Source: Corynebacterium canis (GTDB taxonomy: Bacteria; Actinomycetota; Actinomycetes; Mycobacteriales; Mycobacteriaceae). From it: a DNA stretch of 64,000 nucleotides. The DNA is taken from positions 1,385,247-1,449,246 of the forward strand of contig NZ_CP047080.1 of assembly GCF_030408595.1 (NCBI RefSeq), in the 5' to 3' direction. The first letter of the stretch is position 1. Each line of letters opens with the position of its first letter. This document shows positions 1 to 64,000 of this stretch, one piece after another. The notes under the pieces were generated by a model that searched no databases, was not told the DNA's origin, and was given only the letters and a program-made list of their open reading frames with translations. The position numbers were made by a program, and so were the translations under genes.

Positions 1-427
1 CAACCAGGACGCCTTCCGCAATGGTTCCGTGCTGGTCGCGGGCCCTGATTTCGGCACGGGTTCCTCCCGTGAGCACGCCGTTTGGGCGCTCATGGATTAC
101 GGTTTCAAGGCCGTGTTTTCCCCTCGCTTCGCCGATATCTTCCGCGGCAATGCGGGCAAGGCGGGCTTGCTCGCAGCCCAATTGGAAGAGGCCGATGTGG
201 AGCTGTTGTGGAAGCTGATGGAGGCCGAACCGGGCCTAGAACTCACGGTCGATCTTGAGCGCCGTTTGCTCACCGCCGGCGACCACACCTTTACCTTCCA
301 GGTAGACGATTACACCCGGTGGCGCCTGATGGAAGGCCTCGACGATATCGGCCTGACGCTGCGCAACGAGGAATCCATTTCGGAATACGAGCTGCGCCGC
401 CCCGGCTTTATGCCGCACACCCTCTAA
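1..427 (+). CDS. leuD: 3-isopropylmalate dehydratase small subunit (5'-truncated by window edge)
   Basis: The small subunit of isopropylmalate isomerase works with LeuC, which supplies the 4Fe-4S cluster, to interconvert 2- and 3-isopropylmalate in leucine biosynthesis. The frame is open from base 2 and the N-terminal part lies outside the window. Visible are the swivel-domain motif [17 protein letters not shown], where the GSSREH loop binds substrate, and the following NxGK-type segment ([10 protein letters not shown]). The protein ends MPHTL, ten bases before the convergent Nudix gene. The GTG at 29 is internal and is not taken as a start. leuD followed by a Nudix gene also fits the mycobacterial leuD-hupB-mutT1 neighbourhood, here apparently without hupB. 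Confidence 0.95.
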
Positions 428-437
428 CCCCAGGCCG

Positions 438-1304
438 CTACGTGCGCACGGCGTCGGGGCTTTCCAGATAGTCGGCCCCGATCAGCTGGCCCTCGTGGAA
501 GCTTAAAACCCACACGCTGGCGCGTTTGGCCGGGATGTCCTTCAGCGATGAGGAGAACCTTCCCGCGGCCTTTTGGATCGTGCGCTTATCGGCAACCACC
601 ACCGTGGGCACACCGCTCGTGGCCAGGCTTTTCCAATCCTTGCCGTGCGTGAGGTAGTCCTGTTTCGGTGTGAGGTTTAAGGCGCTGGCGAGCGGGGCGG
701 CGGTGTCAATGCACGGTTGCTCGGGCAGGGAAATGATGCGTTGCGGCTGGTAGGCGGCCAGGAGCGGTGCGAGTAGCTCCACCTGTTCCGGGGTTTTTGC
801 CGCCCGCACGCACAGCACTTGGGTGGTGATCGGGGTGTCAAACCAGTGCTTCGCATTGCGCACCACTTGCCGATCGTCCGGGTAGCTGAGCAGCTTGGCG
901 GCTTGTTTGGCGGGCACCCAGCGCAGCTCGTCTACTTCTTCATTGGGCGTGAACGTGCCGCTGATGGCGTCCGCTAGCCAGTAGTACACCAGTTTGGTTC
1001 GATCGCCTACCGGGTAGTTGATGCTGCCCAGGAATTTGGTTAGCCGCGGCTGAATCCCGGTTTCTTCCACAAGTTCGCGGGCGGCGGTTACGGGCAGCGA
1101 TTCGCCGCGATCGACTTTGCCTTTGGGCAGGGACCAGTCGTCGTAGTGTGGCCGATGCACGATGGCGATCTCGGGGTTCGGAAGTTTACCGCGCCACAGC
1201 ACCGCACCTGCGGCAAGCGTGGTGCGTTCGAATGCATCGCCGGGGTTTCGGGGGATGATCAGCGCTGAGCTGCGGTCTTTATCGAACTTTGACATGTTCC
1301 TCAT
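438..1304 (-). CDS. Nudix hydrolase with degenerate histidine-phosphatase-like C-terminal domain (MutT1-like)
   Basis: The 288 residues match the MutT1 architecture of mycobacteria: an N-terminal Nudix domain followed by a histidine-phosphatase-like half. The Nudix box is complete at about residues 62-84 (GKVDRGESL ... REL.EETGI), so pyrophosphohydrolase activity on nucleotides such as 8-oxo-dGTP or diadenosine polyphosphates is expected. The C-terminal half keeps the fold signature (a QPQRIISLP strand, then a D/T-rich helix), but where an RHG/RHA catalytic motif should stand it reads VRAAKT, so the phosphohistidine residue is absent. Two in-frame ATGs exist (1304 and 1295) and the first is used. 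The gene converges on leuD and diverges from gpsA. The Nudix assignment is firm; substrate is unknown. Confidence 0.85.
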   Translation of the reverse strand: MRNMSKFDKDRSSALIIPRNPGDAFERTTLAAGAVLWRGKLPNPEIAIVHRPHYDDWSLPKGKVDRGESLPVTAARELVEETGIQPRLTKFLGSINYPVGDRTKLVYYWLADAISGTFTPNEEVDELRWVPAKQAAKLLSYPDDRQVVRNAKHWFDTPITTQVLCVRAAKTPEQVELLAPLLAAYQPQRIISLPEQPCIDTAAPLASALNLTPKQDYLTHGKDWKSLATSGVPTVVVADKRTIQKAAGRFSSSLKDIPAKRASVWVLSFHEGQLIGADYLESPDAVRT

Positions 1305-1348
1305 TGTGGCACGTTCCGATATGGTGAGGGGCAGGAAAGGAGTTTTAC

Positions 1349-2341
1349 ATGGTTCACGTCAGTGTCATGGGGGCAGGTTCGTGGGGGACAACGCTAGCGA
1401 AAGTATTTGCGGACGCCGGAAACCCTGTTCGATTGTGGGCGCGGCGCGAGGAGGCGGCGCGCACCATGCAGATCACCCGCGAAAATGCGGATTACCTCCC
1501 CGGGCTGACATTGCCGCACGCGATTACCGTGACTAGCGACGCCGCGCAGGCCCTCCGCGACGCCGAACTCGTCGTCCTCGCCGTCCCCTCCCAGACCCTA
1601 CGTTCGAATCTGGCGGCGTGGGACATTCCGGAATCCGCCACATTGCTGAGCCTGGCCAAGGGCATAGAGCAGGGAACCCACCTGCGCATGAGCGAGGTGA
1701 TAGCCGAGGTGACCGGGGCCAGCCTGGACCGCATCGCCGTGCTTTCCGGCCCGAACCTGGCCCGCGAGATCGCCTTGGAGCAACCGGCGGCCACCGTGAT
1801 CGCGTGTTCGGACGTGTCCAAGGCGCAGGCGATCCAGCAGGCGGTGGCCGCGCCGTATTTTCGCCCCTATACCAATACCGATGTGATCGGCTGCGAGATC
1901 GGCGGTGCCTGCAAGAACGTCATCGCATTGGCGTGCGGTATGGCAACGGGGAAGGGGCTTGGGGAAAACACCCTGGCCAGCATTATTACCCGCGGCCTGG
2001 CGGAGATCAGTCGCCTCGGCGTGGCCCTCGGCGCGGACGAACGTACGTTCTCCGGCCTGGCGGGTTTGGGTGACCTGGTGGCCACCTGTTCCTCGCCGCT
2101 GTCGCGTAACCGGAGCTTTGGTAAGCGTCTCGGCCGCGGCGATACGCTCGAACAGGCGCGCCACGCCACGCATGGCCAGGTGGCGGAGGGGGTGATTTCC
2201 TCGCAATCGGTGTTTGATCTCGCCCAGATCCACGGCGTGGAAATGCCGATCACGCAGGCGGTGTACGCGGTGTGCCATCAGGGGATGAATGTCGACGATA
2301 TGATCGTCGCCCTCATGGGGCGCTCCAAGAAAGCCGAGTAG
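1349..2341 (+). CDS. gpsA: NAD(P)-dependent glycerol-3-phosphate dehydrogenase
   Basis: This enzyme reduces dihydroxyacetone phosphate to sn-glycerol 3-phosphate for phospholipid synthesis. The 330 residues are the normal family length. The Rossmann motif [10 protein letters not shown] is at residues 8-17, and the catalytic-lysine region [13 protein letters not shown] and the C-terminal GLAGLGDL segment are present. An AGGAAAGGAG ribosome site precedes the ATG. It leads a gpsA-ddl pair: ddl starts six bases after this stop codon, an arrangement shared with mycobacteria, so co-transcription is likely. Confidence 0.97.
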
Positions 2342-2347
2342 AATGCA

Positions 2348-3424
2348 GTGCTTGTGACTACCGACCGTATCCGAGTCGCCGTTGTTTACGGCGGCCGCAG
2401 CTCCGAGCATTCCGTTTCCTGCGTCTCCGCTGGCGCCATTATGAGCCACCTTGACCCCGAGCGTTATGAGGTGATCCCCGTCGGCATCACCCTCGAAGGG
2501 GTGTGGACAGTCGGCGAATCCGATACCGAAAAGCTCAAGACCGTCGATCGCATCATGCCGAAGGTGGAGCTCAAGGACGAGGTCTACTTATCGTTGACCC
2601 CCGCCCAGCGCGGCGAGTTCCGTTATGTGCGCGACGGCAGCCTGTTCGCCACTGTCGACGTCGTGTTCCCCGTCCTCCACGGCCGCTTCGGCGAGGACGG
2701 GACCATCCAAGGCATGTTCGAACTCTCCGGCGTGCCCTATGTGGGCGCCGGGGTGCTGGCATCCTCCTGCGCGATGGACAAGGAATACACCAAGAAGCTG
2801 ATGGCGGCGGAAGGTCTCCCGGTGGGCCGCGAGGTGATCCTGCGCGGCCGCGAAACCCTGAGCGAAACCGAACAGGCGATGCTTGGCCTGCCGGTATATG
2901 TAAAGCCCGCCCGCGGCGGCTCCTCCATCGGCATTTCCCGTGTAAGCAGCTGGGCGGACCTGCCGGCCGCGATCGCCCTGGCCAAAGCCCACGATGAAAA
3001 GGTGATCGTCGAGGCGGAAATCGTCGGTGTGGAGGTGGAATGCGGCGTGCTCCAATACCCGGATGGCCGCGTCGTCGCATCTGTGCCCGCCCAATTGGTG
3101 GGCACGGACGCGGGCGAGGAAGGCTTCTACGGCTTTGATACCAAATACCTAGACGACGTGGTCACCGCGGAGATCCCGGCCCCGCTGTCCCCGGAGGTCA
3201 CCGAGCTGATCCAATCGCTGTCGATCGAAACCTTCCACGCCCTTGCCTGCGACGGCCTGGCCCGCGTGGATTTCTTTGTCACGGCGGAGGGCCCGGTGAT
3301 CAATGAGATCAATACGCTGCCCGGGTTTACCCCGATTTCCATGTATCCCCAGGTCTTCGCGGCCACTGGCGTCGGCTACGAAGACCTATTGGACGTGCTG
3401 GTCCAGCGCGCTATCGCTCGCTGA
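2348..3424 (+). CDS. ddl: D-alanine--D-alanine ligase
   Basis: An ATP-grasp ligase that makes D-Ala-D-Ala for peptidoglycan precursors. At 358 residues it has the usual length. Visible are the N-terminal substrate motif YGGRSSEHSVS, the LHGRFGEDGTIQG loop, the ATP-grasp segment VKPARGGSSIGIS, and the metal-binding FINEIN-type motif VINEINTLPGFT. The start is GTG 2348, with GTG 2354 as an in-frame alternative. The last 14 bases overlap the 3' end of the convergent DUF3515 gene, so the two transcripts would be antisense at their ends. Confidence 0.96.
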   Translation: MLVTTDRIRVAVVYGGRSSEHSVSCVSAGAIMSHLDPERYEVIPVGITLEGVWTVGESDTEKLKTVDRIMPKVELKDEVYLSLTPAQRGEFRYVRDGSLFATVDVVFPVLHGRFGEDGTIQGMFELSGVPYVGAGVLASSCAMDKEYTKKLMAAEGLPVGREVILRGRETLSETEQAMLGLPVYVKPARGGSSIGISRVSSWADLPAAIALAKAHDEKVIVEAEIVGVEVECGVLQYPDGRVVASVPAQLVGTDAGEEGFYGFDTKYLDDVVTAEIPAPLSPEVTELIQSLSIETFHALACDGLARVDFFVTAEGPVINEINTLPGFTPISMYPQVFAATGVGYEDLLDVLVQRAIAR

Positions 3425-4316
3425 GGTTCCGTTCGATCGCGGTGCTGAATTCCACCAGCGCGGTATTGCCCGCGCCCTGCGGCATGGACACCGCCACATT
3501 GGCCTGCCTTCCGATGGCGTACCAGGTGCCAGCGGTGGTGCCGTTGCTTAGCGTGGTGTCTTCGAACCAGGGGATATCATCCACCTGCTGGAGCTGCGCC
3601 CCCGGTTGGTAGCCCGGCGCGTCGGCCACGCCGCAGCGCAGCACGATGGGTTCCATGCCGGCGGCGGTCCAGGCCGCCATATTATCTTCCAGGGCGGCGT
3701 CGCTGCGGCGGTAATCGCTGAGGTTTTCGGGCAGCGCATTGAGCAGCTGCGGGCAGGCGGCGGCGTCCCCGGCCTCAAGGTCGGTCAGCGGCACCGGGTT
3801 CGGTTCAAAGGTTTTTTCGTCCAGCGTGGAGATCGCCTCGTCCAGCCCCGCGAGGGGGTCTTCGGCGTCCGCAAATGCGGTGACGGCGACGACGGGGAAG
3901 CGATCCACCGTGTACCAGGTGGCGAGGTTGGTGCCGGGGGTGACGTCACGGACTTGGAGCCAGGTGGCACCGGCCGCTTCGGTGGTTTCGGAGAGTTTCG
4001 TGTACTGCAATGGCAGGCTGATGCCGCACCGCAAGGTGATTCGATCCGTGGAGTTCGAGGCCCACGCGGCCGCGCCTTCGGGGGCGGGGTCGGCGAGCTC
4101 GGCGCGAGGGTGCCCGGCGAGGGTGGCGGGCAGGGCGTCGAGAAGCGGGCCGCACGTGGCGGCGTCGGGGGCGTCGATAATGCTCATGCCCACGGGTTGA
4201 TGGGCGGCGCGGTCGTACACAATTTTGGCACCTGCCAACACCCCCACAACGAGCAGCACGGCGAGCACGAGGGCGATAATAAGTGGACGGCGATGATAGG
4301 GTTGTTCGGCGCTCAT
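3411..4316 (-). CDS. DUF3515 family membrane-anchored protein with duplicated domain
   Basis: A 301-residue protein with one N-terminal transmembrane segment (about residues 11-32, LIIALVLAVLLVVGVLAGA) and an extracytoplasmic remainder. It occupies the ddl-thiL slot, where mycobacteria carry the DUF3515 gene Rv2980. The outer part contains two related modules. The first starts CGPLLDALPATLAGHPR and ends LRCGI. The second starts CPQLLNALPENLSDYRR and ends LRCGV. Each has the paired cysteines of the family and a TWY(T/A) motif downstream. The family usually has one such module, so this looks like an internal tandem duplication. Function is unknown. It overlaps ddl by 14 bases at the 3' end and diverges from thiL with 25 bases between starts. 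Confidence 0.8.
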   Translation of the reverse strand: MSAEQPYHRRPLIIALVLAVLLVVGVLAGAKIVYDRAAHQPVGMSIIDAPDAATCGPLLDALPATLAGHPRAELADPAPEGAAAWASNSTDRITLRCGISLPLQYTKLSETTEAAGATWLQVRDVTPGTNLATWYTVDRFPVVAVTAFADAEDPLAGLDEAISTLDEKTFEPNPVPLTDLEAGDAAACPQLLNALPENLSDYRRSDAALEDNMAAWTAAGMEPIVLRCGVADAPGYQPGAQLQQVDDIPWFEDTTLSNGTTAGTWYAIGRQANVAVSMPQGAGNTALVEFSTAIERNLSER

Positions 4317-4341
4317 GTATCCCTAGTCTACGTGGAGAACT

Positions 4342-5286
4342 ATGTCCAAGTTAACGCTTGGCGAGGCCGGCGAACGTGCCATCATCGCAGCCATCACCGC
4401 AGCCGCCCCCTCCGGAATGAACGGTGACGACGCCGCGGTGCTCGCCCCGCCCGCTCCCAATAGCAGGACCGTTGCCACCACCGACGTCCTGGTGGCGGAT
4501 CGGCACTTTCGCCTGGACTGGTCCACCCCCGAACAAGTAGGCGAAAAGGCGATCGTGCAGAATTTCGCGGACGTGGAAGCGATGGGCGCCCGTCCAGTCG
4601 CCGCTTTGTTCGGACTTGCCGCTCCCGCGAGCTTGCCTATCGACGTCGCGGCAGGCATCGCCCGCGGCATCAACCGGCGCGCCGGGCGCTACAACGCCGA
4701 ACTCGTCGGCGGCGATATCACGGAAAGCGATTGCCTTGTGGTCAGCGTGACGGCGCTGGGGATTCTGGGCGGCTCGCAGCATCCCCTGACGCTGGATCGG
4801 GCGCGGCCGGGGCAACACCTGGTGGCCTCCGGGCGCATCGGCTACTCCGCGGCGGGGCTGGCGTTGCTGCAACGCCACGGCTTGGGTTACCCCCGTCGTT
4901 TCGAGGCCTTGGTGCAGGCGCACCTGGTGCCGGAATTGATCCCCGGGCGGGGCGTGGTGGCGCGCGCGACCGGTGCCACAAGCATGACCGATAACTCGGA
5001 TGGGTTGATTCAGGATCTACGGCATTTGGCTGAGCGTTCCGGGGTTTCCATCGACGTGCATTCGAAAGAAATTGCGCCCGATGAGCTGCTTGTGGAGGCG
5101 GGGAAACACCTGGGCGTAGACCCCTGGGAATGGGTATTGAGCGGCGGGGAGGACCACACGCTGTTGGCAACCACGGCCAAGGAAGCGCCCTCCGGTTTTC
5201 GGACGATCGGGCACGTGCATCGCGGGCGCGGTGTTACCGTGGACGGCGCACGGCCAAAGTACCAATCAGGATGGGTGAGTTTTTAG
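4342..5286 (+). CDS. thiL: Thiamine-monophosphate kinase
   Basis: Phosphorylates thiamine monophosphate to thiamine pyrophosphate, the last step of the pathway. The 314-residue protein has the AIR-synthase-like fold, with NGDDAAVL near the N-terminus, a VGGDITESD metal/ATP motif, [11 protein letters not shown] and the C-terminal SGGEDHTLL motif. A GGAG ribosome site precedes ATG 4342. Its stop lies inside the start region of ung, indicating translational coupling in a thiL-ung-DAK2-recG operon. Confidence 0.95.
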
Positions 5287-5909
5287 TGGATGCTCGGTGG
5301 GAGGAAGTCCTGCAACCAGTGCGGGATCAGATCGATGCGTTGATGGAGCAGCCGGAGTGCCTGCCCGCACGCGCCAATATCTTACGGGTTTTCGATGATC
5401 CGTTCGATCAGGTCAAGGTGGTGATCGTCGGCCAGGATCCGTATCCGACGCCGGGGCACGCCATGGGGCTTGCCTTTTCCACCGCGCCGGGAGTGCGCCC
5501 GCTGCCCAAGAGCCTTATCAATATTTTCGAAGAGTACGCGCAGGACCTTGGCCTGCCGAAACCCCAAGACGGCGACCTTTCTCCGTGGTCCCGCCAGGGC
5601 GTGGCGCTGCTGAACCGCGTGCTTACCGTCAGCCCCGGCAGCGTCGGATCGCACCGCAACCGCGGCTGGGAAGCCATCACCGAATTCGCGCTGCGAAAGT
5701 TGGCGGAGCGCGAGGCACCGCTGGTGGCCATCCTGTGGGGCAAAGACGCGCAGGCGACGCAGCGTTTCTTAGGGGATACGCCCTGCATTTGTTCGCCGCA
5801 CCCATCGCCGCTTTCCGCATACCGGGGCTTTTTCGGATCGCGTCCGTTTAGCCGCGCGAACGAGCTGCTGGCGGGGCTCGGTGCCGCGCCGGTGGATTGG
5901 CGTCTGTAA
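5271..5909 (+). CDS. ung: Uracil-DNA glycosylase
   Basis: Removes uracil from DNA in base-excision repair. The catalytic motif [11 protein letters not shown] (Asp at about residue 56) and the HPSPLS + GFFG DNA-intercalation loop are intact, and the length of 212 residues is normal. ATG 5271 overlaps thiL by 16 bases. GTG 5286, which overlaps the thiL stop as TAGTG and has a GGTGAG sequence about 7 bases upstream, is an equally possible start and would shorten the protein by five residues. The open frame runs further upstream, but that part is thiL read in another frame. Confidence 0.95.
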
Positions 5910-5920
5910 CATCGTCTTCT

Positions 5921-7324
5921 ATGGCACACTTGACCAGCCTTGATGGAGAAGCAATGCTGCGTTGGGCGGAGCGCGCCACACATGAATTGGCCGCACGCCG
6001 CATGGAAATCAACGCGCTCAATGTTTTTCCCGTGCCAGATTCGGACACTGGTTCTAATATGGCGCACACCATGGAGGCCGCGCTGACCCAGGCCCGCGGC
6101 GTGACCGGCTCCGCCCGCGACGTCGCCCACGCGCTCGCAGCCGGTGCGGTGCGCGGCGCGCGCGGCAATTCCGGGGTGGTTTTGAGCCAGGTGTTGCGGG
6201 GCATCGCGCACGCCGCCGGCGAGGAAATCACGGGTGCGGACGTCCAAGCGGCACTGCACACCGCCGTGACCTTGGTGGATCGTGCCATCAGCGACCCCGT
6301 GGAAGGGACCGTGATCACCGTGCTGCGCGCGGCCGCCACCGCCGCGCACGGCGGCAACCTGGCGGAGGTCAGCCGGCAGGCGGTGACGGCCGCCGCGACG
6401 GCGCTGGCCAATACCCCGAGTCAGCTCGAGGTGCTGCGCGAGGCGGGGGTGGTGGATGCCGGGGGGCAGGGCCTGGTGGTGTTGCTGGAGGCGCTGCTCG
6501 CCGAGGTGGAGGGGAACCCGAATGTACATGTGGAGGTGCTGGGGGAGGCCGCGAAGAGCGTGCACCTTGAGGTCATGTTTCACCTCACCTGTTCCACCCC
6601 CGCGCAATTAGAACATGTTGTCGGCCAGTTGCGGTCGTTTGGCGATAGCCTCATGGTGGCTCGCGAGCACGAAACCGCCGCCATGATTCACATTCACACC
6701 CGGCAGGCCGGCCCGCTTATTGAATATGTGTTCGGGGTGGGTGCGGTGCGTGGGCTGCACCTGGAAACGCTGCCAGACGCCAAGGTGGATGTGCCCACGC
6801 GCGCCGTGATCGTGGTGGCGCCCGCCGGGCCGTTGGCGGACCTGTATTCGCAGGCCGGGGCGCGCGTGATCAACCCCGGGTCGGAGGTGCTGTATGACCT
6901 GATCGCCGCCGCCCACGATTGCGGGGAGCTGATCCTCTTGCCCAATGGTTTCCTGTCCCGGCGGGAGCTGGTGTCCGCGGAGCGCGCGGCGTTGGCGGCG
7001 GAACGCACCATCATGATCGTGCCCACCGCGGGGTTGATCAATGGCATCGCGGCGGTCGCCGTGCATGACCCGCACCAGCCGATTGCCGTCGACGCCTACG
7101 CCATGGCCGAGGCCGCGCGCGAGGTGCGCACCAAAACCTTAGACGTCCCGGATGAGCTCGCCGCCGCGGTTGGTTCGATGTTGGCCAGCGATGGCGAATT
7201 GGTCACCATTTTGACCTCCGTGCCCGTCGATGGCGACGAGCTGCGGCGCGACCACCCCGAGGTTGAGTTCGATATTTACCCCGCCGAGGGAATGGATCAC
7301 ATGATCGAAATCGGGGTGGAATAG
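5921..7324 (+). CDS. DAK2 domain / DegV-like fatty-acid-kinase-type protein (YloV/FakA family)
   Basis: The N-terminal half is a dihydroxyacetone-kinase L-type (DAK2) ATP-binding domain: INALNVFPVPDSDTGSNM carries the Asp ligands for Mg-ATP, and RGARGNSGVVLSQ follows. The C-terminal half matches the FakA/YloV C-terminal region. In firmicutes FakA phosphorylates fatty acids carried by FakB; whether this protein does so is inferred, not shown. ATG 5921 gives 467 residues. An upstream TTG (5897) overlaps ung and ATG 5954 has a better GGAG spacing. Sequence similarity to family N-termini (LTSLDGEAMLRW) favours 5921. The stop codon abuts recG directly, as in mycobacteria. Confidence 0.85.
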   Translation: MAHLTSLDGEAMLRWAERATHELAARRMEINALNVFPVPDSDTGSNMAHTMEAALTQARGVTGSARDVAHALAAGAVRGARGNSGVVLSQVLRGIAHAAGEEITGADVQAALHTAVTLVDRAISDPVEGTVITVLRAAATAAHGGNLAEVSRQAVTAAATALANTPSQLEVLREAGVVDAGGQGLVVLLEALLAEVEGNPNVHVEVLGEAAKSVHLEVMFHLTCSTPAQLEHVVGQLRSFGDSLMVAREHETAAMIHIHTRQAGPLIEYVFGVGAVRGLHLETLPDAKVDVPTRAVIVVAPAGPLADLYSQAGARVINPGSEVLYDLIAAAHDCGELILLPNGFLSRRELVSAERAALAAERTIMIVPTAGLINGIAAVAVHDPHQPIAVDAYAMAEAAREVRTKTLDVPDELAAAVGSMLASDGELVTILTSVPVDGDELRRDHPEVEFDIYPAEGMDHMIEIGVE

Positions 7325-9436
7325 ATGCTCGGATGGGTGGCTGATCGCGAGCTTTCCCGAGTCCTGCCCAAAACCGAGGCTAAGGCGTTGGCGCGCGACC
7401 TCGGTATTCGCACATGTGGGCAATTGCTGGAGTATTATCCGCGCACGTATTCGCACCACGGCGGGGGTGTTGCTGCGGGGCCGGTGGAGCACGGCGATTT
7501 GATCACGTTCGTGGGGGAGGTGGTGTATAAAAAATACCGCCCCGCCTCGGCCAAACGTTCGGTAACGCAGGTGCGGGTCCGGGCGGCGGACACGATATAC
7601 AACGCCACCTTTTTCAATACCTCGCTTCCGAACGTTCAATTGAAAGCCGGGATGCGGGTGATCATGACCGGCAAACTGCAGATATTCCACGGCAGGCCGA
7701 ATGTCCAGCACCCCACCTATTTCGTGATTCCCGAGCCGGGCGAGCGCAAGCAGCGCGCCATCGGGGGTTTGGATCGGCTCGCCGCTTATGGCGACGCCAA
7801 GGATATCGCCGAACTCCTGTTCGCCCTAGAGTGGGTGCCGATTTACCCCGAGAAAAAGTTTGTGAATTCGTGGCGCATTATCGGCGCGATCAACGAGGTG
7901 CTGCGTAGCACAGACATTCCAGAACCGCTCGACTATGTGCCGCACGGGCTGGTCAGCATGGGCGAAGCATTGCGCGGCATCCATCAGCCCGACGAGCAGG
8001 GTCCCGACCGCTTTATCACCCGCCTCAAATACAACGAAGCCCTCTCATTGGCGCTGGTCATGGCGTTGCGGCGTGCCGACGCCTCGGTGCGCACCGCCCC
8101 CGAATGCCGCCCCCGCTCCGGGGGTTACCAGCAGGAACTTTTCGACGTCCTGCCGTACGACCTCACCGCGGGTCAGGCACAGGTGCTCACGGAAATCGCC
8201 GGCGATCTTAGCAATACTGTTCCAATGACTCGGCTGCTTCAAGGCGAGGTCGGTTCGGGCAAAACCGTGGTGGCCCTGGCGGCGATGCTGCAGGTGGTGG
8301 ACGCCGGCAGGCAATGCGCCCTCTTGGCCCCAACCGAGGTGTTGGCCGCCCAACACGCCCGCACCTTGCGAAACCTGCTGTTGGATCTGCCGGTCAATGT
8401 CGTTCTGTTGACCGGCGGGCTATCGGTGGCGGAGAAACGCCAGGCGCTTCTAGACATCGTTTCCGGCGATGCCGATATCGTCGTGGGAACGCACGCGCTT
8501 ATCCAAGATGCGGTGGAATTTTTCGATCTCGGGCTGGTGGTAGTGGATGAACAGCACCGCTTCGGCGTGGAGCAGCGCGATATCCTGCGTAATCGCGGCC
8601 GCGAAGGGGTTACCCCGCATCTTTTGGTCATGACCGCCACGCCGATACCCCGCACGATAGCCATGACCGTGTTTGGCGATCTGGCAATTTCCACCCTCCG
8701 GGAGCTTCCGCGCGGCCGGCAGCCGATCATTTCGGCGGTGGTCAATCAGGAGCGCTCTTCGTGGGTGGCGCGCACCTGGGGCCGCATTACGGAGGAGCTG
8801 GACAAGGGCCACCAAGTGTATATCGTCTGCCCCCGCATCGAGGGCGACGGAGGGGTGCTAAACACCTTCGAACAATTGGACAATTCGAAGTATTCAAAGT
8901 ACAACCTCGCCTACCTGCACGGCCGCCTGCATCCGGACGAAAAAGAGCAGGTGATGCGTGATTTCGCCCGCGGAGACATCGATATCCTGGTGTCCACCAC
9001 CGTGATCGAGGTCGGTGTGGACGTTCCCAATGCCACGGTGATGCTGATCCGCGAGGCCGAAAACTTTGGCGTGGCGCAGCTGCATCAGCTTCGTGGGCGC
9101 GTGGGCCGCGGCGATGCGGTTTCCTATTGTTTGTTCCATACCGGTCACCCATTGGATTCGCCTTCGTATCGCAGGCTGGAGGCCGTCGCGGCGGTCAATG
9201 ATGGCTTCGAAATCGCCGAGATCGATTTGCGGTACCGCCAAGAAGGCGACGTGCTTGGCACCGCGCAATCCGGAGTTGTGCGCCGCATGAAATTGCTCAG
9301 CCTGATCAATGATTACGATATTATCCGCCAAGCCACTATCGACGCCCGCGACCTCGTCGCCCGCAACCGGCCGCTTGCGGAACAACTCATCAGCGACGTT
9401 GAAATGGGCGTTCAGGAATTCCTAGAGAAATCGTGA
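7325..9436 (+). CDS. recG: ATP-dependent DNA helicase RecG
   Basis: A branch-migrating helicase that rescues stalled forks and processes Holliday junctions. The 703 residues contain an OB-type wedge domain near the N-terminus, Walker A GEVGSGKT at 307-314, DEQH (Walker B) at 408-411, TATPIPRT (motif III), the C-terminal helicase domain with TTVIEVGVDVPNA, and QLRGRVGRG (motif VI). The ATG immediately follows the stop of the DAK2 gene, so translation is coupled. Confidence 0.97.
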   Translation: MLGWVADRELSRVLPKTEAKALARDLGIRTCGQLLEYYPRTYSHHGGGVAAGPVEHGDLITFVGEVVYKKYRPASAKRSVTQVRVRAADTIYNATFFNTSLPNVQLKAGMRVIMTGKLQIFHGRPNVQHPTYFVIPEPGERKQRAIGGLDRLAAYGDAKDIAELLFALEWVPIYPEKKFVNSWRIIGAINEVLRSTDIPEPLDYVPHGLVSMGEALRGIHQPDEQGPDRFITRLKYNEALSLALVMALRRADASVRTAPECRPRSGGYQQELFDVLPYDLTAGQAQVLTEIAGDLSNTVPMTRLLQGEVGSGKTVVALAAMLQVVDAGRQCALLAPTEVLAAQHARTLRNLLLDLPVNVVLLTGGLSVAEKRQALLDIVSGDADIVVGTHALIQDAVEFFDLGLVVVDEQHRFGVEQRDILRNRGREGVTPHLLVMTATPIPRTIAMTVFGDLAISTLRELPRGRQPIISAVVNQERSSWVARTWGRITEELDKGHQVYIVCPRIEGDGGVLNTFEQLDNSKYSKYNLAYLHGRLHPDEKEQVMRDFARGDIDILVSTTVIEVGVDVPNATVMLIREAENFGVAQLHQLRGRVGRGDAVSYCLFHTGHPLDSPSYRRLEAVAAVNDGFEIAEIDLRYRQEGDVLGTAQSGVVRRMKLLSLINDYDIIRQATIDARDLVARNRPLAEQLISDVEMGVQEFLEKS

Positions 9437-9455
9437 TTCTGGGATTGTTGGCGGG

Positions 9456-10586
9456 CTAGTCTTCCGTGTAGATGCACGATATGACTTGTTTGTTGCCATT
9501 TTCAGTGATGGTCGTGAAATATAATTTCGCAATTTCCAGATCGTCGCTTTCTTCGCTCGCTTGATTCGACACAACCTTTACGTTGAATTTCATGTTTGCG
9601 TTACCGCGGGGCGCGTACGAGCCGATATTGATACCTGAGGTGGTGATCCCATCGGGCGCAGCTGAACCTGTGGGGTGTTTTGAGTTAGCTAACCGGCTGG
9701 ATCCCGGTACATATTCAAAACCGAAAGGAAGTGCAACTTTGAACACCACATTGTCTTGCTGGACGGTCCCTGTGTTTTGGTAGCTTACGAGGAACGATAT
9801 TTCCTCACCCACCGAGACGAAGTTTCCAGATCGCCATTCGGTATCGTTTTTGGTTTTGCTGTGTACCTCAATTTCGTAATTTGCCTGCGCGGACTGTGCC
9901 TCAAACACCATGTGGACCATGCCCGCATACTCTATTCCTCCAGGCACTAAGCCGTCAGCTTCGTAATACCCGACTTTGCGCATCGTTCCTTCGAAGATTT
10001 CGGTTCCCAATATATGGTGATTGATGCGCCCCTCCGAACGTACAATAGTATTTAGTGGGTACTCATCAGTTGATATGTATCTGAATATGATATCTTCGTT
10101 GGCTGTTAGCTTCACGCTTGAAAAATAGCAATTTGGTCGGGCGTTTTGTGCGTAGATTTCGCCTATAAGTTCCGCGGTTTGGTGCGCTCTAATTACGCTG
10201 GGTACAGTAACTTTTATTTGAGTGTTGCGAGCTAATTGATCTGCTTCAGCATTGTTGTTGTAGTAGAGGGTGGCCAGGTACAACTCTCCTGGTTGTACTG
10301 TTATTTCGTTCCGGGGTTCAGTGACGCCATCGTCGTGAACTTCTCTGATGCGCAAAAACTGGAATTCATCCCCCCATTCCGGATTATCGGTAGTGGAATT
10401 AAAGGTCACGTATGGTGCCTGGTGTGGGAAATTGAGTCGTGGCCGCTCGTTGCTCTTTTTCAAGGCATCCGAATAGCACTCCTGTTCGCTGATCATTTCT
10501 GGCAAAGTAGCCACCTTTCGTCGCGCCATTGAATTCACATATAAGTCAAATAGGTTCCATCTAGTTTTGTCGATTTGACTTTTCAT
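9456..10586 (-). CDS. Hypothetical protein with DUF11-like repeat domain, no signal peptide
   Basis: I do not recognise a specific function. The 376-residue protein resembles a group of actinobacterial proteins with a 'GDE..F...VQ.GE.Y.....YNNNA' segment (residues about 70-120) followed by a DUF11-type beta-sandwich (SVGEEISFLVSYQNTGTV ... LPFGFEYVPGS, about residues 265-310). Relatives are usually exported, but this N-terminus (MKSQIDKTRWNLFDL) has neither a signal peptide nor a membrane helix, and no sorting motif is seen at the C-terminus. The base composition is clearly more A+T-rich than the flanking recG and rsmD operons, which suggests acquired DNA. The gene stands alone and converges on recG. 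Confidence 0.6.
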   Translation of the reverse strand: MKSQIDKTRWNLFDLYVNSMARRKVATLPEMISEQECYSDALKKSNERPRLNFPHQAPYVTFNSTTDNPEWGDEFQFLRIREVHDDGVTEPRNEITVQPGELYLATLYYNNNAEADQLARNTQIKVTVPSVIRAHQTAELIGEIYAQNARPNCYFSSVKLTANEDIIFRYISTDEYPLNTIVRSEGRINHHILGTEIFEGTMRKVGYYEADGLVPGGIEYAGMVHMVFEAQSAQANYEIEVHSKTKNDTEWRSGNFVSVGEEISFLVSYQNTGTVQQDNVVFKVALPFGFEYVPGSSRLANSKHPTGSAAPDGITTSGINIGSYAPRGNANMKFNVKVVSNQASEESDDLEIAKLYFTTITENGNKQVISCIYTED

Positions 10587-10725
10587 TGTAACTTCTGGAA
10601 TTCGTATTATTTAGTGGTTAACCCCATTTGTGTGCGGTCCGCCACCAAGCTCGGTGTCGCTGGGAGTTGGTGCGGGCCCCAGTCTGTTGCCGTTGTTTTA
10701 CAGCCGGTTGGGTTAAGCTAGCTGC

Positions 10726-10938
10726 ATGAATATTTGTGCTCCGTTTGCTGGGATCGTCCGTTTTACCGTTGCGGTGGGCGATACCGTTGCAACTGGCGAC
10801 ACGCTGGCCGTGGTTGAGACCGTAAAACTTGAGGCTCCTGTGGTTGCGCCAGGGCCCGGCGTTGTCACTTCCCGCTCCGTGGAGGATTTCGCTGATGTGT
10901 ATGGCGGTGATCTGATTCTCGAATTGGGTGAGAGGTAG
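10726..10938 (+). CDS. Small free-standing biotinyl/lipoyl attachment domain protein
   Basis: A 70-residue protein consisting of a single biotinyl-type beta-barrel half: it starts MNICAPFAGIV and ends DLILELGER. The attachment lysine is in VETVKLEAPV where biotin carriers normally have E(A/S)MKMExP. The spacing around Lys fits biotinyl rather than lipoyl domains, but both flanking methionines are replaced (Val, Leu). It resembles in size the mycobacterial biotinylated protein TB7.3. No Shine-Dalgarno is visible. A TAAGCT (-10-like) at 10714-10719 would put the transcript start on the ATG, i.e. leaderless (inference). The stop abuts rsmD. Confidence 0.75.
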   Translation: MNICAPFAGIVRFTVAVGDTVATGDTLAVVETVKLEAPVVAPGPGVVTSRSVEDFADVYGGDLILELGER

Positions 10939-11502
10939 ATGACTCGCATTATTGCTGGTGAGGCGCGCGGCAGGAAGATTAAGGTGCCGCCGGAGGGCAC
11001 GCGTCCCACCTCCGACCGTGCCCGCGAGGGGTTGTTTTCGTCCCTGCAGGTGCGTTTTGGTTTCCAGGGTGCGAATGTGCTCGATTTGTTTGCGGGTTCG
11101 GGGGCGCTTGGCTTGGAAGCTGCGTCGCGGGGTGCGGCGTCGGTGGTGCTGGTGGAGAATGACCGTCGCGCCGTCGAAATTATCCGCGAAAACGCTGCCG
11201 TGGTGAAGCACCCCAATGTTTCGATTGTGGAGCAGAAGGCTTCCGCATATTTGGCGTCGGCGCCGCGCAATCACTTCCATATGGTGCTTGCGGACCCGCC
11301 GTATGAGCTTGCGGATTCCGCCGTCCGCGAAATGCTCGAGGCGCTCATTCCCGCGCTTGTCGACGGCGCGGCGGTCGTCGTTGAGCGGCACGTGCAATCG
11401 CCCGAAACCGACTGGCCGCCGTGTTTCGTGCCGACCACCCAGAAGCTGAAAAAGCGGACGTATGGCATCGCCCGCATGGATATGGCGGTGTACCATGCGT
11501 AG
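10939..11502 (+). CDS. rsmD: 16S rRNA (guanine(966)-N(2))-methyltransferase
   Basis: Methylates G966 of 16S rRNA on the assembled small-subunit body. The 187 residues show the AdoMet-binding segment VLDLFAGSGALGLEA and the DPPY catalytic motif (LADPPYEL). GAGAGG precedes the ATG, which follows the stop codon of the biotinyl-domain gene without a gap. The end overlaps coaD by eight bases. rsmD-coaD pairing is widespread in bacteria. Confidence 0.95.
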   Translation: MTRIIAGEARGRKIKVPPEGTRPTSDRAREGLFSSLQVRFGFQGANVLDLFAGSGALGLEAASRGAASVVLVENDRRAVEIIRENAAVVKHPNVSIVEQKASAYLASAPRNHFHMVLADPPYELADSAVREMLEALIPALVDGAAVVVERHVQSPETDWPPCFVPTTQKLKKRTYGIARMDMAVYHA

Positions 11503-11968
11503 CCGCGCGGTGTGCCCAGGTTCCTTTGATCCGGTGACGCTCGGCCATGTGGACATTATTTCTCGCGCCGCACAGCAATTCGACGAGGTGACGGTCCTTG
11601 TGACCCACAACCCCAATAAGGCGGGGCTGTTTAGCGTCCAGGAGCGCATGGATTTAATCCGTGACGCCACCTGCCATATCGCTGGGGTGCGGGTGGACTC
11701 TTGGGCGGGCCTGTTGGTGGATTACACCACTGAGCACGGCATTAGCGCCTTGGTAAAGGGGCTCCGTAGCGGTATCGACTATGAGTACGAATTGCCCATG
11801 GCGCAAATGAACCGCAGGCTCACGGGTGTGGATACCTTCTTCCTGCTTACAGACCCGAAATACGGGTATATTTCTTCCACACTATGCAAGGAGGTGGCCA
11901 AGTACGGCGGTGACGTAACGGGGTTGCTGCCGGATGCCGTGGTGCGGGCATTAAAAACCAAATTCTAA
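11495..11968 (+). CDS. coaD: Phosphopantetheine adenylyltransferase
   Basis: Transfers AMP to 4'-phosphopantetheine, the penultimate step of coenzyme A synthesis. The nucleotidyltransferase signature GSFDPVTLGH is at residues 9-18, and the ISSTLCKEVAKYGG segment is close to the C-terminus. The length of 157 residues is normal. ATG 11495 is chosen because the family begins a few residues before PGSFDP. The longer frame from 11462 is rsmD sequence. The final CoA step, coaE, lies at 40996. Confidence 0.96.
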   Translation: MRSRAVCPGSFDPVTLGHVDIISRAAQQFDEVTVLVTHNPNKAGLFSVQERMDLIRDATCHIAGVRVDSWAGLLVDYTTEHGISALVKGLRSGIDYEYELPMAQMNRRLTGVDTFFLLTDPKYGYISSTLCKEVAKYGGDVTGLLPDAVVRALKTKF

Positions 11969-11977
11969 GGTGGAAAC

Positions 11978-12718
11978 ATGTTCGAGCTGGCGATCGTTTT
12001 TGCAACCGTGGCCGTGGGGTCGTTTTTACAGCGCGTCTCGGGCATGGGATTGGCGTTGCTCTCCGCCCCGATCCTCAGCTTGCTCATGGGCCCCGTCGCG
12101 GGCGTGCTGGTGGTGAATCTGCTGGCGTTTCTCAATGCCGCTATGGCCACCACCACGGTGCGCGCATGGATCGATTGGAAAAAGTTTTCGTTGATCGCGT
12201 CGGTGCTGGTGGTGGGGTCGGTGCCGGGTGCCTACCTCGTCCGCATCGCCTCGCCGGCGCTGCTGCAAGTCCTAGTCGGCTCCCTGCTCTTGATCGCCCT
12301 GGCCGTGGTGGTTTACGGGCAGCGATGGATCCCGCCGATCGGTGGCCGCGGTGCCGCCATCACATCCGGGATTGTAGCCGGCTTTATGAACACCACCGCA
12401 GGGGTCGCAGGTCCGGCGGTCACCGTGTATGCGGTTGCTTCCGCGTGGGAGCAGCGGAGTTTCACCGCCACCCTGCAACCGATCTTTATGGTGGCCGGCC
12501 TGATCTCGCTGGTATCCAAACTGGTGTTGGGGGCGGGCACGATCAGCGATACGAACATATGGGTGTGGCCGATCGGCATCTTCGGCATGCTCCTAGGCAA
12601 TTGGCTCGGGCTGCGGCTGGCGGATCGCATTCCGAGGTCGCGCGCGCGGACCTTGTCCTTATTGGTGGCGGCGACGGGCGGGGCGTCGGCACTCGGCCGC
12701 GGATTGCTTACCCTATGA
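11978..12718 (+). CDS. TSUP (TauE/SafE) family membrane transporter
   Basis: A 246-residue, strongly hydrophobic protein with about eight predicted membrane segments, including the family's conserved glycine/asparagine-rich turns (VSGMGLALLSAP; GIVAGFMNTTAGVAGPAV). TSUP proteins export or take up sulfite, sulfoacetate, taurine-derived or other anions; substrate cannot be told here. AAGGTGG lies just upstream of ATG 11978, nine bases after coaD, so it is probably the last gene of that operon. Confidence 0.85.
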   Translation: MFELAIVFATVAVGSFLQRVSGMGLALLSAPILSLLMGPVAGVLVVNLLAFLNAAMATTTVRAWIDWKKFSLIASVLVVGSVPGAYLVRIASPALLQVLVGSLLLIALAVVVYGQRWIPPIGGRGAAITSGIVAGFMNTTAGVAGPAVTVYAVASAWEQRSFTATLQPIFMVAGLISLVSKLVLGAGTISDTNIWVWPIGIFGMLLGNWLGLRLADRIPRSRARTLSLLVAATGGASALGRGLLTL

Positions 12719-12725
12719 GCGGGTC

Positions 12726-13232
12726 TTACATCCACGCGTGCAAGCCGAAGGCGAGGGCCGCGGGTAGCAGCGGCAGGGCGAGATTCGCGGCGATCACCTT
12801 CGCCTGGCACAGTACCTTGGCATGGAACATATAATCGCCCCAGCCCGCGCACTCCGCGGTGCCGCGCGGCATCACCCAGGCGGGCCGCCATGTGCAAATT
12901 ACGAGCCAATCCACGATAAGGAGATCGTAAATCAAAAACATTATGCCCGCGCCCAACGCCGCAAAATACGCATTGAAAACGCCCGGGTGTTCGGTGAGGT
13001 AAAGCCACGTGCTTAACGTCATGGCGCCAAGCAAAACCACCATAAACAGCGAACCCCAAACGAGCCCAGCGCGTTTCTCGCGGGGCGTTGCAGGGGGCAT
13101 GGCTTGTTGAATATCGGCGGGATAATCCTGGCGAAACGCCTCTTTGCCGAGCCCGATCGCAACAATCAGCACAATCGTGGGCGCCACCATGCAAAGCGCC
13201 GTCGTGGTCAGAGTGTGAACAAGAAGCTGCAC
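12726..13232 (-). CDS. Hypothetical four-helix membrane protein
   Basis: I do not recognise the family. The 168 residues contain four clear hydrophobic segments: about 8-30 (LCMVAPTIVLIVAIGLG), 56-82, 85-112 (FAALGAGIMFLIYDLLIV) and 143-165 (ANLALPLLPAALAF). A short loop with a conserved-looking GWGDYMFH sequence follows the third helix. It converges on the TSUP gene with a seven-base gap and diverges from the sensor kinase gene, sharing an 86-base intergenic region that contains a perfect palindrome. It could be a target of the adjacent two-component system, which is an inference from position only. Confidence 0.6.
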   Translation of the reverse strand: MQLLVHTLTTTALCMVAPTIVLIVAIGLGKEAFRQDYPADIQQAMPPATPREKRAGLVWGSLFMVVLLGAMTLSTWLYLTEHPGVFNAYFAALGAGIMFLIYDLLIVDWLVICTWRPAWVMPRGTAECAGWGDYMFHAKVLCQAKVIAANLALPLLPAALAFGLHAWM

Positions 13233-13263
13233 GTGCCCTAGTTAACCACTTTCAGGCGCGAAA

Positions 13264-13279
13264 TCAACCCTAGGGTTGA
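13264..13279. promoter_or_regulatory. Perfect 16-bp palindrome in two-component-system promoter
   Basis: TCAACCCTAGGGTTGA is an exact inverted repeat. Its right end forms a TTGACG -35-like hexamer (13276-13281) pointing toward the kinase gene. It lies between divergent genes, 40 bases before the kinase ATG. The likely role is an operator, perhaps for autoregulation by the response regulator. No run of T follows, so it is not a terminator. Confidence 0.45.
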
Positions 13280-13318
13280 CGCAATGTTACAGGTGAGCTG
13301 GTTAGGGTAGTGGGCATT

Positions 13319-14419
13319 ATGCAATTGCAACGGTACCTTGGCCCGTTTCCGCGGTGGAGTTTGATTCTCGCCTTCGGATTCGCAGGTTTGATCGACGTGT
13401 TTTTCGGCAGCCCAATTGCGGGTGATCAGCCCGCGGGGCCGCTTGGCTGCGCCCTAGCCGTTATCCTTTTACTCGGTTTGCTGCTGCATCCTTGGGGGCA
13501 AGACCGCGCCTTATTCGTGGTTTGCGCAGTGCTCACCGTACTTATCTTTGTGCCTAACGTGGTGGAAACCGTGCTAGTGGCGCCTACTACGCTGTATGCG
13601 GTGTATTTGGCGGCGGCGTACGCTGCGCACCGCAATCGATGGCTGGTGTGGGCGATCGTAGGTACGATAGCCGCGCCGTATTTTGGCAATACCTATGTTC
13701 AAGTCGAATCGCCGAGCATGGTGTTGCCCGTGGCCATACCCACGCTATTTGGAGTGGGTTTTATGTGGCTCGTGGGCCTGAATAAACGCCGGCAACGCGA
13801 AATGCTCATGACGCTTTCCGAACGCGCCGAACTTGCCGCCCTCCTCGAACGCACCCATATTGCGCGGGAACTCCACGATATAGTTGGCCACAATTTAACC
13901 TCCGTAATTGCGCTCGCCGACGGTGCCCGTTTCGCCGCTCAAAACGACCCCCAAATCGCCGTGGAAACCTTGAAAACAATTTCGGATTCCTCGCGCGAAG
14001 CCTTGCAACAAGTCCGCGGATTGGTCACCTTGCTGCGCGAAGACGCCAGGCCGCGGCTTGCCCCATCGAGCGACGGTATCGCCGCGCTTATCCATGACAC
14101 GAGGGCGGCGGGATTTGATCTGAAACTCACGGGTGATATTCCGGAGAATTTGCCTCCCGCCCAGGCATTTGTATTGTTCCGGTCCGTGCAGGAATTGCTT
14201 ACAAATATGCTGCGGCACGCGGACACGCCGACTGGTTCATTAATATTTGAATCATCGCCGACTGCGGTGAAATGCCTTGCAGAAAACGACTGCACGAAGC
14301 CTTGGGAGAAAGGATCCGGTTTGCTGGGACTTCAAGAACGCGTTGAGGCGGTGGGTGGTTCAGTGCGGATCCGGAGCGCTGACCAGCGCTTTGTGGTGCA
14401 GGTGGTGATCCCGCGATGA
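13319..14419 (+). CDS. Two-component sensor histidine kinase, NarL/DesK type
   Basis: A 366-residue protein with an N-terminal block of about six hydrophobic helices (residues 10-155) and a HisKA_3 dimerisation domain with the phospho-acceptor His at about residue 186 (IARELHDIVGHNLTSV). The C-terminal HATPase has an N-box FRSVQELLTNMLRHA and a G-box GSGLLGLQERVEAVGG. No large extracellular sensor domain is present, as in intramembrane-sensing kinases. ATG 13319 is preferred to the upstream GTG 13310. It overlaps the response regulator gene by four bases (ATGA). The signal is unknown. Confidence 0.9.
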   Translation: MQLQRYLGPFPRWSLILAFGFAGLIDVFFGSPIAGDQPAGPLGCALAVILLLGLLLHPWGQDRALFVVCAVLTVLIFVPNVVETVLVAPTTLYAVYLAAAYAAHRNRWLVWAIVGTIAAPYFGNTYVQVESPSMVLPVAIPTLFGVGFMWLVGLNKRRQREMLMTLSERAELAALLERTHIARELHDIVGHNLTSVIALADGARFAAQNDPQIAVETLKTISDSSREALQQVRGLVTLLREDARPRLAPSSDGIAALIHDTRAAGFDLKLTGDIPENLPPAQAFVLFRSVQELLTNMLRHADTPTGSLIFESSPTAVKCLAENDCTKPWEKGSGLLGLQERVEAVGGSVRIRSADQRFVVQVVIPR

Positions 14420-15069
14420 TCCGAGTCGCCCTCGTTGATGATCAACCCCTAGTTCGATCTGGCTTTGCAATGCTGGTGAATTCCCAACCCGATCTTGAAG
14501 TGGTGTGGCAGGCCGGTGACGGCAGTGAAGTCTTTGCCCAGCCGCCCGCCGACGTGGTGCTGATGGATGTGCAGATGCCCAACATGGACGGCATCACCGC
14601 CGCCGCACAATTGTTGGCCAAGGATACTGATGTGCGCATTATCATGCTCACAACGTTTGATGATCGCGACTATGTTACCGACGCCATTGCTGCAGGTGCG
14701 AGCGGCTTTTTACTCAAAGATGCCGAGCCGGAAGAACTGCTTAAGGCCATCCGTGTGGTTGCCGCTGGGGAAGCGGTGCTTGCTCCACGCGTGACCGCCA
14801 AATTGCTGACCGAATTCATTCCGCGTCCCGCCGTGCCGGTGGTGCATTGCGACGACCTTACCCCGCGCGAGGTAGAGGTATTACGGCTTATGGCTTTCGG
14901 CTATAGCAATACTGAAATAGCGAAAGCCCATGTGGTCAGTATGGCGACGGTAAAAACACACGTCCGGCATATTCTGATGAAGCTCGGCGCGCGAGACCGC
15001 GTGCATGCCGTTTTGTATGCCTACCGCACTGGGCTGGTAAGCCAAGAAGAATTGCTTTCGCAAGAATAA
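14416..15069 (+). CDS. Response regulator, NarL/FixJ family
   Basis: A 217-residue DNA-binding response regulator. The receiver domain has the acidic pair DD at residues 8-9, phospho-acceptor Asp51 (VLMDVQMPNMDG), a Thr at the end of the fourth strand (LTTFDD) and Lys in FLLKDAEPEE. The C-terminal LuxR-type HTH (LTPREVEVLRLMAFGYSN ... VKTHVRHILMKL) occupies about residues 145-205. It is translationally coupled to the kinase. A likely site is the palindrome at 13264-13279; a similar GGTTGACGC sequence precedes the ABC operon at 20343. Confidence 0.93.
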   Translation: MIRVALVDDQPLVRSGFAMLVNSQPDLEVVWQAGDGSEVFAQPPADVVLMDVQMPNMDGITAAAQLLAKDTDVRIIMLTTFDDRDYVTDAIAAGASGFLLKDAEPEELLKAIRVVAAGEAVLAPRVTAKLLTEFIPRPAVPVVHCDDLTPREVEVLRLMAFGYSNTEIAKAHVVSMATVKTHVRHILMKLGARDRVHAVLYAYRTGLVSQEELLSQE

Positions 15070-15668
15070 GGGTTGTTCAGGGCCTACTTGCGTCAACTGG
15101 GCACGGTCGGTTGAAAAACACTGGAAACGACATCGGTTGTGCACCGCCGGACTCCGAACCGAACGCCCCTGTACGATCTGCCTTGCCGCGCGGGATCTGC
15201 CTCGCTTTCGGGCCCGATTTTCCTGGGGAAACGCGGCCACGCAGGATCTGCCTCGGGCACATCTGCACACGATTGGCAGCAGATGTGCAGCGAGCGGATG
15301 ATTGGGACGCGTTTTCTCGCCGGGTGGGTTGATCAAACGGCTGACGGCGGCTTAGTTGACGGGGTGCGCAGCGCGGCGACGATGTAACCCGCCACCAAAA
15401 GCTTCATTATGTGTGGTGGCGCGCCACAGTGCGGGCGGGATTCTTGTTCACCCAAATAAGCCCGGTGAATAAACCTCCGGGGGTGAATGGATCATGTCGG
15501 ATTACCCCTTGATCGGACAAATACTCCGAAATTGATCCATATTCTGATAAATCTGTTTAATGATGAATAGAAACTCTGAAAGGCTTTAAGGTAAATTGGC
15601 TAGGCTGACATCCCCACTGCAACACGTATTGCAATCAAAGTATTTGCTTCTTTCAATATATATCATCC
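15070..15668 (+). other. Intergenic region with repeat copy and A+T-rich promoter zone
   Basis: No convincing gene. The first half (15122-15253) carries a copy of the ATCTGCCT-bearing repeat described separately. A 12-base perfect palindrome GTGGCGCGCCAC is at 15416-15427. From about 15450 the DNA turns A+T-rich and presumably holds the promoter of the downstream hypothetical gene. Short open frames here overlap the repeat and are not called. Confidence 0.5.
15122..15253 (-). repeat. Distal copy of ATCTGCCT-bearing dispersed repeat
   Basis: Three copies of ATCTGCCT (15176, 15195, 15246) lie in a stretch that matches, in inverted orientation, the B part of the repeat units at 27.4-27.55 kb and 27.8-27.97 kb. 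Shared landmarks are GACATCG(G/A)TTG at the outer end and the core TTTTCCTGGGGAAACGCG. It ends close to a further ATCTGCAC at 15261. No transposase is attached. The relationship was found by eye, and its exact ends need an alignment. Confidence 0.6.
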
Positions 15669-15671
15669 GTG

Positions 15672-16859
15672 ATGGCTGGGCGGGTAAAAGTGAGTAAAAC
15701 TCGGTTCTATGTTTTTGGATTGGCGCTTGTGCTTGCCGTAGTGGTTGCACGTATCTTGCTTATACCACGGGAAGAAATTGTCAGCCATAAACCTGCATTC
15801 ATTGGTATTTCAGGCGAAGCGGTAAAGACGTTAACAATGAATCCGCGCGACAATGTGGTATTAACATCAGAGGCGGGCGATAAACTTGAATTGTTGCAAA
15901 CTCGCGCCGAGTATTTTCCAGCTATTGCACGTCTCGGAGATAACTTTGTTGTTCCTGATGATGATCATTTATTGGTGCTTGATAAACAACTAAACCTAGT
16001 GCGCAAGCTGCATGTGCCTGGGCTGGGCGTTGGCTATCTTTCAGATTCGCGGAGTTCATCAAATGGGAACGTTGCGGCGCTCTATTTTAATGATGGGACT
16101 GTGGAGCAGGACGAACGTCATCTGATGGTACTTGCCGAAGGGGATCGAGTGTTTTCCATGCACACTCGATATAAACCGGTTGCGGTCGCAACTTGTGATG
16201 ATGCTTCGGTTGTATGGGCCGAACATTTTCCTGAATCTGACGATCATGCTGGCGGCCCTGGCATTACACGCATTACGCGTGCAACAATCAATGGTGAAGT
16301 TGCGAAATACGAGTTTCCGTATGAAGCTGAATATCAGCCATCTTTTGATTCTTCAATTAATTGTTTAGATGAACCGAGCTACGTGACATATTTCAGCGGC
16401 GATGAGTTATTAGTGGTTAAAATCAGGTTCGTCGATGGCAAGGTCGAAATCGTCGACCGTGGAACGATGCCTACACCAGAGCAAACGACGATAGGACGAT
16501 CCAGCCATGGCAGTGGCAACAAGTATTATGTGTATGGCGAATCGGGAGCAATGCACCGAATCGACCTAGATACCAGGTCGGTGGATTATTCGGTGAAGGT
16601 ACTTGATTCAAGATTCATAATTCGATCAATTACATTTGAGGGTGATACGGCACTTATAGTTGCCGCTTTCGAGGATTTCGACTTTGAGCAAACAGTGTCG
16701 CTTGTAGATTTAAATAATCCCCAGTGTGTTTCTCACCCAACCGTATTGCGGGGATATGACACACCTCCGAAAACATTTGGTGTCCATTTGCTTCCGATAG
16801 ACGCTATTGTTTTTTCGATCTTGCCGATTGAGCGGAACCCCAAGGTAAATTGTGCGTAG
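15672..16859 (+). CDS. Hypothetical membrane-anchored protein, beta-propeller-like
   Basis: I do not recognise the family. With ATG 15672 it has 395 residues: an N-terminal membrane anchor (FYVFGLALVLAVVVARILLI), then a soluble outer part without cysteine-rich or catalytic motifs. The pattern of short strands around 'V.VPDDDHLLVLDKQL', 'HLMVLAEGD', 'YYVYGESGAMHRIDL' suggests a beta-propeller. GTG 15669 and GTG 15690 are alternative starts. The gene is distinctly A+T-rich with many ATT/AAT/TTT codons unlike its neighbours, so horizontal acquisition is likely. It stands alone between the response regulator and a convergent hydrolase gene. Confidence 0.6.
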   Translation: MAGRVKVSKTRFYVFGLALVLAVVVARILLIPREEIVSHKPAFIGISGEAVKTLTMNPRDNVVLTSEAGDKLELLQTRAEYFPAIARLGDNFVVPDDDHLLVLDKQLNLVRKLHVPGLGVGYLSDSRSSSNGNVAALYFNDGTVEQDERHLMVLAEGDRVFSMHTRYKPVAVATCDDASVVWAEHFPESDDHAGGPGITRITRATINGEVAKYEFPYEAEYQPSFDSSINCLDEPSYVTYFSGDELLVVKIRFVDGKVEIVDRGTMPTPEQTTIGRSSHGSGNKYYVYGESGAMHRIDLDTRSVDYSVKVLDSRFIIRSITFEGDTALIVAAFEDFDFEQTVSLVDLNNPQCVSHPTVLRGYDTPPKTFGVHLLPIDAIVFSILPIERNPKVNCA

Positions 16860-17027
16860 CCCGAGCGCCAACACATCCCCTGATACTAAGATTGTGCAAC
16901 TCGGACATGCCGCCCACGCTGATTAGGGGGACCGTTCGCGGGTCGCATCCACCACGTGCTTACCCGCCACCACCACCAACGTCGCCGCCGGTACGAGCCG
17001 TTACATTGTTTTCACGAGAAATTGCTT

Positions 17028-17858
17028 CTATCGGAGAAAGTTCTTAACGTCTTTTGTGAACCGTTCTGGATGTTGGAATAGCGGTGCGTGACCGGTGTTT
17101 TTATAGAGCCGTGCCGACGTTGCGTTTGGGATGCATTGTGCAAGCTCGAACGTGTTGGGGTTGGTTGGGACCATGATGTCTTTGTCGCCATTAATCACCA
17201 GTGTGGGGTGTGGAATATCGGCGAGATTGTCGGGGCGTTTTCTGCCCCATGCGCTCACCGCTTTGAGTTGTTTGATAAAATCTCGTGGGCGAATCGCTTT
17301 TCCGGGGTGCGTGTATGTTTGTTGCCGTTCGAAATAGCCTCGCATGCCATCGCGCGCTGATTTTGGAAAGAAAAGATAGTTTCTTGGGTCCTTTCTCGTG
17401 GCAAATCCGCGCAGCATTGCCCAAAATGTAACCAAGGGTACTTTGGTGATGCCACGGCCTCCGGCGGGTCCGGTTCCGACCAGAATGAGTCGGTGCACAA
17501 GCTGGGGATAATCGAGCGCTAGTTTTTGCGCAACGAATCCGCCCATTGACATCCCCAGCACATCGACGGGACCCAATTTGCTGTGCTTGATAAATTCGGC
17601 AACGCCCGCAGCCATGTCCGCGATTGACGACGCCGCGATGCCGCCGCTTGCTCCTGTGCCTGCGTAGTCGAGGGTGACCACGCTGCGGGTTTGTGCTAGG
17701 AGGTCAATGAGATAGGGGTCCCAATTGTCGAGCGTGGCAGCGAGGTGGGTCAGCAGTAATAGGGGTGGCTGGTCGCTGGCCGGGCCCTGTGATTCACGGA
17801 ACGCAATGCGGCCTGCCGGGGTTTCAAGATATTTAATAGGTTGTTCGCTGAAAGTCAT
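17028..17858 (-). CDS. Alpha/beta hydrolase
   Basis: A 276-residue alpha/beta-hydrolase-fold protein with nucleophile elbow GMSMGG (Ser), oxyanion segment THLAATLDNWDPYL, catalytic Asp likely in NGDKDIMVP and His in NTGHAPLFQHPE. Substrate is unknown. Its ATG overlaps the stop of the split quinone oxidoreductase gene (ATGA, 17855-17858), so it was the second gene of that operon. The IS element upstream probably separates it from its natural promoter. Confidence 0.85.
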   Translation of the reverse strand: MTFSEQPIKYLETPAGRIAFRESQGPASDQPPLLLLTHLAATLDNWDPYLIDLLAQTRSVVTLDYAGTGASGGIAASSIADMAAGVAEFIKHSKLGPVDVLGMSMGGFVAQKLALDYPQLVHRLILVGTGPAGGRGITKVPLVTFWAMLRGFATRKDPRNYLFFPKSARDGMRGYFERQQTYTHPGKAIRPRDFIKQLKAVSAWGRKRPDNLADIPHPTLVINGDKDIMVPTNPNTFELAQCIPNATSARLYKNTGHAPLFQHPERFTKDVKNFLR

Positions 17859-18109
17859 TGTGCCGCAATCTCGATGACGGTTTTGCCCGGGCCCGTCTTT
17901 TTCTCGCTGGGGTTATTAAGTGCGTTTACCAGTTCGTCAAAGGGCACAACATTTCCCACGATCGGTTTTAGTTGTGCGACGTCGACGGCTTCCGCGATGC
18001 GGGTGAGTTGTGCGCCGTCGGCACGCATAAAGAGGAATTTGTAGGTCACACCGGCTTTGCGTGCGGACGCCCGTTCCTTGCGGCTGAGGAAATGAAAGAT
18101 TGGTTTTAG

Positions 18110-18999
18110 GAGGGTTATTCAACCGCTGGGGTTTTGCCGGGTGGACTTTCCGACCTCAATACCCCCGAACATAGCAAAGGCGATACAAGGTTCCGCATAA
18201 TGAATCTATGACAAAACAAAACACAAATGCCTTGTACCGCTGGGCCAATACTAGCAAATGTTCGACTGATGAGATTATCGCGCTAGCCAACGACATCGAA
18301 ACCGCAGGTTATACACATCATTGCCCCCTTAGTTTGGGGTTAGTCAGTAGCCTGGAATGCGCTTTGGTCTACTACTGGAGCGAAAATCTCCCGCAACGTG
18401 TGATCGCCACGATCTATGGGGTGTCCCAACCCACGATTTCCCGCGCCATCAACGCAGTCCTTGACCTTCTGGAACGCTTTCTCCCAACCGCACCAACCGT
18501 GGAAGACCTCGTACCAACGCGCCATCGCGTCCTCGATGGGACATTGGTCCCATGCTGGTCATGGAAAGGGCAACAACAGTTGATCAGCGGCAAACGCAAA
18601 GCCACCGGCCACAACCTCGCAGTCTTGACCGACCAGAACGGCAATATCGAGTACATCAGCCCGCCAATGCCTGGGAGATCTCACGATAAGCGCATCGCAG
18701 ATAAGCTGGGCATCACCACCGTGTTGCCAGGCGACTATGTCACCGCCGACCTTGGGTACGTAGGTACTGGTTTTGACATCCCCCAGAAACGCAACAACGG
18801 GCAAAAGGTTCTCGAACCCTGGCAGCAGCGCTTCAACAACGCTCTTGCATCCATCCGCTGGGTCGTCGAACAAGCAATCGCCCACATCAAAAACTGGCGA
18901 ATACTTCACACCGACTGCCGATTACCCATAGCCACCACGAAGCGCACAATACAAACCCTTACCAAGCTATTCTTCTACAGAAACCCCTGAATAACCTTC
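18110..18999 (+). mobile_element. IS5-type insertion sequence (IS427-like ends) inside quinone oxidoreductase gene
   Basis: 890 bp, with imperfect terminal inverted repeats: left GAGGGTTATTCA, right (reverse complement) GAAGGTTATTCA, one mismatch in 12. It is flanked by the direct 3-bp target TAG (18107-18109 and 19000-19002) in YTAR context (TTAG/CTAG), as known for IS5-family elements of the IS427 type. It contains one transposase gene oriented opposite to the interrupted host gene. Confidence 0.88.
18208..18990 (+). CDS. IS5-family transposase (DDE_Tnp_4 type)
   Basis: A 260-residue transposase. The N-terminal half carries a helix-turn-helix (YGVSQPTISRAINAVLD). The DDE catalytic residues are in LDGTLVP (first Asp), TADLGYVGTG (second Asp) and RWVVEQAIAHIKNWRIL (Glu), with the typical HNLAVLTDQNG strand between. 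It appears complete and potentially active, ending nine bases before the right IS terminus. CATAAT shortly before the start is a candidate -10 element. Confidence 0.9.
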   Translation: MTKQNTNALYRWANTSKCSTDEIIALANDIETAGYTHHCPLSLGLVSSLECALVYYWSENLPQRVIATIYGVSQPTISRAINAVLDLLERFLPTAPTVEDLVPTRHRVLDGTLVPCWSWKGQQQLISGKRKATGHNLAVLTDQNGNIEYISPPMPGRSHDKRIADKLGITTVLPGDYVTADLGYVGTGFDIPQKRNNGQKVLEPWQQRFNNALASIRWVVEQAIAHIKNWRILHTDCRLPIATTKRTIQTLTKLFFYRNP

Positions 19000-19754
19000 T
19001 AGGAAGGGTTTGCCAAGTTGGTTTGCCAATTCCGCATCTGGATTGCCGATAACGCTGACGATGGTTCCGCCCTTACGCAGTACTTTCATTGAGCGTTCGA
19101 TTTCGGCCCCGCCGAGTGTGTCCAATACAACGTCGAAATCTTTGACGTGCTCTTCATAGTTTTGGGTTTTGTAATCGACCACGATATCTGCGCCCAGTTC
19201 TCGCGCGAATTGGACATCCGCGGTGCCGACGGTGACGGCCACGGTGGCACCGAGCATTTTTGCCACCTGAAGTGCGATCGACCCGAGGCCGCCGGCGCCG
19301 CCCTGGATAAACACTTTGGTGCCTGGGCCGACATTGGTTTTTTCTGTAAACGCTTGCAGCGCTGTGAGGCTGACAAGGGGTAGCGCTGCGGCTTCGATAG
19401 CGGGAATGTTTCGAGGCTTGTGGGCGAGGTCTGCGGCGCGGACGATGCAATATTCTGCGAATGCGCCAAGGCGTTCCATGGCGGGGCGGGCGAAAACCTC
19501 GTCTCCCACCTGGAAGTCAGTCACGCCAGGTCCTATTTGTTCCACGGTCCCGGCGAGGTCATTGCCCATGATTTGCGGCAGTTTGTAGGAATAGAGCGAT
19601 TTCATCGCTCCGCGTTGAATCATGCTGTCCAAGGGGTTGATGCTCGCGGCGTGCACTTTGACCAGGACTTCCCCTGCTTGCGGGGTCGGGGTGGGGAGGT
19701 CTGCCCACGCAAGTGGGGCACCGTATTTGACTAGGGTGGCGGCTTTCAATTGGG

Positions 19755-19790
19755 CTCCATTCGGAGTAGGCTAGGTTCAGAATTGCAACC
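19755..19790. promoter_or_regulatory. Divergent control region between HxlR regulator and quinone oxidoreductase gene
   Basis: The 64-base gap holds two inverted repeats: CTCCATTCGGAG at 19755-19766, which covers the Shine-Dalgarno of the oxidoreductase gene, and GGTT-N9-AACC at 19774-19790. Either could be the operator of the adjacent HxlR-type regulator, since regulators of this class usually bind between themselves and a divergent target. This is a positional inference. Confidence 0.4.
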
Positions 19791-19813
19791 CAGCTTATGT
19801 AGATTGGACCGCT

Positions 19814-20290
19814 ATGTCAACGCCCGCTGCTCCCGCGGCTACTTGCCCTATCGCTCGGACCCTGGAAATCGTCGGGGAAAAGTGGAGTTTGCTTATCCTG
19901 CGGGACGTCGCTCGGGGGATAACCAAATTCAGCGAAATCCACGACAGCCTTAACTGCCCGAAAAACCTCCTTTCGGCAAGGCTGAAAACCCTCGTCAGCG
20001 CAGGCATTTTGGCCAAGCGGGAGTACAAAGAGCCCGGGGCTCGCCTGCGCAGCTCGTATCACCTCACGGAAGCCGGGGCGGATCTACTGCCCGTACTTAT
20101 TGCCTTGCAATCGTGGGGGCAAGCCCACCTCGACCCGGCCGAGCTCATATCCACCCGGATATTCCATCGCGAGTGCGGTGGAGAGGTGCACGCGGCGCTG
20201 ACCTGTGCGCACGGCCACCACATTGGTGCCGCTGAGATTGACGTTGAGTGGCCCGAATTACACCAGGGCAGCGGTTTAGCATCGGGATGA
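19814..20290 (+). CDS. HxlR (DUF24) family redox-type transcriptional regulator, QorR-like
   Basis: A 158-residue winged-helix regulator: CPIARTLEIVGEKWSLLILRD is the family N-terminus with the conserved cysteine (about residue 11) followed by the W-x-L-I-L-R helix, and RLKTLVSAGILAKREY forms the recognition/wing region. In C. glutamicum QorR uses a single N-terminal cysteine to sense oxidants and represses the divergent qor2. The same layout is seen here, but the target gene is broken by the IS, leaving the regulator without its presumed principal target. The tail (residues 112-158) contains further Cys/His residues (HRECGGEVHAALTCAHGHH), which might bind metal. Confidence 0.85.
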   Translation: MSTPAAPAATCPIARTLEIVGEKWSLLILRDVARGITKFSEIHDSLNCPKNLLSARLKTLVSAGILAKREYKEPGARLRSSYHLTEAGADLLPVLIALQSWGQAHLDPAELISTRIFHRECGGEVHAALTCAHGHHIGAAEIDVEWPELHQGSGLASG

Positions 20291-20339
20291 GCGCATCCAC
20301 CCGCCTCCACCCTTGGGATGAGCGGGGAAGATCAACTCC

Positions 20340-20363
20340 CAGGTTGACGCTAAACCTGCAGGT
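20340..20363. promoter_or_regulatory. Promoter/operator of ABC transporter operon
   Basis: CAGGTT-N7-AACCTG (20340-20358) is a perfect 6+6 inverted repeat, partly overlapped by the palindrome ACCTGCAGGT (20354-20363). TTGACG inside it (20344-20349) is a plausible -35. AAGAAT at 20370-20375 would be a weak -10 leading to initiation at or next to the ATG. A shared GGTTGACGC string occurs at the kinase promoter (13274). Confidence 0.4.
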
Positions 20364-20376
20364 AGCGGCAAGAATC

Positions 20377-21288
20377 ATGGCTATGACATCACTTGCAATA
20401 GAGACCACAGGTTTAACCAAGCAGTTCAAGGGCGTGGCTGCCGTAGACGCGCTTGATCTGCGGGTCCCCGAAGGAAAAATCTACGGCTTTATCGGCCCCA
20501 ATGGGTCCGGCAAGTCCACCACCATGAAAATGCTCCTTGGGCTGTGCCGCCCCACGGCCGGCCAGGCGTGCGTGCTGGGCGAAACCATTTCCACCCGCCC
20601 CAGCAAGCAACTCATGCACACGGTGGGCGCAATGATCGAAGCCCCCTCCGGGTACGCCCACCTTACGGGCGAGGAAAACATGAAGATCATGCAGCGCTGC
20701 CTCCGGCTAACGGATCACCAGGTGGCGCGGGCGCTGGACACCGTCCACCTGACCAAGCACCGGAAGAAGCTGGTCAAACACTATTCCATGGGCATGAAGC
20801 AGCGCTTGGGTATCGCGATGGCATTGGCGCGGGACCCGAAGCTGTTGATCCTGGACGAGCCAACCAACGGCCTCGACCCAGCCGGCATCGATGAAATCCG
20901 CCACCTTTTGATTCAGCTGGCGGGCAGCGGGGTGACTGTGTTCGTTTCCAGCCACCTGCTCGATGAGATGGACAAGATGGTGGATGTGCTGGGCATTATC
21001 ATGCGCGGCAAGATGATTTTCCAAGGCACCCGCGAGGAGCTATTGGGCCGCAGCATGCCCGATGTAATCGTGCACGCATCCGACCCTGAGGCGGTGCTGG
21101 CCATCGTCCCCAATGCCGTCCGGGAGCCGAGCGGTGCGGTGCGGCTCGCGGGCCTGCACCAGCAGGCGGCCGCCACCTTGTTGTCTTACCTGGTCACGCA
21201 CGGCATCGAAGTGTACGAGTTTTCGCGCGCCCACCAGACGCTCGAAGACGTGTTCCTGGATCTCACGGGGGAGGGTGGTCTGCGATGA
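20377..21288 (+). CDS. ABC transporter ATP-binding protein (BcrA/lantibiotic-export type)
   Basis: A 303-residue ATPase: Walker A GPNGSGKS at 40-47, signature YSMGMKQRLGIA, Walker B KLLILDEPTNGLDP, H-loop VSSHLLDEM. The C-terminal extension of about 85 residues is typical of BcrA/EpiF-like proteins that pair with ABC-2 permeases and export peptides or antibiotics. ATG 20383 is an alternative start with a possible leaderless transcript. The longer open frame from 20248 overlaps the HxlR gene and is rejected. It overlaps the first permease gene by ATGA. Confidence 0.9.
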   Translation: MAMTSLAIETTGLTKQFKGVAAVDALDLRVPEGKIYGFIGPNGSGKSTTMKMLLGLCRPTAGQACVLGETISTRPSKQLMHTVGAMIEAPSGYAHLTGEENMKIMQRCLRLTDHQVARALDTVHLTKHRKKLVKHYSMGMKQRLGIAMALARDPKLLILDEPTNGLDPAGIDEIRHLLIQLAGSGVTVFVSSHLLDEMDKMVDVLGIIMRGKMIFQGTREELLGRSMPDVIVHASDPEAVLAIVPNAVREPSGAVRLAGLHQQAAATLLSYLVTHGIEVYEFSRAHQTLEDVFLDLTGEGGLR

Positions 21289-22025
21289 TGCGCACCATGG
21301 TCCCCCTGGAATGGTTTAAAATGCGGCGCCTTCACCTCATCCCCATCATGCTGGTGCCCACAGCGGCGGGATTCCTGTTCGCCTCCCGATTCTTTTCCGG
21401 CGATGAGCAGAAAAGCTGGGAAGACGCCCTGCTCGCACTATCGATGGCCATGTCTTTGACCATGCCACTCGTGCTCGCCGTGGTTGCCACACGCCAGACG
21501 GACATTGAACATTCGAGCGGAGGGTGGTTGGTCGCGGCGTCGATAGGCAGCAACCCGGGTGCGTTATGCCGGGCAAAATTCTTTGCGCTCGCCCCAATAA
21601 TTCTGGCGGTGACAACGTTAAGCGTCGGCTTCCACATTTTGCTGGGCAAACTGTCCGGGCTCGGGCCCATAGCGGAAGGAAACCAATACTGGGTGAGTTT
21701 CTGGCTTGGATTGTGCGTGGTCAACCTGTGGCTTATCGCGTTTCATATCGTGCTGTCGGCGCGTTTTGAAAGCCAAGCTATAGGCATGGGCATCGGAGTG
21801 GTCGGCGCGTTTATCGCCTGCTTCAGCTACCTAATTCCCACGGACTCAATCGCCGTAAAAATCTTACCGTGGAGCTATTACGCAAACGCCACCACAGCGA
21901 CGTTTAACGCTGAAGGAATCGCGGAATACGTGGCGTTAAATTGGGTGCCAACGGTAGTTTTCGCGGCCCTCGGCATCGGGGCATTCACACTGGTCACCGC
22001 AAAAATGAACACAAAGGAGCAATAA
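21285..22025 (+). CDS. ABC-2 type permease, lantibiotic/bacitracin-export like (first)
   Basis: A 246-residue integral membrane protein with about six hydrophobic segments (LHLIPIMLVPTAAGFLFAS; MSLTMPLVLAVVATR; APIILAVTTLSVGFHILL; WLGLCVVNLWLIAFHIVL; GMGIGVVGAFIACFSYLI; VPTVVFAALGIGAFTLV). The pattern 'EWFKMRR ... QTDIEHSSGGWLVAAS' is typical of MutE/EpiE/BcrB-like permeases. It is coupled to the ATPase (ATGA) and its TAA overlaps the next ATG by one base. Confidence 0.85.
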   Translation: MMRTMVPLEWFKMRRLHLIPIMLVPTAAGFLFASRFFSGDEQKSWEDALLALSMAMSLTMPLVLAVVATRQTDIEHSSGGWLVAASIGSNPGALCRAKFFALAPIILAVTTLSVGFHILLGKLSGLGPIAEGNQYWVSFWLGLCVVNLWLIAFHIVLSARFESQAIGMGIGVVGAFIACFSYLIPTDSIAVKILPWSYYANATTATFNAEGIAEYVALNWVPTVVFAALGIGAFTLVTAKMNTKEQ

Positions 22026-22768
22026 TGTTTCGCGCGGAAATGCTCAAGCTAAAGCGGGCTCAACTTTGGGTAGTAATAGTCGTGCTTCCCGTTCTTGCGG
22101 CAATCACCGGCACCGTGAATACCACCGCAAATCCCGGGGTGATCAGCCAAAACTGGGACGGGTTAATGAGCCAAATCACCCTCTTTTATGGCCTGTTCTA
22201 TTGCGCCATCGGCGTGGCCATTATTGTGGCGGCGGGGTGGCGGATGGAACACAGCGGCAATAATTGGACCCAGGTGCACACCACCACCTCCAACTATTTC
22301 AAATTCATGCTGGCAAAGATCGCTGCCTTGCTGATTCCGGTGTTGGGCATGAACCTGTTGCTGCTTGCGTGCGTGACTATCGGCGGCAAATTTGCAATGT
22401 CGCTGCCGGGGCTGCCTTCGGCGAATACGTTTACCGTGATCGGCATGACCGTGGCCATGGCCGCCCCCGTGGTGGCGCTGCAATCGGTGTTTTCCATCTG
22501 GATGAAGTCCTTCGCAGCCCCCATCGGCGTTGGCGTTTTGGGCAGCATCGTCGGCGTGGGGTTCGCGTTTAAGCTGCCAACTTTGGCGCTACTATTCCCA
22601 TATTCCCTGCTCACAAACGGTATTCTGTTGGGTTCGTTGGCCGTGGGGGAGTCTATTGCCGACGCCGCGACTGTTACCCGCATGCTGGCCTCCGCCGCGT
22701 GCATTACCCTCACCCTCGCCGCGTTCGGTGCGTATTCTCTGCGCAGGCGTAAAGGTGCCGCCTTGTGA
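22025..22768 (+). CDS. ABC-2 type permease, lantibiotic/bacitracin-export like (second)
   Basis: A 247-residue membrane protein, similar in layout to the upstream permease: MFRAEMLKLKRAQLWVV, then a segment MEHSGNNWTQVHTTTSNYFK corresponding to the 'EHSSGGW' loop. ATG 22025 follows AGGAGC and overlaps the previous stop (TAATG). Three coupled genes (ATPase plus two permeases) form a complete exporter resembling the EpiFEG/MutFEG immunity layout. No bacteriocin precursor or dedicated sensor is adjacent, so self-protection against external peptides is a guess. It ends one base before the convergent amino-acid ABC operon. Confidence 0.83.
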   Translation: MFRAEMLKLKRAQLWVVIVVLPVLAAITGTVNTTANPGVISQNWDGLMSQITLFYGLFYCAIGVAIIVAAGWRMEHSGNNWTQVHTTTSNYFKFMLAKIAALLIPVLGMNLLLLACVTIGGKFAMSLPGLPSANTFTVIGMTVAMAAPVVALQSVFSIWMKSFAAPIGVGVLGSIVGVGFAFKLPTLALLFPYSLLTNGILLGSLAVGESIADAATVTRMLASAACITLTLAAFGAYSLRRRKGAAL

Positions 22769-22769
22769 C

Positions 22770-23534
22770 CTAGAGCAGGCTGGACAGGAACGCTTGGGTG
22801 CGCTCGTGTTGCGGGTTATCAATGACCTCGGCGGGCGTGCCCGTTTCCAGCACTTTGCCGTCGTCCATAAAGATCACCTGGTCGCTGACCTCGCGGGCGA
22901 AGCCCATTTCGTGCGTGACCACGAGCATGGTCATGCCGGAGGCGGCCAGGCCCTTCATCACATTGAGCACCTCGCCCACAAGTTCGGGGTCGAGGGCGGA
23001 GGTGGGCTCGTCGAAGAGCATCAGCTTCGGGTCCATGGCCACGGCGCGGGCGATGGCCACCCGCTGTTGCTGCCCGCCGGATAGCTGCACGGGGTACGTG
23101 TCGGCCTTGTGTGCTAATCCAACGGAGTCCAACAGTTCCATGGCGCGCTTGCGGGCTTGGGCTTCCGGCTGCTTTTTCACCTGGATCGGGGCCTCGATAA
23201 TATTTTCTATTACCGTGCGGTGGGGGAAGAGGTTGAATTGCTGGAACACCATGCCGATATCGGCGCGTTGGCGGGCGGCCTCCCGCTCCGAAATCTCGTA
23301 CAGGGTGCCCTTGCGTTCTTTATAGCCGATCAGCTCGCCATCCACGTACAGGCGGCCTGCGGTGATCTTTTCCAGGTGATTCACGCAGCGCAGCATCGTG
23401 GATTTGCCGGAACCGGATGGCCCGATCAGGCACGCGACGGAACCTTTGGGTACCTGAAGGTCAATGCCTTTCAGGATCTGCAGCTGGCCGAAGTTTTTGA
23501 TCACCTGCTGGGCGTCGATCATGAGTTCAGACAT
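22770..23534 (-). CDS. Polar amino acid ABC transporter ATP-binding protein
   Basis: A 254-residue PAAT-family ATPase: Walker [20 protein letters not shown]-loop [13 protein letters not shown], signature [14 protein letters not shown], Walker [18 protein letters not shown] 23534 ([10 protein letters not shown]) has AAGGAA six bases upstream; the upstream extension of the frame is the permease 3' end. It is the last gene of a binding protein-permease-ATPase operon for glutamine/glutamate-like amino acids. Confidence 0.92.
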
Positions 23535-23544
23535 GGTATTCCTT

Positions 23545-24456
23545 CTAGTCATTGTCAATGGTGACGTTGGACGGCGGGACGCCCTCGGCGTCCGCAAGCG
23601 CGGCGAGCTGGCGGGTGGTCAAATGCCTGGATGCGCCCCGCGAGAAATAGCTCTCTAGGTAGTATTGGCCCACCATCAGGATCGAGGTAATCACCAAATA
23701 CCAGGTAGCGGCCACCAACAACATGGGGATCGGTTCGAACAAGCTATTGGCAATGTCCATGGACCGGCCGTAAAGCTCCAACGAGTACGGCACCGCCACC
23801 ACCAAGGACGTGGTCTTCAGCATGGAAATCAGCTCGTTGCCGGTCGGCGGGATGATAATTCGCATCGCCTGCGGCAATACCGTGCGCCGCATGGTTTGCC
23901 ACCAGCTCATGCCCAAAGCTTGCGACGCCTCCGTCTGCCCCTCGGGCACCGCCTGAATACCGGCGCGCACGATTTCCGCCATATAGGCGGATTCGTTCAG
24001 CCCCAAGCCGATCACCGCAAGGAAAAACGAATTCTTCAGCACCGTTTGCAAATCAATCTCGGCAAAGCCCAGGTTAATGCTCTGGTACAGCGAACTCGCC
24101 AACCCCCAGAACACCAATTGCACGTACACCGGCGTGCCGCGGAACACCCACAGGTAACCCCAGCTCACCACCCGCAAAACCGGGTTGGGGGACATGCGCA
24201 GCACCGCCAGAATCGAGCCCAGCGTCACGCCGATAAGCATGGCCAGCACCGTCAGCGCCAGGGTGTGCAAGGCCGCATTAGCCACGCGGCTATCAAACAA
24301 ATATGCGCGGTAGGTTGCCCACCCATACGCCTCATTGCCGGCGGCGGAGACGATAAACCACACGGCGAGCAGGGCCAGCACGCCGGCGGTAATCCACCGG
24401 CCCGGACGCGGAAGGGATTTCGCCTCAATAGGGTTCGGAGTCGCGGGGGCACTCAT
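23545..24456 (-). CDS. Polar amino acid ABC transporter permease
   Basis: A 303-residue HisM/GlnP-type permease with an N-terminal helix (residues 21-43), then a core of about five helices, and the EAA-loop sequence [31 protein letters not shown] precedes ATG 24456, which overlaps the binding-protein stop by four bases. A single permease gene implies a homodimeric channel, unlike the GluCD pair of C. glutamicum. Confidence 0.92.
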
Positions 24457-25379
24457 GATTGTTCCTTTCCGGTCACGGGTTCGCCATTCATCATGGCTTG
24501 TTCAACAAGGCCGTCTTCCAAGCCCCACTGTTGTAACAGCCGGGCATACTCGCCCGATTCGATCAAATGTTGGAGCGCGGCGGCGAGCGCCGGCCCCAAT
24601 TCAGAGTTCTTTTTCACGGGCCAGCCGTAGTGCGCGGCGTCGAAAATCTCGCCGATCAGCTCCAAGCGTCCGTCGGAACGCTCAACGGCCCACGCGGTCA
24701 CCGGGGAATCGGCGGAAAACGCGTCCGCGCGGCCCAAAATCGCGGCGGTGGCGGCGGCATCGGAGGCATCATAGGCTAGCTTTTCAATCGGCTCTTTGCC
24801 CGCGGCCACGCACGCCTCGCTGCGGCCCGTCACATCGTCGGTGTCAGAAACGGTGGTGCGCTGCACGGCGACCACCCGCCCGCAGGCATCATCGGGGCTG
24901 ATGTCGGTGCCAGGGCGCGCGGCCCACTGAATCCCCGCATTCAGATAATTAATAAAATCGTAATTTTTGCGGCGTTCCTCGGTGTCCGTAAAACCGCTGG
25001 CACCAAAGTCCACCGTACCAGCGGAAACGGCCGGCAGGATCAGGCTAAAATCCTGGTCTTTGACCTCCAGCTCCAAACCCATCACGGACGCGGCGGCGCG
25101 GGCTAGGTCAATATCAAAGCCGATGATTGCGCCTTCGGAATCCTTAAACTCAGCCGGCGCGAACGGCGGGTTGGTCCCAATGGAAATGGTGCCGCGCTGC
25201 GCGATATCGGCCGGCACCAATGCTTGTATTTCGGGAACGGCGGCGGGCTTGATCTCCACCCAGCCTTCCGGCAGGCCGCCTTCCACATTGGTCACGCAAC
25301 CACTGACAACGGTGGCCACGGCTATAAGCGCCGCCACCACCCGCAATGGTTGTGAAAGTAAACGCCAAGTCATGCGCAT
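24453..25379 (-). CDS. Polar amino acid ABC transporter substrate-binding lipoprotein
   Basis: A 308-residue family-3 solute-binding protein. The signal peptide ends in the lipobox VVSGC with the lipidated Cys at about residue 28. Ligand-binding signatures: GTISIGTNPPFAPAEFKD, IIGFDIDLARAAA and DFGASGFTDTEERRKNYDF. It is the first gene of the uptake operon. The ATGs at residues 1 and 3 are both possible starts. The precise amino acid cannot be told; glutamate/glutamine-like or a basic residue are the usual options. Confidence 0.9.
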   Translation of the reverse strand: MRMTWRLLSQPLRVVAALIAVATVVSGCVTNVEGGLPEGWVEIKPAAVPEIQALVPADIAQRGTISIGTNPPFAPAEFKDSEGAIIGFDIDLARAAASVMGLELEVKDQDFSLILPAVSAGTVDFGASGFTDTEERRKNYDFINYLNAGIQWAARPGTDISPDDACGRVVAVQRTTVSDTDDVTGRSEACVAAGKEPIEKLAYDASDAAATAAILGRADAFSADSPVTAWAVERSDGRLELIGEIFDAAHYGWPVKKNSELGPALAAALQHLIESGEYARLLQQWGLEDGLVEQAMMNGEPVTGKEQS

Positions 25380-25473
25380 AAATGTAACATATGCACAATC
25401 GAGTTGCTATATCGCGCCGTTGCAGCCCGCGTTAAGCGCGAAAAAGCCCACGTGAAAGGCGATAAAACCCGCG

Positions 25474-26406
25474 TTACTCGTCCGTTGCGGCACTCTTCGG
25501 TGCATATTTTTCAGCCAAGATGGTGATTGCAACGATCGCCGCCCCCAGCAGCATAAAGCCCACCATCTTTACCAGGTCGTCCCCGGGCGCCAGCAGGTCG
25601 GCGTCGGCGGTTTGCCACGGCCACAACGCGCGCAGCGAGCCCAACATCAGGCCAGCCATCACAAACAGCGTAATAGTGCGGTGCTTGGACAGCAGGTAAT
25701 CCAGGAACCGGATAAATAGCGCAATGCCGGTCATGGCGCCGAGGACAAACACCACCATGATCGTCAGATCGCGGTCCTTAATCGCGCCGATCACGGGCGC
25801 GTACAAACCAACCGCAAGCAGGAAAAACGAGCCGGAAATACCCGGCAGCACCAGGGCGCAGATAGCCACGGCGGCGGCGCAGAAAATGATCAGCAGGGAG
25901 GGGTCCTTCTGTTCGGCAGAGGTGAAACCCGTGCCCCAGAACGTAATCGCCGCAGCGAGGAAGAGCGAGGGCCACGCCACCAGCGCCTTGGAACGCAATT
26001 CGGCCCGGTCCACCATTTGGATGGGCACCAGGATTGACATAGCCACCATGCCGAGGAACAGGGCGCGGGCGACGGCGGTGTGGTGTTCCACGAAGTTATG
26101 CATCACACCCGCCATTGCGAAGATGGTCAGGATCATGCCCACGGCGACCGGGATAATAAGCCACCAGTCCACCGCGGCGAGCTTTTCCTTCGCCGCTTTC
26201 GGGTGCGTCACGGCTGTTTTGGCGGCGGATAGCAATTGGTTACCCGCGAACAGGGCGCGCTCGTAGATACCAACAACCAACGCGACGGTGCCGCCGGATA
26301 CACCGGGCACCAGCTCGGCCATTGCGATTAATGCACCGCGAATAACATTGAGCAGAATTTGCAATGGCTGCTTCGTTGATCGGGTAAGCACAGGGGTTTC
26401 ACTCAC
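25474..26406 (-). CDS. DUF368 membrane protein, probable polyprenyl-phosphate transporter (PopT family)
   Basis: A 310-residue protein with about nine hydrophobic segments and the two inverted repeats of DUF368, each carrying the PG(V/I)SG(G/S) loop: ELVPGVSGGTVALV near residue 35 and LVLPGISGSFFLLAVG near residue 190. DUF368 proteins were recently shown in other bacteria to recycle undecaprenyl phosphate across the membrane for cell-wall synthesis. For Corynebacterium the carrier is decaprenyl phosphate, also used for arabinogalactan, so the role here is inferred. Confidence 0.88.
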   Translation of the reverse strand: MSETPVLTRSTKQPLQILLNVIRGALIAMAELVPGVSGGTVALVVGIYERALFAGNQLLSAAKTAVTHPKAAKEKLAAVDWWLIIPVAVGMILTIFAMAGVMHNFVEHHTAVARALFLGMVAMSILVPIQMVDRAELRSKALVAWPSLFLAAAITFWGTGFTSAEQKDPSLLIIFCAAAVAICALVLPGISGSFFLLAVGLYAPVIGAIKDRDLTIMVVFVLGAMTGIALFIRFLDYLLSKHRTITLFVMAGLMLGSLRALWPWQTADADLLAPGDDLVKMVGFMLLGAAIVAITILAEKYAPKSAATDE

Positions 26407-26549
26407 GAAGAATCCTTTGAACTTTTGGTAAGAAGAAAACGCACAATCACTCTACGTGGTTTTGCTATTGCTTATCGACGCCGCTGCACACATCGTGAGC
26501 AGAAACACGAACCGTTTCCCGCTGTGGCGCCCCCAGTCCAGTGGGCATG

Positions 26550-26750
26550 TTAGCTTCGCGTTTGCAACTTGATTCGAGCGCGAATCAGCCCGGCAACACC
26601 ATACGCCGACAATCCGATGGGCACCGCATGTGCCAGCGTAAACTCCCCGCTCAATACGCTGATCTGGGCGGCCAATAGGGCCAGCGCAAGCAGGATCACG
26701 ATTCGCACATCCAATTGATCTTTCGTGCAATCATCGGGGTGCTTCAACAT
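26550..26750 (-). CDS. Small hypothetical two-helix membrane protein
   Basis: A 66-residue protein (MLKHPDDCTKDQLD start) with two hydrophobic helices: RIVILLALALLAAQISVL and AHAVPIGLSAYGVAGLI. GAGGAGG is about ten bases upstream of ATG 26750. The longer frame from 26801 lacks a ribosome site. No family recognised. It is separated by 143 bases from the DUF368 gene and could be co-transcribed with it. Downstream of its own promoter begins the repeat-rich gene desert. Confidence 0.5.
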   Translation of the reverse strand: MLKHPDDCTKDQLDVRIVILLALALLAAQISVLSGEFTLAHAVPIGLSAYGVAGLIRARIKLQTRS

Positions 26751-27171
26751 GGTGCCCGCGCCTCCTCGCAGTGTAGAGCCAAAAACCTTCGCTACTACCA
26801 TTGAAAGAGCGCGGTACGAGGGGAGTCAAGCCCCTGGCAAAAGTGATATTTGATGGAGACCTCAGCGAAACACGTGCGAAATTTCGGGTGCCTCCAAGCG
26901 ATCGATGCGACCCACTTGGGGTCTGTTTGCGAGATGTGTTTGGGTGAACTAGAGCACCGCCCGCGTTGTGGCGTGCCGCCTTCTTTGTCGGGTGCGTTGC
27001 GGTGTGCCGCCATATCTTACGAAGCCTTTGGTCGCGGATCGCATCGTCGCCGGTCGCCCCGGCATCAGCCGAGCCGCCGTTAGCTGTTTGGTCGGGGTGC
27101 TTGGCGATTACCTGTGTGCCTATTTGCGCTGCTGTGTTTCTTCGGTTGAATCCATCAACCTCACCCGCGAA

Positions 27172-27501
27172 ATCTGCCTGGTTTCCTGCCGTGTCAGATG
27201 TGCCTGAGGCAGATGTAACACGGCCGTTTCGCGTTCCTGCGGAAACGCCATCGTGCGACGACCGGCGTGTCGAATCTGCCTGAGGCAGATATAGCGAGGC
27301 GGTTGCGCGGAAAATTCCGGCCTCCACCTCGCCACATCACCTAGTGTGGTGGTGCGGATCTGCCTAGTTTTCCTCCCGCGTCAGATCTGCCTGAGGCAGA
27401 TTCGTCGCGGTCGCGTTTCCCCAGGAAAACTCGGCCCAAAAATCAGGCAGATCCGGCGGAGCGAGGCAGATCGTACATTGCCGAAGAGCGGCCAGGCAGA
27501 T
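27172..27501. repeat. ATCTGCCT/AGGCAGAT repeat unit 1 (A+B)
   Basis: Ten copies of the 8-base motif, including two perfect 17-base palindromes ATCTGCCTGAGGCAGAT at 27274-27290 and 27385-27401. The A part contains CGTTTCGCGTTCCTGCGG; the B part contains CGTTTCCCCAGGAAAACTCG and three closing AGGCAGAT copies (27445, 27464, 27494). The linker includes GGAAAATTCCGGCCT and CCACATCACCT, also found in unit 2. Confidence 0.8.
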
Positions 27502-27633
27502 TGTACGTGGCTGTGTGGTGCGAGTTTCGGTGGTTCGCAATCGATGTCGTTCCAACGTGTTCGAGGCGGCCGTGACTTCTCGCGCGCAACAGTACGTTGC
27601 CCCCAGCGACCTTTTATTGGAGCGGTGATGCGG

Positions 27634-27966
27634 ATCTGCCTGATTTTCCTGCCGTGGCAGATCTGCCTGAGGCAGATGTAACACGGCCGTTTCGCGTTCC
27701 TGCGGAAACGCCACCGAGCGCCGACCTCCGTGTTGAATCTGCCTGGGCGTGAAAAATCATCGGCCCTGAGCACGGAAAATTCCGGCCTTCAACTAGCCAC
27801 ATCACCTGGCGTGGTGTGGAGGATCTGCCTGCCTTTCCACCCGCGCCAGATGTGCCTGAGGCAGATTCATCGCGGGCGCATTTCCCCAGGAAAACTCGGC
27901 CCAAAAATCAGGCAGATCCCGCGGAGCCAGGCAGATCGTGCATTGCCGAAGAGCGGCCAGGCAGAT
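27634..27966. repeat. ATCTGCCT/AGGCAGAT repeat unit 2 (A+B)
   Basis: Second diverged copy of unit 1, in the same order and orientation, with nine motif copies (27634, 27661, 27670, 27737, 27823, 27859, 27910, 27929, 27959). The palindrome ATCTGCCTGAGGCAGAT is at 27661-27677. Many substitutions between units fall outside the 8-mers, while most 8-mers are exact. This suggests that the motif itself is maintained or is the active part. Confidence 0.8.
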
Positions 27967-28204
27967 TGTTCGTGGCCGGGGAAAGGGGGTGCTTCAGCTA
28001 CGGGCAGTTACGGGGTGCTGCGGGCAGACGGAAGTGGCGCGGCTGGCGCGGCGTGAGAATGGGCCGGGGTGTGCCGGGTTTCGGGCTCACCGAACAGTAT
28101 TGAGCTTCACCGTGCCGGTTACAGGGGTGTGGGGCGCGCACCAACGAGACAGGTCGGCGAGCAAGCCCAGGTAGTTGGGGTGCAGCGAGTGATCGCCGTG
28201 AGGA

Positions 28205-28284
28205 TTCGGCCGTTAAGGTTCGGCGTCAGGATTTGGTGTTTGGTTTCGGCCGTTCAGGGTTCGGCGTCAGGATTTGGCGTTTGG
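28205..28284. repeat. Two-copy tandem repeat of about 40 bp
   Basis: The unit begins TTCGGCCGTT and includes GGTTCGGCGTCAGGATTTGG, in copies at about 28205-28243 and 28244-28284. The second copy supplies the last codons (TQTPNAKS) of the minus-strand nuclease-like gene, so the repeat has altered or created its C-terminus. Confidence 0.65.
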
Positions 28285-29247
28285 TGTTTGTGTGGTGTTG
28301 GTTTCGGCGCGGTGGATGGCGCGGCGCAGGGTGGTGATGAGTTCGCGGGGTTTTTGCAGTAGCCCGTGGGTGATACGTAGTGGTTCCCAGCCGAGTTCGC
28401 GTAGCCGGATCAACACTTTGGCGTCGTAGTCGCGTTGGCTGCGTTGGAGGTGGTGGGCACCGTCGTAGAACAAACCAACGCGGATATCGGGCCAGCCGGA
28501 ATCAAGCACGGTCAGCAGGGGTGTGCCGTCGTCTGCCAGCGCACCGGAGTTATAGATCGGGATTTGCACCTCCAGGTGTTGGCGAAGCTGCTCGGCAATC
28601 AACCGCAGCACGGTCTCCGGGGGCGACTGGGCACCAGAGCGGGACAGGTTCAACAGTTTTTTCAACTGGCGGGCGCTGAAAATATTCCGCGCGATGTCAC
28701 GCACCAGCTGAAAGTTTAGTGTGGTGCATGCGCGCAGCGCGTCGATGAGCTGGATGGCGCGGACTTCCCAGTTAGCAAGGTTGGGTACTTGGTAGACCCA
28801 CCAGGAGTGGCGGTCGCGCTGCAGATCAATCAAGCAATCCACCAACGCGTATTCGGGGGCGACGACCTGCATGCCGGGTAGTTCCTGGTCCGGTGTCCAT
28901 ACCCTGGTGCCTGGCCGCAGTCTGCGGCGGGTGGCGTCGAACACGCTGTGGCTGCGTTGGAAATTACTGGCCACATGTAGGGTGATGTGGGCGTCATCCA
29001 CCCAGTACTTCAGCCCGGCGTAGGCTGCGGCGGCCCAGCCGCCGATAATGACATTCGGGGTTTGGGTGAAATGCGCCCGGGCCCGCAGCATGATCGGGGC
29101 GGCAAACCCGAGGCGTTGCGGGTGATACCGCGAACCCCACTCCACCTCCCGGGAAGCACGACAATACCCACGCGGCATGGCAAGCCGGCGGGTGATGTTG
29201 ATGAAAGAGGTATCGAGCAGTTTGGTGCGACGCTGAAACAAACACAT
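28267..29247 (-). CDS. DUF559-like (PD-(D/E)XK-type) endonuclease-domain protein
   Basis: A 326-residue protein from ATG 29247; the open frame continues to a TTG at 29277. The C-terminal domain has the actinobacterial DUF559/Vsr-like layout: SPPETVLRLIAEQL helix, VLDSGWPDIRVGLFYDGAHHLQ strand pair, and IRLRELGWEPLRITHGLL. Active relatives usually have an acidic residue as VExDG; here the position reads LFYDG, so catalysis is doubtful. The N-terminal region (MPRGYCRASREVEWG) resembles abortive-infection-antitoxin-like proteins common in actinobacteria. Role unknown; defence or mobile-element relic are possible. It stands alone next to the repeat desert. Confidence 0.65.
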   Translation of the reverse strand: MCLFQRRTKLLDTSFINITRRLAMPRGYCRASREVEWGSRYHPQRLGFAAPIMLRARAHFTQTPNVIIGGWAAAAYAGLKYWVDDAHITLHVASNFQRSHSVFDATRRRLRPGTRVWTPDQELPGMQVVAPEYALVDCLIDLQRDRHSWWVYQVPNLANWEVRAIQLIDALRACTTLNFQLVRDIARNIFSARQLKKLLNLSRSGAQSPPETVLRLIAEQLRQHLEVQIPIYNSGALADDGTPLLTVLDSGWPDIRVGLFYDGAHHLQRSQRDYDAKVLIRLRELGWEPLRITHGLLQKPRELITTLRRAIHRAETNTTQTPNAKS

Positions 29248-29309
29248 AGCACCAGTGATAACCCCAAAACAGCACAAAACCTAGGGATTTCCCAGACACA
29301 CCCCACCAA

Positions 29310-29338
29310 CCTGTGGATAACTTGAAACTATCCACAGG
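29310..29338. other. Inverted repeat with two DnaA-box-like arms
   Basis: CCTGTGGATA and TATCCACAGG form a perfect 10-base inverted repeat around nine bases. The left arm continues to TGTGGATAA, the complement of the DnaA-box consensus TTATCCACA; the right arm gives TATCCACA. No T-run follows on either strand, so a terminator is unlikely. It could titrate DnaA or be an operator. Confidence 0.45.
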
Positions 29339-29459
29339 CATGTAGGGTGCCAACGGCAACAAGGTGGCGCGCAGCAAGACAAACGGGTATAATGCCGATC
29401 GCCGCAGCGGGGGCGGTGTACTTCTTCGCTCGAACAGGGCTCGTGAATAGACCCCGTTG

Positions 29460-30794
29460 TTAAGAAGGCTGAACGATGATGGTCATTGCGGCGTTAAACT
29501 GGCGTTTTGCAGTGAGGATGTCAATGATCCAGCCAATGGCAAATAGCCCACCGGTAAGGAAGTACACCACGCCTTTACCCGCGCTACCCATATAAAAATG
29601 ATGAAGGCCCAACCAGCCGCCCACGATGGCCAACGCCAAATATGTTGAGAAATCCTTAGTAGGAACCCGTACGGCGTAGGCGGGCCGTTGCTGCGGCGCA
29701 TACGCAAAGGGCACCGCCGGTTGCATGTGCGGCATGTGGGACATCGAGGGTACCTGTGGGAATTGTGCCGCCGGCAGCACCTGAGGCATTTGTGGCGCCT
29801 GAGGGCCAAAGTTTGCCGCCGGGGCGGGTGGATTTCCAGCCGGATGAACCACAGACTTGTAGTACTCCGCCAGCAGCGCATCGCCGAGCGGATCATCGCT
29901 GCTCGCGGGTGCGACCTTGCGTTTCTTATCGTCGCCTGAGGGTTGCCAGGCAGCGGGCACTTCGTAGTTTTGCGGGTTTGCCTCAAATTCGACGAGCACC
30001 GGCAAGGGGGAAATCTCGGGATTTAATAATTCGTCACCCATTTCCGTGGCTTTTTGGGCTAACAGAATCAGTTCGGCGGCGAGGGAAGAGCCTTTGATTT
30101 GGGCTATGCACGACGTCGATAAGCCCAACGTTTCGAAGTACTCAACGGCGGGCAGTAGTTTTTCGCTGGAAATCTTGCTTAATTCGCCAACGCGTTCGCC
30201 GTCGAGGCGGACCTCAACGCGCGGTAAATCCCCATTCTTGCCCACCAACACGCGGTGCAACGTCACAATCAGTAAGCCCGTACCCTGCGGCGGCACGAAA
30301 TCCTGCAGCACATCGAAATGATCCGCCTCCTTGGTCACCTGGATGCGGCCACCCTGCGGAATAAAGGCATATCCCTCCAATGGCGGATCGTTTAGCGGCA
30401 CCCACTGGCCGGGTTTCCGCACATCCACGGAACCGAACAACTTGGTGTTCTCGTCGCGCAGGCTGCCCCGGAACCACAGCCGCGCGTGCGCCGTGGCAAC
30501 ATGCCCGGAAGCCGCGATACGGCACAATTCCGGCCAATACTTGGTGGCATCATCGTCGGGAAGGTGGCCGATCGTTTTCCCATTCCAGCGCACGGAAATC
30601 GCGCAGCCTGACTGTGAATAGGGATTGTCTGGCTCGGGCACGAGGCTTACGGGAAAGCGAAGCGCGCCGTCGTCAGCCACGGTAGCCACCTTCTGCAGCT
30701 TTCGAAGAGTGGAGCGGTAAAAGTGGGCGCCAACGAACTTCTGGTCGCACCACGTGGACCCGGTGGAAACATCGATGCTCTGGGGAATGCTCAT
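29460..30794 (-). CDS. HIRAN-like / TM2 domain fusion protein
   Basis: A 444-residue protein with an unusual layout. Residues about 17-90 look like a HIRAN module (VGAHFYRSTLRKL ... LVPEPDNPYSQSGCAISV ... IGHLPDDDATKY). A second related module may occupy about 170-250 (VTLHRVLVGKNGDLPRVEV ... GELSKISSEK). A Pro/Met/Gln-rich linker (about 320-380) leads to a C-terminal TM2 domain with two helices (YLALAIVGGWLGLHHFYMG; VVYFLTGGLFAIGWIIDIL). HIRAN modules bind DNA ends or ssDNA in helicases. Membrane tethering of such a module is unexpected, and function is unknown. No neighbour suggests a pathway. Confidence 0.65.
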   Translation of the reverse strand: MSIPQSIDVSTGSTWCDQKFVGAHFYRSTLRKLQKVATVADDGALRFPVSLVPEPDNPYSQSGCAISVRWNGKTIGHLPDDDATKYWPELCRIAASGHVATAHARLWFRGSLRDENTKLFGSVDVRKPGQWVPLNDPPLEGYAFIPQGGRIQVTKEADHFDVLQDFVPPQGTGLLIVTLHRVLVGKNGDLPRVEVRLDGERVGELSKISSEKLLPAVEYFETLGLSTSCIAQIKGSSLAAELILLAQKATEMGDELLNPEISPLPVLVEFEANPQNYEVPAAWQPSGDDKKRKVAPASSDDPLGDALLAEYYKSVVHPAGNPPAPAANFGPQAPQMPQVLPAAQFPQVPSMSHMPHMQPAVPFAYAPQQRPAYAVRVPTKDFSTYLALAIVGGWLGLHHFYMGSAGKGVVYFLTGGLFAIGWIIDILTAKRQFNAAMTIIVQPS

Positions 30795-31053
30795 TGGGTT
30801 TTGCTCAATCTTTCACCCGACAGGTTGGAACTAGGCGTGCAACGCTGCAAAACGCCGGCCCTCCGGGCTGCGGGGTAGCGAATTTTATGCCCTTGGCCTG
30901 GGGTTTGCCAGCGACCGCACTGCGATCATTGTACTCAGGGTTGCCTTGCCCGATAAATCCTGGAGCCCGTATGCAGGGGAGTGCGGACGCGGCGATGGGC
31001 GGCTCAAACGTGGCGTTGTGCCTGCGGCTTTGACGCAACCAGCGCCGAAACCG
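30795..31053. other. Intergenic region, no gene seen
   Basis: Between the start of the minus-strand TM2-fusion gene and the tRNA terminator. It must contain the promoter of the fusion gene, but no convincing -10/-35 or operator was found. Short frames on both strands have no recognisable product. Confidence 0.4.
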
Positions 31054-31097
31054 AAAAAACCCCTCTCAGCCTGGGAAAATCCCGGCTAACAGGGGTT
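31054..31097 (-). terminator. Rho-independent terminator of tRNA gene
   Basis: Read on the minus strand, AACCCCT pairs with AGGGGTT. The inner stem continues (TTAGCC/GGCTGA, GGGA/TCCC, TTTT loop) and is followed by T6. It is placed 9 bases after the tRNA 3' end. Confidence 0.88.
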
Positions 31098-31106
31098 TGG
31101 GTGCTG

Positions 31107-31180
31107 TGCCCCAGGTGAGACTCGAACTCACACTGGACGGGTTTTGAATCCGTTGCCTCTGCCAATTGGGCTACTGGGGC
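31107..31180 (-). tRNA. tRNA with CAA anticodon (Leu), short variable loop
   Basis: A 74-base cloverleaf: acceptor GCCCCAG/CTGGGGC (7 bp perfect), D-arm GCC...GGC, anticodon stem ACGGA/CCCGT with one A-C mismatch closing the loop, loop TTCAAAA (anticodon CAA), five-base variable region CCAGT, T-arm GTGAG TTCGAGT CTCAC, discriminator A. No CCA is encoded. CAA decodes UUG (Leu), yet bacterial tRNA-Leu normally is class II with a long variable arm, so the identity deserves checking. It is transcribed away from polA. Confidence 0.85.
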
Positions 31181-31274
31181 ATTCGCTGCGTGGATGATGT
31201 TAGCGCATTGTGCGGGCTTATGAGAAATCGGCTGCTGGGGGCTGTCACCCCACGCGTGGGGGACGGGCGTGGTT

Positions 31275-31280
31275 TACAAT
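31275..31280 (+). promoter_or_regulatory. -10 element of polA (leaderless transcript likely)
   Basis: TACAAT ends seven bases before GTG 31288, so the predicted transcript start coincides with the start codon. No Shine-Dalgarno precedes the GTG. Leaderless mRNAs are common in corynebacteria and mycobacteria. Confidence 0.5.
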
Positions 31281-31287
31281 CGGGCGG

Positions 31288-33951
31288 GTGACTGGAACTC
31301 GACCTCGCCTCATGCTTATTGATGGTCATTCGATGGCCTTCCGTGCGTTTTATGCGCTGCCCGCCGAGAATTTTTCAACCACCGGTGGCCAGCACACCAA
31401 CGCGGTGTACGGTTTTCTTTCGATGTTGACGTCCCTGCTGAAGGAGGAGCGCCCCACGCACATCGCCGTTGCGTTCGATGTTGGGCGCAATACCTTCCGT
31501 ACGGAAATGTTTCCCGAGTATAAGGCGCAACGGGAGGCGGCGCCGGAGGAGTTCCGCGGCCAGGTCGAGCTGATCCAAGAGGTGCTGAACGCGCTGGGCA
31601 TTGTCACGATGCAACTGGACAATTTCGAGGCAGATGACATTATTGCCACGCTGGCCACGGCGGCGCAGCCGCTCAATTTTGAAACCCTCGTGGTCACCGG
31701 CGATCGGGATTCGTTCCAATTGGTCAATGATTCCACCACGGTGCTGTACCCGATGCGCGGGGTGAGCGTGTTGCATCGTTTTACCCCGGCGGCGGTCGAA
31801 GAAAAGTACGGTTTAACGCCGGAGCAATATCCGGATTTCGCGGCGCTGCGGGGGGACCCGTCGGATAATCTGCCGAATATTCCGGGCGTGGGGGAGAAGA
31901 CCGCCACGAAGTGGATTAAGGAATACGGTTCGCTGACAAACCTGTTGGAGCACGCGGCGGATATTAAAGGCCGCGCGGGCAATAATCTGCGTGAGCGCCT
32001 TGACCAGGTGCGTTTGAACCGCCGGTTGACGGAGATGGTCAAGGATTTGGAGTTGCCGTATCGGCCTAACGAGCTGGAGTTCCGCCCAGCCAACGCCGCG
32101 GAAATCGCAGAGCAGTTCGACCAGCTCCAGTTTGGAACGAATTTGCGGGAGCGGGTGCTGGGTGTCATTGATACCGGCGACTCCGAACCGGCCGAGACTG
32201 AAGAGCCCACCGAACTTGTTATCGAGTCCGAGCCGGTGCGCACCTGGTTGCCTAAGCGCCGCGGGCGTGGGCTTGCCATGGCGGTTACTGGTGATGCCAC
32301 GCCGGGCGAGGGCGATGCCTGGGTGGTGGCGTTGCTGGATCAGGATTACCGCAGCATTATCGTGGATTTGCGCGAGGTCACGCCCGAGGACGAGCAGGCG
32401 TTGGCCGAGTGGTTGGCTTCCGATAGTCCGAAGTATTTGCACGGCGCGAAGGCTGCGTACCACATGTTGCATGGGCGGGGTTTGCCGTTGCAGGGCGTCA
32501 CCCATGACACTGCGATTGCGGCTTACCTGCTGCGTCCAGGCCAGCGAACGTATGAGCTTATCGACGTCCTGCAGCGCCATCTGCAGCGGCAGCTTCCGGA
32601 GGCGCAATCCGGCCAGCTTTCGCTATTAGATGTGCCGGATAATTCCCGCGAACTTGTCGATCATGCGGCCGCAATCCTGGATCTTACGGTGGAGCTGACC
32701 AAACAATTGCAGGCCATTGATTCCTTTGAGTTGTATCAGGAACTTGAGGTGCCGTTGGCGGGCGTTTTGGCGCGCATGGAGGAAACCGGCATCGCCGTGA
32801 ATGTTGCGCGCCTTGAGGAGCAGCGTGAGGTTTACGTTGATAAGGTCGCCGAAGCCGAAGCCGCCGCGCGCGAACTGGTGAGCGATCCCTCGCTAAACCT
32901 TTCGAGCCCCAAGCAGCTGCAGGTGGTGCTGTTTGAAACCCTGGGTTTGCCGAAAACCAAGAAGATCAAGACCGGTTATTCCACGGCGGCGAAGGAAATT
33001 GAGGCGCTTGCGGTGAAGTCGCCGCACCCGTTCTTGGATCATTTATTGGCGCACCGCGAGTACCAGAAAATGAAGACTACGCTCGACGGGCTTATCAAGG
33101 CGGTGCAGCCCGATGGCCGGATTCGCACCACGTTCCAGCAGACGGTGACGTCCACGGGTCGCCTGAGTTCCACCGATCCGAACTTGCAGAATATCCCGGT
33201 GCGCACCCCGGCGGGCCGGAAAATTCGCTCCGCTTTCGTTTCGAACGGGGAGTCGGATTTGCTGATTACGGCGGACTATTCGCAGATTGAGATGCGCGTG
33301 ATGGCGCACCTGTCCGCAGACCCCGGGCTTATCGACGCCTACAGTAAGGGCGAGGACCTGCACAACTACGTCGGTTCCAAGGTGTTTAACGTGGGTATCA
33401 ACGAGGTCACCCCAGAATTGCGCCGCCGCGTTAAGGCCATGTCCTATGGCCTCGTGTATGGCCTTTCGGCGTTCGGTCTGTCGCAGCAATTGGGCATTCC
33501 GCCGGGGGAGGCAAAGGGAATCATGGAGACCTATTTCGAACGTTTTGGCGGGGTGAAGCGTTACCTGGATTCGGTGGTGGAGCAGGCCCGCCGCGACGGC
33601 TATACCTCCACGCTATTCGGCCGCCGCCGCTATTTGCCCGAGCTGAATTCCGATAACCGTGTGGCGCGCGAAAACGCCGAACGCGCCGCCTTGAACGCGC
33701 CCATTCAGGGCACGGCCGCGGACATTATCAAGGTTGCCATGGTGCGTATCGACGCCGCGTTGCGCTCCGGCAACCTCGAATCCACCATGCTGCTGCAGGT
33801 ACACGACGAATTGGTGATTAACGTTGTGCCCGGCGAGCTGGAGGTGGTCAAGGAGATCCTCGAACGGGAGATGGATCAAGCGATCAAGCTTTCGGTTCCT
33901 TTGGAGGTTTCCATTGGTGTCGGCCCCGATTGGGATGCGGCGGCCCATTAG
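31288..33951 (+). CDS. polA: DNA polymerase I
   Basis: Fills gaps and removes RNA primers in replication and repair. The 887 residues contain the N-terminal 5' nuclease (LMLIDGHSMAFRAFYA; FEADDIIATLA; VVTGDRDSFQL; GVGEKTATKWI). The central 3'-5' exonuclease-like domain lacks the DxE catalytic motif, as is usual in actinobacterial Pol I. The C-terminal polymerase has motif A (ITADYSQIEMRVMAHLS), O-helix (RRRVKAMSYGLVYG) and motif C (LLQVHDELVI). GTG 31288 is taken as start because the family begins a few residues before LMLIDGHS and a -10 sits just upstream; the frame itself is open from 31210. Confidence 0.96.
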   Translation: MTGTRPRLMLIDGHSMAFRAFYALPAENFSTTGGQHTNAVYGFLSMLTSLLKEERPTHIAVAFDVGRNTFRTEMFPEYKAQREAAPEEFRGQVELIQEVLNALGIVTMQLDNFEADDIIATLATAAQPLNFETLVVTGDRDSFQLVNDSTTVLYPMRGVSVLHRFTPAAVEEKYGLTPEQYPDFAALRGDPSDNLPNIPGVGEKTATKWIKEYGSLTNLLEHAADIKGRAGNNLRERLDQVRLNRRLTEMVKDLELPYRPNELEFRPANAAEIAEQFDQLQFGTNLRERVLGVIDTGDSEPAETEEPTELVIESEPVRTWLPKRRGRGLAMAVTGDATPGEGDAWVVALLDQDYRSIIVDLREVTPEDEQALAEWLASDSPKYLHGAKAAYHMLHGRGLPLQGVTHDTAIAAYLLRPGQRTYELIDVLQRHLQRQLPEAQSGQLSLLDVPDNSRELVDHAAAILDLTVELTKQLQAIDSFELYQELEVPLAGVLARMEETGIAVNVARLEEQREVYVDKVAEAEAAARELVSDPSLNLSSPKQLQVVLFETLGLPKTKKIKTGYSTAAKEIEALAVKSPHPFLDHLLAHREYQKMKTTLDGLIKAVQPDGRIRTTFQQTVTSTGRLSSTDPNLQNIPVRTPAGRKIRSAFVSNGESDLLITADYSQIEMRVMAHLSADPGLIDAYSKGEDLHNYVGSKVFNVGINEVTPELRRRVKAMSYGLVYGLSAFGLSQQLGIPPGEAKGIMETYFERFGGVKRYLDSVVEQARRDGYTSTLFGRRRYLPELNSDNRVARENAERAALNAPIQGTAADIIKVAMVRIDAALRSGNLESTMLLQVHDELVINVVPGELEVVKEILEREMDQAIKLSVPLEVSIGVGPDWDAAAH

Positions 33952-34187
33952 TTTGGAAAGGTTTTATTTTCCGGCCGAGTCGTTTCCTATTAGTAATTTA
34001 TTTGTGGCCTAAATTTTAATAGGGGTAGAGTGCGTGAATGGAAATATGGTAACGTATACATAATCCACCCGATACTCCTATTGAAAAAACTATTACTCCT
34101 CAAGTGATTTAACCCGGGTTCCTTGGGCGAAGTTTTATACGTCGTTGCATAACACGTTGGATAAGACAAGAAGGAGTTGAGTTACTC

Positions 34188-34895
34188 ATGGCCACGCAGC
34201 GTTTAGCCTTTACAAAAGTAGCCGTTGCAACGTGCGTACTTTCTTGTATGCTCGCTGCTTGCGACAATCCATTTGCGGGGCAAAATACCCAAACGTCCAC
34301 GGCCGGAACCTCCGCCGAGGGTTCGGCGGCCACGAGCGGGGTTTCCAGCACCGGTGATAGCACTTCGGCCATCGCCGGAACTGATCAAGCGACGAGCGCA
34401 ACCTCGTCCGGTTCGGAATCTTCCAGCCAGGCGGCCACATCGTCTGACGGCCAGAAGTGCCAGAATCTGACTGGCCAACAGGCCCTGGAAAAGCACCTCG
34501 CCCAGGTGCCTCGGCCGTTCCCTGATGATTATGATCCCGCCGAAAACCATTGGAGCTTGAATAGCCCCACAGATACCTACGATCCGTGTGCGGAGCTTTC
34601 CTGGATCCTGCTGAAGATTGATCGCGGCACGGCCTCCTCGCCGCATCAGGTGATGTTGTTCCACAATGGCGTGTATGTGACGCGCGCGACTGATCAGCCG
34701 TTCGCTTTTGAGCCTTATCGGATTTGGCTTGGGGATGACGATGATGTGTTTATCGAATTCCGGTACGCGCTGGAAGGCCAATCCACCGCAGATGCCTCCG
34801 GCAGCGTAACCGCTCGGTACAGCTGGAATGAGGACTACCAAAACCTCGATCGCTTCGGCGATGTTCCGCCTGGTGCCGGTTGGGTGGAGTACTGA
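34188..34895 (+). CDS. LppP/LprE family lipoprotein
   Basis: A 235-residue putative lipoprotein: signal peptide and lipobox LAAC with lipidated Cys at residue 25, then a Ser/Thr/Ala-rich linker (about residues 35-90), then a compact domain with 'DPCAELSWILLKID', 'SPHQVMLFHNGVYV' and terminal 'PPGAGWVEY', which are hallmarks of the mycobacterial LppP/LprE family. Function is unknown; relatives are cell-envelope proteins. GAAGGAG precedes ATG 34188. The upstream 236 bases are A+T-rich and hold its promoter. It ends exactly where the convergent methyltransferase gene ends, without overlap. Confidence 0.75.
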   Translation: MATQRLAFTKVAVATCVLSCMLAACDNPFAGQNTQTSTAGTSAEGSAATSGVSSTGDSTSAIAGTDQATSATSSGSESSSQAATSSDGQKCQNLTGQQALEKHLAQVPRPFPDDYDPAENHWSLNSPTDTYDPCAELSWILLKIDRGTASSPHQVMLFHNGVYVTRATDQPFAFEPYRIWLGDDDDVFIEFRYALEGQSTADASGSVTARYSWNEDYQNLDRFGDVPPGAGWVEY

Positions 34896-35672
34896 TTAGC
34901 GTGCAAGTTCGGCCACGAATATTGCCGTGCCGGGAAATAGCTTGCCGCGCAGCGGGGACCACTGGCCCCATTCCTCGGTGAGGTGCTCGGGCCATTCGGG
35001 TTCGATAAGGTCGTTGAGAATAAACCCGGCTTGGCGGAGTTCGCGGATGCGGTCGCCGAGGGTGCGGTGGTGTTCCACATATGTGATTTTCCCGGTGGCA
35101 TTGTCGCGTTCAACGTATGGGCTGCGGTCAAAGTAACTGGTGTATACGGTGAGGCCTTCAGGGCCCGGATCGTCGGGGAAGATCCATCGCATTGGGTGGG
35201 TGACGGAGAACACAAACCGGCCGCCGGGTTTTAAAACGCGCGCTACCTCCCGCATTAGGGCGGCGGTGTCTGCGACGAAGGGGATGGCGCCAAACGCCGA
35301 GAACGCGACGTCGAAAATATTGCTGGCGTAGGGCATATGCACGGCGTCAGCTTGCACGAGAGGTATTTTGGGTTCGCGGCCGAATTGCAGCATATTCGCG
35401 GAAATATCAAATGCGGTGATAAAGCCAACGCCGTCGTCGGCTAACCAACGGGAGCAGGGAGCAGATCCGCAGCCTATTTCGAGGACGTGGGAGGTGCGGA
35501 CATCGCCGAGTAAACGAATGTCTTTTTCGTGAAGCATTTCGGGGCACCAATAAAATCCCTGGAGATAGTTTGTATGCTCCTCGTGGTAGTTGCGTGCGTC
35601 CAAGTCCCACCAAGTGCGGTTTGCGCGGGAAGATTCTTGGTCATCCGGATCGGTGCCGGTGAAGTTCCTCAT
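34896..35672 (-). CDS. Class I SAM-dependent methyltransferase
   Basis: A 258-residue Methyltransf_11-type protein: motif I VLEIGCGSAPCSRWL, acidic end of the second strand ITAFDISANMLQ, motif for strand 4 NIFDVAFSAFGAIPFV, and the post motif VLKPGGRFVFSVTHPMRW. The substrate is unknown. Close relatives in Corynebacterium and mycobacteria lie near polA and rpsA, so it is probably an ancestral neighbour. Confidence 0.87.
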   Translation of the reverse strand: MRNFTGTDPDDQESSRANRTWWDLDARNYHEEHTNYLQGFYWCPEMLHEKDIRLLGDVRTSHVLEIGCGSAPCSRWLADDGVGFITAFDISANMLQFGREPKIPLVQADAVHMPYASNIFDVAFSAFGAIPFVADTAALMREVARVLKPGGRFVFSVTHPMRWIFPDDPGPEGLTVYTSYFDRSPYVERDNATGKITYVEHHRTLGDRIRELRQAGFILNDLIEPEWPEHLTEEWGQWSPLRGKLFPGTAIFVAELAR

Positions 35673-35869
35673 ACGGTGCGATTCTATTTGCTTTAGCTGG
35701 GCAAACGCTGTAGCTTTGAAAGAGCGTGTCTGTGCTCGTTAGCGCGTTTCGCTTACATAGGAGGGTGGAAAGTGGTAGCGGGCGGGATCAAAGCCTGTGT
35801 TCAACAGTATTTTTGAGAGACTCGCTTCCTGTCCGTTTTCTATTCCTATCCGCATTCGGAGCACTTTAT

Positions 35870-37324
35870 ATGCCCACCAACAACACCCCTCAGGTTGCCA
35901 TCAACGACATCGGCACCGCTGAGGACTTCCTCGCCGCAGTCGACGCAACCATCAAGTACTTCAACGATGGCGATATCGTGGAAGGTACCGTCGTTAAGGT
36001 TGACCGCGACGAGGTACTGCTCGACATCGGCTACAAGACCGAGGGTGTGATTCCCTCCCGCGAGCTTTCCATCAAGCACGATGTCGATCCGGGCGAGGTC
36101 GTCCAGGTCGGCGACGAAATCGACGCTCTGGTTTTGACCAAGGAGGACAAGGAAGGCCGTCTCATCCTTTCCAAGAAGCGCGCCCAGTACGAGCGCGCTT
36201 GGGGTGCCATTGAGGAACTCAAGGAGAAGGACGAGCCGGTTACCGGTACCGTTATTGAGGTTGTCAAGGGTGGTCTCATCCTGGACATCGGCCTGCGCGG
36301 TTTCCTTCCTGCTTCCCTCGTTGAAATGCGTCGCGTTCGTGACCTGGATCCGTACATTGGTCAGGAGATCGAAGCTAAGATCATCGAGCTGGACAAGAAC
36401 CGCAACAATGTTGTGCTTTCGCGTCGCGCTTGGCTCGAGCAGACCCAATCCGAGGTGCGTTCCGAGTTCCTGCACCAGCTGCAGAAGGGCCAGGTCCGCA
36501 AGGGCGTTGTGTCCTCCATCGTCAATTTCGGCGCGTTCGTCGATTTGGGCGGTGTAGACGGTCTGGTGCACGTTTCCGAACTGTCTTGGAAGCACATCGA
36601 TCACCCGTCCGAGGTTGTCACCGTTGGTGACGAAGTGACCGTCGAGGTTCTCGACGTTGATCTCGACCGCGAGCGCGTGTCCCTTTCCTTGAAGGCCACC
36701 ATGGAGGATCCGTGGCGCGTCTTCGCCCGCACCCACGCTGTGGGCCAGATCGTGCCTGGTAAGGTCACCAAGCTGGTGCCGTTCGGTGCGTTCGTCCGCG
36801 TCGAGGAAGGCATCGAAGGCCTCGTCCACATCTCCGAGCTGGCCGAGCGCCACGTTGAGGTGCCGGACCAGGTTGTGGGCGTCGGGGAAGAGGCAATGGT
36901 CAAGGTTATTGATATTGACCTTGAGCGCCGCCGCATCTCCCTGTCGCTGAAGCAGGCCGACGAGGACTACACCGAAGACTTCGATCCGTCCAAGTACGGC
37001 ATGGGCGACTCCTACGATGAGCAGGGTAACTACATCTTCCCTGAAGGCTTCGACCCCGAGACCAACGAATGGCTCGAAGGCTTCGACGCTCAGCGCCAGG
37101 AGTGGGAGGCACGCTACGCAGAGTCCGAGCGTCGCTTCCAGCTGCACACCGCTCAGATCGAACGCCACCGCTACGCTGCCGACGCCGCTGCAGAGTCCGG
37201 CGCAGGCGAATACACTTCCGACGCCGCGGAGGCACCTGCTGCTGCCGACGCCGCCGAGGTCGCTGGTTCGCTGGCATCCGACGAGCAGCTCGCAGCACTG
37301 CGCGAAAAGCTCGCTGGCAACTAA
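35870..37324 (+). CDS. rpsA: 30S ribosomal protein S1
   Basis: Binds mRNA at the 30S platform. The 484 residues have four S1 (OB) repeats (GDIVEGTVVKVDRDEVLLDIG; GTVIEVVKGGLILDIG; GVVSSIVNFGAFVDLGGVDGL; GKVTKLVPFGAFVRVEEGIEG) followed by an acidic, Ala-rich tail. ATG 35870 with GGAG upstream is the family start (MPTNNTPQV); the upstream extension to 35726 is leader sequence. Codon use is strongly biased to preferred codons, as expected for a highly expressed gene. A terminator follows. Confidence 0.97.
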   Translation: MPTNNTPQVAINDIGTAEDFLAAVDATIKYFNDGDIVEGTVVKVDRDEVLLDIGYKTEGVIPSRELSIKHDVDPGEVVQVGDEIDALVLTKEDKEGRLILSKKRAQYERAWGAIEELKEKDEPVTGTVIEVVKGGLILDIGLRGFLPASLVEMRRVRDLDPYIGQEIEAKIIELDKNRNNVVLSRRAWLEQTQSEVRSEFLHQLQKGQVRKGVVSSIVNFGAFVDLGGVDGLVHVSELSWKHIDHPSEVVTVGDEVTVEVLDVDLDRERVSLSLKATMEDPWRVFARTHAVGQIVPGKVTKLVPFGAFVRVEEGIEGLVHISELAERHVEVPDQVVGVGEEAMVKVIDIDLERRRISLSLKQADEDYTEDFDPSKYGMGDSYDEQGNYIFPEGFDPETNEWLEGFDAQRQEWEARYAESERRFQLHTAQIERHRYAADAAAESGAGEYTSDAAEAPAAADAAEVAGSLASDEQLAALREKLAGN

Positions 37325-37337
37325 CGCCTGAAAGTAC

Positions 37338-37388
37338 AAGCCTTCCTATACCTCGCCGATTTTCCGGCCGGGCTGGGAAGGCTTTTGC
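37338..37388 (+). terminator. Terminator downstream of rpsA
   Basis: AAGCCTTCC (37338-37346) pairs with GGAAGGCTT (37376-37384), followed by TTGCTTTG. The loop is long but contains a secondary CCGG-rich stem. It lies 14 bases after the rpsA stop and may also serve the convergent DUF4253 gene. Confidence 0.75.
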
Positions 37389-37404
37389 TTTGCCTCGCTC
37401 GCGG

Positions 37405-38211
37405 CTAATCCCACCAGAACGCCCATGCGAGAGCCGGTATGGCCGGCACATAGTTTTCGAAAGTTTGGGTGCCTTGTTCGATATTGTCGGGGCAAAAGAG
37501 ATAATGCTCCAGCGCCGCCTGCACCTGTTCGCCCGGATCCGTCGGGGGATGGGGGACCTGCAGCGTGAGGAAATCCGGGTTGAGTTGCATCAGCACCGCG
37601 CCGAAGCGGTCCTCCCAGCTGCGGAGCACGGCGCTGACATCGGGGCCGAGGATATCGTAATTGGTGCCGCCCAGCCAGCCCAGCGCCGCCGGGATATCCG
37701 CCGGACGGGTCGTGGGCACCACCAATAAACCGTAATTAGCGGGGACGTCGGCGGGGGCGAGGCGATGGCGGGTGCCGGACGTCGTAAAGCGGGCCAAATG
37801 TGTGAACGGTGGGTGCGGTACCGCGTAGGTGCGGAAGTCCGGATCGCTGTATCGGCGGCGGAAAAAGGCCTCCGCGTCTTCGGTGATTTCCGCTGGTCCG
37901 GCTAGGAATTCGCGGAGCACGCCGAGGGGGTCGCCGCGGTACTCTTCTAGGTCCGTAACCACCGGCCATAAGCCGTGTTCTGGGAACGTGAGTACGAGGT
38001 GTTGCCAGAGTAATTCAAGGTTGCCTGCGGTGACCAGCGCGGCGACAGCCTCGCCGCTTTCGCCCGCCGCGACGGGGGTGTAGCTGCAACCCCAGCGCTC
38101 GCGCAACATGTCAAGTTCGCCGGGGCGCGCGGCGCGGGTTTGAATTTCGGCCAGCTCGAATGAACCGTCTGATTGTTGGGGCCATACCTTGCGTGATGGG
38201 AGTTGCACCAT
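37405..38211 (-). CDS. DUF4253 domain protein
   Basis: A 268-residue soluble protein. The C-terminal ~110 residues match DUF4253: LVVPTTRPADIPAALGW, ILGPDVSAVLRSWEDRFGA, LFCPDNIEQG and the terminal WAFWWD. The function of the family is not known. It is a single gene, convergent with rpsA, and its ATG faces the long ptsG leader region. Confidence 0.8.
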   Translation of the reverse strand: MVQLPSRKVWPQQSDGSFELAEIQTRAARPGELDMLRERWGCSYTPVAAGESGEAVAALVTAGNLELLWQHLVLTFPEHGLWPVVTDLEEYRGDPLGVLREFLAGPAEITEDAEAFFRRRYSDPDFRTYAVPHPPFTHLARFTTSGTRHRLAPADVPANYGLLVVPTTRPADIPAALGWLGGTNYDILGPDVSAVLRSWEDRFGAVLMQLNPDFLTLQVPHPPTDPGEQVQAALEHYLFCPDNIEQGTQTFENYVPAIPALAWAFWWD

Positions 38212-38790
38212 GAGGCCATGTTAATACCAGTGCGGCACCCTGTCAGCGATTCGAAAATTTCAGCGAAAGTGACGGCGGGTGTGAAGCGCGCAACGCGGTA
38301 CGCCCTATTGTGTCGGCTACCACAGCAAACCCGGGCGTTTAGTGCCGCTGTTACCTTGCTGCAAGGGTGGTTATATGTGGCCATATGTTCCAAAAATCGG
38401 CGGCTCTCGGGTACATACCAGTGGGCATAGCGATACTGCCTAACACAAACCTGGTTATGACCACGCATCACCTTTCCGGGGGAGGTGGGGGCCAAATGCG
38501 GGCATTGTGGCGATGTCATTTATCGGCTTCATGGTGGTAACGCCGCAGGTTAAGTGAATAATCTCTCCCACATTTGTGCCCGAATGTCTTGGATTTTATT
38601 GGGTTCGGGCATATGATATTGGGAACGGTCGAAGGATGCGGGCACACTTGGGCATTGCTCGAATTTTCGACTATAACCCTGGTCTGTTGCTATAAGCGGT
38701 GGGCCAGAGATCATATCCAGTGCAACCTTCCTGTGGTGGCGTCCGCGTGCAATCCGCTAACCGGGGGGTTCCCAAAAGAAAGGTGTGTTC
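38212..38790 (+). other. Divergent promoter region upstream of ptsG
   Basis: No gene seen in 579 bases. It should contain the ptsG promoter and sites for sugar-responsive regulators (SugR, GlxR act on ptsG in C. glutamicum), but I could not point to a convincing consensus site. TATAAG near 38690 and TATAAC near 38671 are -10-like. Confidence 0.4.
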
Positions 38791-40845
38791 GTGGCATCAA
38801 AGACAATGACCACGTCGCAGTTCATCCTTGAAAAGATGGGCGGCGCAGCGAACATTACGAGCTTGACTCACTGTGCAACGCGGTTGCGCTTCCAAGTTGC
38901 GGATCAAAGTTTGATCGATCAGAAAGCGTTGGACGGGCACCCAGAAGTCCTCGGTGTCGTGCCGCAGGGAACCAACGGCCTCCAGGTGGTTATGGGCGGC
39001 GGCGTCGCCGACTACTACCAGGGGATTTTGCAGCAGCCGGGCATGGGGGACGGCGAACGCCCCAAGGCGGACAGCGGCAAAAAGGATTACGGCGGCGTAC
39101 GCGGCAAATACGGCTGGATCGATTATTGCTTCGAATTCCTATCCGATACCTTCCGCCCCGTGCTGTGGGCCCTGCTCGGCGCCTCGCTGATTATTACGAT
39201 CCTGGTGCTTCTGGATACCTTCGGCGTGCAGGATTTCCGCGCGGAGGAACAGCCGCCGACGTTCCAGTTTATGCACGCCATGTGGCGCAGCGTGTTCTAC
39301 TTCCTGCCGGTGATGGTGGGTGCCACCGCGGCCCGTAAGCTGGGCGCAAACGAGTGGGTCGGCGCCGCCATCCCGGCCGCGCTGCTCACCCCGGAGTTCC
39401 TGAAGATGAAGGAATTGCCGGAAACGGTGGTGACCCAGAACAATGTCGGCGCGGAAATCTTTACCGTGGACGTGTTCGGCATTCCGATGGTGCTGAGCGA
39501 TTACGGCGGACAGGTGTTCCCCCCGATCCTGGCCGCGATCGCGCTGTTCTGGCTGGAAAAGCTGCTGAAGAAGGTCATTCCTTCCGCCGTGCACATGGTG
39601 TTCGTGCCGTTCTTCTCGCTGCTGATTCTGATCCCGGCGACGGCGTTCCTGCTCGGCCCATTCGGCATCGGCGTGGGTAACGGTATTTCCGCTTTCCTGA
39701 GCGCAGTGAATGGTTTCTCGCCGCTGATTTTGGCCATTGTGGTGCCGCTGCTGTATCCGTTCTTGGTGCCGTTGGGCCTGCACTGGCCGCTGAACGCCAT
39801 TATGATTCAGAACATCGCCACCCTGGGTTATGACTTTATCCAAGGCCCCATGGGCGCCTGGAACTTCGCCTGCTTCGGCGTGGTCACGGGCGTGATGGTG
39901 GTGTCGCTGAAGGAAGGCAACCGGCAGATGCGCCAGGTGTCCTTCGGTGGCATGATGGCCGGTCTGCTCGGTGGTATTTCGGAGCCGTCCCTCTACGGTG
40001 TGTTGCTGCGTTTCCGCAAGTCCTATATGCGCCTGCTGCCCGGCTGTTTCGCCGGTGGTGTGGTCATGGGCTTGTTTGACGTCAAGGCAAACGCCTTCGT
40101 GTTTACTTCGTTGCTGACCGTGCCCGCCATGGACCCGATGGGTGGTTACGCCATCGGTATCGCCGTTGCGTTCTTTACTTCCTTCTTGCTCGTGGTGTTC
40201 TTCGATTACCGCACGAAGGAGGAGCAGGCCAATATGCGCGCGGAGAACGAGGCCGCCATCGCCGCGCTCAAGGCTGAACAAGAGGGTATCGACGCCGCGC
40301 CTGCCCCCGCAGCCGAGCCCCTCGGCGCCGGCGCGGCTGCCGGCGGTGCGGTAGCTACTGCGCCCGCAAAGCCCCAGTTGGTGCCGGGCACCAAGGTTTC
40401 CATTACCGCGCCGCTGGAGGGCCGCGCCATTGCGTTGACGGATATCGATGATCCGGTATTCGCAGGCGAGACCATGGGTAAGGGCATCGCCATCGAACCT
40501 ACCGGCAATACCGTCTACGCCCCGGCGGACGGCAAGATGCTGATCGTGCAAAAGACCGGTCACGCCGTTGCCATGCGTTTGGAATCCGGCGTGGAGCTGC
40601 TGATTCACGTGGGCATGGATACCGTCCAGCTCAATGGCAAGGGCTTTACCACCCATGTGGAGCGCAAGCAGGACGTCAAGGCCGGCGACCCGCTGATCAC
40701 CTTCGACCCCGCCGTGATCAAAGAGGCAGGTTACCCGCTGATCACCCCGGTGGTTGTGATGAACACCAAGAAGCTGGAATCCGTCGCTGGTGTTCCCGCG
40801 GATAGCGTTACCCTGACCACCCCAGTGATCGAGGTTACCGTCTAA
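38791..40845 (+). CDS. ptsG: PTS glucose-specific EIIBCA component
   Basis: Takes up and phosphorylates glucose with phosphate from PEP via EI and HPr. The 684 residues have EIIB first (Cys28 in THCATRLRF), then the EIIC membrane domain with GISEPSLYG (Glu about 398), an Ala-rich linker (about residues 500-530) and EIIA with the phospho-acceptor His at about 606 (IHVGMDTV). It closely follows C. glutamicum PtsG over its whole length (YGGVRGKY, DTFRPVLWALLGASLIIT, GLHWPLNAIM). GTG 38791 (VASKTMTTSQ) has AAAGG eight bases upstream. It is monocistronic, with a strong terminator behind it. Confidence 0.96.
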   Translation: MASKTMTTSQFILEKMGGAANITSLTHCATRLRFQVADQSLIDQKALDGHPEVLGVVPQGTNGLQVVMGGGVADYYQGILQQPGMGDGERPKADSGKKDYGGVRGKYGWIDYCFEFLSDTFRPVLWALLGASLIITILVLLDTFGVQDFRAEEQPPTFQFMHAMWRSVFYFLPVMVGATAARKLGANEWVGAAIPAALLTPEFLKMKELPETVVTQNNVGAEIFTVDVFGIPMVLSDYGGQVFPPILAAIALFWLEKLLKKVIPSAVHMVFVPFFSLLILIPATAFLLGPFGIGVGNGISAFLSAVNGFSPLILAIVVPLLYPFLVPLGLHWPLNAIMIQNIATLGYDFIQGPMGAWNFACFGVVTGVMVVSLKEGNRQMRQVSFGGMMAGLLGGISEPSLYGVLLRFRKSYMRLLPGCFAGGVVMGLFDVKANAFVFTSLLTVPAMDPMGGYAIGIAVAFFTSFLLVVFFDYRTKEEQANMRAENEAAIAALKAEQEGIDAAPAPAAEPLGAGAAAGGAVATAPAKPQLVPGTKVSITAPLEGRAIALTDIDDPVFAGETMGKGIAIEPTGNTVYAPADGKMLIVQKTGHAVAMRLESGVELLIHVGMDTVQLNGKGFTTHVERKQDVKAGDPLITFDPAVIKEAGYPLITPVVVMNTKKLESVAGVPADSVTLTTPVIEVTV

Positions 40846-40857
40846 CCCGCGCTTTTC

Positions 40858-40890
40858 GATCCCCGCCGGTCCGCGGCGGGGATCTTTTTT
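40858..40890 (+). terminator. Rho-independent terminator of ptsG
   Basis: GATCCCCGCC pairs perfectly with GGCGGGGATC around GGTCCGC and is followed by T6. Confidence 0.95.
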
Positions 40891-40995
40891 ATGCGCCGAT
40901 CACGTTGGGTGCGGCGGTGGAGGTGCGGGAGCCGCGGCGTCGATAAGCAACTTTGGGGTCATCGCCGCCCGAGAAATCCTTGTAGGTTGGAGCGC

Positions 40996-41598
40996 ATGGG
41001 ACTGAAAAAGATCGGGCTTACAGGCGGAATTGGAAGCGGAAAATCAACGGTAGCGAGCCTGCTGGCGCGGGCCGGGTTTTGCATTATTGACGCGGACCAG
41101 ATCGCGCGCGATATCGTCGAACCGGGGCAGCCGGCGTTGGAGGAATTAGTAAACGCATTCGGCCCTGGGATCGTGCTTGCGGACGGTCACCTTAATCGCG
41201 CGGAACTCGCCCGGCTGGCGTTTTCCTCGCCGGAATCCACGGCGCTGCTCAATGCGATCACGCACCCGAAAATCGCTGCGGAAACCGCGCGCAGATTCGC
41301 CGACGCCGTCGCGGAAGGGCACGAGGAAGTGGTCTATGACATGCCGTTATTGGTGGACAATGGGCTGCACCGCGAGATGGACACGGTGGTGGTTGTGCAC
41401 GCGGATCCGGAAATCCGCATCGCCAGATTGGTGCGCTACCGCGGGCTCGACGAAGCGGATGCGCGCCGCAGATTGGCGCAGCAAATTAGCGATGCGGAGC
41501 GCAATGCGGCGGCCGATATTGTGATTGATAACAATGGCGATATTGAGGCGCTGGTGCCGCAAGTGGAACAGCTGGCCAAGCAACTTCGCTTACCATAG
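40996..41598 (+). CDS. coaE: Dephospho-CoA kinase
   Basis: The last step of coenzyme A synthesis. The 200 residues include P-loop GGIGSGKS at 10-17, [12 protein letters not shown], and the CoA-binding/lid segment [19 protein letters not shown] lies before ATG 40996; upstream frame is leader. It is five bases from uvrB, a pairing seen in many actinobacteria. Unlike mycobacterial CoaE it has no C-terminal UPF0157 extension. Confidence 0.95.
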
Positions 41599-41603
41599 GA
41601 GGC

Positions 41604-43691
41604 ATGGCTTTCGCTGCTGAGCACCCCGTATTGTCCGTATCCGAATTCCGCCCCGTTGGGGAGGTCGAACGCGCCGAAGGGAAATTCGAAGTTGTTTCCG
41701 AATATCAACCGGCGGGGGACCAGCCCGCGGCGATCAAGGAACTCACGGAACGCATCCAACGCGGGGAGCGCGATATCGTGCTGTTGGGCGCCACCGGCAC
41801 CGGCAAATCCGCCACCGCCGCGTGGCTGATCGAGCAGGTGCAGCGCCCGACGCTGGTGATGGCGCCGAATAAAACGCTGGCAGCGCAGCTGGCCAACGAG
41901 CTGCGGCAGCTGTTGCCGAACAACTCCGTGGAGTACTTCGTGAGCTACTACGACTACTACCAGCCGGAGGCGTATATCGCGCAGACGGATACCTATATTG
42001 AAAAGGATTCCTCGATCAACGAGGATGTGGAACGCCTCCGCCACTCCGCAACTTCGAACTTGCTTTCGCGTCGCGATGTGGTGGTGGTGAGCTCCGTTTC
42101 CTGTATCTACGGCCTGGGCACGCCGCAGTCCTACCTGGATCGCTCGGTGGTGCTGCAGGTGGGCGAGGAGATCGAACGCGATCGCTTCCTGCGGCTGCTC
42201 GTGGATATCCAATACGGGCGCAACGACGTCGCGTTTACCCGCGGCACGTTCCGCGTAAAAGGCGACACCGTGGATATCATCCCGGCCTACGAGGAGCTGG
42301 CGGTGCGGGTGGAGTTCTTCGGCGATGAGATCGATTCTTTGTACTACATTCATCCGCTCACCGGTGATGTGATCCGGCAATCCGACGAGGTGCGGATCTT
42401 CCCCGCCACGCACTACGTTGCCGGGCCGGAACGCATGGAAAAAGCCGTGGCCGCGATCAAGGAGGAGCTGGCGCAGCGCTTGGCAGACCTGGAAAATCGC
42501 GGCAAATTGCTGGAGGCGCAGCGGCTGCGGATGCGCACCGAGTACGACCTTGAAATGATCGAACAGGTGGGCTTTTGCTCGGGCATTGAGAATTACTCCC
42601 GGCATATTGACGGCCGCGAGGCCGGGTCCGCGCCCGCCACGCTGATTGATTACTTCCCAGAGGATTTCCTTACGATCATCGACGAGTCTCACGTGACGGT
42701 GCCGCAGATCGGCGGTATGTACGAAGGCGACGCATCGCGAAAGCGCAACCTGGTGGATTTCGGGTTTCGCCTGCCGTCGGCGCTGGATAACCGCCCGCTG
42801 ACCTGGCAGGAGTTCGATGACCGCAAGGGGCAATGCGTGTATATGTCCGCCACCCCTGGCGATTATGAAATGGCGGCCGCCGGGGGCGAATTCGTCGAAC
42901 AGGTGATCCGCCCGACCGGCTTGGTTGATCCGAAAGTAGTTGTGAAACCCACGTCTGGGCAGATCGATGATTTGATCTACGAGATTCGGCAGCGCACCGA
43001 GAAAAACGAACGTGTGTTGGTGACTACGCTGACCAAAAAAATGGCCGAAGACCTTACGGATTATTTGCTTGAGCACGGGGTGCGCGTGCGCTATTTGCAC
43101 TCCGATATAGATACCTTGCAGCGCGTGGAATTGCTGCGCCAGCTGCGGCTTGGCGAATATGATGTGCTGGTTGGCATTAACCTGCTGCGCGAGGGTTTGG
43201 ACCTGCCCGAGGTGTCGCTGGTGTCCATTTTGGACGCGGATAAGGAAGGGTTTTTGCGCTCCACGCGTTCGCTCATTCAGACGATTGGCCGTGCCGCGCG
43301 CAACGTTGGCGGCGAGGTGCATATGTATGCCGATCGGATCACGGATTCGATGCAGCAGGCGATCGATGAGACGAATCGTCGCCGCGCCCGCCAGATCGCC
43401 TATAACGAGGAGCACGGGATCGACCCGCAGCCATTGCGCAAAAAGATCGCCGATATCCTCGACCAAGTGTACGAAGACACGCCTATCGACGCCGCGGCTG
43501 ACGTCGCCGTTGTGGAGCGGCCCGACGTGAGCTCGATGCCACAGGGTCAGGTGCAAAAGCTCATCGATGAACTCACTGCTCAGATGGGTGCGGCGGCCCG
43601 CGAACTCAAGTTTGAGCTGGCAGGACGCTTGCGCGATGAGATCGCGGATTTGAAGAAGGAACTCCGCGGCATGCGGGAGGCGGGAATCTAG
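41604..43691 (+). CDS. uvrB: Excinuclease ABC subunit UvrB
   Basis: The damage-verifying helicase subunit of nucleotide excision repair. The 695 residues contain Walker A GATGTGKS at 62-69, the beta-hairpin [33 protein letters not shown] (DESH box), [23 protein letters not shown], and the C-terminal UVR coiled-coil that binds UvrC ([27 protein letters not shown]). AGGAGG precedes ATG 41604. Its partner uvrA is at 48.8-51.6 kb, separated by the helD and DoxX genes. Confidence 0.98.
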
Positions 43692-43765
43692 GAAAAGAGG
43701 CTTATTATCGGAGGGTCGAATGCTAGGATATTAGCGGCTTACAAGACCCATTGGGAAGGTTCATA

Positions 43766-44206
43766 ATGAGCGATTACAAAAAAATCGTCGTTGGCACGGA
43801 TGGCTCCAAATCCTCCTTGCTTGCGGTAGAGCGTGCCGCCGCAATCGCAGGTGCATTCGATGCGACCCTGATTATTGGTTGCGCATATTACGAGACCAAA
43901 GAAGATGCATCCAAGACCTTGCGCCAGGACTCCGTCACCGTCTTGGGCGACGATCCGGCTCAAAAGAATCTGGAAACCGCAGCTTCCGCCGCCAGGGCCG
44001 CCGGTGCCAAGAATATCGAAACCTGCATCAAGCCGGGCACCCCGGTTGAGGCATTGATGAGCATTGTGAATGAGAACCAGGCCGACCTACTGGTCGTGGG
44101 TAACCGAGGCATTAACTCCCTTACCGGCCGGTTGCTTGGCTCCGTGCCCGCCGACGTTGCCCGCCAATCGCAGTGCGACGTCATGATCGTTCACACCGTG
44201 AGCTAA
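43766..44206 (+). CDS. Universal stress protein (UspA family)
   Basis: A 146-residue single-domain UspA protein: KIVVGTDGSKSS at the N-terminus and the ATP-binding signature LVVGNRGINSLTGRLLGSVPADVARQSQ. The G-x2-G-x9-G(S/T) pattern suggests an ATP-binding subtype. ATG 43766 with GGAAGG upstream is used rather than the longer frame from 43751. It has its own terminator. Confidence 0.92.
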   Translation: MSDYKKIVVGTDGSKSSLLAVERAAAIAGAFDATLIIGCAYYETKEDASKTLRQDSVTVLGDDPAQKNLETAASAARAAGAKNIETCIKPGTPVEALMSIVNENQADLLVVGNRGINSLTGRLLGSVPADVARQSQCDVMIVHTVS

Positions 44207-44226
44207 CAGGCATCGCATCGCCACTC

Positions 44227-44264
44227 AACGCCGCCCGGTAACACATCTCACCGAGCGGCGTTTC
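44227..44264 (+). terminator. Terminator of universal stress protein gene
   Basis: AACGCCGC pairs with GCGGCGTT around a 20-base loop with a minor CCGG/ACCGAG pairing, followed by TCCATTTCC. Confidence 0.75.
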
Positions 44265-44541
44265 CATTTCCACGCTTTCGAATAAACATGCGATATGGGG
44301 CCTCTTTCTGCCTTTGGGTTACGAGCTTGCCGCACCCGGACCTGGCTTGGCGTGTGTTAGCCCGGCGTGGCAATCCAGTGCCAGCGTGGGGGACCGGTTT
44401 GCTGGCTCAGGCCCAGTGCCCAGAGCCCCAAAAGGTGCCTCCGCGGGTTGGGCGGGCATCCATCCGCCCGAAATCGGCTATTGCGGAGCCAAAACCGAGA
44501 TATTAAACTGGAGGCAATTCAGTTGTGTGCCGCACATGAAA

Positions 44542-44576
44542 TTTTTTACACAGATTTCGCGTTCTGGTGTAAAAAA
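44542..44576. repeat. Inverted repeat TTTTTTACAC ... GTGTAAAAAA
   Basis: Perfect 10-base arms around a 15-base loop. The right arm begins the first TGTAAAAAATATCA direct repeat. Confidence 0.7.
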
Positions 44577-44616
44577 TATCAAATTCGGCCGCGAAATCAG
44601 CCAGGCGCGTAAGAAA

Positions 44617-44644
44617 TTACATCAAAAACGCGATTTTGATGTAA
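44617..44644. repeat. Inverted repeat TTACATCAAAA ... TTTTGATGTAA
   Basis: Perfect 11-base arms around ACGCGA. The right arm leads into the second TGTAAAAAATATCA copy. It could be an operator, a transcribed hairpin, or the end of a small non-autonomous element. Confidence 0.75.
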
Positions 44645-44811
44645 AAAATATCACGTGGCACAACTTAACCATCAAGTGGCGGGCCACTAATTGATCCTCG
44701 CAGCGGCCTTGCGGGGTGCTAGGGTATGGGCGCCACACTTACAGGCCGTTAAAACGGGCCTTATTGATCGTGTGCAACACATCGGGGTTATGCGCTGCCG
44801 CCTTGCGACGA

Positions 44812-47022
44812 TCAGGGGGAGGGGATTTCGCCGATGACGGTAAGGGTTTGGGTGGCTCGGGTCAGCGCCACGTACAGGTCTTGCCAACCTTGGGGCGAGC
44901 GTTCCACGATCTGGGCGGGGTTTTCCAAAATGACGTGGTCGTATTCCAGGCCTTTGACCTCGGCGACGTTACCGGCGTTGATCACGTGGGTAAGGCGGTC
45001 GGGTTGGGCGGATTGCATCGCCGCAGCGATCGGTTCCGCAGCCGTTCCCGCAGGTAGGAAGGTTACGGGCGTGTCGGTATGCCGAATGGATCGGCTGGGC
45101 TCCTGCTCTGGGGCGATCATTGGCAGGATGCGCAATGCCACCTCCATGATTTCGGCGGGTGTGCGGTAGTTCACCGTCAGCTGGTGCCTGCGGAAACGCT
45201 GCTTGACATAGGGGGCGAGGGTTTCGGCCCAACTATCCACGCCGGCGGGGGAACCCGTTTGGGCGGTATCTCCAACGATGGTCATCCAGCGGGACGGGCA
45301 CCGGCGCATCACCATGCGCCATTCCATGGGGGAAAGCTCCTGCGCTTCATCCACCACGACGTGGCCATATGCCCAGGTGTGGTCGGCTTGGGCGCGTTCC
45401 GCGGTGGAACGGACGTCCCGGATTTTTTGGCGGGCGGCCAGGGTTTCGGCGTCGATGACGTCGTGCGCCATCAGGATTTCCGCATCGAAGCCGTCGTCGA
45501 GGTCTTGGGAAGCGGATCCCGTCAGGATATCCAGCGCTTCTTGCGCCTCCTCGATCTGTTCTTGCCACTGGCGGTCGGCCTCGGCTTGGGCTTCCGCCGG
45601 GTCGGCGATGCCGATCAATACGGCAAGTTCGTCGAGCAAGGCTGCGTCGGAGGCGGCCCATTCGGATCCGGCCGGGCGCAAAAGCGCCGCGCGGGTTTCG
45701 TCATCATATTCGGATGCTGCAACGTCTATTCGATCCGCGTTTTCGAGCAAATCGCGCAAAACCTCACGCGGTTCCAGCGGCGGCCAAAACGAATCGATAA
45801 GTTCCATGACGTGCGCCTCCTCCGCGAGGTCCTCGTGGAGCTGGGCAATATCCCCTCCGGAAAGCAGGTTTTTCCCACCCAATGGGTCGGCACCGATTGT
45901 TTCCGCTAGCAGCCCGGCGAGCTGCTCCAGCATATGCTCGCGAAATACCGAACGCGCACGGTTGTGCGGTTGGCGGGAACGGCGGGCGCGGGTCCGTGAT
46001 TTCTTTACCAGCGCGGCGTCGACACGCAACGCTATGCCCTCGACGGTGAGGGTGAGGGGTTCCTCGGGCAAGGTTTGATAGGCCTTGACTGCGTGGTCGA
46101 GAATGTGGGCCATTTCCGCGCTGCCCTTGATTTCCCTGGTCAGCAGCGATTCCGGGGCGCGGCCGTGCACGCCGGGGTAGAGGTCGCCGATGGTGGAAAG
46201 CACGACACCGGTCTCGCCGAGTTCGGGGAGCACGCGCGAGATGTAATCCAAAAACGTGGCGTTGGGGCCGATGATCAAGACGCCGGTCTTGGCCAATTGC
46301 TCGCGCCAGGTATAGAGCAAATATGCGATGCGATGCAGGGCCACGGCCGTTTTACCGGTTCCGGGGCCGCCCTCAACAACCATGACGCCGCGCGTGGTAT
46401 CGCGGATGATCTCGTCCTGCTCGCGTTGGATGGTTTCCACGATATCGGTCATAAACCCGGTGCGGGCGGCCTCCAAGGCGCGGAACAGCGCGGATTCGCT
46501 GCTGACGTCGGCGCGCTCTGGGCCGACTTGATCGCCGGCGAGGTTTTCATCGTCCACCCCAACGACAGATCGGCCCTTTGTTCGAATATGGCGGCGGGTC
46601 TCCACGCCCTCCGGGTGCGCCGTAGTGGCCAGGTAGAACGCCCGCGCCATCGGCGCGCGCCAATCCAGCAACAAGGTGCGGTAGTTGTCTTCGCGGGCAT
46701 CTAAACCCATGCGGCCGATATAGCGGCGGTCTAGGTCTGGGCGCTCGGGTACGGGGTTTTCCGGTTCGGCGGCCGCGACGTCGATACGCCCAAACACTAG
46801 GCCTAGCTGCGCCAAGTTGAGCCGATCAAGTTTCCTATTCAACGCATGGTATTCGGTCTCACGTTCGACGAGCGCTTCGGCGTCAGGGTTGGCGCGGTCG
46901 ACGCGCAGCATAACCTCCGCGAGCCGTTCGTTGGAGCGTTGCACTTCGGCGTCCAACCGAGCGAACAGGGAGCTCACATACTCCTGTTCGGCCGCGATTT
47001 CCGTAGCGGCAACATTTTCCAT
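44812..47022 (-). CDS. helD: HelD-like RNA polymerase-recycling helicase / UvrD-family ATPase
   Basis: A 736-residue superfamily-1 ATPase. Residues 1-75 form an N-terminal coiled coil (the arm that enters the RNA polymerase secondary channel in HelD), Walker A GGPGTGKT is at 218-225, Walker B/motif II VVDEAQELSPMEWRMVMRR, motif III GDTAQTGSPAG, and motif VI LYVALTRATQTL close to the C-terminus. HelD displaces stalled RNA polymerase from nucleic acid. Actinobacterial homologues (HelR) can also protect against rifampicin; which role applies here is not shown. AAGGAGAAGG precedes ATG 47022. Confidence 0.88.
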   Translation of the reverse strand: MENVAATEIAAEQEYVSSLFARLDAEVQRSNERLAEVMLRVDRANPDAEALVERETEYHALNRKLDRLNLAQLGLVFGRIDVAAAEPENPVPERPDLDRRYIGRMGLDAREDNYRTLLLDWRAPMARAFYLATTAHPEGVETRRHIRTKGRSVVGVDDENLAGDQVGPERADVSSESALFRALEAARTGFMTDIVETIQREQDEIIRDTTRGVMVVEGGPGTGKTAVALHRIAYLLYTWREQLAKTGVLIIGPNATFLDYISRVLPELGETGVVLSTIGDLYPGVHGRAPESLLTREIKGSAEMAHILDHAVKAYQTLPEEPLTLTVEGIALRVDAALVKKSRTRARRSRQPHNRARSVFREHMLEQLAGLLAETIGADPLGGKNLLSGGDIAQLHEDLAEEAHVMELIDSFWPPLEPREVLRDLLENADRIDVAASEYDDETRAALLRPAGSEWAASDAALLDELAVLIGIADPAEAQAEADRQWQEQIEEAQEALDILTGSASQDLDDGFDAEILMAHDVIDAETLAARQKIRDVRSTAERAQADHTWAYGHVVVDEAQELSPMEWRMVMRRCPSRWMTIVGDTAQTGSPAGVDSWAETLAPYVKQRFRRHQLTVNYRTPAEIMEVALRILPMIAPEQEPSRSIRHTDTPVTFLPAGTAAEPIAAAMQSAQPDRLTHVINAGNVAEVKGLEYDHVILENPAQIVERSPQGWQDLYVALTRATQTLTVIGEIPSP

Positions 47023-47126
47023 GGGGGCACCTTCTCCTTTGGAAACCAGCGGAATGTTCGGCCCACCAGTGTGCCCTATATTCCGCCGGTTATGCCACTA
47101 GCGCGGCCGAGAAGGCGCCAAAACCG

Positions 47127-47978
47127 TTAAATATCGAACTTCTTGGTCAGCTTCTTTTGCGCCCGGACCAGCGCTTTATCGGCGCGCTTCTGGTACACGG
47201 CCGCCGCTTTGCGCAGCTTCTTGGAACGCCGCCCGGCGTAGGCTTCGGCCTGCTCGGAAAGCTCGTCGGCGCGTGCCTGCGTGGCGGCCGCCGCCTTGAC
47301 CAAGCGGGAACGCGCGGCCGTGGCGTGGTGCTGCGCGCGGTCCAACCAATCGTCTTTATTGTCCTCCACATAGTCGCGCGCCTGGTCTGCGTATCCGCCG
47401 ACGGTTTCGGCCGCTTCCTCGAGGAAGTTGCGGGCGTTGGAGGCGAACGCAGATGCGGTTTCCTGGGCGGAATCGGCAAACTTTTCGGTTTCGCTCTTGG
47501 TGGGCAGGGCCTGTTGGATCGCCTTATTGGCGTCCTTCGCCGCGCGGGTTGCGCGCCATTTCAGGCCGGGCTTGCCGGCGGTATCGGCGGAGGCGATGAT
47601 CAACCCGCCGAGCAGGGCAACGCTGGTGGTAAACCCGTTTCGGCGGTTTTTCTTTTCCTCCGGGTCCTGGGTTTCCCAGAAGGCGTGGCGGGCCAAAATG
47701 GTGGGCACGGAGACCGCCGCCAGTACGCCTGCGGAAAGGCGCGGGAACTTGCCCAGCGCGAGCAGCGTGCCGGCTACGACCTTGGTTGCGCCGACGGATC
47801 GGGCGACCAGTTCGGGGTCGCGCGGGATCTGGCGGGCGTATTCGTAGGGCAGGACGGTGCGCGCGTGACTGATCACGGCTTGGGTGCCCTCGACGTGTTC
47901 ATCGGTGTTAATGAGCGTGTCCACACCATCGGCGACATACACGGACGCCAGCATTGGGCGTGCAAGCTTACGGATCAT
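47127..47978 (-). CDS. DoxX-like membrane protein with helical C-terminal extension
   Basis: A 283-residue protein. The N-terminal ~140 residues match DoxX proteins: RKLARPMLASVYVADGVDTL, then LLALGKFPRLSAGVLAAVSVPTIL and TSVALLGGLIIASADTAG helices. The C-terminal half (about 150-283) is highly charged, Ala/Lys-rich and coiled-coil-like with a basic end (RAQKKLTKKF), as seen in corynebacterial/mycobacterial DoxX proteins. AAAGGAG precedes ATG 47978. DoxX proteins have been linked to oxidative-stress tolerance in mycobacteria; role here is inferred. Confidence 0.8.
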   Translation of the reverse strand: MIRKLARPMLASVYVADGVDTLINTDEHVEGTQAVISHARTVLPYEYARQIPRDPELVARSVGATKVVAGTLLALGKFPRLSAGVLAAVSVPTILARHAFWETQDPEEKKNRRNGFTTSVALLGGLIIASADTAGKPGLKWRATRAAKDANKAIQQALPTKSETEKFADSAQETASAFASNARNFLEEAAETVGGYADQARDYVEDNKDDWLDRAQHHATAARSRLVKAAAATQARADELSEQAEAYAGRRSKKLRKAAAVYQKRADKALVRAQKKLTKKFDI

Positions 47979-48075
47979 TGCTGTAAAGCTCCTTTAAGTT
48001 TCGCGGATGAGGCGTATTCGAGTGTACGGAAACTTCCGCACTTGCGCTGCTGAATTGCCGGACTCAAACACCTAT

Positions 48076-48675
48076 TTACCAGCCCCGTTGCCGCCATTCG
48101 TCGAGGTGCGGACGCTCCGTACCCAGCGTGGTCGGCTTGCCGTGCCCCGGATGCACGATGGCATCGTCGGGATATTCTGCGAAAATTCGTTCGGTTACAT
48201 CGTCGAGCAATTGCTTAAATTCGGCCGGCGAGTTCGTCTTACCCACGCCGCCGGGAAACAGGCTATCCCCAACAAAGAGGTGAGTGCGGCCGTCGATTTC
48301 GGCGGCGATTACCATGCCCCCTTCAGTGTGCCCACGTACGATTCGCACCGGGAATTCATGCCCCGCAAAGGTAAGCGTGTCCCCATCATGCTTTTCGACG
48401 TCCACCGGGCACGGCAATGCGGGGGCGTCCAGCGCCGAGGCGATATGGGTGGCATTCGTGGCGGCCAGGACTTCTGGTAATGCGCGCACGTGATCGCCGT
48501 GCCGGTGCGTTGTTACCACTTGGGTGATCCGCACATCGAGGTCGGCGGCGAGTTGGAGGAGGGCGGGGGCGTTATCCGCGGCGTCGATAAGTAACGCTTC
48601 TTGCCCGCAGGTGAGAAGATAGCAATTGTTGTCCATATCGGACACGGAAATCTGATGAAGCGAGAGTGTGGTCAT
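48076..48675 (-). CDS. MBL-fold metallo-hydrolase (glyoxalase II-like)
   Basis: A 199-residue metallo-beta-lactamase-fold hydrolase with the metal motif THRHGDHV (H-x-H-x-D-H), [22 protein letters not shown] and [12 protein letters not shown]. It resembles glyoxalase-II-type thioester hydrolases next to uvrA in corynebacteria and mycobacteria. ATG 48675 ([11 protein letters not shown]) is preferred; ATG 48696 would add seven residues. It diverges from uvrA. Confidence 0.87.
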
Positions 48676-48755
48676 ACGGCCAGCGTAACCAAACATGAGC
48701 TTTAGTGGTTTGTTCGATATGGTGGGTGCGGTCTGAAATGAAAGGTGTCCAAAGC

Positions 48756-51611
48756 ATGGCTGATCGCCTGATTGTGCGAGGCGCGCGGGAGCATAACCTC
48801 AAGGGCGTTGATATCGATATTCCACGTGACACGATGGTGGTGTTTACCGGGCTTTCGGGGTCGGGGAAATCCTCGTTGGCGTTTGACACCATCTTCGCGG
48901 AAGGGCAGCGGCGGTACGTGGAATCGCTGTCCTCCTATGCCCGCCAATTCCTGGGGCAGATGGATAAACCGGACGTAGATTTCATCGAAGGGTTATCGCC
49001 AGCGGTTTCGATCGACCAAAAATCCACCAACCGCAACCCGCGCTCCACGGTGGGCACCATTACGGAGGTCTACGATTACCTCCGCCTGCTCTATGCCCGC
49101 GCAGGCACCGCCCATTGCCCGGAATGCGACGCCGTGATCGAGCGCCAAACCCCGCAGCAGATCGTGGACCAGATCCTGGCGATGGAGGAGGGCCTGAAGT
49201 TTCAGGTGCTGGCGCCGGTGGTGCGCACCCGCAAGGGCGAATTCGTGGAACTATTTGCCAACCTTGCGGCGCAGGGTTACGCGCGCGTTCGCGTCGACGG
49301 CGAGGTGCATCAGCTGACCAATCCGCCCACCTTGGAAAAGCAGATCAAGCACGATATTGAGGTGGTGGTGGACCGCCTGCAGGTCAAGCCCACGCAGCGC
49401 CAACGGCTCACCGATTCCATCGAAACTGCGTTGCAGCTCGCCGATGGGGTGGTGGAGCTTGATTTCCTCACCTTGCCCGACGATCACCCGCACCGCACGC
49501 GCCGCTTCTCCGAAAAACTCGCCTGCCCGAACGGGCACACCCTGGGCGTGGACGAGCTGGAGCCGCGTTCGTTTTCCTTTAACTCTCCGTACGGCGCCTG
49601 CCCGGCGTGCGATGGCCTGGGTACCCGCCTGGAAGTGGACCTTGACCTGGTGATTCCCGACCCAGACGCGCCGGTATTGGAGGCGATCCAGCCGTGGATG
49701 TCGGGCGCCGGCGAGGGCTATTACCAAAAGCTGCTGGTCGGTTTCGCCGCGGTGATGGGCTTCGATGTAAACACCCCGTTTTCAGAGCTGACGGCCGCGC
49801 AGCGCAAGGCGATCCTGCATGGTTCGCGGCGCAAGGTGAACGTGCAATACACGAATCGTTATGGCCGCACCCGCAATTGGAATTCCGCGTTCGAAGGTGT
49901 GTTGCCCAGCCTGACGCGCCGACTGGAAAACACGGATTCCGACGCCCAAAAGGAACGCCTGCTGAGTTATATGCGCGAGGTCGCCTGCCCGACCTGCCAG
50001 GGGACGCGCCTGAAGCCGGAGATTTTGGCGGTCCGGCTGGCTTCCGAAAGCCATGGCGAACAATCGATCGCAGGTTTGACTCGCATGTCGGTGGAGGAGG
50101 CCTCCGCGTTCCTGGATTCCCTCACCCTTGGTCACCGCGAGGCGATGATCGCGGGCGCGGTGTTGAAAGAGGTCCAGGCGCGGCTGAAGTTCCTGCTGGA
50201 TGTGGGCCTGAATTACCTGTCGCTCGATCGCGCCGCGGGCACGCTGTCCGGCGGTGAGGCGCAGCGCATTCGGCTGGCCACGCAGATCGGCTCCGGCTTG
50301 GCGGGTGTGCTCTATGTGCTCGACGAGCCTTCGATCGGGTTGCACCAGCGCGACAACCAGCGACTCATCGCCACTCTCGAACATTTGCGCGACATTGGCA
50401 ATACCTTGATCGTGGTCGAACACGACGAAGACACGATCAAGGCCGCCGATTGGCTCGTGGATATCGGACCCCGCGCCGGCGAGTTCGGCGGTGAGGTTGT
50501 GTACCAGGGCCCGCCGCGCGGCATCGAAAAGTGCAAAAACTCCATCACCGGCGATTACCTTTCCGGCCGCAAGGTCCTCGGCGTCCCCGCTTCTCGACGC
50601 CCCGCCAACCCCGACCGGCAGCTCCGCATCGTCGGCGCGCGCGAAAACAACCTCCAAGACATCGATGTCGATATTCCTTTGGGCGTGCTGTGTTGCATTA
50701 CCGGCGTTTCGGGGTCCGGGAAATCCACGTTGATTAACCAGATTTTGGCGAAAGTCTTGGCGAATAAGCTTAATCGTTCGCGCCAGGTGCCGGGCAAAAC
50801 CAAGCGCGTGGAGGGTGTCGAACACCTAGACAAATTGGTGCAGGTGGATCAATCGCCGATCGGGCGCACCCCGCGTTCCAACCCCGCGACCTATACCGGT
50901 GTGTTTGATAAGATCCGCACCTTGTTTGCGGAAACCACCGAGGCGAAAGTGCGGGGCTACAAGCCGGGGCGTTTCTCCTTTAACGTCAAGGGTGGGCGTT
51001 GCGAGGCCTGCCACGGCGACGGCACCCTAAAGATCGAAATGAACTTCCTGCCGGATGTGTATGTGCCTTGCGAGGTGTGTGGTGGCGCTCGCTACAATCG
51101 CGAAACCCTCGAAGTTTTGTACAAAGGCAAAAACATCGCACAGGTGTTGGACATGTCCATTAGCGAGGCCGCCGAGTTTTTCGCCCCGATCGGCTCAATC
51201 CACCGCTACCTAAACACCTTGGTGGAAGTCGGTTTGGGTTATGTGCGCTTGGGACAATCCGCGACGACGCTGTCCGGTGGCGAGGCCCAGCGCGTCAAGC
51301 TCGCCTCCGAATTGCACAAGCGTTCCAATGGTCGGACGGTGTACATTCTGGACGAGCCGACCACCGGCCTGCATTTCGAAGACATCCGCAAATTGATGCT
51401 GGTGATCCAGGGGCTCGTGGACAAGGGCAATAGCGTCCTGATCATCGAACACAACCTCGATGTGATCAAGGCTGCGGACTGGATCATCGACATGGGTCCG
51501 GAAGGCGGCGCAGGCGGCGGTACCGTCGTGGCCGCCGGAACCCCCGAAGAGGTCGCCCAGGTTGCGGAGTCCTACACGGGCAACTTCCTGCGGGAGCTAT
51601 TGCCCCGATAG
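48756..51611 (+). CDS. uvrA: Excinuclease ABC subunit UvrA
   Basis: The damage-recognition ATPase of nucleotide excision repair. The 951 residues have two ABC ATPase halves: Walker A GLSGSGKS at 32-39 and GVSGSGKS at 650-657; signatures [14 protein letters not shown] and [15 protein letters not shown]; zinc modules around [17 protein letters not shown] and [17 protein letters not shown] 48756 ([15 protein letters not shown]) is the family start; upstream ATGs at 48738 and the frame from 48705 are leader. The last 89 bases of the gene belong to a 101-base segment that is repeated at 55015-55109. Confidence 0.98.
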
Positions 51612-51623
51612 CTCGCCCACGGC
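51523..51623 (+). repeat. Direct repeat, uvrA 3' tail copy (left)
   Basis: The end of uvrA plus 12 bases beyond its stop. It matches 55015-55109 except for about five substitutions and two small gaps of four and two bases. On the minus strand its distal part also encodes a remnant of the DUF2339 C-terminus (VGELSGQ versus VGELSRQ in the intact gene). Confidence 0.9.
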
Positions 51624-53180
51624 AGCTGCTCGCCGAGCTACCACCTTGAACGCGTGCGTTTCGTGGCGGTTCGGCGGTGGTGTTTGGCTTGGCGGGCGCG
51701 TTTCTGCAGTTTCGCCAGTTGGCAGGGTGGTTTGGCCCACCGTGGCACAGGCGGCACATAGTCTGTGGGTGGTTCTTGGGGCCATTGGTCATCCGGTGGG
51801 GGTTCGGGGTGTGGGGCTTCGGGTAGGGGCGGCAGTTCGGTGGGAATATTGGCAACTAGGTTGTGGCGGGCGAGGTAGCGGGCGCGTTGCCGGTTGCGGT
51901 AGTTGATTAAGGTGGTGCCCCACCGGCCGAAATCCTCCCGGATCGGCGGCTGCTGATAGTCCTCCTCGGTTTTGGTGGGCTGGGCATGGCGGGTGGTAAT
52001 CCCTTCGGGGCAGCCCACCACATGGCCGGCAAGCACCCCCTGTGGAATCGTGGTAATCGTCGCACCGGTGGCAAACCGCCAGGTGACATTGCCGTAGGTA
52101 TCGGTGGAAGCGGTGGCGTGCCGGTCGGTTTTGAAATTGTGGTGATGCCGACACAAACACTGCAGGTTCGACGCGGTGGTCCACCCGCCGACCTCATGGT
52201 TGATCACATGATCAATGTCACAAAAGGTAGCGTCCATGGTGCAGTCCGGGAATCGGCAGGTGCCATCCCGGCCCATGATCAACAAGCGTTGCTCCTCGGT
52301 GGGATCATGCGCAGCCCGCAGCACTTCGGCCACATCGCTAATATTGGTGTAGGCAAGATCCCGGCCGCTGATCCGCTTGCGTTGTTCCCCGGTGAGCAGC
52401 CCCACCCCATGCAGCCGCTCTGGGACCACCTTCGTGGCCTCGGTAAGGGTGCCAAGGCCAAACAGGTGGACGGTACACCCGGCATCCCGCTGCTCCCCAC
52501 TACCGCAAATACGATTGGTGATGATCTCATCTTCCCGCAGGTTCAGCTTTTTCGCCCCCGCGGCCAGGCGTTGTTTAATCTCATGGGCTTCATCACTAGG
52601 TAGGGTCACATTGAGCATACTGACCCCAGCATGCGGGCTTTCCCACAATTCCACCCCACACATCGCCTGAATCCGGGCGGCCATCGCCTCCTCGGTTAAC
52701 GCCTCCTCCGGCGGGGTTTCCTCCACAATATGTAGCCGGATTAGGGTATCGCGCAGCACCTGCCGGATCCGCCGCGTACTCGGCAACGGCTGATTCGCCC
52801 TGGTTGGGGTAAACAACCCCACCAGCACGGTATCGATATCACGCCACACATAGCTTGGGGCATCCAAGGACACGGTCACCAGGGCGAACCAAATCGTCCG
52901 CAACCGCTCATAATTCAAATAATTATGCTCCAGCGCGTGCGCCTTCAACCCGGGCAGGCGCTCATGCAGCAGGAAACACCCACCCACAATGTTATACATC
53001 CGGGCTTCAGAATACGTGCCACTGTGCACCGCGAATTCCTTCACCAACGCGCGGATATTCAACCGGTGCACATCCAACCCAAAGGTCGCCAACAACCAAT
53101 TGTGTAAAAACACCCGATTAGCCTTGAGGTGTCATGATTCTTGTGGTCAGTAAAACCCACATCCTGAGAGGATAGGAATC

Positions 53181-53471
53181 ATGACTTCTAGTTATTCTGA
53201 GCAATTCCGTCAGCAATGTGTTGACGCTGTCATAGTCCTTGGAAAGTCCAGAGCTTCAGTGGCCGCCGAGTACGGCGTGTCTTCGTCGTCGTTGGGCCGG
53301 TGGGTGGCCAAAGCCCAGGGCACACTGGGGACTGGTTCCGGCAGTCACAAACGCGCCGCGGATACTACCTCGGATGATCCGACGCAATTGCGTAAGCGGA
53401 TTATGGAGTTGGAACGCGAGAATGATTTTTTAAAGAAAGCGGCCGCCTTCTTCGCAAAGACGCAACCGTAG
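53181..53471 (+). CDS. IS3-family transposase OrfA
   Basis: A 96-residue protein with an IS3/IS911-type helix-turn-helix (EFRQQCVDAVIVLGKSRASV-like N-terminus ending SSSSLGRWVAKAQ) and a short leucine-zipper helix (LRKRIMELERENDFLKKAAAFF). AGGATAGGA precedes ATG 53181. The slippery heptamer T-TTT-TTA at 53426-53432 allows a -1 shift into orfB, giving a predicted 406-residue OrfAB transposase. Confidence 0.9.
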   Translation: MTSSYSEQFRQQCVDAVIVLGKSRASVAAEYGVSSSSLGRWVAKAQGTLGTGSGSHKRAADTTSDDPTQLRKRIMELERENDFLKKAAAFFAKTQP

Positions 53472-53485
53472 TCGAGATTTATCCG

Positions 53486-54400
53486 GTGATTTTCCATTTC
53501 GATGCATTGGGCACACCAAATCCCCGGTTTCCCGTAACGATGATGTGTCGGCTTTTGGAGGTTTCTACCTCGGGATACTATGCATGGCGGGCTCGGGTGG
53601 ATTGCCCACCAGCACCGGCAACACCACGCGGCCGCAGAGCCCAGATCACCACACACGTCAAGGAACTTTTCCATGGTCACAATGGGTTTGCTGGGGCGCG
53701 CACGATCCATCGACAGCTTCGCCGGGAAGGCATCGCCACAACCCTGTATGCCGTGCGAGTCATCATGTCCCAAGAACATTTGATTACGAAATACCGGCGC
53801 CCATTCAAACGGACAACAATCCCTGATCCAAAGGCTGCTGCCCGCACTGATCTGCTGCAACGGAACTTTCAGCCGCCGGTGGCCACGACGCATCTGTGCG
53901 GCGATATCACCTACCTTCGTACCGGCCAGGGCTGGATGTATCTAGCGACAGTCATCGACCTAACCACTAGGATGGTCGTTGGCTGGCAGATCGCAGATCG
54001 CATGACCTCCCAACTTGTCGTCGATGCACTTGCCATGGCCTATCACGCCGGGTACGTCGCCGGGAACGCCATTTTTCATTCCGATCGCGGCTCCCAATAC
54101 ACCTCTCAACATTTCACCCGCATCGCCGCCCAAATGGATGTACGTTTAAGCGTCGGTGAAACAAGAGTGTGCTGGGACAACGCCGTCGCTGAATCCTTGT
54201 TTTCAACGCTGAAACTCCATCTACTGTTCGACCGAAAACAATTTCCAACCAAATTCGCCGCTCGGTTTGAAACCGGCCAATGGATCGAAACGTACTACAA
54301 CCGGCAACGACCGCACTCAGCCACCGGCACCGTCCCGGCCGATGCCATGCACCAATTCTTCGCCCGCCACAACGACCACCCCCCAAACTCCGCAGCATAA
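53486..54400 (+). CDS. IS3-family transposase OrfB (integrase core)
   Basis: A 304-residue frame from GTG 53486; the same frame is open from 53426, so it is probably produced mainly as the C-terminal part of OrfAB by frameshifting. An HTH_21 segment (HNGFAGARTIHRQLRREGI) precedes the rve core with DDE residues in LCGDITYLRTGQGWMYL, HSDRGSQYTS and WDNAVAESLFSTLK. The tail YYNRQRPHSATGTVPADAM is typical. No internal stops or shifts, so the element may be active. Confidence 0.9.
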   Translation: MIFHFDALGTPNPRFPVTMMCRLLEVSTSGYYAWRARVDCPPAPATPRGRRAQITTHVKELFHGHNGFAGARTIHRQLRREGIATTLYAVRVIMSQEHLITKYRRPFKRTTIPDPKAAARTDLLQRNFQPPVATTHLCGDITYLRTGQGWMYLATVIDLTTRMVVGWQIADRMTSQLVVDALAMAYHAGYVAGNAIFHSDRGSQYTSQHFTRIAAQMDVRLSVGETRVCWDNAVAESLFSTLKLHLLFDRKQFPTKFAARFETGQWIETYYNRQRPHSATGTVPADAMHQFFARHNDHPPNSAA

Positions 54401-54537
54401 CCCCACACAACGAACACAACCGGGTTTTACCGTCCACAAAATTTGACACAGCCCACCTCCAACTCGGCGGCACCAATGAAATTCTGCGGATCATCCACCA
54501 CAAACCCCGCCACCGAATCCACCTGTTGTGCGGTCAT

Positions 54538-55014
54538 TGCCCCGTGTCACCTCCCGAAACCCTTCCCGAACATCTATGTACTGTATAGCCCTTGTTCTAC
54601 CCAGCACGCACACCCGCTACCAGCGCCGAAACCAGGCGAAACACCTTGGCCACAACCGGAACACCACCCCCGCCACACCCTGCCTGACCAGGCAAAACAA
54701 CACCCGAACCCGTGGTGGGCAACACAACACTTGCCCACACCCAAACCATGGTGTAGCACACCCACCACACCCACAAGCACCCGCCACACGCCCCCACACC
54801 CACAAACAGCACACTAGGCACCAAAAACCATCAAACAACGAGCTGAAACCCGCAGCAGAAAACACTATGAGCTTGCCCACAAACCGGAATACACCAACAG
54901 GGGTGAATGAAACCACCCCCACCAGCCATAAAGCGGCGAACCACCGTAACGCTGAGCAGGTTGGCGCCAGTCGGGGCGTCGAAAAGCGACGGAGCCGCGC
55001 CAAACCCTTGTTGC
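54538..55014. other. Cassette flank with strand-asymmetric base composition
   Basis: No gene recognised in the region upstream of the HNH start. 54600-54900 is strikingly rich in C and A on the plus strand (runs of CACC/CCACAC) and poor in T. Open frames here reflect the composition (Thr/Pro/His-rich or Gly/Val-rich) and are not called. It must contain the HNH promoter. Confidence 0.45.
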
Positions 55015-55109
55015 CCGTCGTGGCCGCCGGAACCCCCGAAGAAGTCGCCTAGCGGAGTCCTACACGGGCAACTTCCTGAGAGCTATTGCCGCGATAGCTC
55101 GCCCACGGC
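55015..55109 (+). repeat. Direct repeat, degenerate uvrA 3' tail copy (right)
   Basis: Copy of 51523-51623 with a four-base and a two-base gap that destroy the uvrA frame. Its distal part is the true 3' end of the DUF2339 gene on the other strand (codons GELSRQ-stop). It marks the right edge of the inserted HNH cassette. Confidence 0.88.
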
Positions 55110-56684
55110 CGCCGCGGTCGGTGTTTCTTCCGCTGCGGGTTCGGCGGGCTTCGGCTTGCGGGAGTTGCTGCTGCGGCGCGCGACCGCGATCAGCAAGATG
55201 ATGCCGCACAATAGGAACACCAATGAGCGCGGCAGAAGCGGCAGGATCGGGTAGTCTAATTCGAAGACTTTCAAGGTGCTGGCGGCAATAAACAGCATGG
55301 CCAATTTGATATCGGTCGGGTGCTTGAGTTTGGTGAACCCCGTGAGCACGAGCGCGCCGATGGTCAACCACAGCACGGTCACGAAAACGTGGCTGTATTC
55401 GAATGCCAGGTTGCCGCCCAGGGCCTTGGCCAGCGGCACGAACGAAATCATAAAGGCGTGCAGGCTCAAGGCGAATAGTGCGATGCGGGCGGGCGTGGGC
55501 AGCGGCGCGGGATTACGCAGCGCCCAGACGCACCCGGCGAGGCTCGCCAAGATTGCCACGCCCAGCATCGCTTCCATGGGGGCGGAAAAGAAGCCATCAT
55601 TGTGGGAAAGCGCGGACAAGGTCAACGGGCCGGTAAGGAATAGCGTGGCCAGCGCCCAGCACACCAGCGGGGTAAGCGCCGACTTATTCCGGGCAAACCA
55701 GAAGAAGAAAACGATGCAGCTGGGGAGGAACACCCAGATCGGGGACGGCTGGTCGAAATCGTTCACCAAGAGCATCAGCAATGGCAACGGTGTCACGCTC
55801 CACGCGAAAAGCTGCAGGTTGGCGGTGTCGGGCCGGGGCCGCACGAATTGGGTCAAGGCTACCCACGCCACGCAGAGTGCGAAGGCGGCCCAGCCGCTCA
55901 GGCGGGTGTCGTCCCACAGCGGGCAGGCAACAAAGATCAATATGGCGGGGGCGATACCGCCGCATGCGAGGTAGGTGGTTGTGAGCATGCTGCGATCCCA
56001 GTGCGTCAGCAGGATCAGCGCGGCCGCGAACGTAAGTGCCCATATTTCGCCGGGGAAGGCTGCAGGGCTGAACGGTAGTTCGGCCATGACCAGCCCGAGC
56101 GCAAGTATCGCGGACGCGTGTAGCCGCGTGGTGTCCCAATGCTGCCCAAAGCTTGTGAGCGCGATCAGGAGCACGCCAACTATGGTGCCCGGAAGCGGCA
56201 GGAATTCCGGGGCGAACGTCTGGTATTGCGTCAGAAACGCGAGGAACATATATCCGAGAAGGATGGTGGTTATCGGCGCTTTCCACAGCCTGCCGATGCC
56301 GAAGAAACAGGCGACGAGCAGGGTAAAAGCGGCAGCACCGAGCCAGCCCGGCCACCATTTGTAGATCGCTATCATCGAATAGATCACGAGTGCGAGCGTC
56401 GCGGCGGCGGTCACCAGCACGCCGCTGGTTACCACGGGCAGCGTGCCCCGCATGTGCAGCAGCAACGCGAAGCCCAGGAAGATAAAGCCGAGCAGGGTGG
56501 CGGCGAGCACCCGCATGAGAGGCGTGATAAAGCTTAGGTCCGCGACCAGCGACACTAGGTATCCGGCGCCGACGATCGTGATCACAGCGCCAAAGATCGC
56601 CAAGATTTGGATCACGGTGCGCTCGTTCGCCCACCAGGGTTGCTGTTGCGGCGGTGGCCCCGCGAATTGCTGGTTCGAATTCAT
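55083..56684 (-). CDS. DUF2339 multi-pass membrane protein
   Basis: A 533-residue very hydrophobic protein with about 14 or more predicted helices, beginning QQQPWWANERTVIQILAIFGAVITIVG and ending with a short basic/acidic cytoplasmic tail (RRSSNSRKPKPAEPAAEE). The pattern fits DUF2339 (function unknown; integral membrane). The start ATG overlaps the stop of the upstream paralogue (ATGA). Its last codons lie within the duplicated uvrA-tail repeat, so ancestrally it overlapped uvrA tail-to-tail. Confidence 0.8.
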   Translation of the reverse strand: MNSNQQFAGPPPQQQPWWANERTVIQILAIFGAVITIVGAGYLVSLVADLSFITPLMRVLAATLLGFIFLGFALLLHMRGTLPVVTSGVLVTAAATLALVIYSMIAIYKWWPGWLGAAAFTLLVACFFGIGRLWKAPITTILLGYMFLAFLTQYQTFAPEFLPLPGTIVGVLLIALTSFGQHWDTTRLHASAILALGLVMAELPFSPAAFPGEIWALTFAAALILLTHWDRSMLTTTYLACGGIAPAILIFVACPLWDDTRLSGWAAFALCVAWVALTQFVRPRPDTANLQLFAWSVTPLPLLMLLVNDFDQPSPIWVFLPSCIVFFFWFARNKSALTPLVCWALATLFLTGPLTLSALSHNDGFFSAPMEAMLGVAILASLAGCVWALRNPAPLPTPARIALFALSLHAFMISFVPLAKALGGNLAFEYSHVFVTVLWLTIGALVLTGFTKLKHPTDIKLAMLFIAASTLKVFELDYPILPLLPRSLVFLLCGIILLIAVARRSSNSRKPKPAEPAAEETPTAAAVGELSRQ

Positions 56685-58573
56685 TTTTGAACCCCCTGTC
56701 CGGGATACGTGGGCGCGCCACCGACCGGCGGGTACTGCCCCTGCGGATACTGCGGCGGCGGATATTGCCCCTGCGGATACTGCGGCGGCGGATACGCGTG
56801 GCGTTGATTCGAATTGTTGTGCGCGAAGTGCTTACTGCGCCGCGTCGCAATGATGAGCAGGATAATGCCGGAGATAAGGAACGCTGCGATGCGTGGCAAC
56901 CCCGTGAGCGTGGACATATCCAAGAACACCAGTTTGAGCGTTCCGGCGATCGCAAGTGTAATTCCCACACCAAGTGAGGCGCGTTGCGGAAGTTTCGAAT
57001 GCCCCAGCAGGATCCACCCAGAGGCGAAGATCCACGAAATGGAAATCAGCGCGTGGCCGACGAGGTAGCCCAACCACATGGTGGGGTCGCCGGCGAGCGC
57101 GGCGCCGATAAACGTCGCCGTGGTCACCACCGCGAGCGTCGAATAGTGCAGCCCCAGCAGCGCCAAGAGAAACGCAACTACGTTCGGTAGCGCGGTGAGC
57201 GATTTGCGGTGCCACAAAGCCACGGACAGCACCACAAACAGCAGGAAAGCGATGGTTACCGAGTTCGTGGAAGTCAGCCACAGCGGCCGTTTCAGCATGA
57301 CGGAACTGTGCATCGGCGACACCATGTACAGCGACACCAGCGACCATGATGCCCACACCACCCAATGCTCGCGTTGTTCGGAAATCCATGCGATTGCCGC
57401 CGCGAACACCAGCAGGAACACCCACGGCACCATGTGGCTTTGCAAAACGCTTGTCGACGGCGTGTTTAGCACAACGCCGACGAAACCCAGCGGGAGCCAT
57501 GTCAATGCCAACGTTTCGGACCATTGGGTGACATCCGATTGCCGCAGATAAGCGATCATCGCCCAGCCGAACGTAATGCCGACCAAGATCCAGGCGATCC
57601 AGCCCGTCGAGGTGGCCCCGAAGCCGAAAAACAGCACCGTTGAGCTCACGAACAAACCAACGAATTGGAAGGTGCGTTGGGAGATATTCCGATCGAAAAA
57701 CACGATGCCTACAAGGATCGCCAGGGCGATCGCTTGCGGTAGGCCTTCCACGCGAATATCACTGCCCACCAGCGGGCCCTGCAGCGTGTCCCCAATAGCC
57801 ACCCCGATCAGCACAAAACTGCCGCCTGCAATGCGGGCGTGTTGCCAATGAGTGCCCCGCACCAACGCGAGCAACGCCAGCCCCGTGAATGCGCTGAGGA
57901 AAACCGCGTCGTCGAGAAGCGAGTCGATGACAACCGTGGAAATCAGCGACACGGCGCCGACCAAAATAACGTAACTTTGGTGCTGCCACGCGCGGCCAAT
58001 GCCCAAATACGCGGCGGTCAGCGCCGTAAACAAAGCGAGCGTGACCCACTCCGAAAGCCAACCGTACGTAAAAGCGGACACCAATAATGTGATGCACAGG
58101 ACCGCCGCCGAGGTGCCCAACATCCCGCAAATGGCCACCGGATGCATGCGCCTGCGGTGCAGCCAAGCCGCAACGCCCAAGAGGATGAAACCTAAGATCG
58201 TGCCAAGGAGTACGCGGGTGGGCGGCTCAAGCGCAAAGAACTCCGGGAAATTCACCACAAAGAAAAACGCGCCAATAACGGTGAGCAATCCGCCCAGCGC
58301 CGCTAACGAGCGCAGGATCATTCGTTCCCGATCCCACCATGGGACATGCGGCTTGAGAACCGCACGGTAATTGGCGGCGGCCTGCGGGAATCGCTGCGTT
58401 CCAATCGTTCCGCTTGGGGCGGGGCGCGGGACCGGCAGCGGGGGAGTGAGAAGAACGACGGGGTCGCGCGCACGCACGCTCGCTAACGGTGGGCCGAGGA
58501 TCGGCAACGGGATCGTTGAGTACCGCTGAACATGGTTTTGTGTTGCGGTGTTCTCAGCTTTGGGGCGTTCCAT
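56681..58573 (-). CDS. DUF2339 multi-pass membrane protein (upstream paralogue)
   Basis: A 630-residue protein, similar in layout to the downstream gene: a soluble N-terminus of about 80 residues, then VPWWDRERMILRSLAALGGLLTVIGAFFF and many helices, ending LISGIILLIIATRRSK. A Tyr/Pro/Gln-rich tail with repeated YPPPQYPQGQ follows, encoded by an approximately 30-base tandem repeat at 56730-56795. The two genes share PWW..ER(T/M)(V/I)..L and RI(A)AFL-type motifs, so they derive from a duplication. The proline-rich tail could bind partners, as in other actinobacterial membrane proteins; this is an inference. Confidence 0.8.
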   Translation of the reverse strand: MERPKAENTATQNHVQRYSTIPLPILGPPLASVRARDPVVLLTPPLPVPRPAPSGTIGTQRFPQAAANYRAVLKPHVPWWDRERMILRSLAALGGLLTVIGAFFFVVNFPEFFALEPPTRVLLGTILGFILLGVAAWLHRRRMHPVAICGMLGTSAAVLCITLLVSAFTYGWLSEWVTLALFTALTAAYLGIGRAWQHQSYVILVGAVSLISTVVIDSLLDDAVFLSAFTGLALLALVRGTHWQHARIAGGSFVLIGVAIGDTLQGPLVGSDIRVEGLPQAIALAILVGIVFFDRNISQRTFQFVGLFVSSTVLFFGFGATSTGWIAWILVGITFGWAMIAYLRQSDVTQWSETLALTWLPLGFVGVVLNTPSTSVLQSHMVPWVFLLVFAAAIAWISEQREHWVVWASWSLVSLYMVSPMHSSVMLKRPLWLTSTNSVTIAFLLFVVLSVALWHRKSLTALPNVVAFLLALLGLHYSTLAVVTTATFIGAALAGDPTMWLGYLVGHALISISWIFASGWILLGHSKLPQRASLGVGITLAIAGTLKLVFLDMSTLTGLPRIAAFLISGIILLIIATRRSKHFAHNNSNQRHAYPPPQYPQGQYPPPQYPQGQYPPVGGAPTYPGQGVQK

Positions 58574-59012
58574 AAATCAATAGTGTAGGGGGTACTCAGT
58601 AACAATGGGAGCAATGAAAGCTTGGGGCAGTGCAATTTGCAGTGGGGGGATTTGCCCTGTTTGCGGGCGTCAAATGTGATTTATGGTGGGCGCAATTTAC
58701 CGTGGGTGCCAATTCAGGTGGGTCTTATTTTGTGTCCAGCTTTCATCTGTGTTACCTTGTCAGCACTACCGCCTCATTACATTTTGTATGAGGCCGCAAG
58801 TGGAGGTCCCTCCCACCAGAGGCCGTCGGGCATTCCGGCTGGATCATGGTAACAACGCAAAGCATCACCACGGTATAGTGGCTGCTGTTTTTCACGGAGA
58901 TCTCCCGTTCGCTTGCAAGGTGAACGGGTTTTTGTCGTGTGTTGGTGGAGCGGGCAGCCGGTTGCGGTGCGGTATGCACACATTACCCATCCGCTGCGAC
59001 TTAGGAGTACCC
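58574..59012 (+). other. infC leader and divergent promoter region
   Basis: 439 bases without a gene. TTGTCA near 58756 with TACATT about 15 bases on is a possible promoter. The transcript would have a leader of about 230 bases ending in a terminator-like hairpin (58904-58933) and the Shine-Dalgarno AGGAG at 59003-59007. This layout is expected of an attenuated ribosomal-protein/IF3 operon. Confidence 0.5.
58896..58933 (+). promoter_or_regulatory. Putative attenuator in infC operon leader
   Basis: CCCGTTC (58904-58910) pairs with GAACGGG (58922-58928), followed by T5: an intrinsic terminator inside the leader, about 80 bases before infC. The palindrome GGAGATCTCC (58896-58905) overlaps its 5' arm and could form a competing structure. 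Control by L20 or IF3, as in other bacteria, is an inference. Confidence 0.6.
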
Positions 59013-59534
59013 ATCAGCGCTGAAGCTCGCATTAATGAGCGTATCCGTGTCCCCGAGGTTCGCCTCGTAGGGCCGGGTGGTGAGCAGGTTGGCATCGTTC
59101 GTATTGAAGATGCCCGAAAGCTCGCATACGACGCAGACCTAGACCTCGTTGAGGTCGCCCCCAACGCGAAACCCCCGGTCTGCAAGATCATGGATTACGG
59201 AAAGTTCAAATACGAGGCCGCGCAGAAGGCGCGTGAGGCTCGTAAGAACCAGCAACAGACTGTGGTCAAGGAGCAGAAACTTCGTCCCAAGATCGATGAT
59301 CACGATTATGAGACGAAGAAGGGTAATGTGATCCGGTTCCTGGAGAAAGGCTCCAAGGTTAAGGTCACCATTATGTTCCGTGGCCGTGAGCAATCGCGTC
59401 CCGAACTTGGTTTCCGTCTTCTGGACCGACTCGCGCAGGACGTCGCTGAATACGGCGTCGTAGAGACGAAGGCCAAGCAAGACGGGCGGAATATGACGAT
59501 GGTCATTGGCCCGTTGCGTAAAGGCAAGAAGTAA
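59013..59534 (+). CDS. infC: Translation initiation factor IF-3 (ATC start)
   Basis: IF-3 prevents premature 50S joining and monitors start-codon selection. The 173 residues match actinobacterial IF-3 ([69 protein letters not shown]). The family start (MSAEAR) aligns with ATC 59013, which has AGGAG five bases upstream. No ATG/GTG/TTG exists at that place; the next in-frame ATG upstream (58975) adds 13 residues without a good ribosome site. A rare AUU/AUC-type start is a known autoregulatory device of infC. First gene of infC-rpmI-rplT. Confidence 0.93.
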
Positions 59535-59572
59535 ATACCTCATAAGTTTCAAGTTTCAAGGACACTCATCTC

Positions 59573-59767
59573 ATGAAGCAGAAGACCCACAAGGGCACCG
59601 CCAAGCGCGTGAAGGTCACCGGCTCCGGCAAACTCCGTCGCGAGAGGGCTAATCGCCGTCACCTCCTTGAGGGCAAGCCCTCCACCCGCACTCGTCGCCT
59701 GAAGGGCACTGCCGATGTCGATAAGGCTGATGTGAAGCGCGTGAAGCGCTTGCTCGGCAAGGCTTAA
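59573..59767 (+). CDS. rpmI: 50S ribosomal protein L35
   Basis: A 64-residue basic protein: MKQKTHKGTAKRVKVTGSG, the RANRRHLLE segment, and KRVKRLLGKA at the end, all standard for L35. It is 38 bases after infC. Codon bias is strong. Confidence 0.97.
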   Translation: MKQKTHKGTAKRVKVTGSGKLRRERANRRHLLEGKPSTRTRRLKGTADVDKADVKRVKRLLGKA

Positions 59768-59827
59768 GATACGGCCCACGCCCGTCATCCCCTCTACCCC
59801 CGAAGACTGTATTAAGGAAGTACCACC

Positions 59828-60211
59828 GTGGCACGTGTCAAGCGGTCCCTCAACGCCAAGAAGAAGCGTCGCACAATCCTCAAATCTGCAAAGGGTTACC
59901 GCGGCCAGCGCTCCCGCCTTTACCGCAAGGCCAAGGAGCAGTGGCTGCACTCCATGACTTACTCTTACCGCGATCGTCGCGCCCGTAAGAGCGAGTTCCG
60001 CAAGCTGTGGATCCAGCGCATCAACGCAGCTGCCCGCATGAACGATATCACCTACAACCGCCTCATCCAGGGCCTGCGTCTCGCCGGCATCGAGGTGGAT
60101 CGCAAGATCCTAGCGGAGCTGGCTGTCAATGACTTCGCCGCGTTCTCCGCGATCTGCGAGGCGGCAAAGGCCGCACTTCCGGCCGATGTCAACGCGCCGA
60201 AGGCCGCCTAG
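59828..60211 (+). CDS. rplT: 50S ribosomal protein L20
   Basis: A 127-residue rRNA-binding protein with the long basic N-terminal helix ([38 protein letters not shown]) and globular C-terminal domain ([19 protein letters not shown]). GGAAGTACC lies before the GTG/ATG region, start ATG-equivalent GTG 59828. L20 is the usual repressor of this operon in other bacteria. A terminator follows. Confidence 0.97.
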
Positions 60212-60243
60212 CATTCTCGCTGGACTGCCGTAGTTTTTCTATT

Positions 60244-60275
60244 ACCCCCTTGGTGCCGCGCATCTTGGGGGTTTT
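60244..60275 (+). terminator. Terminator of infC-rpmI-rplT operon
   Basis: ACCCCC pairs with GGGGGT(T), with an inner GC-rich loop, followed by TTTTCG, 33 bases after the rplT stop. Confidence 0.85.
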
Positions 60276-60369
60276 CGCTCGCGTTGGGGCGTGTTGTATG
60301 ACTAAGCTGTTCATTTATTGTCTGTAGACTAGAACAGACGTTGAGTCCTAGGGAGATGAGCGAAACACT

Positions 60370-60846
60370 ATGACAAATCCTTTCGGTGAAGTCCACTACG
60401 ATAAGGACGGCTTGCCGATTCAGCATCCGCAGGCGCAACCGAACCCGTACGCTGATCCGTTCTCGCAGCCGCAGCAGGCGTACATGAATCCCATGACCAA
60501 TATGCCGATTCCGCCGCAGCAGCCGCAGCAGTTCGCGAACGTACCCATGCAATACGGTGCGGTTTCTCCGATGGCGGTAAATGCGGTGCCGAAGCAGTGG
60601 ATCGTCGCCGTGTTGCTTGCGTTTTTCCTTGGTCCCTGGGGCGCCCATAACTTCTACTTGGGTTACACCCAGAAGGCGTGGCTTCAGTTCGGGCTGTTTG
60701 TTGGTGGCATTATCACCTCGTTCTTGTTTATTGGCGTGATTCCGATGGCGGCCGTGAGCATTTGGGCGTTTATTGAGTTCATTATGTTGCTGATCGGCAG
60801 CAGCCCGTACGATCGTGACGGGCAAGGGCTTCCGCTGCAAAAGTAG
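60370..60846 (+). CDS. TM2 domain protein with Pro/Gln-rich N-terminus
   Basis: A 158-residue membrane protein: a cytoplasmic or exposed N-terminal stretch of about 75 residues rich in Pro, Gln, Asn, Met (NPYADPFSQPQQAYMNP), then a TM2 domain with two helices (QWIVAVLLAFFLGPWGAHNFYLG; FGLFVGGIITSFLFIGVIP) and a third hydrophobic segment. The function of TM2 proteins in bacteria is unknown. The following gene is a shorter paralogue. Confidence 0.8.
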   Translation: MTNPFGEVHYDKDGLPIQHPQAQPNPYADPFSQPQQAYMNPMTNMPIPPQQPQQFANVPMQYGAVSPMAVNAVPKQWIVAVLLAFFLGPWGAHNFYLGYTQKAWLQFGLFVGGIITSFLFIGVIPMAAVSIWAFIEFIMLLIGSSPYDRDGQGLPLQK

Positions 60847-60956
60847 GGCGTTACAAGTGCGTGAAGGTGCGGTAAAGATTTTTTACGCACCCTCGCCTTT
60901 GCGCATTGCTGTTACTAATGTTTATTTCAGTACCCTACTGGTATTGGAGTAAACCA

Positions 60957-61295
60957 ATGATGTTGACCGCGCCATCTTCAGCAACGCGTCAAGTAACCGA
61001 CTCGCAAGATTCGGGCGCGCCCGTGCGCTGGCGGGTCACGGTCCTCTTCGCGGTGTTTACCGGCCTGTGTGGGGGCCATAATTTTTATCTGGGGTATCCG
61101 CAACGGGGGTTTGTGCAATTGGGTTTGCTGGTCGCGGGGATTGCCACGTTCGCTTCCGGCCTGGGGTTGGTATTGCTGACCATGCTGGCCCTGTGGGTGC
61201 TGGCGGAGCTGGTGTTGTTATTGGCTCGGGTCGCGCCGTATTCCTGTGATGCGCAGGGCTATATCGTGGTGAGCCCGGCCGCCGCATACTGCTAG
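60957..61295 (+). CDS. TM2 domain protein (short paralogue)
   Basis: 112 residues from ATG 60957 (ATG 60960 also possible; the frame is open from 60906 without a ribosome site). The TM2 core 'TVLFAVFTGLCGGHNFYLGYPQRGFVQLG' parallels that of the preceding gene (GPWGAHNFYLGYTQKAWLQFG), so a local duplication is likely. It ends ten bases before the RNA methyltransferase gene. Confidence 0.75.
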   Translation: MMLTAPSSATRQVTDSQDSGAPVRWRVTVLFAVFTGLCGGHNFYLGYPQRGFVQLGLLVAGIATFASGLGLVLLTMLALWVLAELVLLLARVAPYSCDAQGYIVVSPAAAYC

Positions 61296-61305
61296 CCTTA
61301 ATCGC

Positions 61306-63223
<1,918 letters not shown>

Positions 63224-63260
63224 CCCCACCCCGCGTTACTATCAGGAGTTTTCCCAAAAA

Positions 63261-64000
63261 ATGTTCATCGCTCAAAGCTGGTTAACGGGGTTATTGCAGC
63301 GGGCAAACCCCGGCTGGTCCGTCACCCCGGAAGAACTCGACGCGGGCTTTATCCGCGTTGGCTTCGAAACCGAAGGCTACGCGCCGTTGCCCGAAACCAC
63401 CGGCCCGCTGGTCATTGGCCGCGTGGAATCAATCGAAGAATTGACCGAGTTTAAAAAGCCGATCCGGCATTGCATGGTCAATGTTGGCGATGCGAACGGC
63501 ACCGGCGAATTGCAATCCATTATCTGCGGGGCGCGTAACTTTACCGAGGGTTCCACCGTGGTGGTGTGCCTGCCGGGGACCGTGCTGCCGGGTGGTTTCG
63601 CCATTTCCGCGCGTGAAACATATGGGCGGATGTCCGCAGGTATGATCTGCTCCGCGGCCGAGCTTGGTATGACGGAAAAGCAGAACGCCGGGATTATTAC
63701 GTTGGATGCTTCCGTCGGCGAGCCGGGTACGGATGCCCGCGCGATCCTCGGCCTAGACGATACTGTTTTCGAGGTGAATATTACGCCGGACCGGGGTTAT
63801 GCATTGTCCCTGCGCGGCCTGGCACGCGAACTGGCGTCCGCATTCGAGCTTGACTTTATTGACCCCGCCGCGCAGCGTGTTGATCTTCCCACCAACTCCG
63901 CCGCCGAGCTGATCCCCGTGACTTTGGGAGCGGAAACGAAGGCCCGCCGCTTTGGTTTGCGCAGCGTCACCGGCGTGGACCCGCAGGCGGAGACGCCGTT
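63261..64000 (+). CDS. pheT: Phenylalanine--tRNA ligase beta subunit (3'-truncated by window edge)
   Basis: The start MFIAQSWLTGLLQRANPGWS at ATG 63261, with AGGAG about 12 bases upstream, runs open to the window end (246 codons). Visible are the OB-fold tRNA-binding (EMAP-like) domain (IRHCMVNVGDANGTGELQSI, VVCLPGTVLPGGFAISA), the B1 region SYGRMSAGMICS-type (ETYGRMSAGMICSAAELG) and the B3/4 editing-domain beginning (FEVNITPDRGYALSLRGLAREL). The catalytic-like B6-B7 domains and C-terminal anticodon domain lie outside the window. 37 bases separate it from pheS. Confidence 0.95.
   Translation, partial: MFIAQSWLTGLLQRANPGWSVTPEELDAGFIRVGFETEGYAPLPETTGPLVIGRVESIEELTEFKKPIRHCMVNVGDANGTGELQSIICGARNFTEGSTVVVCLPGTVLPGGFAISARETYGRMSAGMICSAAELGMTEKQNAGIITLDASVGEPGTDARAILGLDDTVFEVNITPDRGYALSLRGLARELASAFELDFIDPAAQRVDLPTNSAAELIPVTLGAETKARRFGLRSVTGVDPQAETP

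Follow-up and report, generated by a model that had tools for sequence, protein, structure and literature searches.

Some integrative elements have their attachment sites in the 3' ends of genes and replace the gene end. The REP13E12/DUF222 HNH repeats of mycobacteria are described as multi-copy dispersed elements (PMC10589994, PMC13061034), and among the papers listed by our literature searches none gave a transposition mechanism for HNH repeats of the REP13E12 type. Long direct repeats are reported for two members of the IS1634/IS1549 family. A 2008 account (PMC2266710), citing Vilei 1999 and Plikaytis 1998 in its passage on these repeats, gives lengths of 8-514 bp for the two members against a family norm of 5-6 bp, and says there that a model of the mechanism had yet to be put forward. 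A Geobacillus member of the IS1634 family is described as having made a 6-bp repeat.

The window, a stretch of 64,000 nucleotides from Corynebacterium canis, contains two copies of the uvrA 3' end on either side of an HNH endonuclease element. This long repeat resembles those that a transposon family resident in the same genome produces, and does not look like a habit of the HNH element. The repeat and the genes that end in it are as follows.

48705-51611, forward strand: uvrA, intact, ending inside the left repeat copy (open reading frame; C-terminus like those of relatives)
51523-51629, no strand: left tail copy, comprising the final 89 nt of uvrA and a further 18 nt (alignment)
55015-55115, no strand: right tail copy, with the uvrA frame lost and the DUF2339 end kept (alignment)
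55083-56684, reverse strand: gene for a DUF2339-like membrane protein, convergent with uvrA (open reading frame; Pfam PF10101 at E 5.6e-6 and 25.9 bits, under the cut-off of 33.6)

In a gapped alignment, the left and right tail copies share 95 of 107 columns (88.8%), with 6 gap columns and 6 substitutions (114 bits, E between 1e-28 and 1e-32). The right copy is 101 bp long against 107 bp for the left, and two indels separate them. The first-pass annotation had placed this repeat at 51523-51623 and 55015-55109, which is correct, and the alignment runs 6 bases past 51623. Its account of what each copy preserves also agrees with the sequence and open reading frames: in the left copy the uvrA frame is intact up to the stop at 51609-51611, with the DUF2339 C-terminus still open, and the right copy, which keeps the DUF2339 end, has lost the uvrA frame via two small deletions. 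Direct repeats of at least 50 nt within 12 kb were sought in the window and in 13 further stretches of the same genome (204 kb, picked around HNH genes); besides the tail repeat, this search detected one pair of paralogous genes, two IS1634 repeats, and repeats of tandem or low-complexity type.

Relatives without the cassette have the arrangement that had been predicted for them. In 18 of 29 loci examined, uvrA and a DUF2339-like gene converge directly, and the two gene ends overlap in 10 of the 17 that are readable. Insertion into a shared uvrA/DUF2339 tail, with the tail duplicated, is therefore well supported by the convergent and often overlapping tails of relatives, together with the repeat. 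The closest uvrA found is only 81% identical, so the empty site is not comparable base by base.

The DNA between the repeat copies is made up of the following parts.

51630-55014, reverse strand: the whole unit, an HNH element carrying an IS3-type insertion inside it (homologous to the seven other copies; ends compared)
51638-53113, reverse strand: bulk of the HNH endonuclease gene, which the IS has separated from its 5' end (open reading frame; weak HNH Pfam matches below cut-off; homology)
53125-54455, forward strand: IS3-type insertion with a target repeat of ~3 nt (Pfam; missing from the seven sister copies)
54456-54537, reverse strand: 5' end of the HNH gene, split off by the IS (alignment to L047-L053; start codon by eye)
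54538-54926, reverse strand: non-coding 5' region of the HNH element, conserved in 8 of 8 copies (alignment)
54927-54997, reverse strand: extension common to copy L053 and partly to L047 and L052, containing the 13-mer GGCGTCGAAAAGC at 54975-54987 (alignment)
54998-55014, no strand: 17 nt at the right junction, unassigned (end comparison)

As first annotated, the copies enclose only the HNH gene with its IS3-type insertion and some DNA then called compositionally odd; most of the last belongs to the HNH element itself, as its conserved non-coding 5' region. The main gene part is 95-96% identical to seven other full-length copies. Transposase reading frames of the IS3-type element match HTH_Tnp_1 and rve in Pfam (53181-53471 and 53486-54400), and the alignment blocks of the seven sister copies, which lack this element, overlap by 3 nt at that point. 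Apart from the nested element, no transposase was seen among the open reading frames and Pfam matches of the HNH unit, whose ends show no inverted match longer than 9 nt. The gap between repeat edges and unit is 0 nt on the left and at most 17 nt on the right.

The cassette is one of eight full-length copies of the HNH element (95-100% protein identity) in a 3.05-Mb genome, where two fragments and six distant relatives bring the family to 16 places. As in dispersed repeats of the REP13E12 type, near-identical copies occupy unrelated loci. All eight have different flanks, and the conserved cognate insertion site of a homing element is not seen among them. Their ends also differ, with three left-tail types and variable right ends. 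The 5' regions of the elements differ by 4.8-9.5% substitutions in 27 of 28 pairs; copies L048 and L051 differ by 0.0% there and by 4.0% in the gene, a contrast that suggests, from the sequences, exchange between HNH copies. A plasmid search found no relative, a phage search gave one partial match, a scan of genome contigs returned 3 loci and PADLOC returned nothing. The HNH protein was modelled with a mean pLDDT of 70 and a pTM of 0.45.

The gene had been labelled DUF222/13E12, which stands as a distant relationship and not as a direct domain match. Pfam PF02720 (DUF222/13E12) has no match in the window piece at E<=10 or in the proteins of seven relatives at E<=1, and a family search of the genome itself was likewise empty. 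Profile-profile comparison, in contrast, relates the family strongly to eight PF02720-bearing proteins that had themselves been found by a search with this HNH family (hhalign probability 99.95%, E 3.9e-38, 296 columns), and the match takes in part of the region ahead of the HNH domain. The HNH domain is present: six of seven relatives exceed the 21.4-bit cut-off of PF01844, and near-identical sister L049 (20.5) and the window piece (18.6) fall just below it.

Five identical copies of an 1802-bp IS1634-family element (341 bits against the NCBIfam IS1634 model, cut-off 100) are found in the same genome, with exact direct repeats of 41, 246, 331, 471 and 698 bp. They look recently active because the copies are identical and the repeats exact. 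Two of the five lie inside HNH copies, and HNH copy L052 has next to it a truncated and diverged relative of IS1634. In other Corynebacterium genomes, repeats of 27-1268 bp flank 7 of 7 listed IS copies in G026 and 3 of 5 in G142, the other two G142 copies having no flanking repeat; with the source genome, this makes 15 of 17. The suggestion that 95-100 bp exceeds transposon target duplications is therefore not supported by the IS1634-family repeats of these three genomes. The tail duplication, at 107/101 bp, falls within their range and is likewise a long direct repeat at an insertion. The unit itself contains neither the transposase nor the terminal inverted repeats of the family: the window has no tblastn match to IS1634 transposase at E<=0.01, no IS1634-type ends were found near either unit junction, and the only DNA match of the IS units to the cassette (32 nt, 78%, E 0.008) lies in the low-complexity 5' region.

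Our preferred reading, held with modest confidence, is that the HNH element was inserted in one event that duplicated a target of ~107 bp, with IS1634-type transposition or one-off break repair as the likeliest agent, and not the HNH enzyme. A copy of the dispersed element would have entered the overlapping uvrA/DUF2339 tails; uvrA would have been preserved by the left copy with upstream DNA, and the DUF2339-like gene by the right copy with downstream DNA. The insertion was presumably tolerated because the duplicated tail kept both genes, whereas an insertion without duplication would have disrupted one of them. IS1634-type long-repeat transposition might have acted in trans or from an IS since lost; break repair with long fill-in is the other candidate agent. 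In favour of the former, the repeat length fits and the elements are present, look recently active and have hit HNH copies. As the cassette holds no IS1634 remnant, transposase or ends, the agent, like the single event and the retention by selection, is one that we infer, and we tie it to IS1634 through the length of the repeat, the occurrence of such elements in the genome and their association with HNH copies.

The age also fits, since the repeat copies differ by 6 substitutions over 101 aligned positions, comparable to the divergence between the elements' 5' regions. Other points in favour are the repeat edges at the unit edges, the convergent relatives, the eight dispersed copies and the long IS1634 repeats. 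Against this reading count the lack of any IS1634 trace in the unit, inverted ends of at most 9 nt, an IS1634 family that does not always make long repeats, sister copies of similar age that lack a comparable repeat, and the distance of the closest uvrA.

A real possibility, if not a probable one, is a one-off illegitimate event, in which incoming HNH DNA with a homologous tail was joined by homology on one side and illegitimately on the other, or a break was repaired with template switching. The varying ends of the element are consistent with such an event, as are the substitutions and indels between the repeat copies, although decay explains that divergence equally well. On this view, the presence of a long-repeat transposition system in the same genome would be an unexplained coincidence. 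It is unlikely that an IS1634-family element came first, making a 107-bp repeat in the uvrA/DUF2339 tail, and was later replaced by the HNH element through recombination. The repeat length and the targeting of HNH copies by this family would suit such a history, but the junctions leave little space for IS ends and no remnant is seen.

We consider it very improbable that the HNH enzyme made two distant nicks or a break, with repair synthesis duplicating the stretch between as the element's normal mode. The unit does encode an HNH protein, the only transposase seen in it is that of the nested element, and the repeat brackets it. However, the seven sister copies have no comparable flanking repeat (at E<=1, direct matches reach 15 nt at most and one inverted match spans 17 nt), in a search that would miss direct repeats below ~11 nt. 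The same holds for all 106 other HNH loci tested (100 from other genomes, 6 from the source genome, drawn from the top of a longer list of hits), where the best flank match is 35.9 bits over 34 nt, against a null maximum of 34.3 in 300 pairs and 114 bits in the window. The 99%-identical pair L055/L056 has no such repeat either. A further test on 47 HNH loci, window included, gave one apparent repeat, at L084, which is an artefact because that locus is truncated. The flanking duplications that the first-pass annotation suggested seeking at other DUF222/HNH genes are thus not found at the loci examined; we rejected an HNH-specific long duplication, and a homing-type mechanism tied to the family is not supported. 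In our preferred reading, the long tail duplication is a property of that one event, not of the HNH family. Least likely of all is a tandem tail duplication with later insertion of the HNH element between the copies, which requires an independent insertion at the duplication junction.

A preference of HNH elements for gene 3' ends was considered and set aside, as tail-to-tail proximity did not differ from background under a like-for-like control: it occurs at 75 of 106 HNH loci (among the matches listed), compared with 29 of 47 (p 0.35) and 79 of 124 (p 0.26) in the two background sets. Overlapping tails are commoner at HNH loci (38 of 106 among the matches listed, compared with 6 of 47, p 0.004, and 29 of 124, p 0.04), by a criterion that also picks up shadow ORFs and with some HNH loci near-orthologous. 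With a home-made gene caller, gaps at 38 HNH loci were 19 convergent, 19 codirectional and 0 divergent (12, 24 and 12 in the window), the script scoring as codirectional L048 and L050, which are convergent by eye. Given the proximity result and these caveats, we claim only that none of 38 HNH genes lies in a promoter gap. Among neighbouring genes, the C-terminus of the LCP protein at L049 is unaltered, thrC at L055 is possibly slightly short, and the permease at L047 had no match in 15 congeners searched.

The 13-mer occurs 288 times in the genome and resembles uptake signals. It is found at the left end of five of eight HNH copies and the right end of two. A role as insertion target or mechanism was dropped because, of 32 HNH loci that are more distant, only 3 carry one nearby, no further than 300 nt from the HNH part that was matched.

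Like integrative elements that target 3' ends, the unit is associated with a duplicated gene end and a gene that stays whole. It differs in that no integrase was seen in it, and the sister copies lack the uvrA tail, which is therefore not an element-borne attachment site. The locus would be a clean case of an insertion that survives in overlapping convergent genes because their shared tail was duplicated.

With REP13E12 the HNH family shares its multi-copy dispersed repeats, the suggested exchange between copies and the profile-profile relation to PF02720-bearing proteins, although it lies below Pfam PF02720 detection. A broader proposal, which we regard as rather doubtful, is a two-partner mobile system. 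In it, transposases of resident IS1634-family elements, or else the same replication-linked process, would move corynebacterial HNH (DUF222-like) elements, seen here without a transposase of their own, and would now and then leave a long direct repeat behind; the IS would in turn land preferentially in HNH copies, as 2 of 5 IS copies have done, and at this locus the repeat would have rescued two overlapping genes.

The likeness to the IS1634/IS1549 family lies in the long, variable-length direct target duplication and in the presence of such elements, with exact repeats, in the source genome; the window unit differs in having no IS1634 transposase or ends and a diverged repeat. Repeats of up to 698 bp in the source genome and 1268 bp in a relative exceed the lengths quoted in the 2008 account for two members and for the family. 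As the IS1634-family copies here are recent and identical, the mechanism of their long repeats is directly testable.

The last 89 nucleotides of uvrA, with 18 nucleotides further on, are found again beyond a unit of ~3.4 kb that consists of a ~2-kb HNH element and an IS3-type insertion:

51523-51629, left copy of the uvrA tail
51630-55014, unit between the copies
53125-54455, IS3-type insertion, recognized by Pfam HTH_Tnp_1 and rve
55015-55115, right copy, 6 substituted positions and 6 gap columns relative to the left

This direct repeat had been claimed in a first-pass annotation, as had the state of its reading frames, and both claims hold. As read from the sequence, the left copy has both an intact uvrA end and the C-terminus of the convergent DUF2339 gene in open frame, and the right copy has the DUF2339 end and a broken uvrA frame. 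The left copy implies that the two genes overlapped by 15 nucleotides before insertion. A simple insertion at this overlap would cut a gene, whereas duplication of the tail keeps both. Self-comparison also detects, elsewhere in the window, a closely spaced pair of direct repeats of ~340 bp with 87% identity (27172-27976).

The uvrA end is present in 198 of 200 congeners, and the best 29 of these 198 loci were examined. As predicted for relatives, 18 of the 29 have a DUF2339-like gene that faces uvrA tail to tail. The predicted shared tail is less general: among the 17 readable convergent loci the tails overlap in 10, but lie 20 to 54 nucleotides apart in 7. In either arrangement an HNH gene has no room in those 17 relatives.

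The HNH protein matches 16 places in its own genome, a single contig of 3,045,310 bp. Eight of these are full-length copies: the one in the window and seven others with 95-96% identity. Six more are relatives with 34-42% identity, and two are fragments, one with 93% and one with 48% identity. At the DNA level the seven sister copies share a core that extends between the HNH 3' end and a point ~390 nucleotides upstream of the start; their flanks are unrelated. Left tails of three types and a variable right end indicate an element without fixed termini. Pairwise divergence is 3.5-6.5% within the gene and, for 27 of 28 pairs, 4.8-9.5% upstream. In the remaining pair, L048 and L051, the 480 upstream nucleotides are identical although the genes differ by 4.0%, a pattern suggestive of gene conversion between them. 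L048 lies at ~68 kb and L051 at ~3014 kb of the contig. At the left junction of L051, the reading frame of a NUDIX-like gene (assigned only by eye) continues into the HNH element and takes its last codons (ALIDAAAGWGVG) and stop from there.

The DUF222/13E12 label given earlier is borne out in part. Pfam DUF222 does not detect the protein, but a profile comparison matches it to PF02720-bearing proteins, and this match takes in some of the sequence that precedes the HNH domain. Relatives are called "HNH endonuclease" or "hypothetical protein" where the source gave names. "REP13E12-like" describes it fairly but does not amount to strict membership.

The first-pass annotation also saw in the long duplication a hint of a homologous or homing-type mechanism linked to the HNH family. 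The other HNH loci examined offer nothing comparable. Flanks of the seven sister copies have no direct match longer than 15 nucleotides at E<=1. A further 106 HNH loci, 6 of this genome and 100 of others, yield at best a flanking direct repeat of 35.9 bits (34 nucleotides), and 300 mismatched pairs reach up to 34.3; the window repeat scores 114 on this scale. Two members of a second HNH subfamily, L055:3704-5472 and L056:3639-5404, are 99% identical over 1.77 kb and represent a recent copy event. One abuts the thrC stop codon, and their flanks contain no comparable long target repeat. Among the loci examined, long duplication is no rule of the HNH element. One HNH gene, in a locus of another genome (L130, G115), has on either side a perfect 19-nucleotide palindrome, ATGTTTCACGTGAAACATT, which resembles a parS site.

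Self-comparison of own-genome loci uncovered two exact repeats, 698 and 246 bp long. Each brackets an 1802-bp element, the same in both cases, that lies within an HNH copy. Its transposase belongs to the IS1634 family (NCBIfam, 341 bits; cut-off 100).

L048:6192-7993, 1802-bp element
L054:5160-6961, 1802-bp element
L242-L246, loci of the element

Five identical copies occur in the genome, with exact direct repeats of 41, 246, 331, 471 and 698 bp. Two of 200 congeners have relatives that pass E 1e-100. Repeats of 27-1268 bp accompany 10 of the 12 copies listed for them: 27-252 bp at 7 of 7 in G026 (one at 98.8% identity, the others exact), and 184, 786 and 1268 bp at 3 of 5 in G142, with none seen at the other two. 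Excerpts of PMC2266710 give 5-6 bp as the family norm, describe long repeats of variable length (8-514 bp) for IS1549 and IS1634, and state that no model had been proposed for these. A Geobacillus member has a 6-bp repeat, according to an excerpt of PMC8024623.

The 107 bp of the window repeat falls within the range found here. Two of the five IS1634-family elements sit within HNH copies, even though the 16 HNH places together cover ~1% of the genome by hand estimate. Next to HNH copy L052 lies a relative of the element that is diverged and truncated. Repeat length, presence in the genome and association with HNH copies point to an IS1634-family agent. This link is indirect, because nothing in the cassette matches an IS1634 transposase, its junctions lack IS1634-type ends, and its own inverted ends do not exceed 9 nucleotides. 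A single repair event is almost as probable an origin of the duplication. One cassette match to the G142 element (32 nucleotides, 78%, E 0.008) is in the low-complexity 5' region of the cassette and was taken as chance.

The 13-mer GCTTWTCGACGCC occurs 288 times in the genome, evenly divided between the strands; the reversed control occurs once. Across 60 other Corynebacterium genomes its count ranges from 0 to 286, and that of the control from 0 to 5. In the window it is found at:

26470, + strand
33327, + strand
40936, - strand
54975, - strand

Of the genomes with at least 10 copies, 36 of 43 have a match to this HNH family at E<=1e-20; below 10 copies the figure is 2 of 17 (p 3e-7, without control for phylogeny). 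ComEC is present in 61 of 61 genomes, and therefore does not explain the variation in count. Among the papers listed in literature searches, none dealt with such a motif in Corynebacterium. The 30 places inspected lie in open coding-like sequence, with some terminator-like inverted places. The motif resembles a DNA-uptake signal, with a placement like that of Haemophilus and Neisseria uptake signals. For H. influenzae, the terminator pairing is described in an excerpt of PMC5217627.
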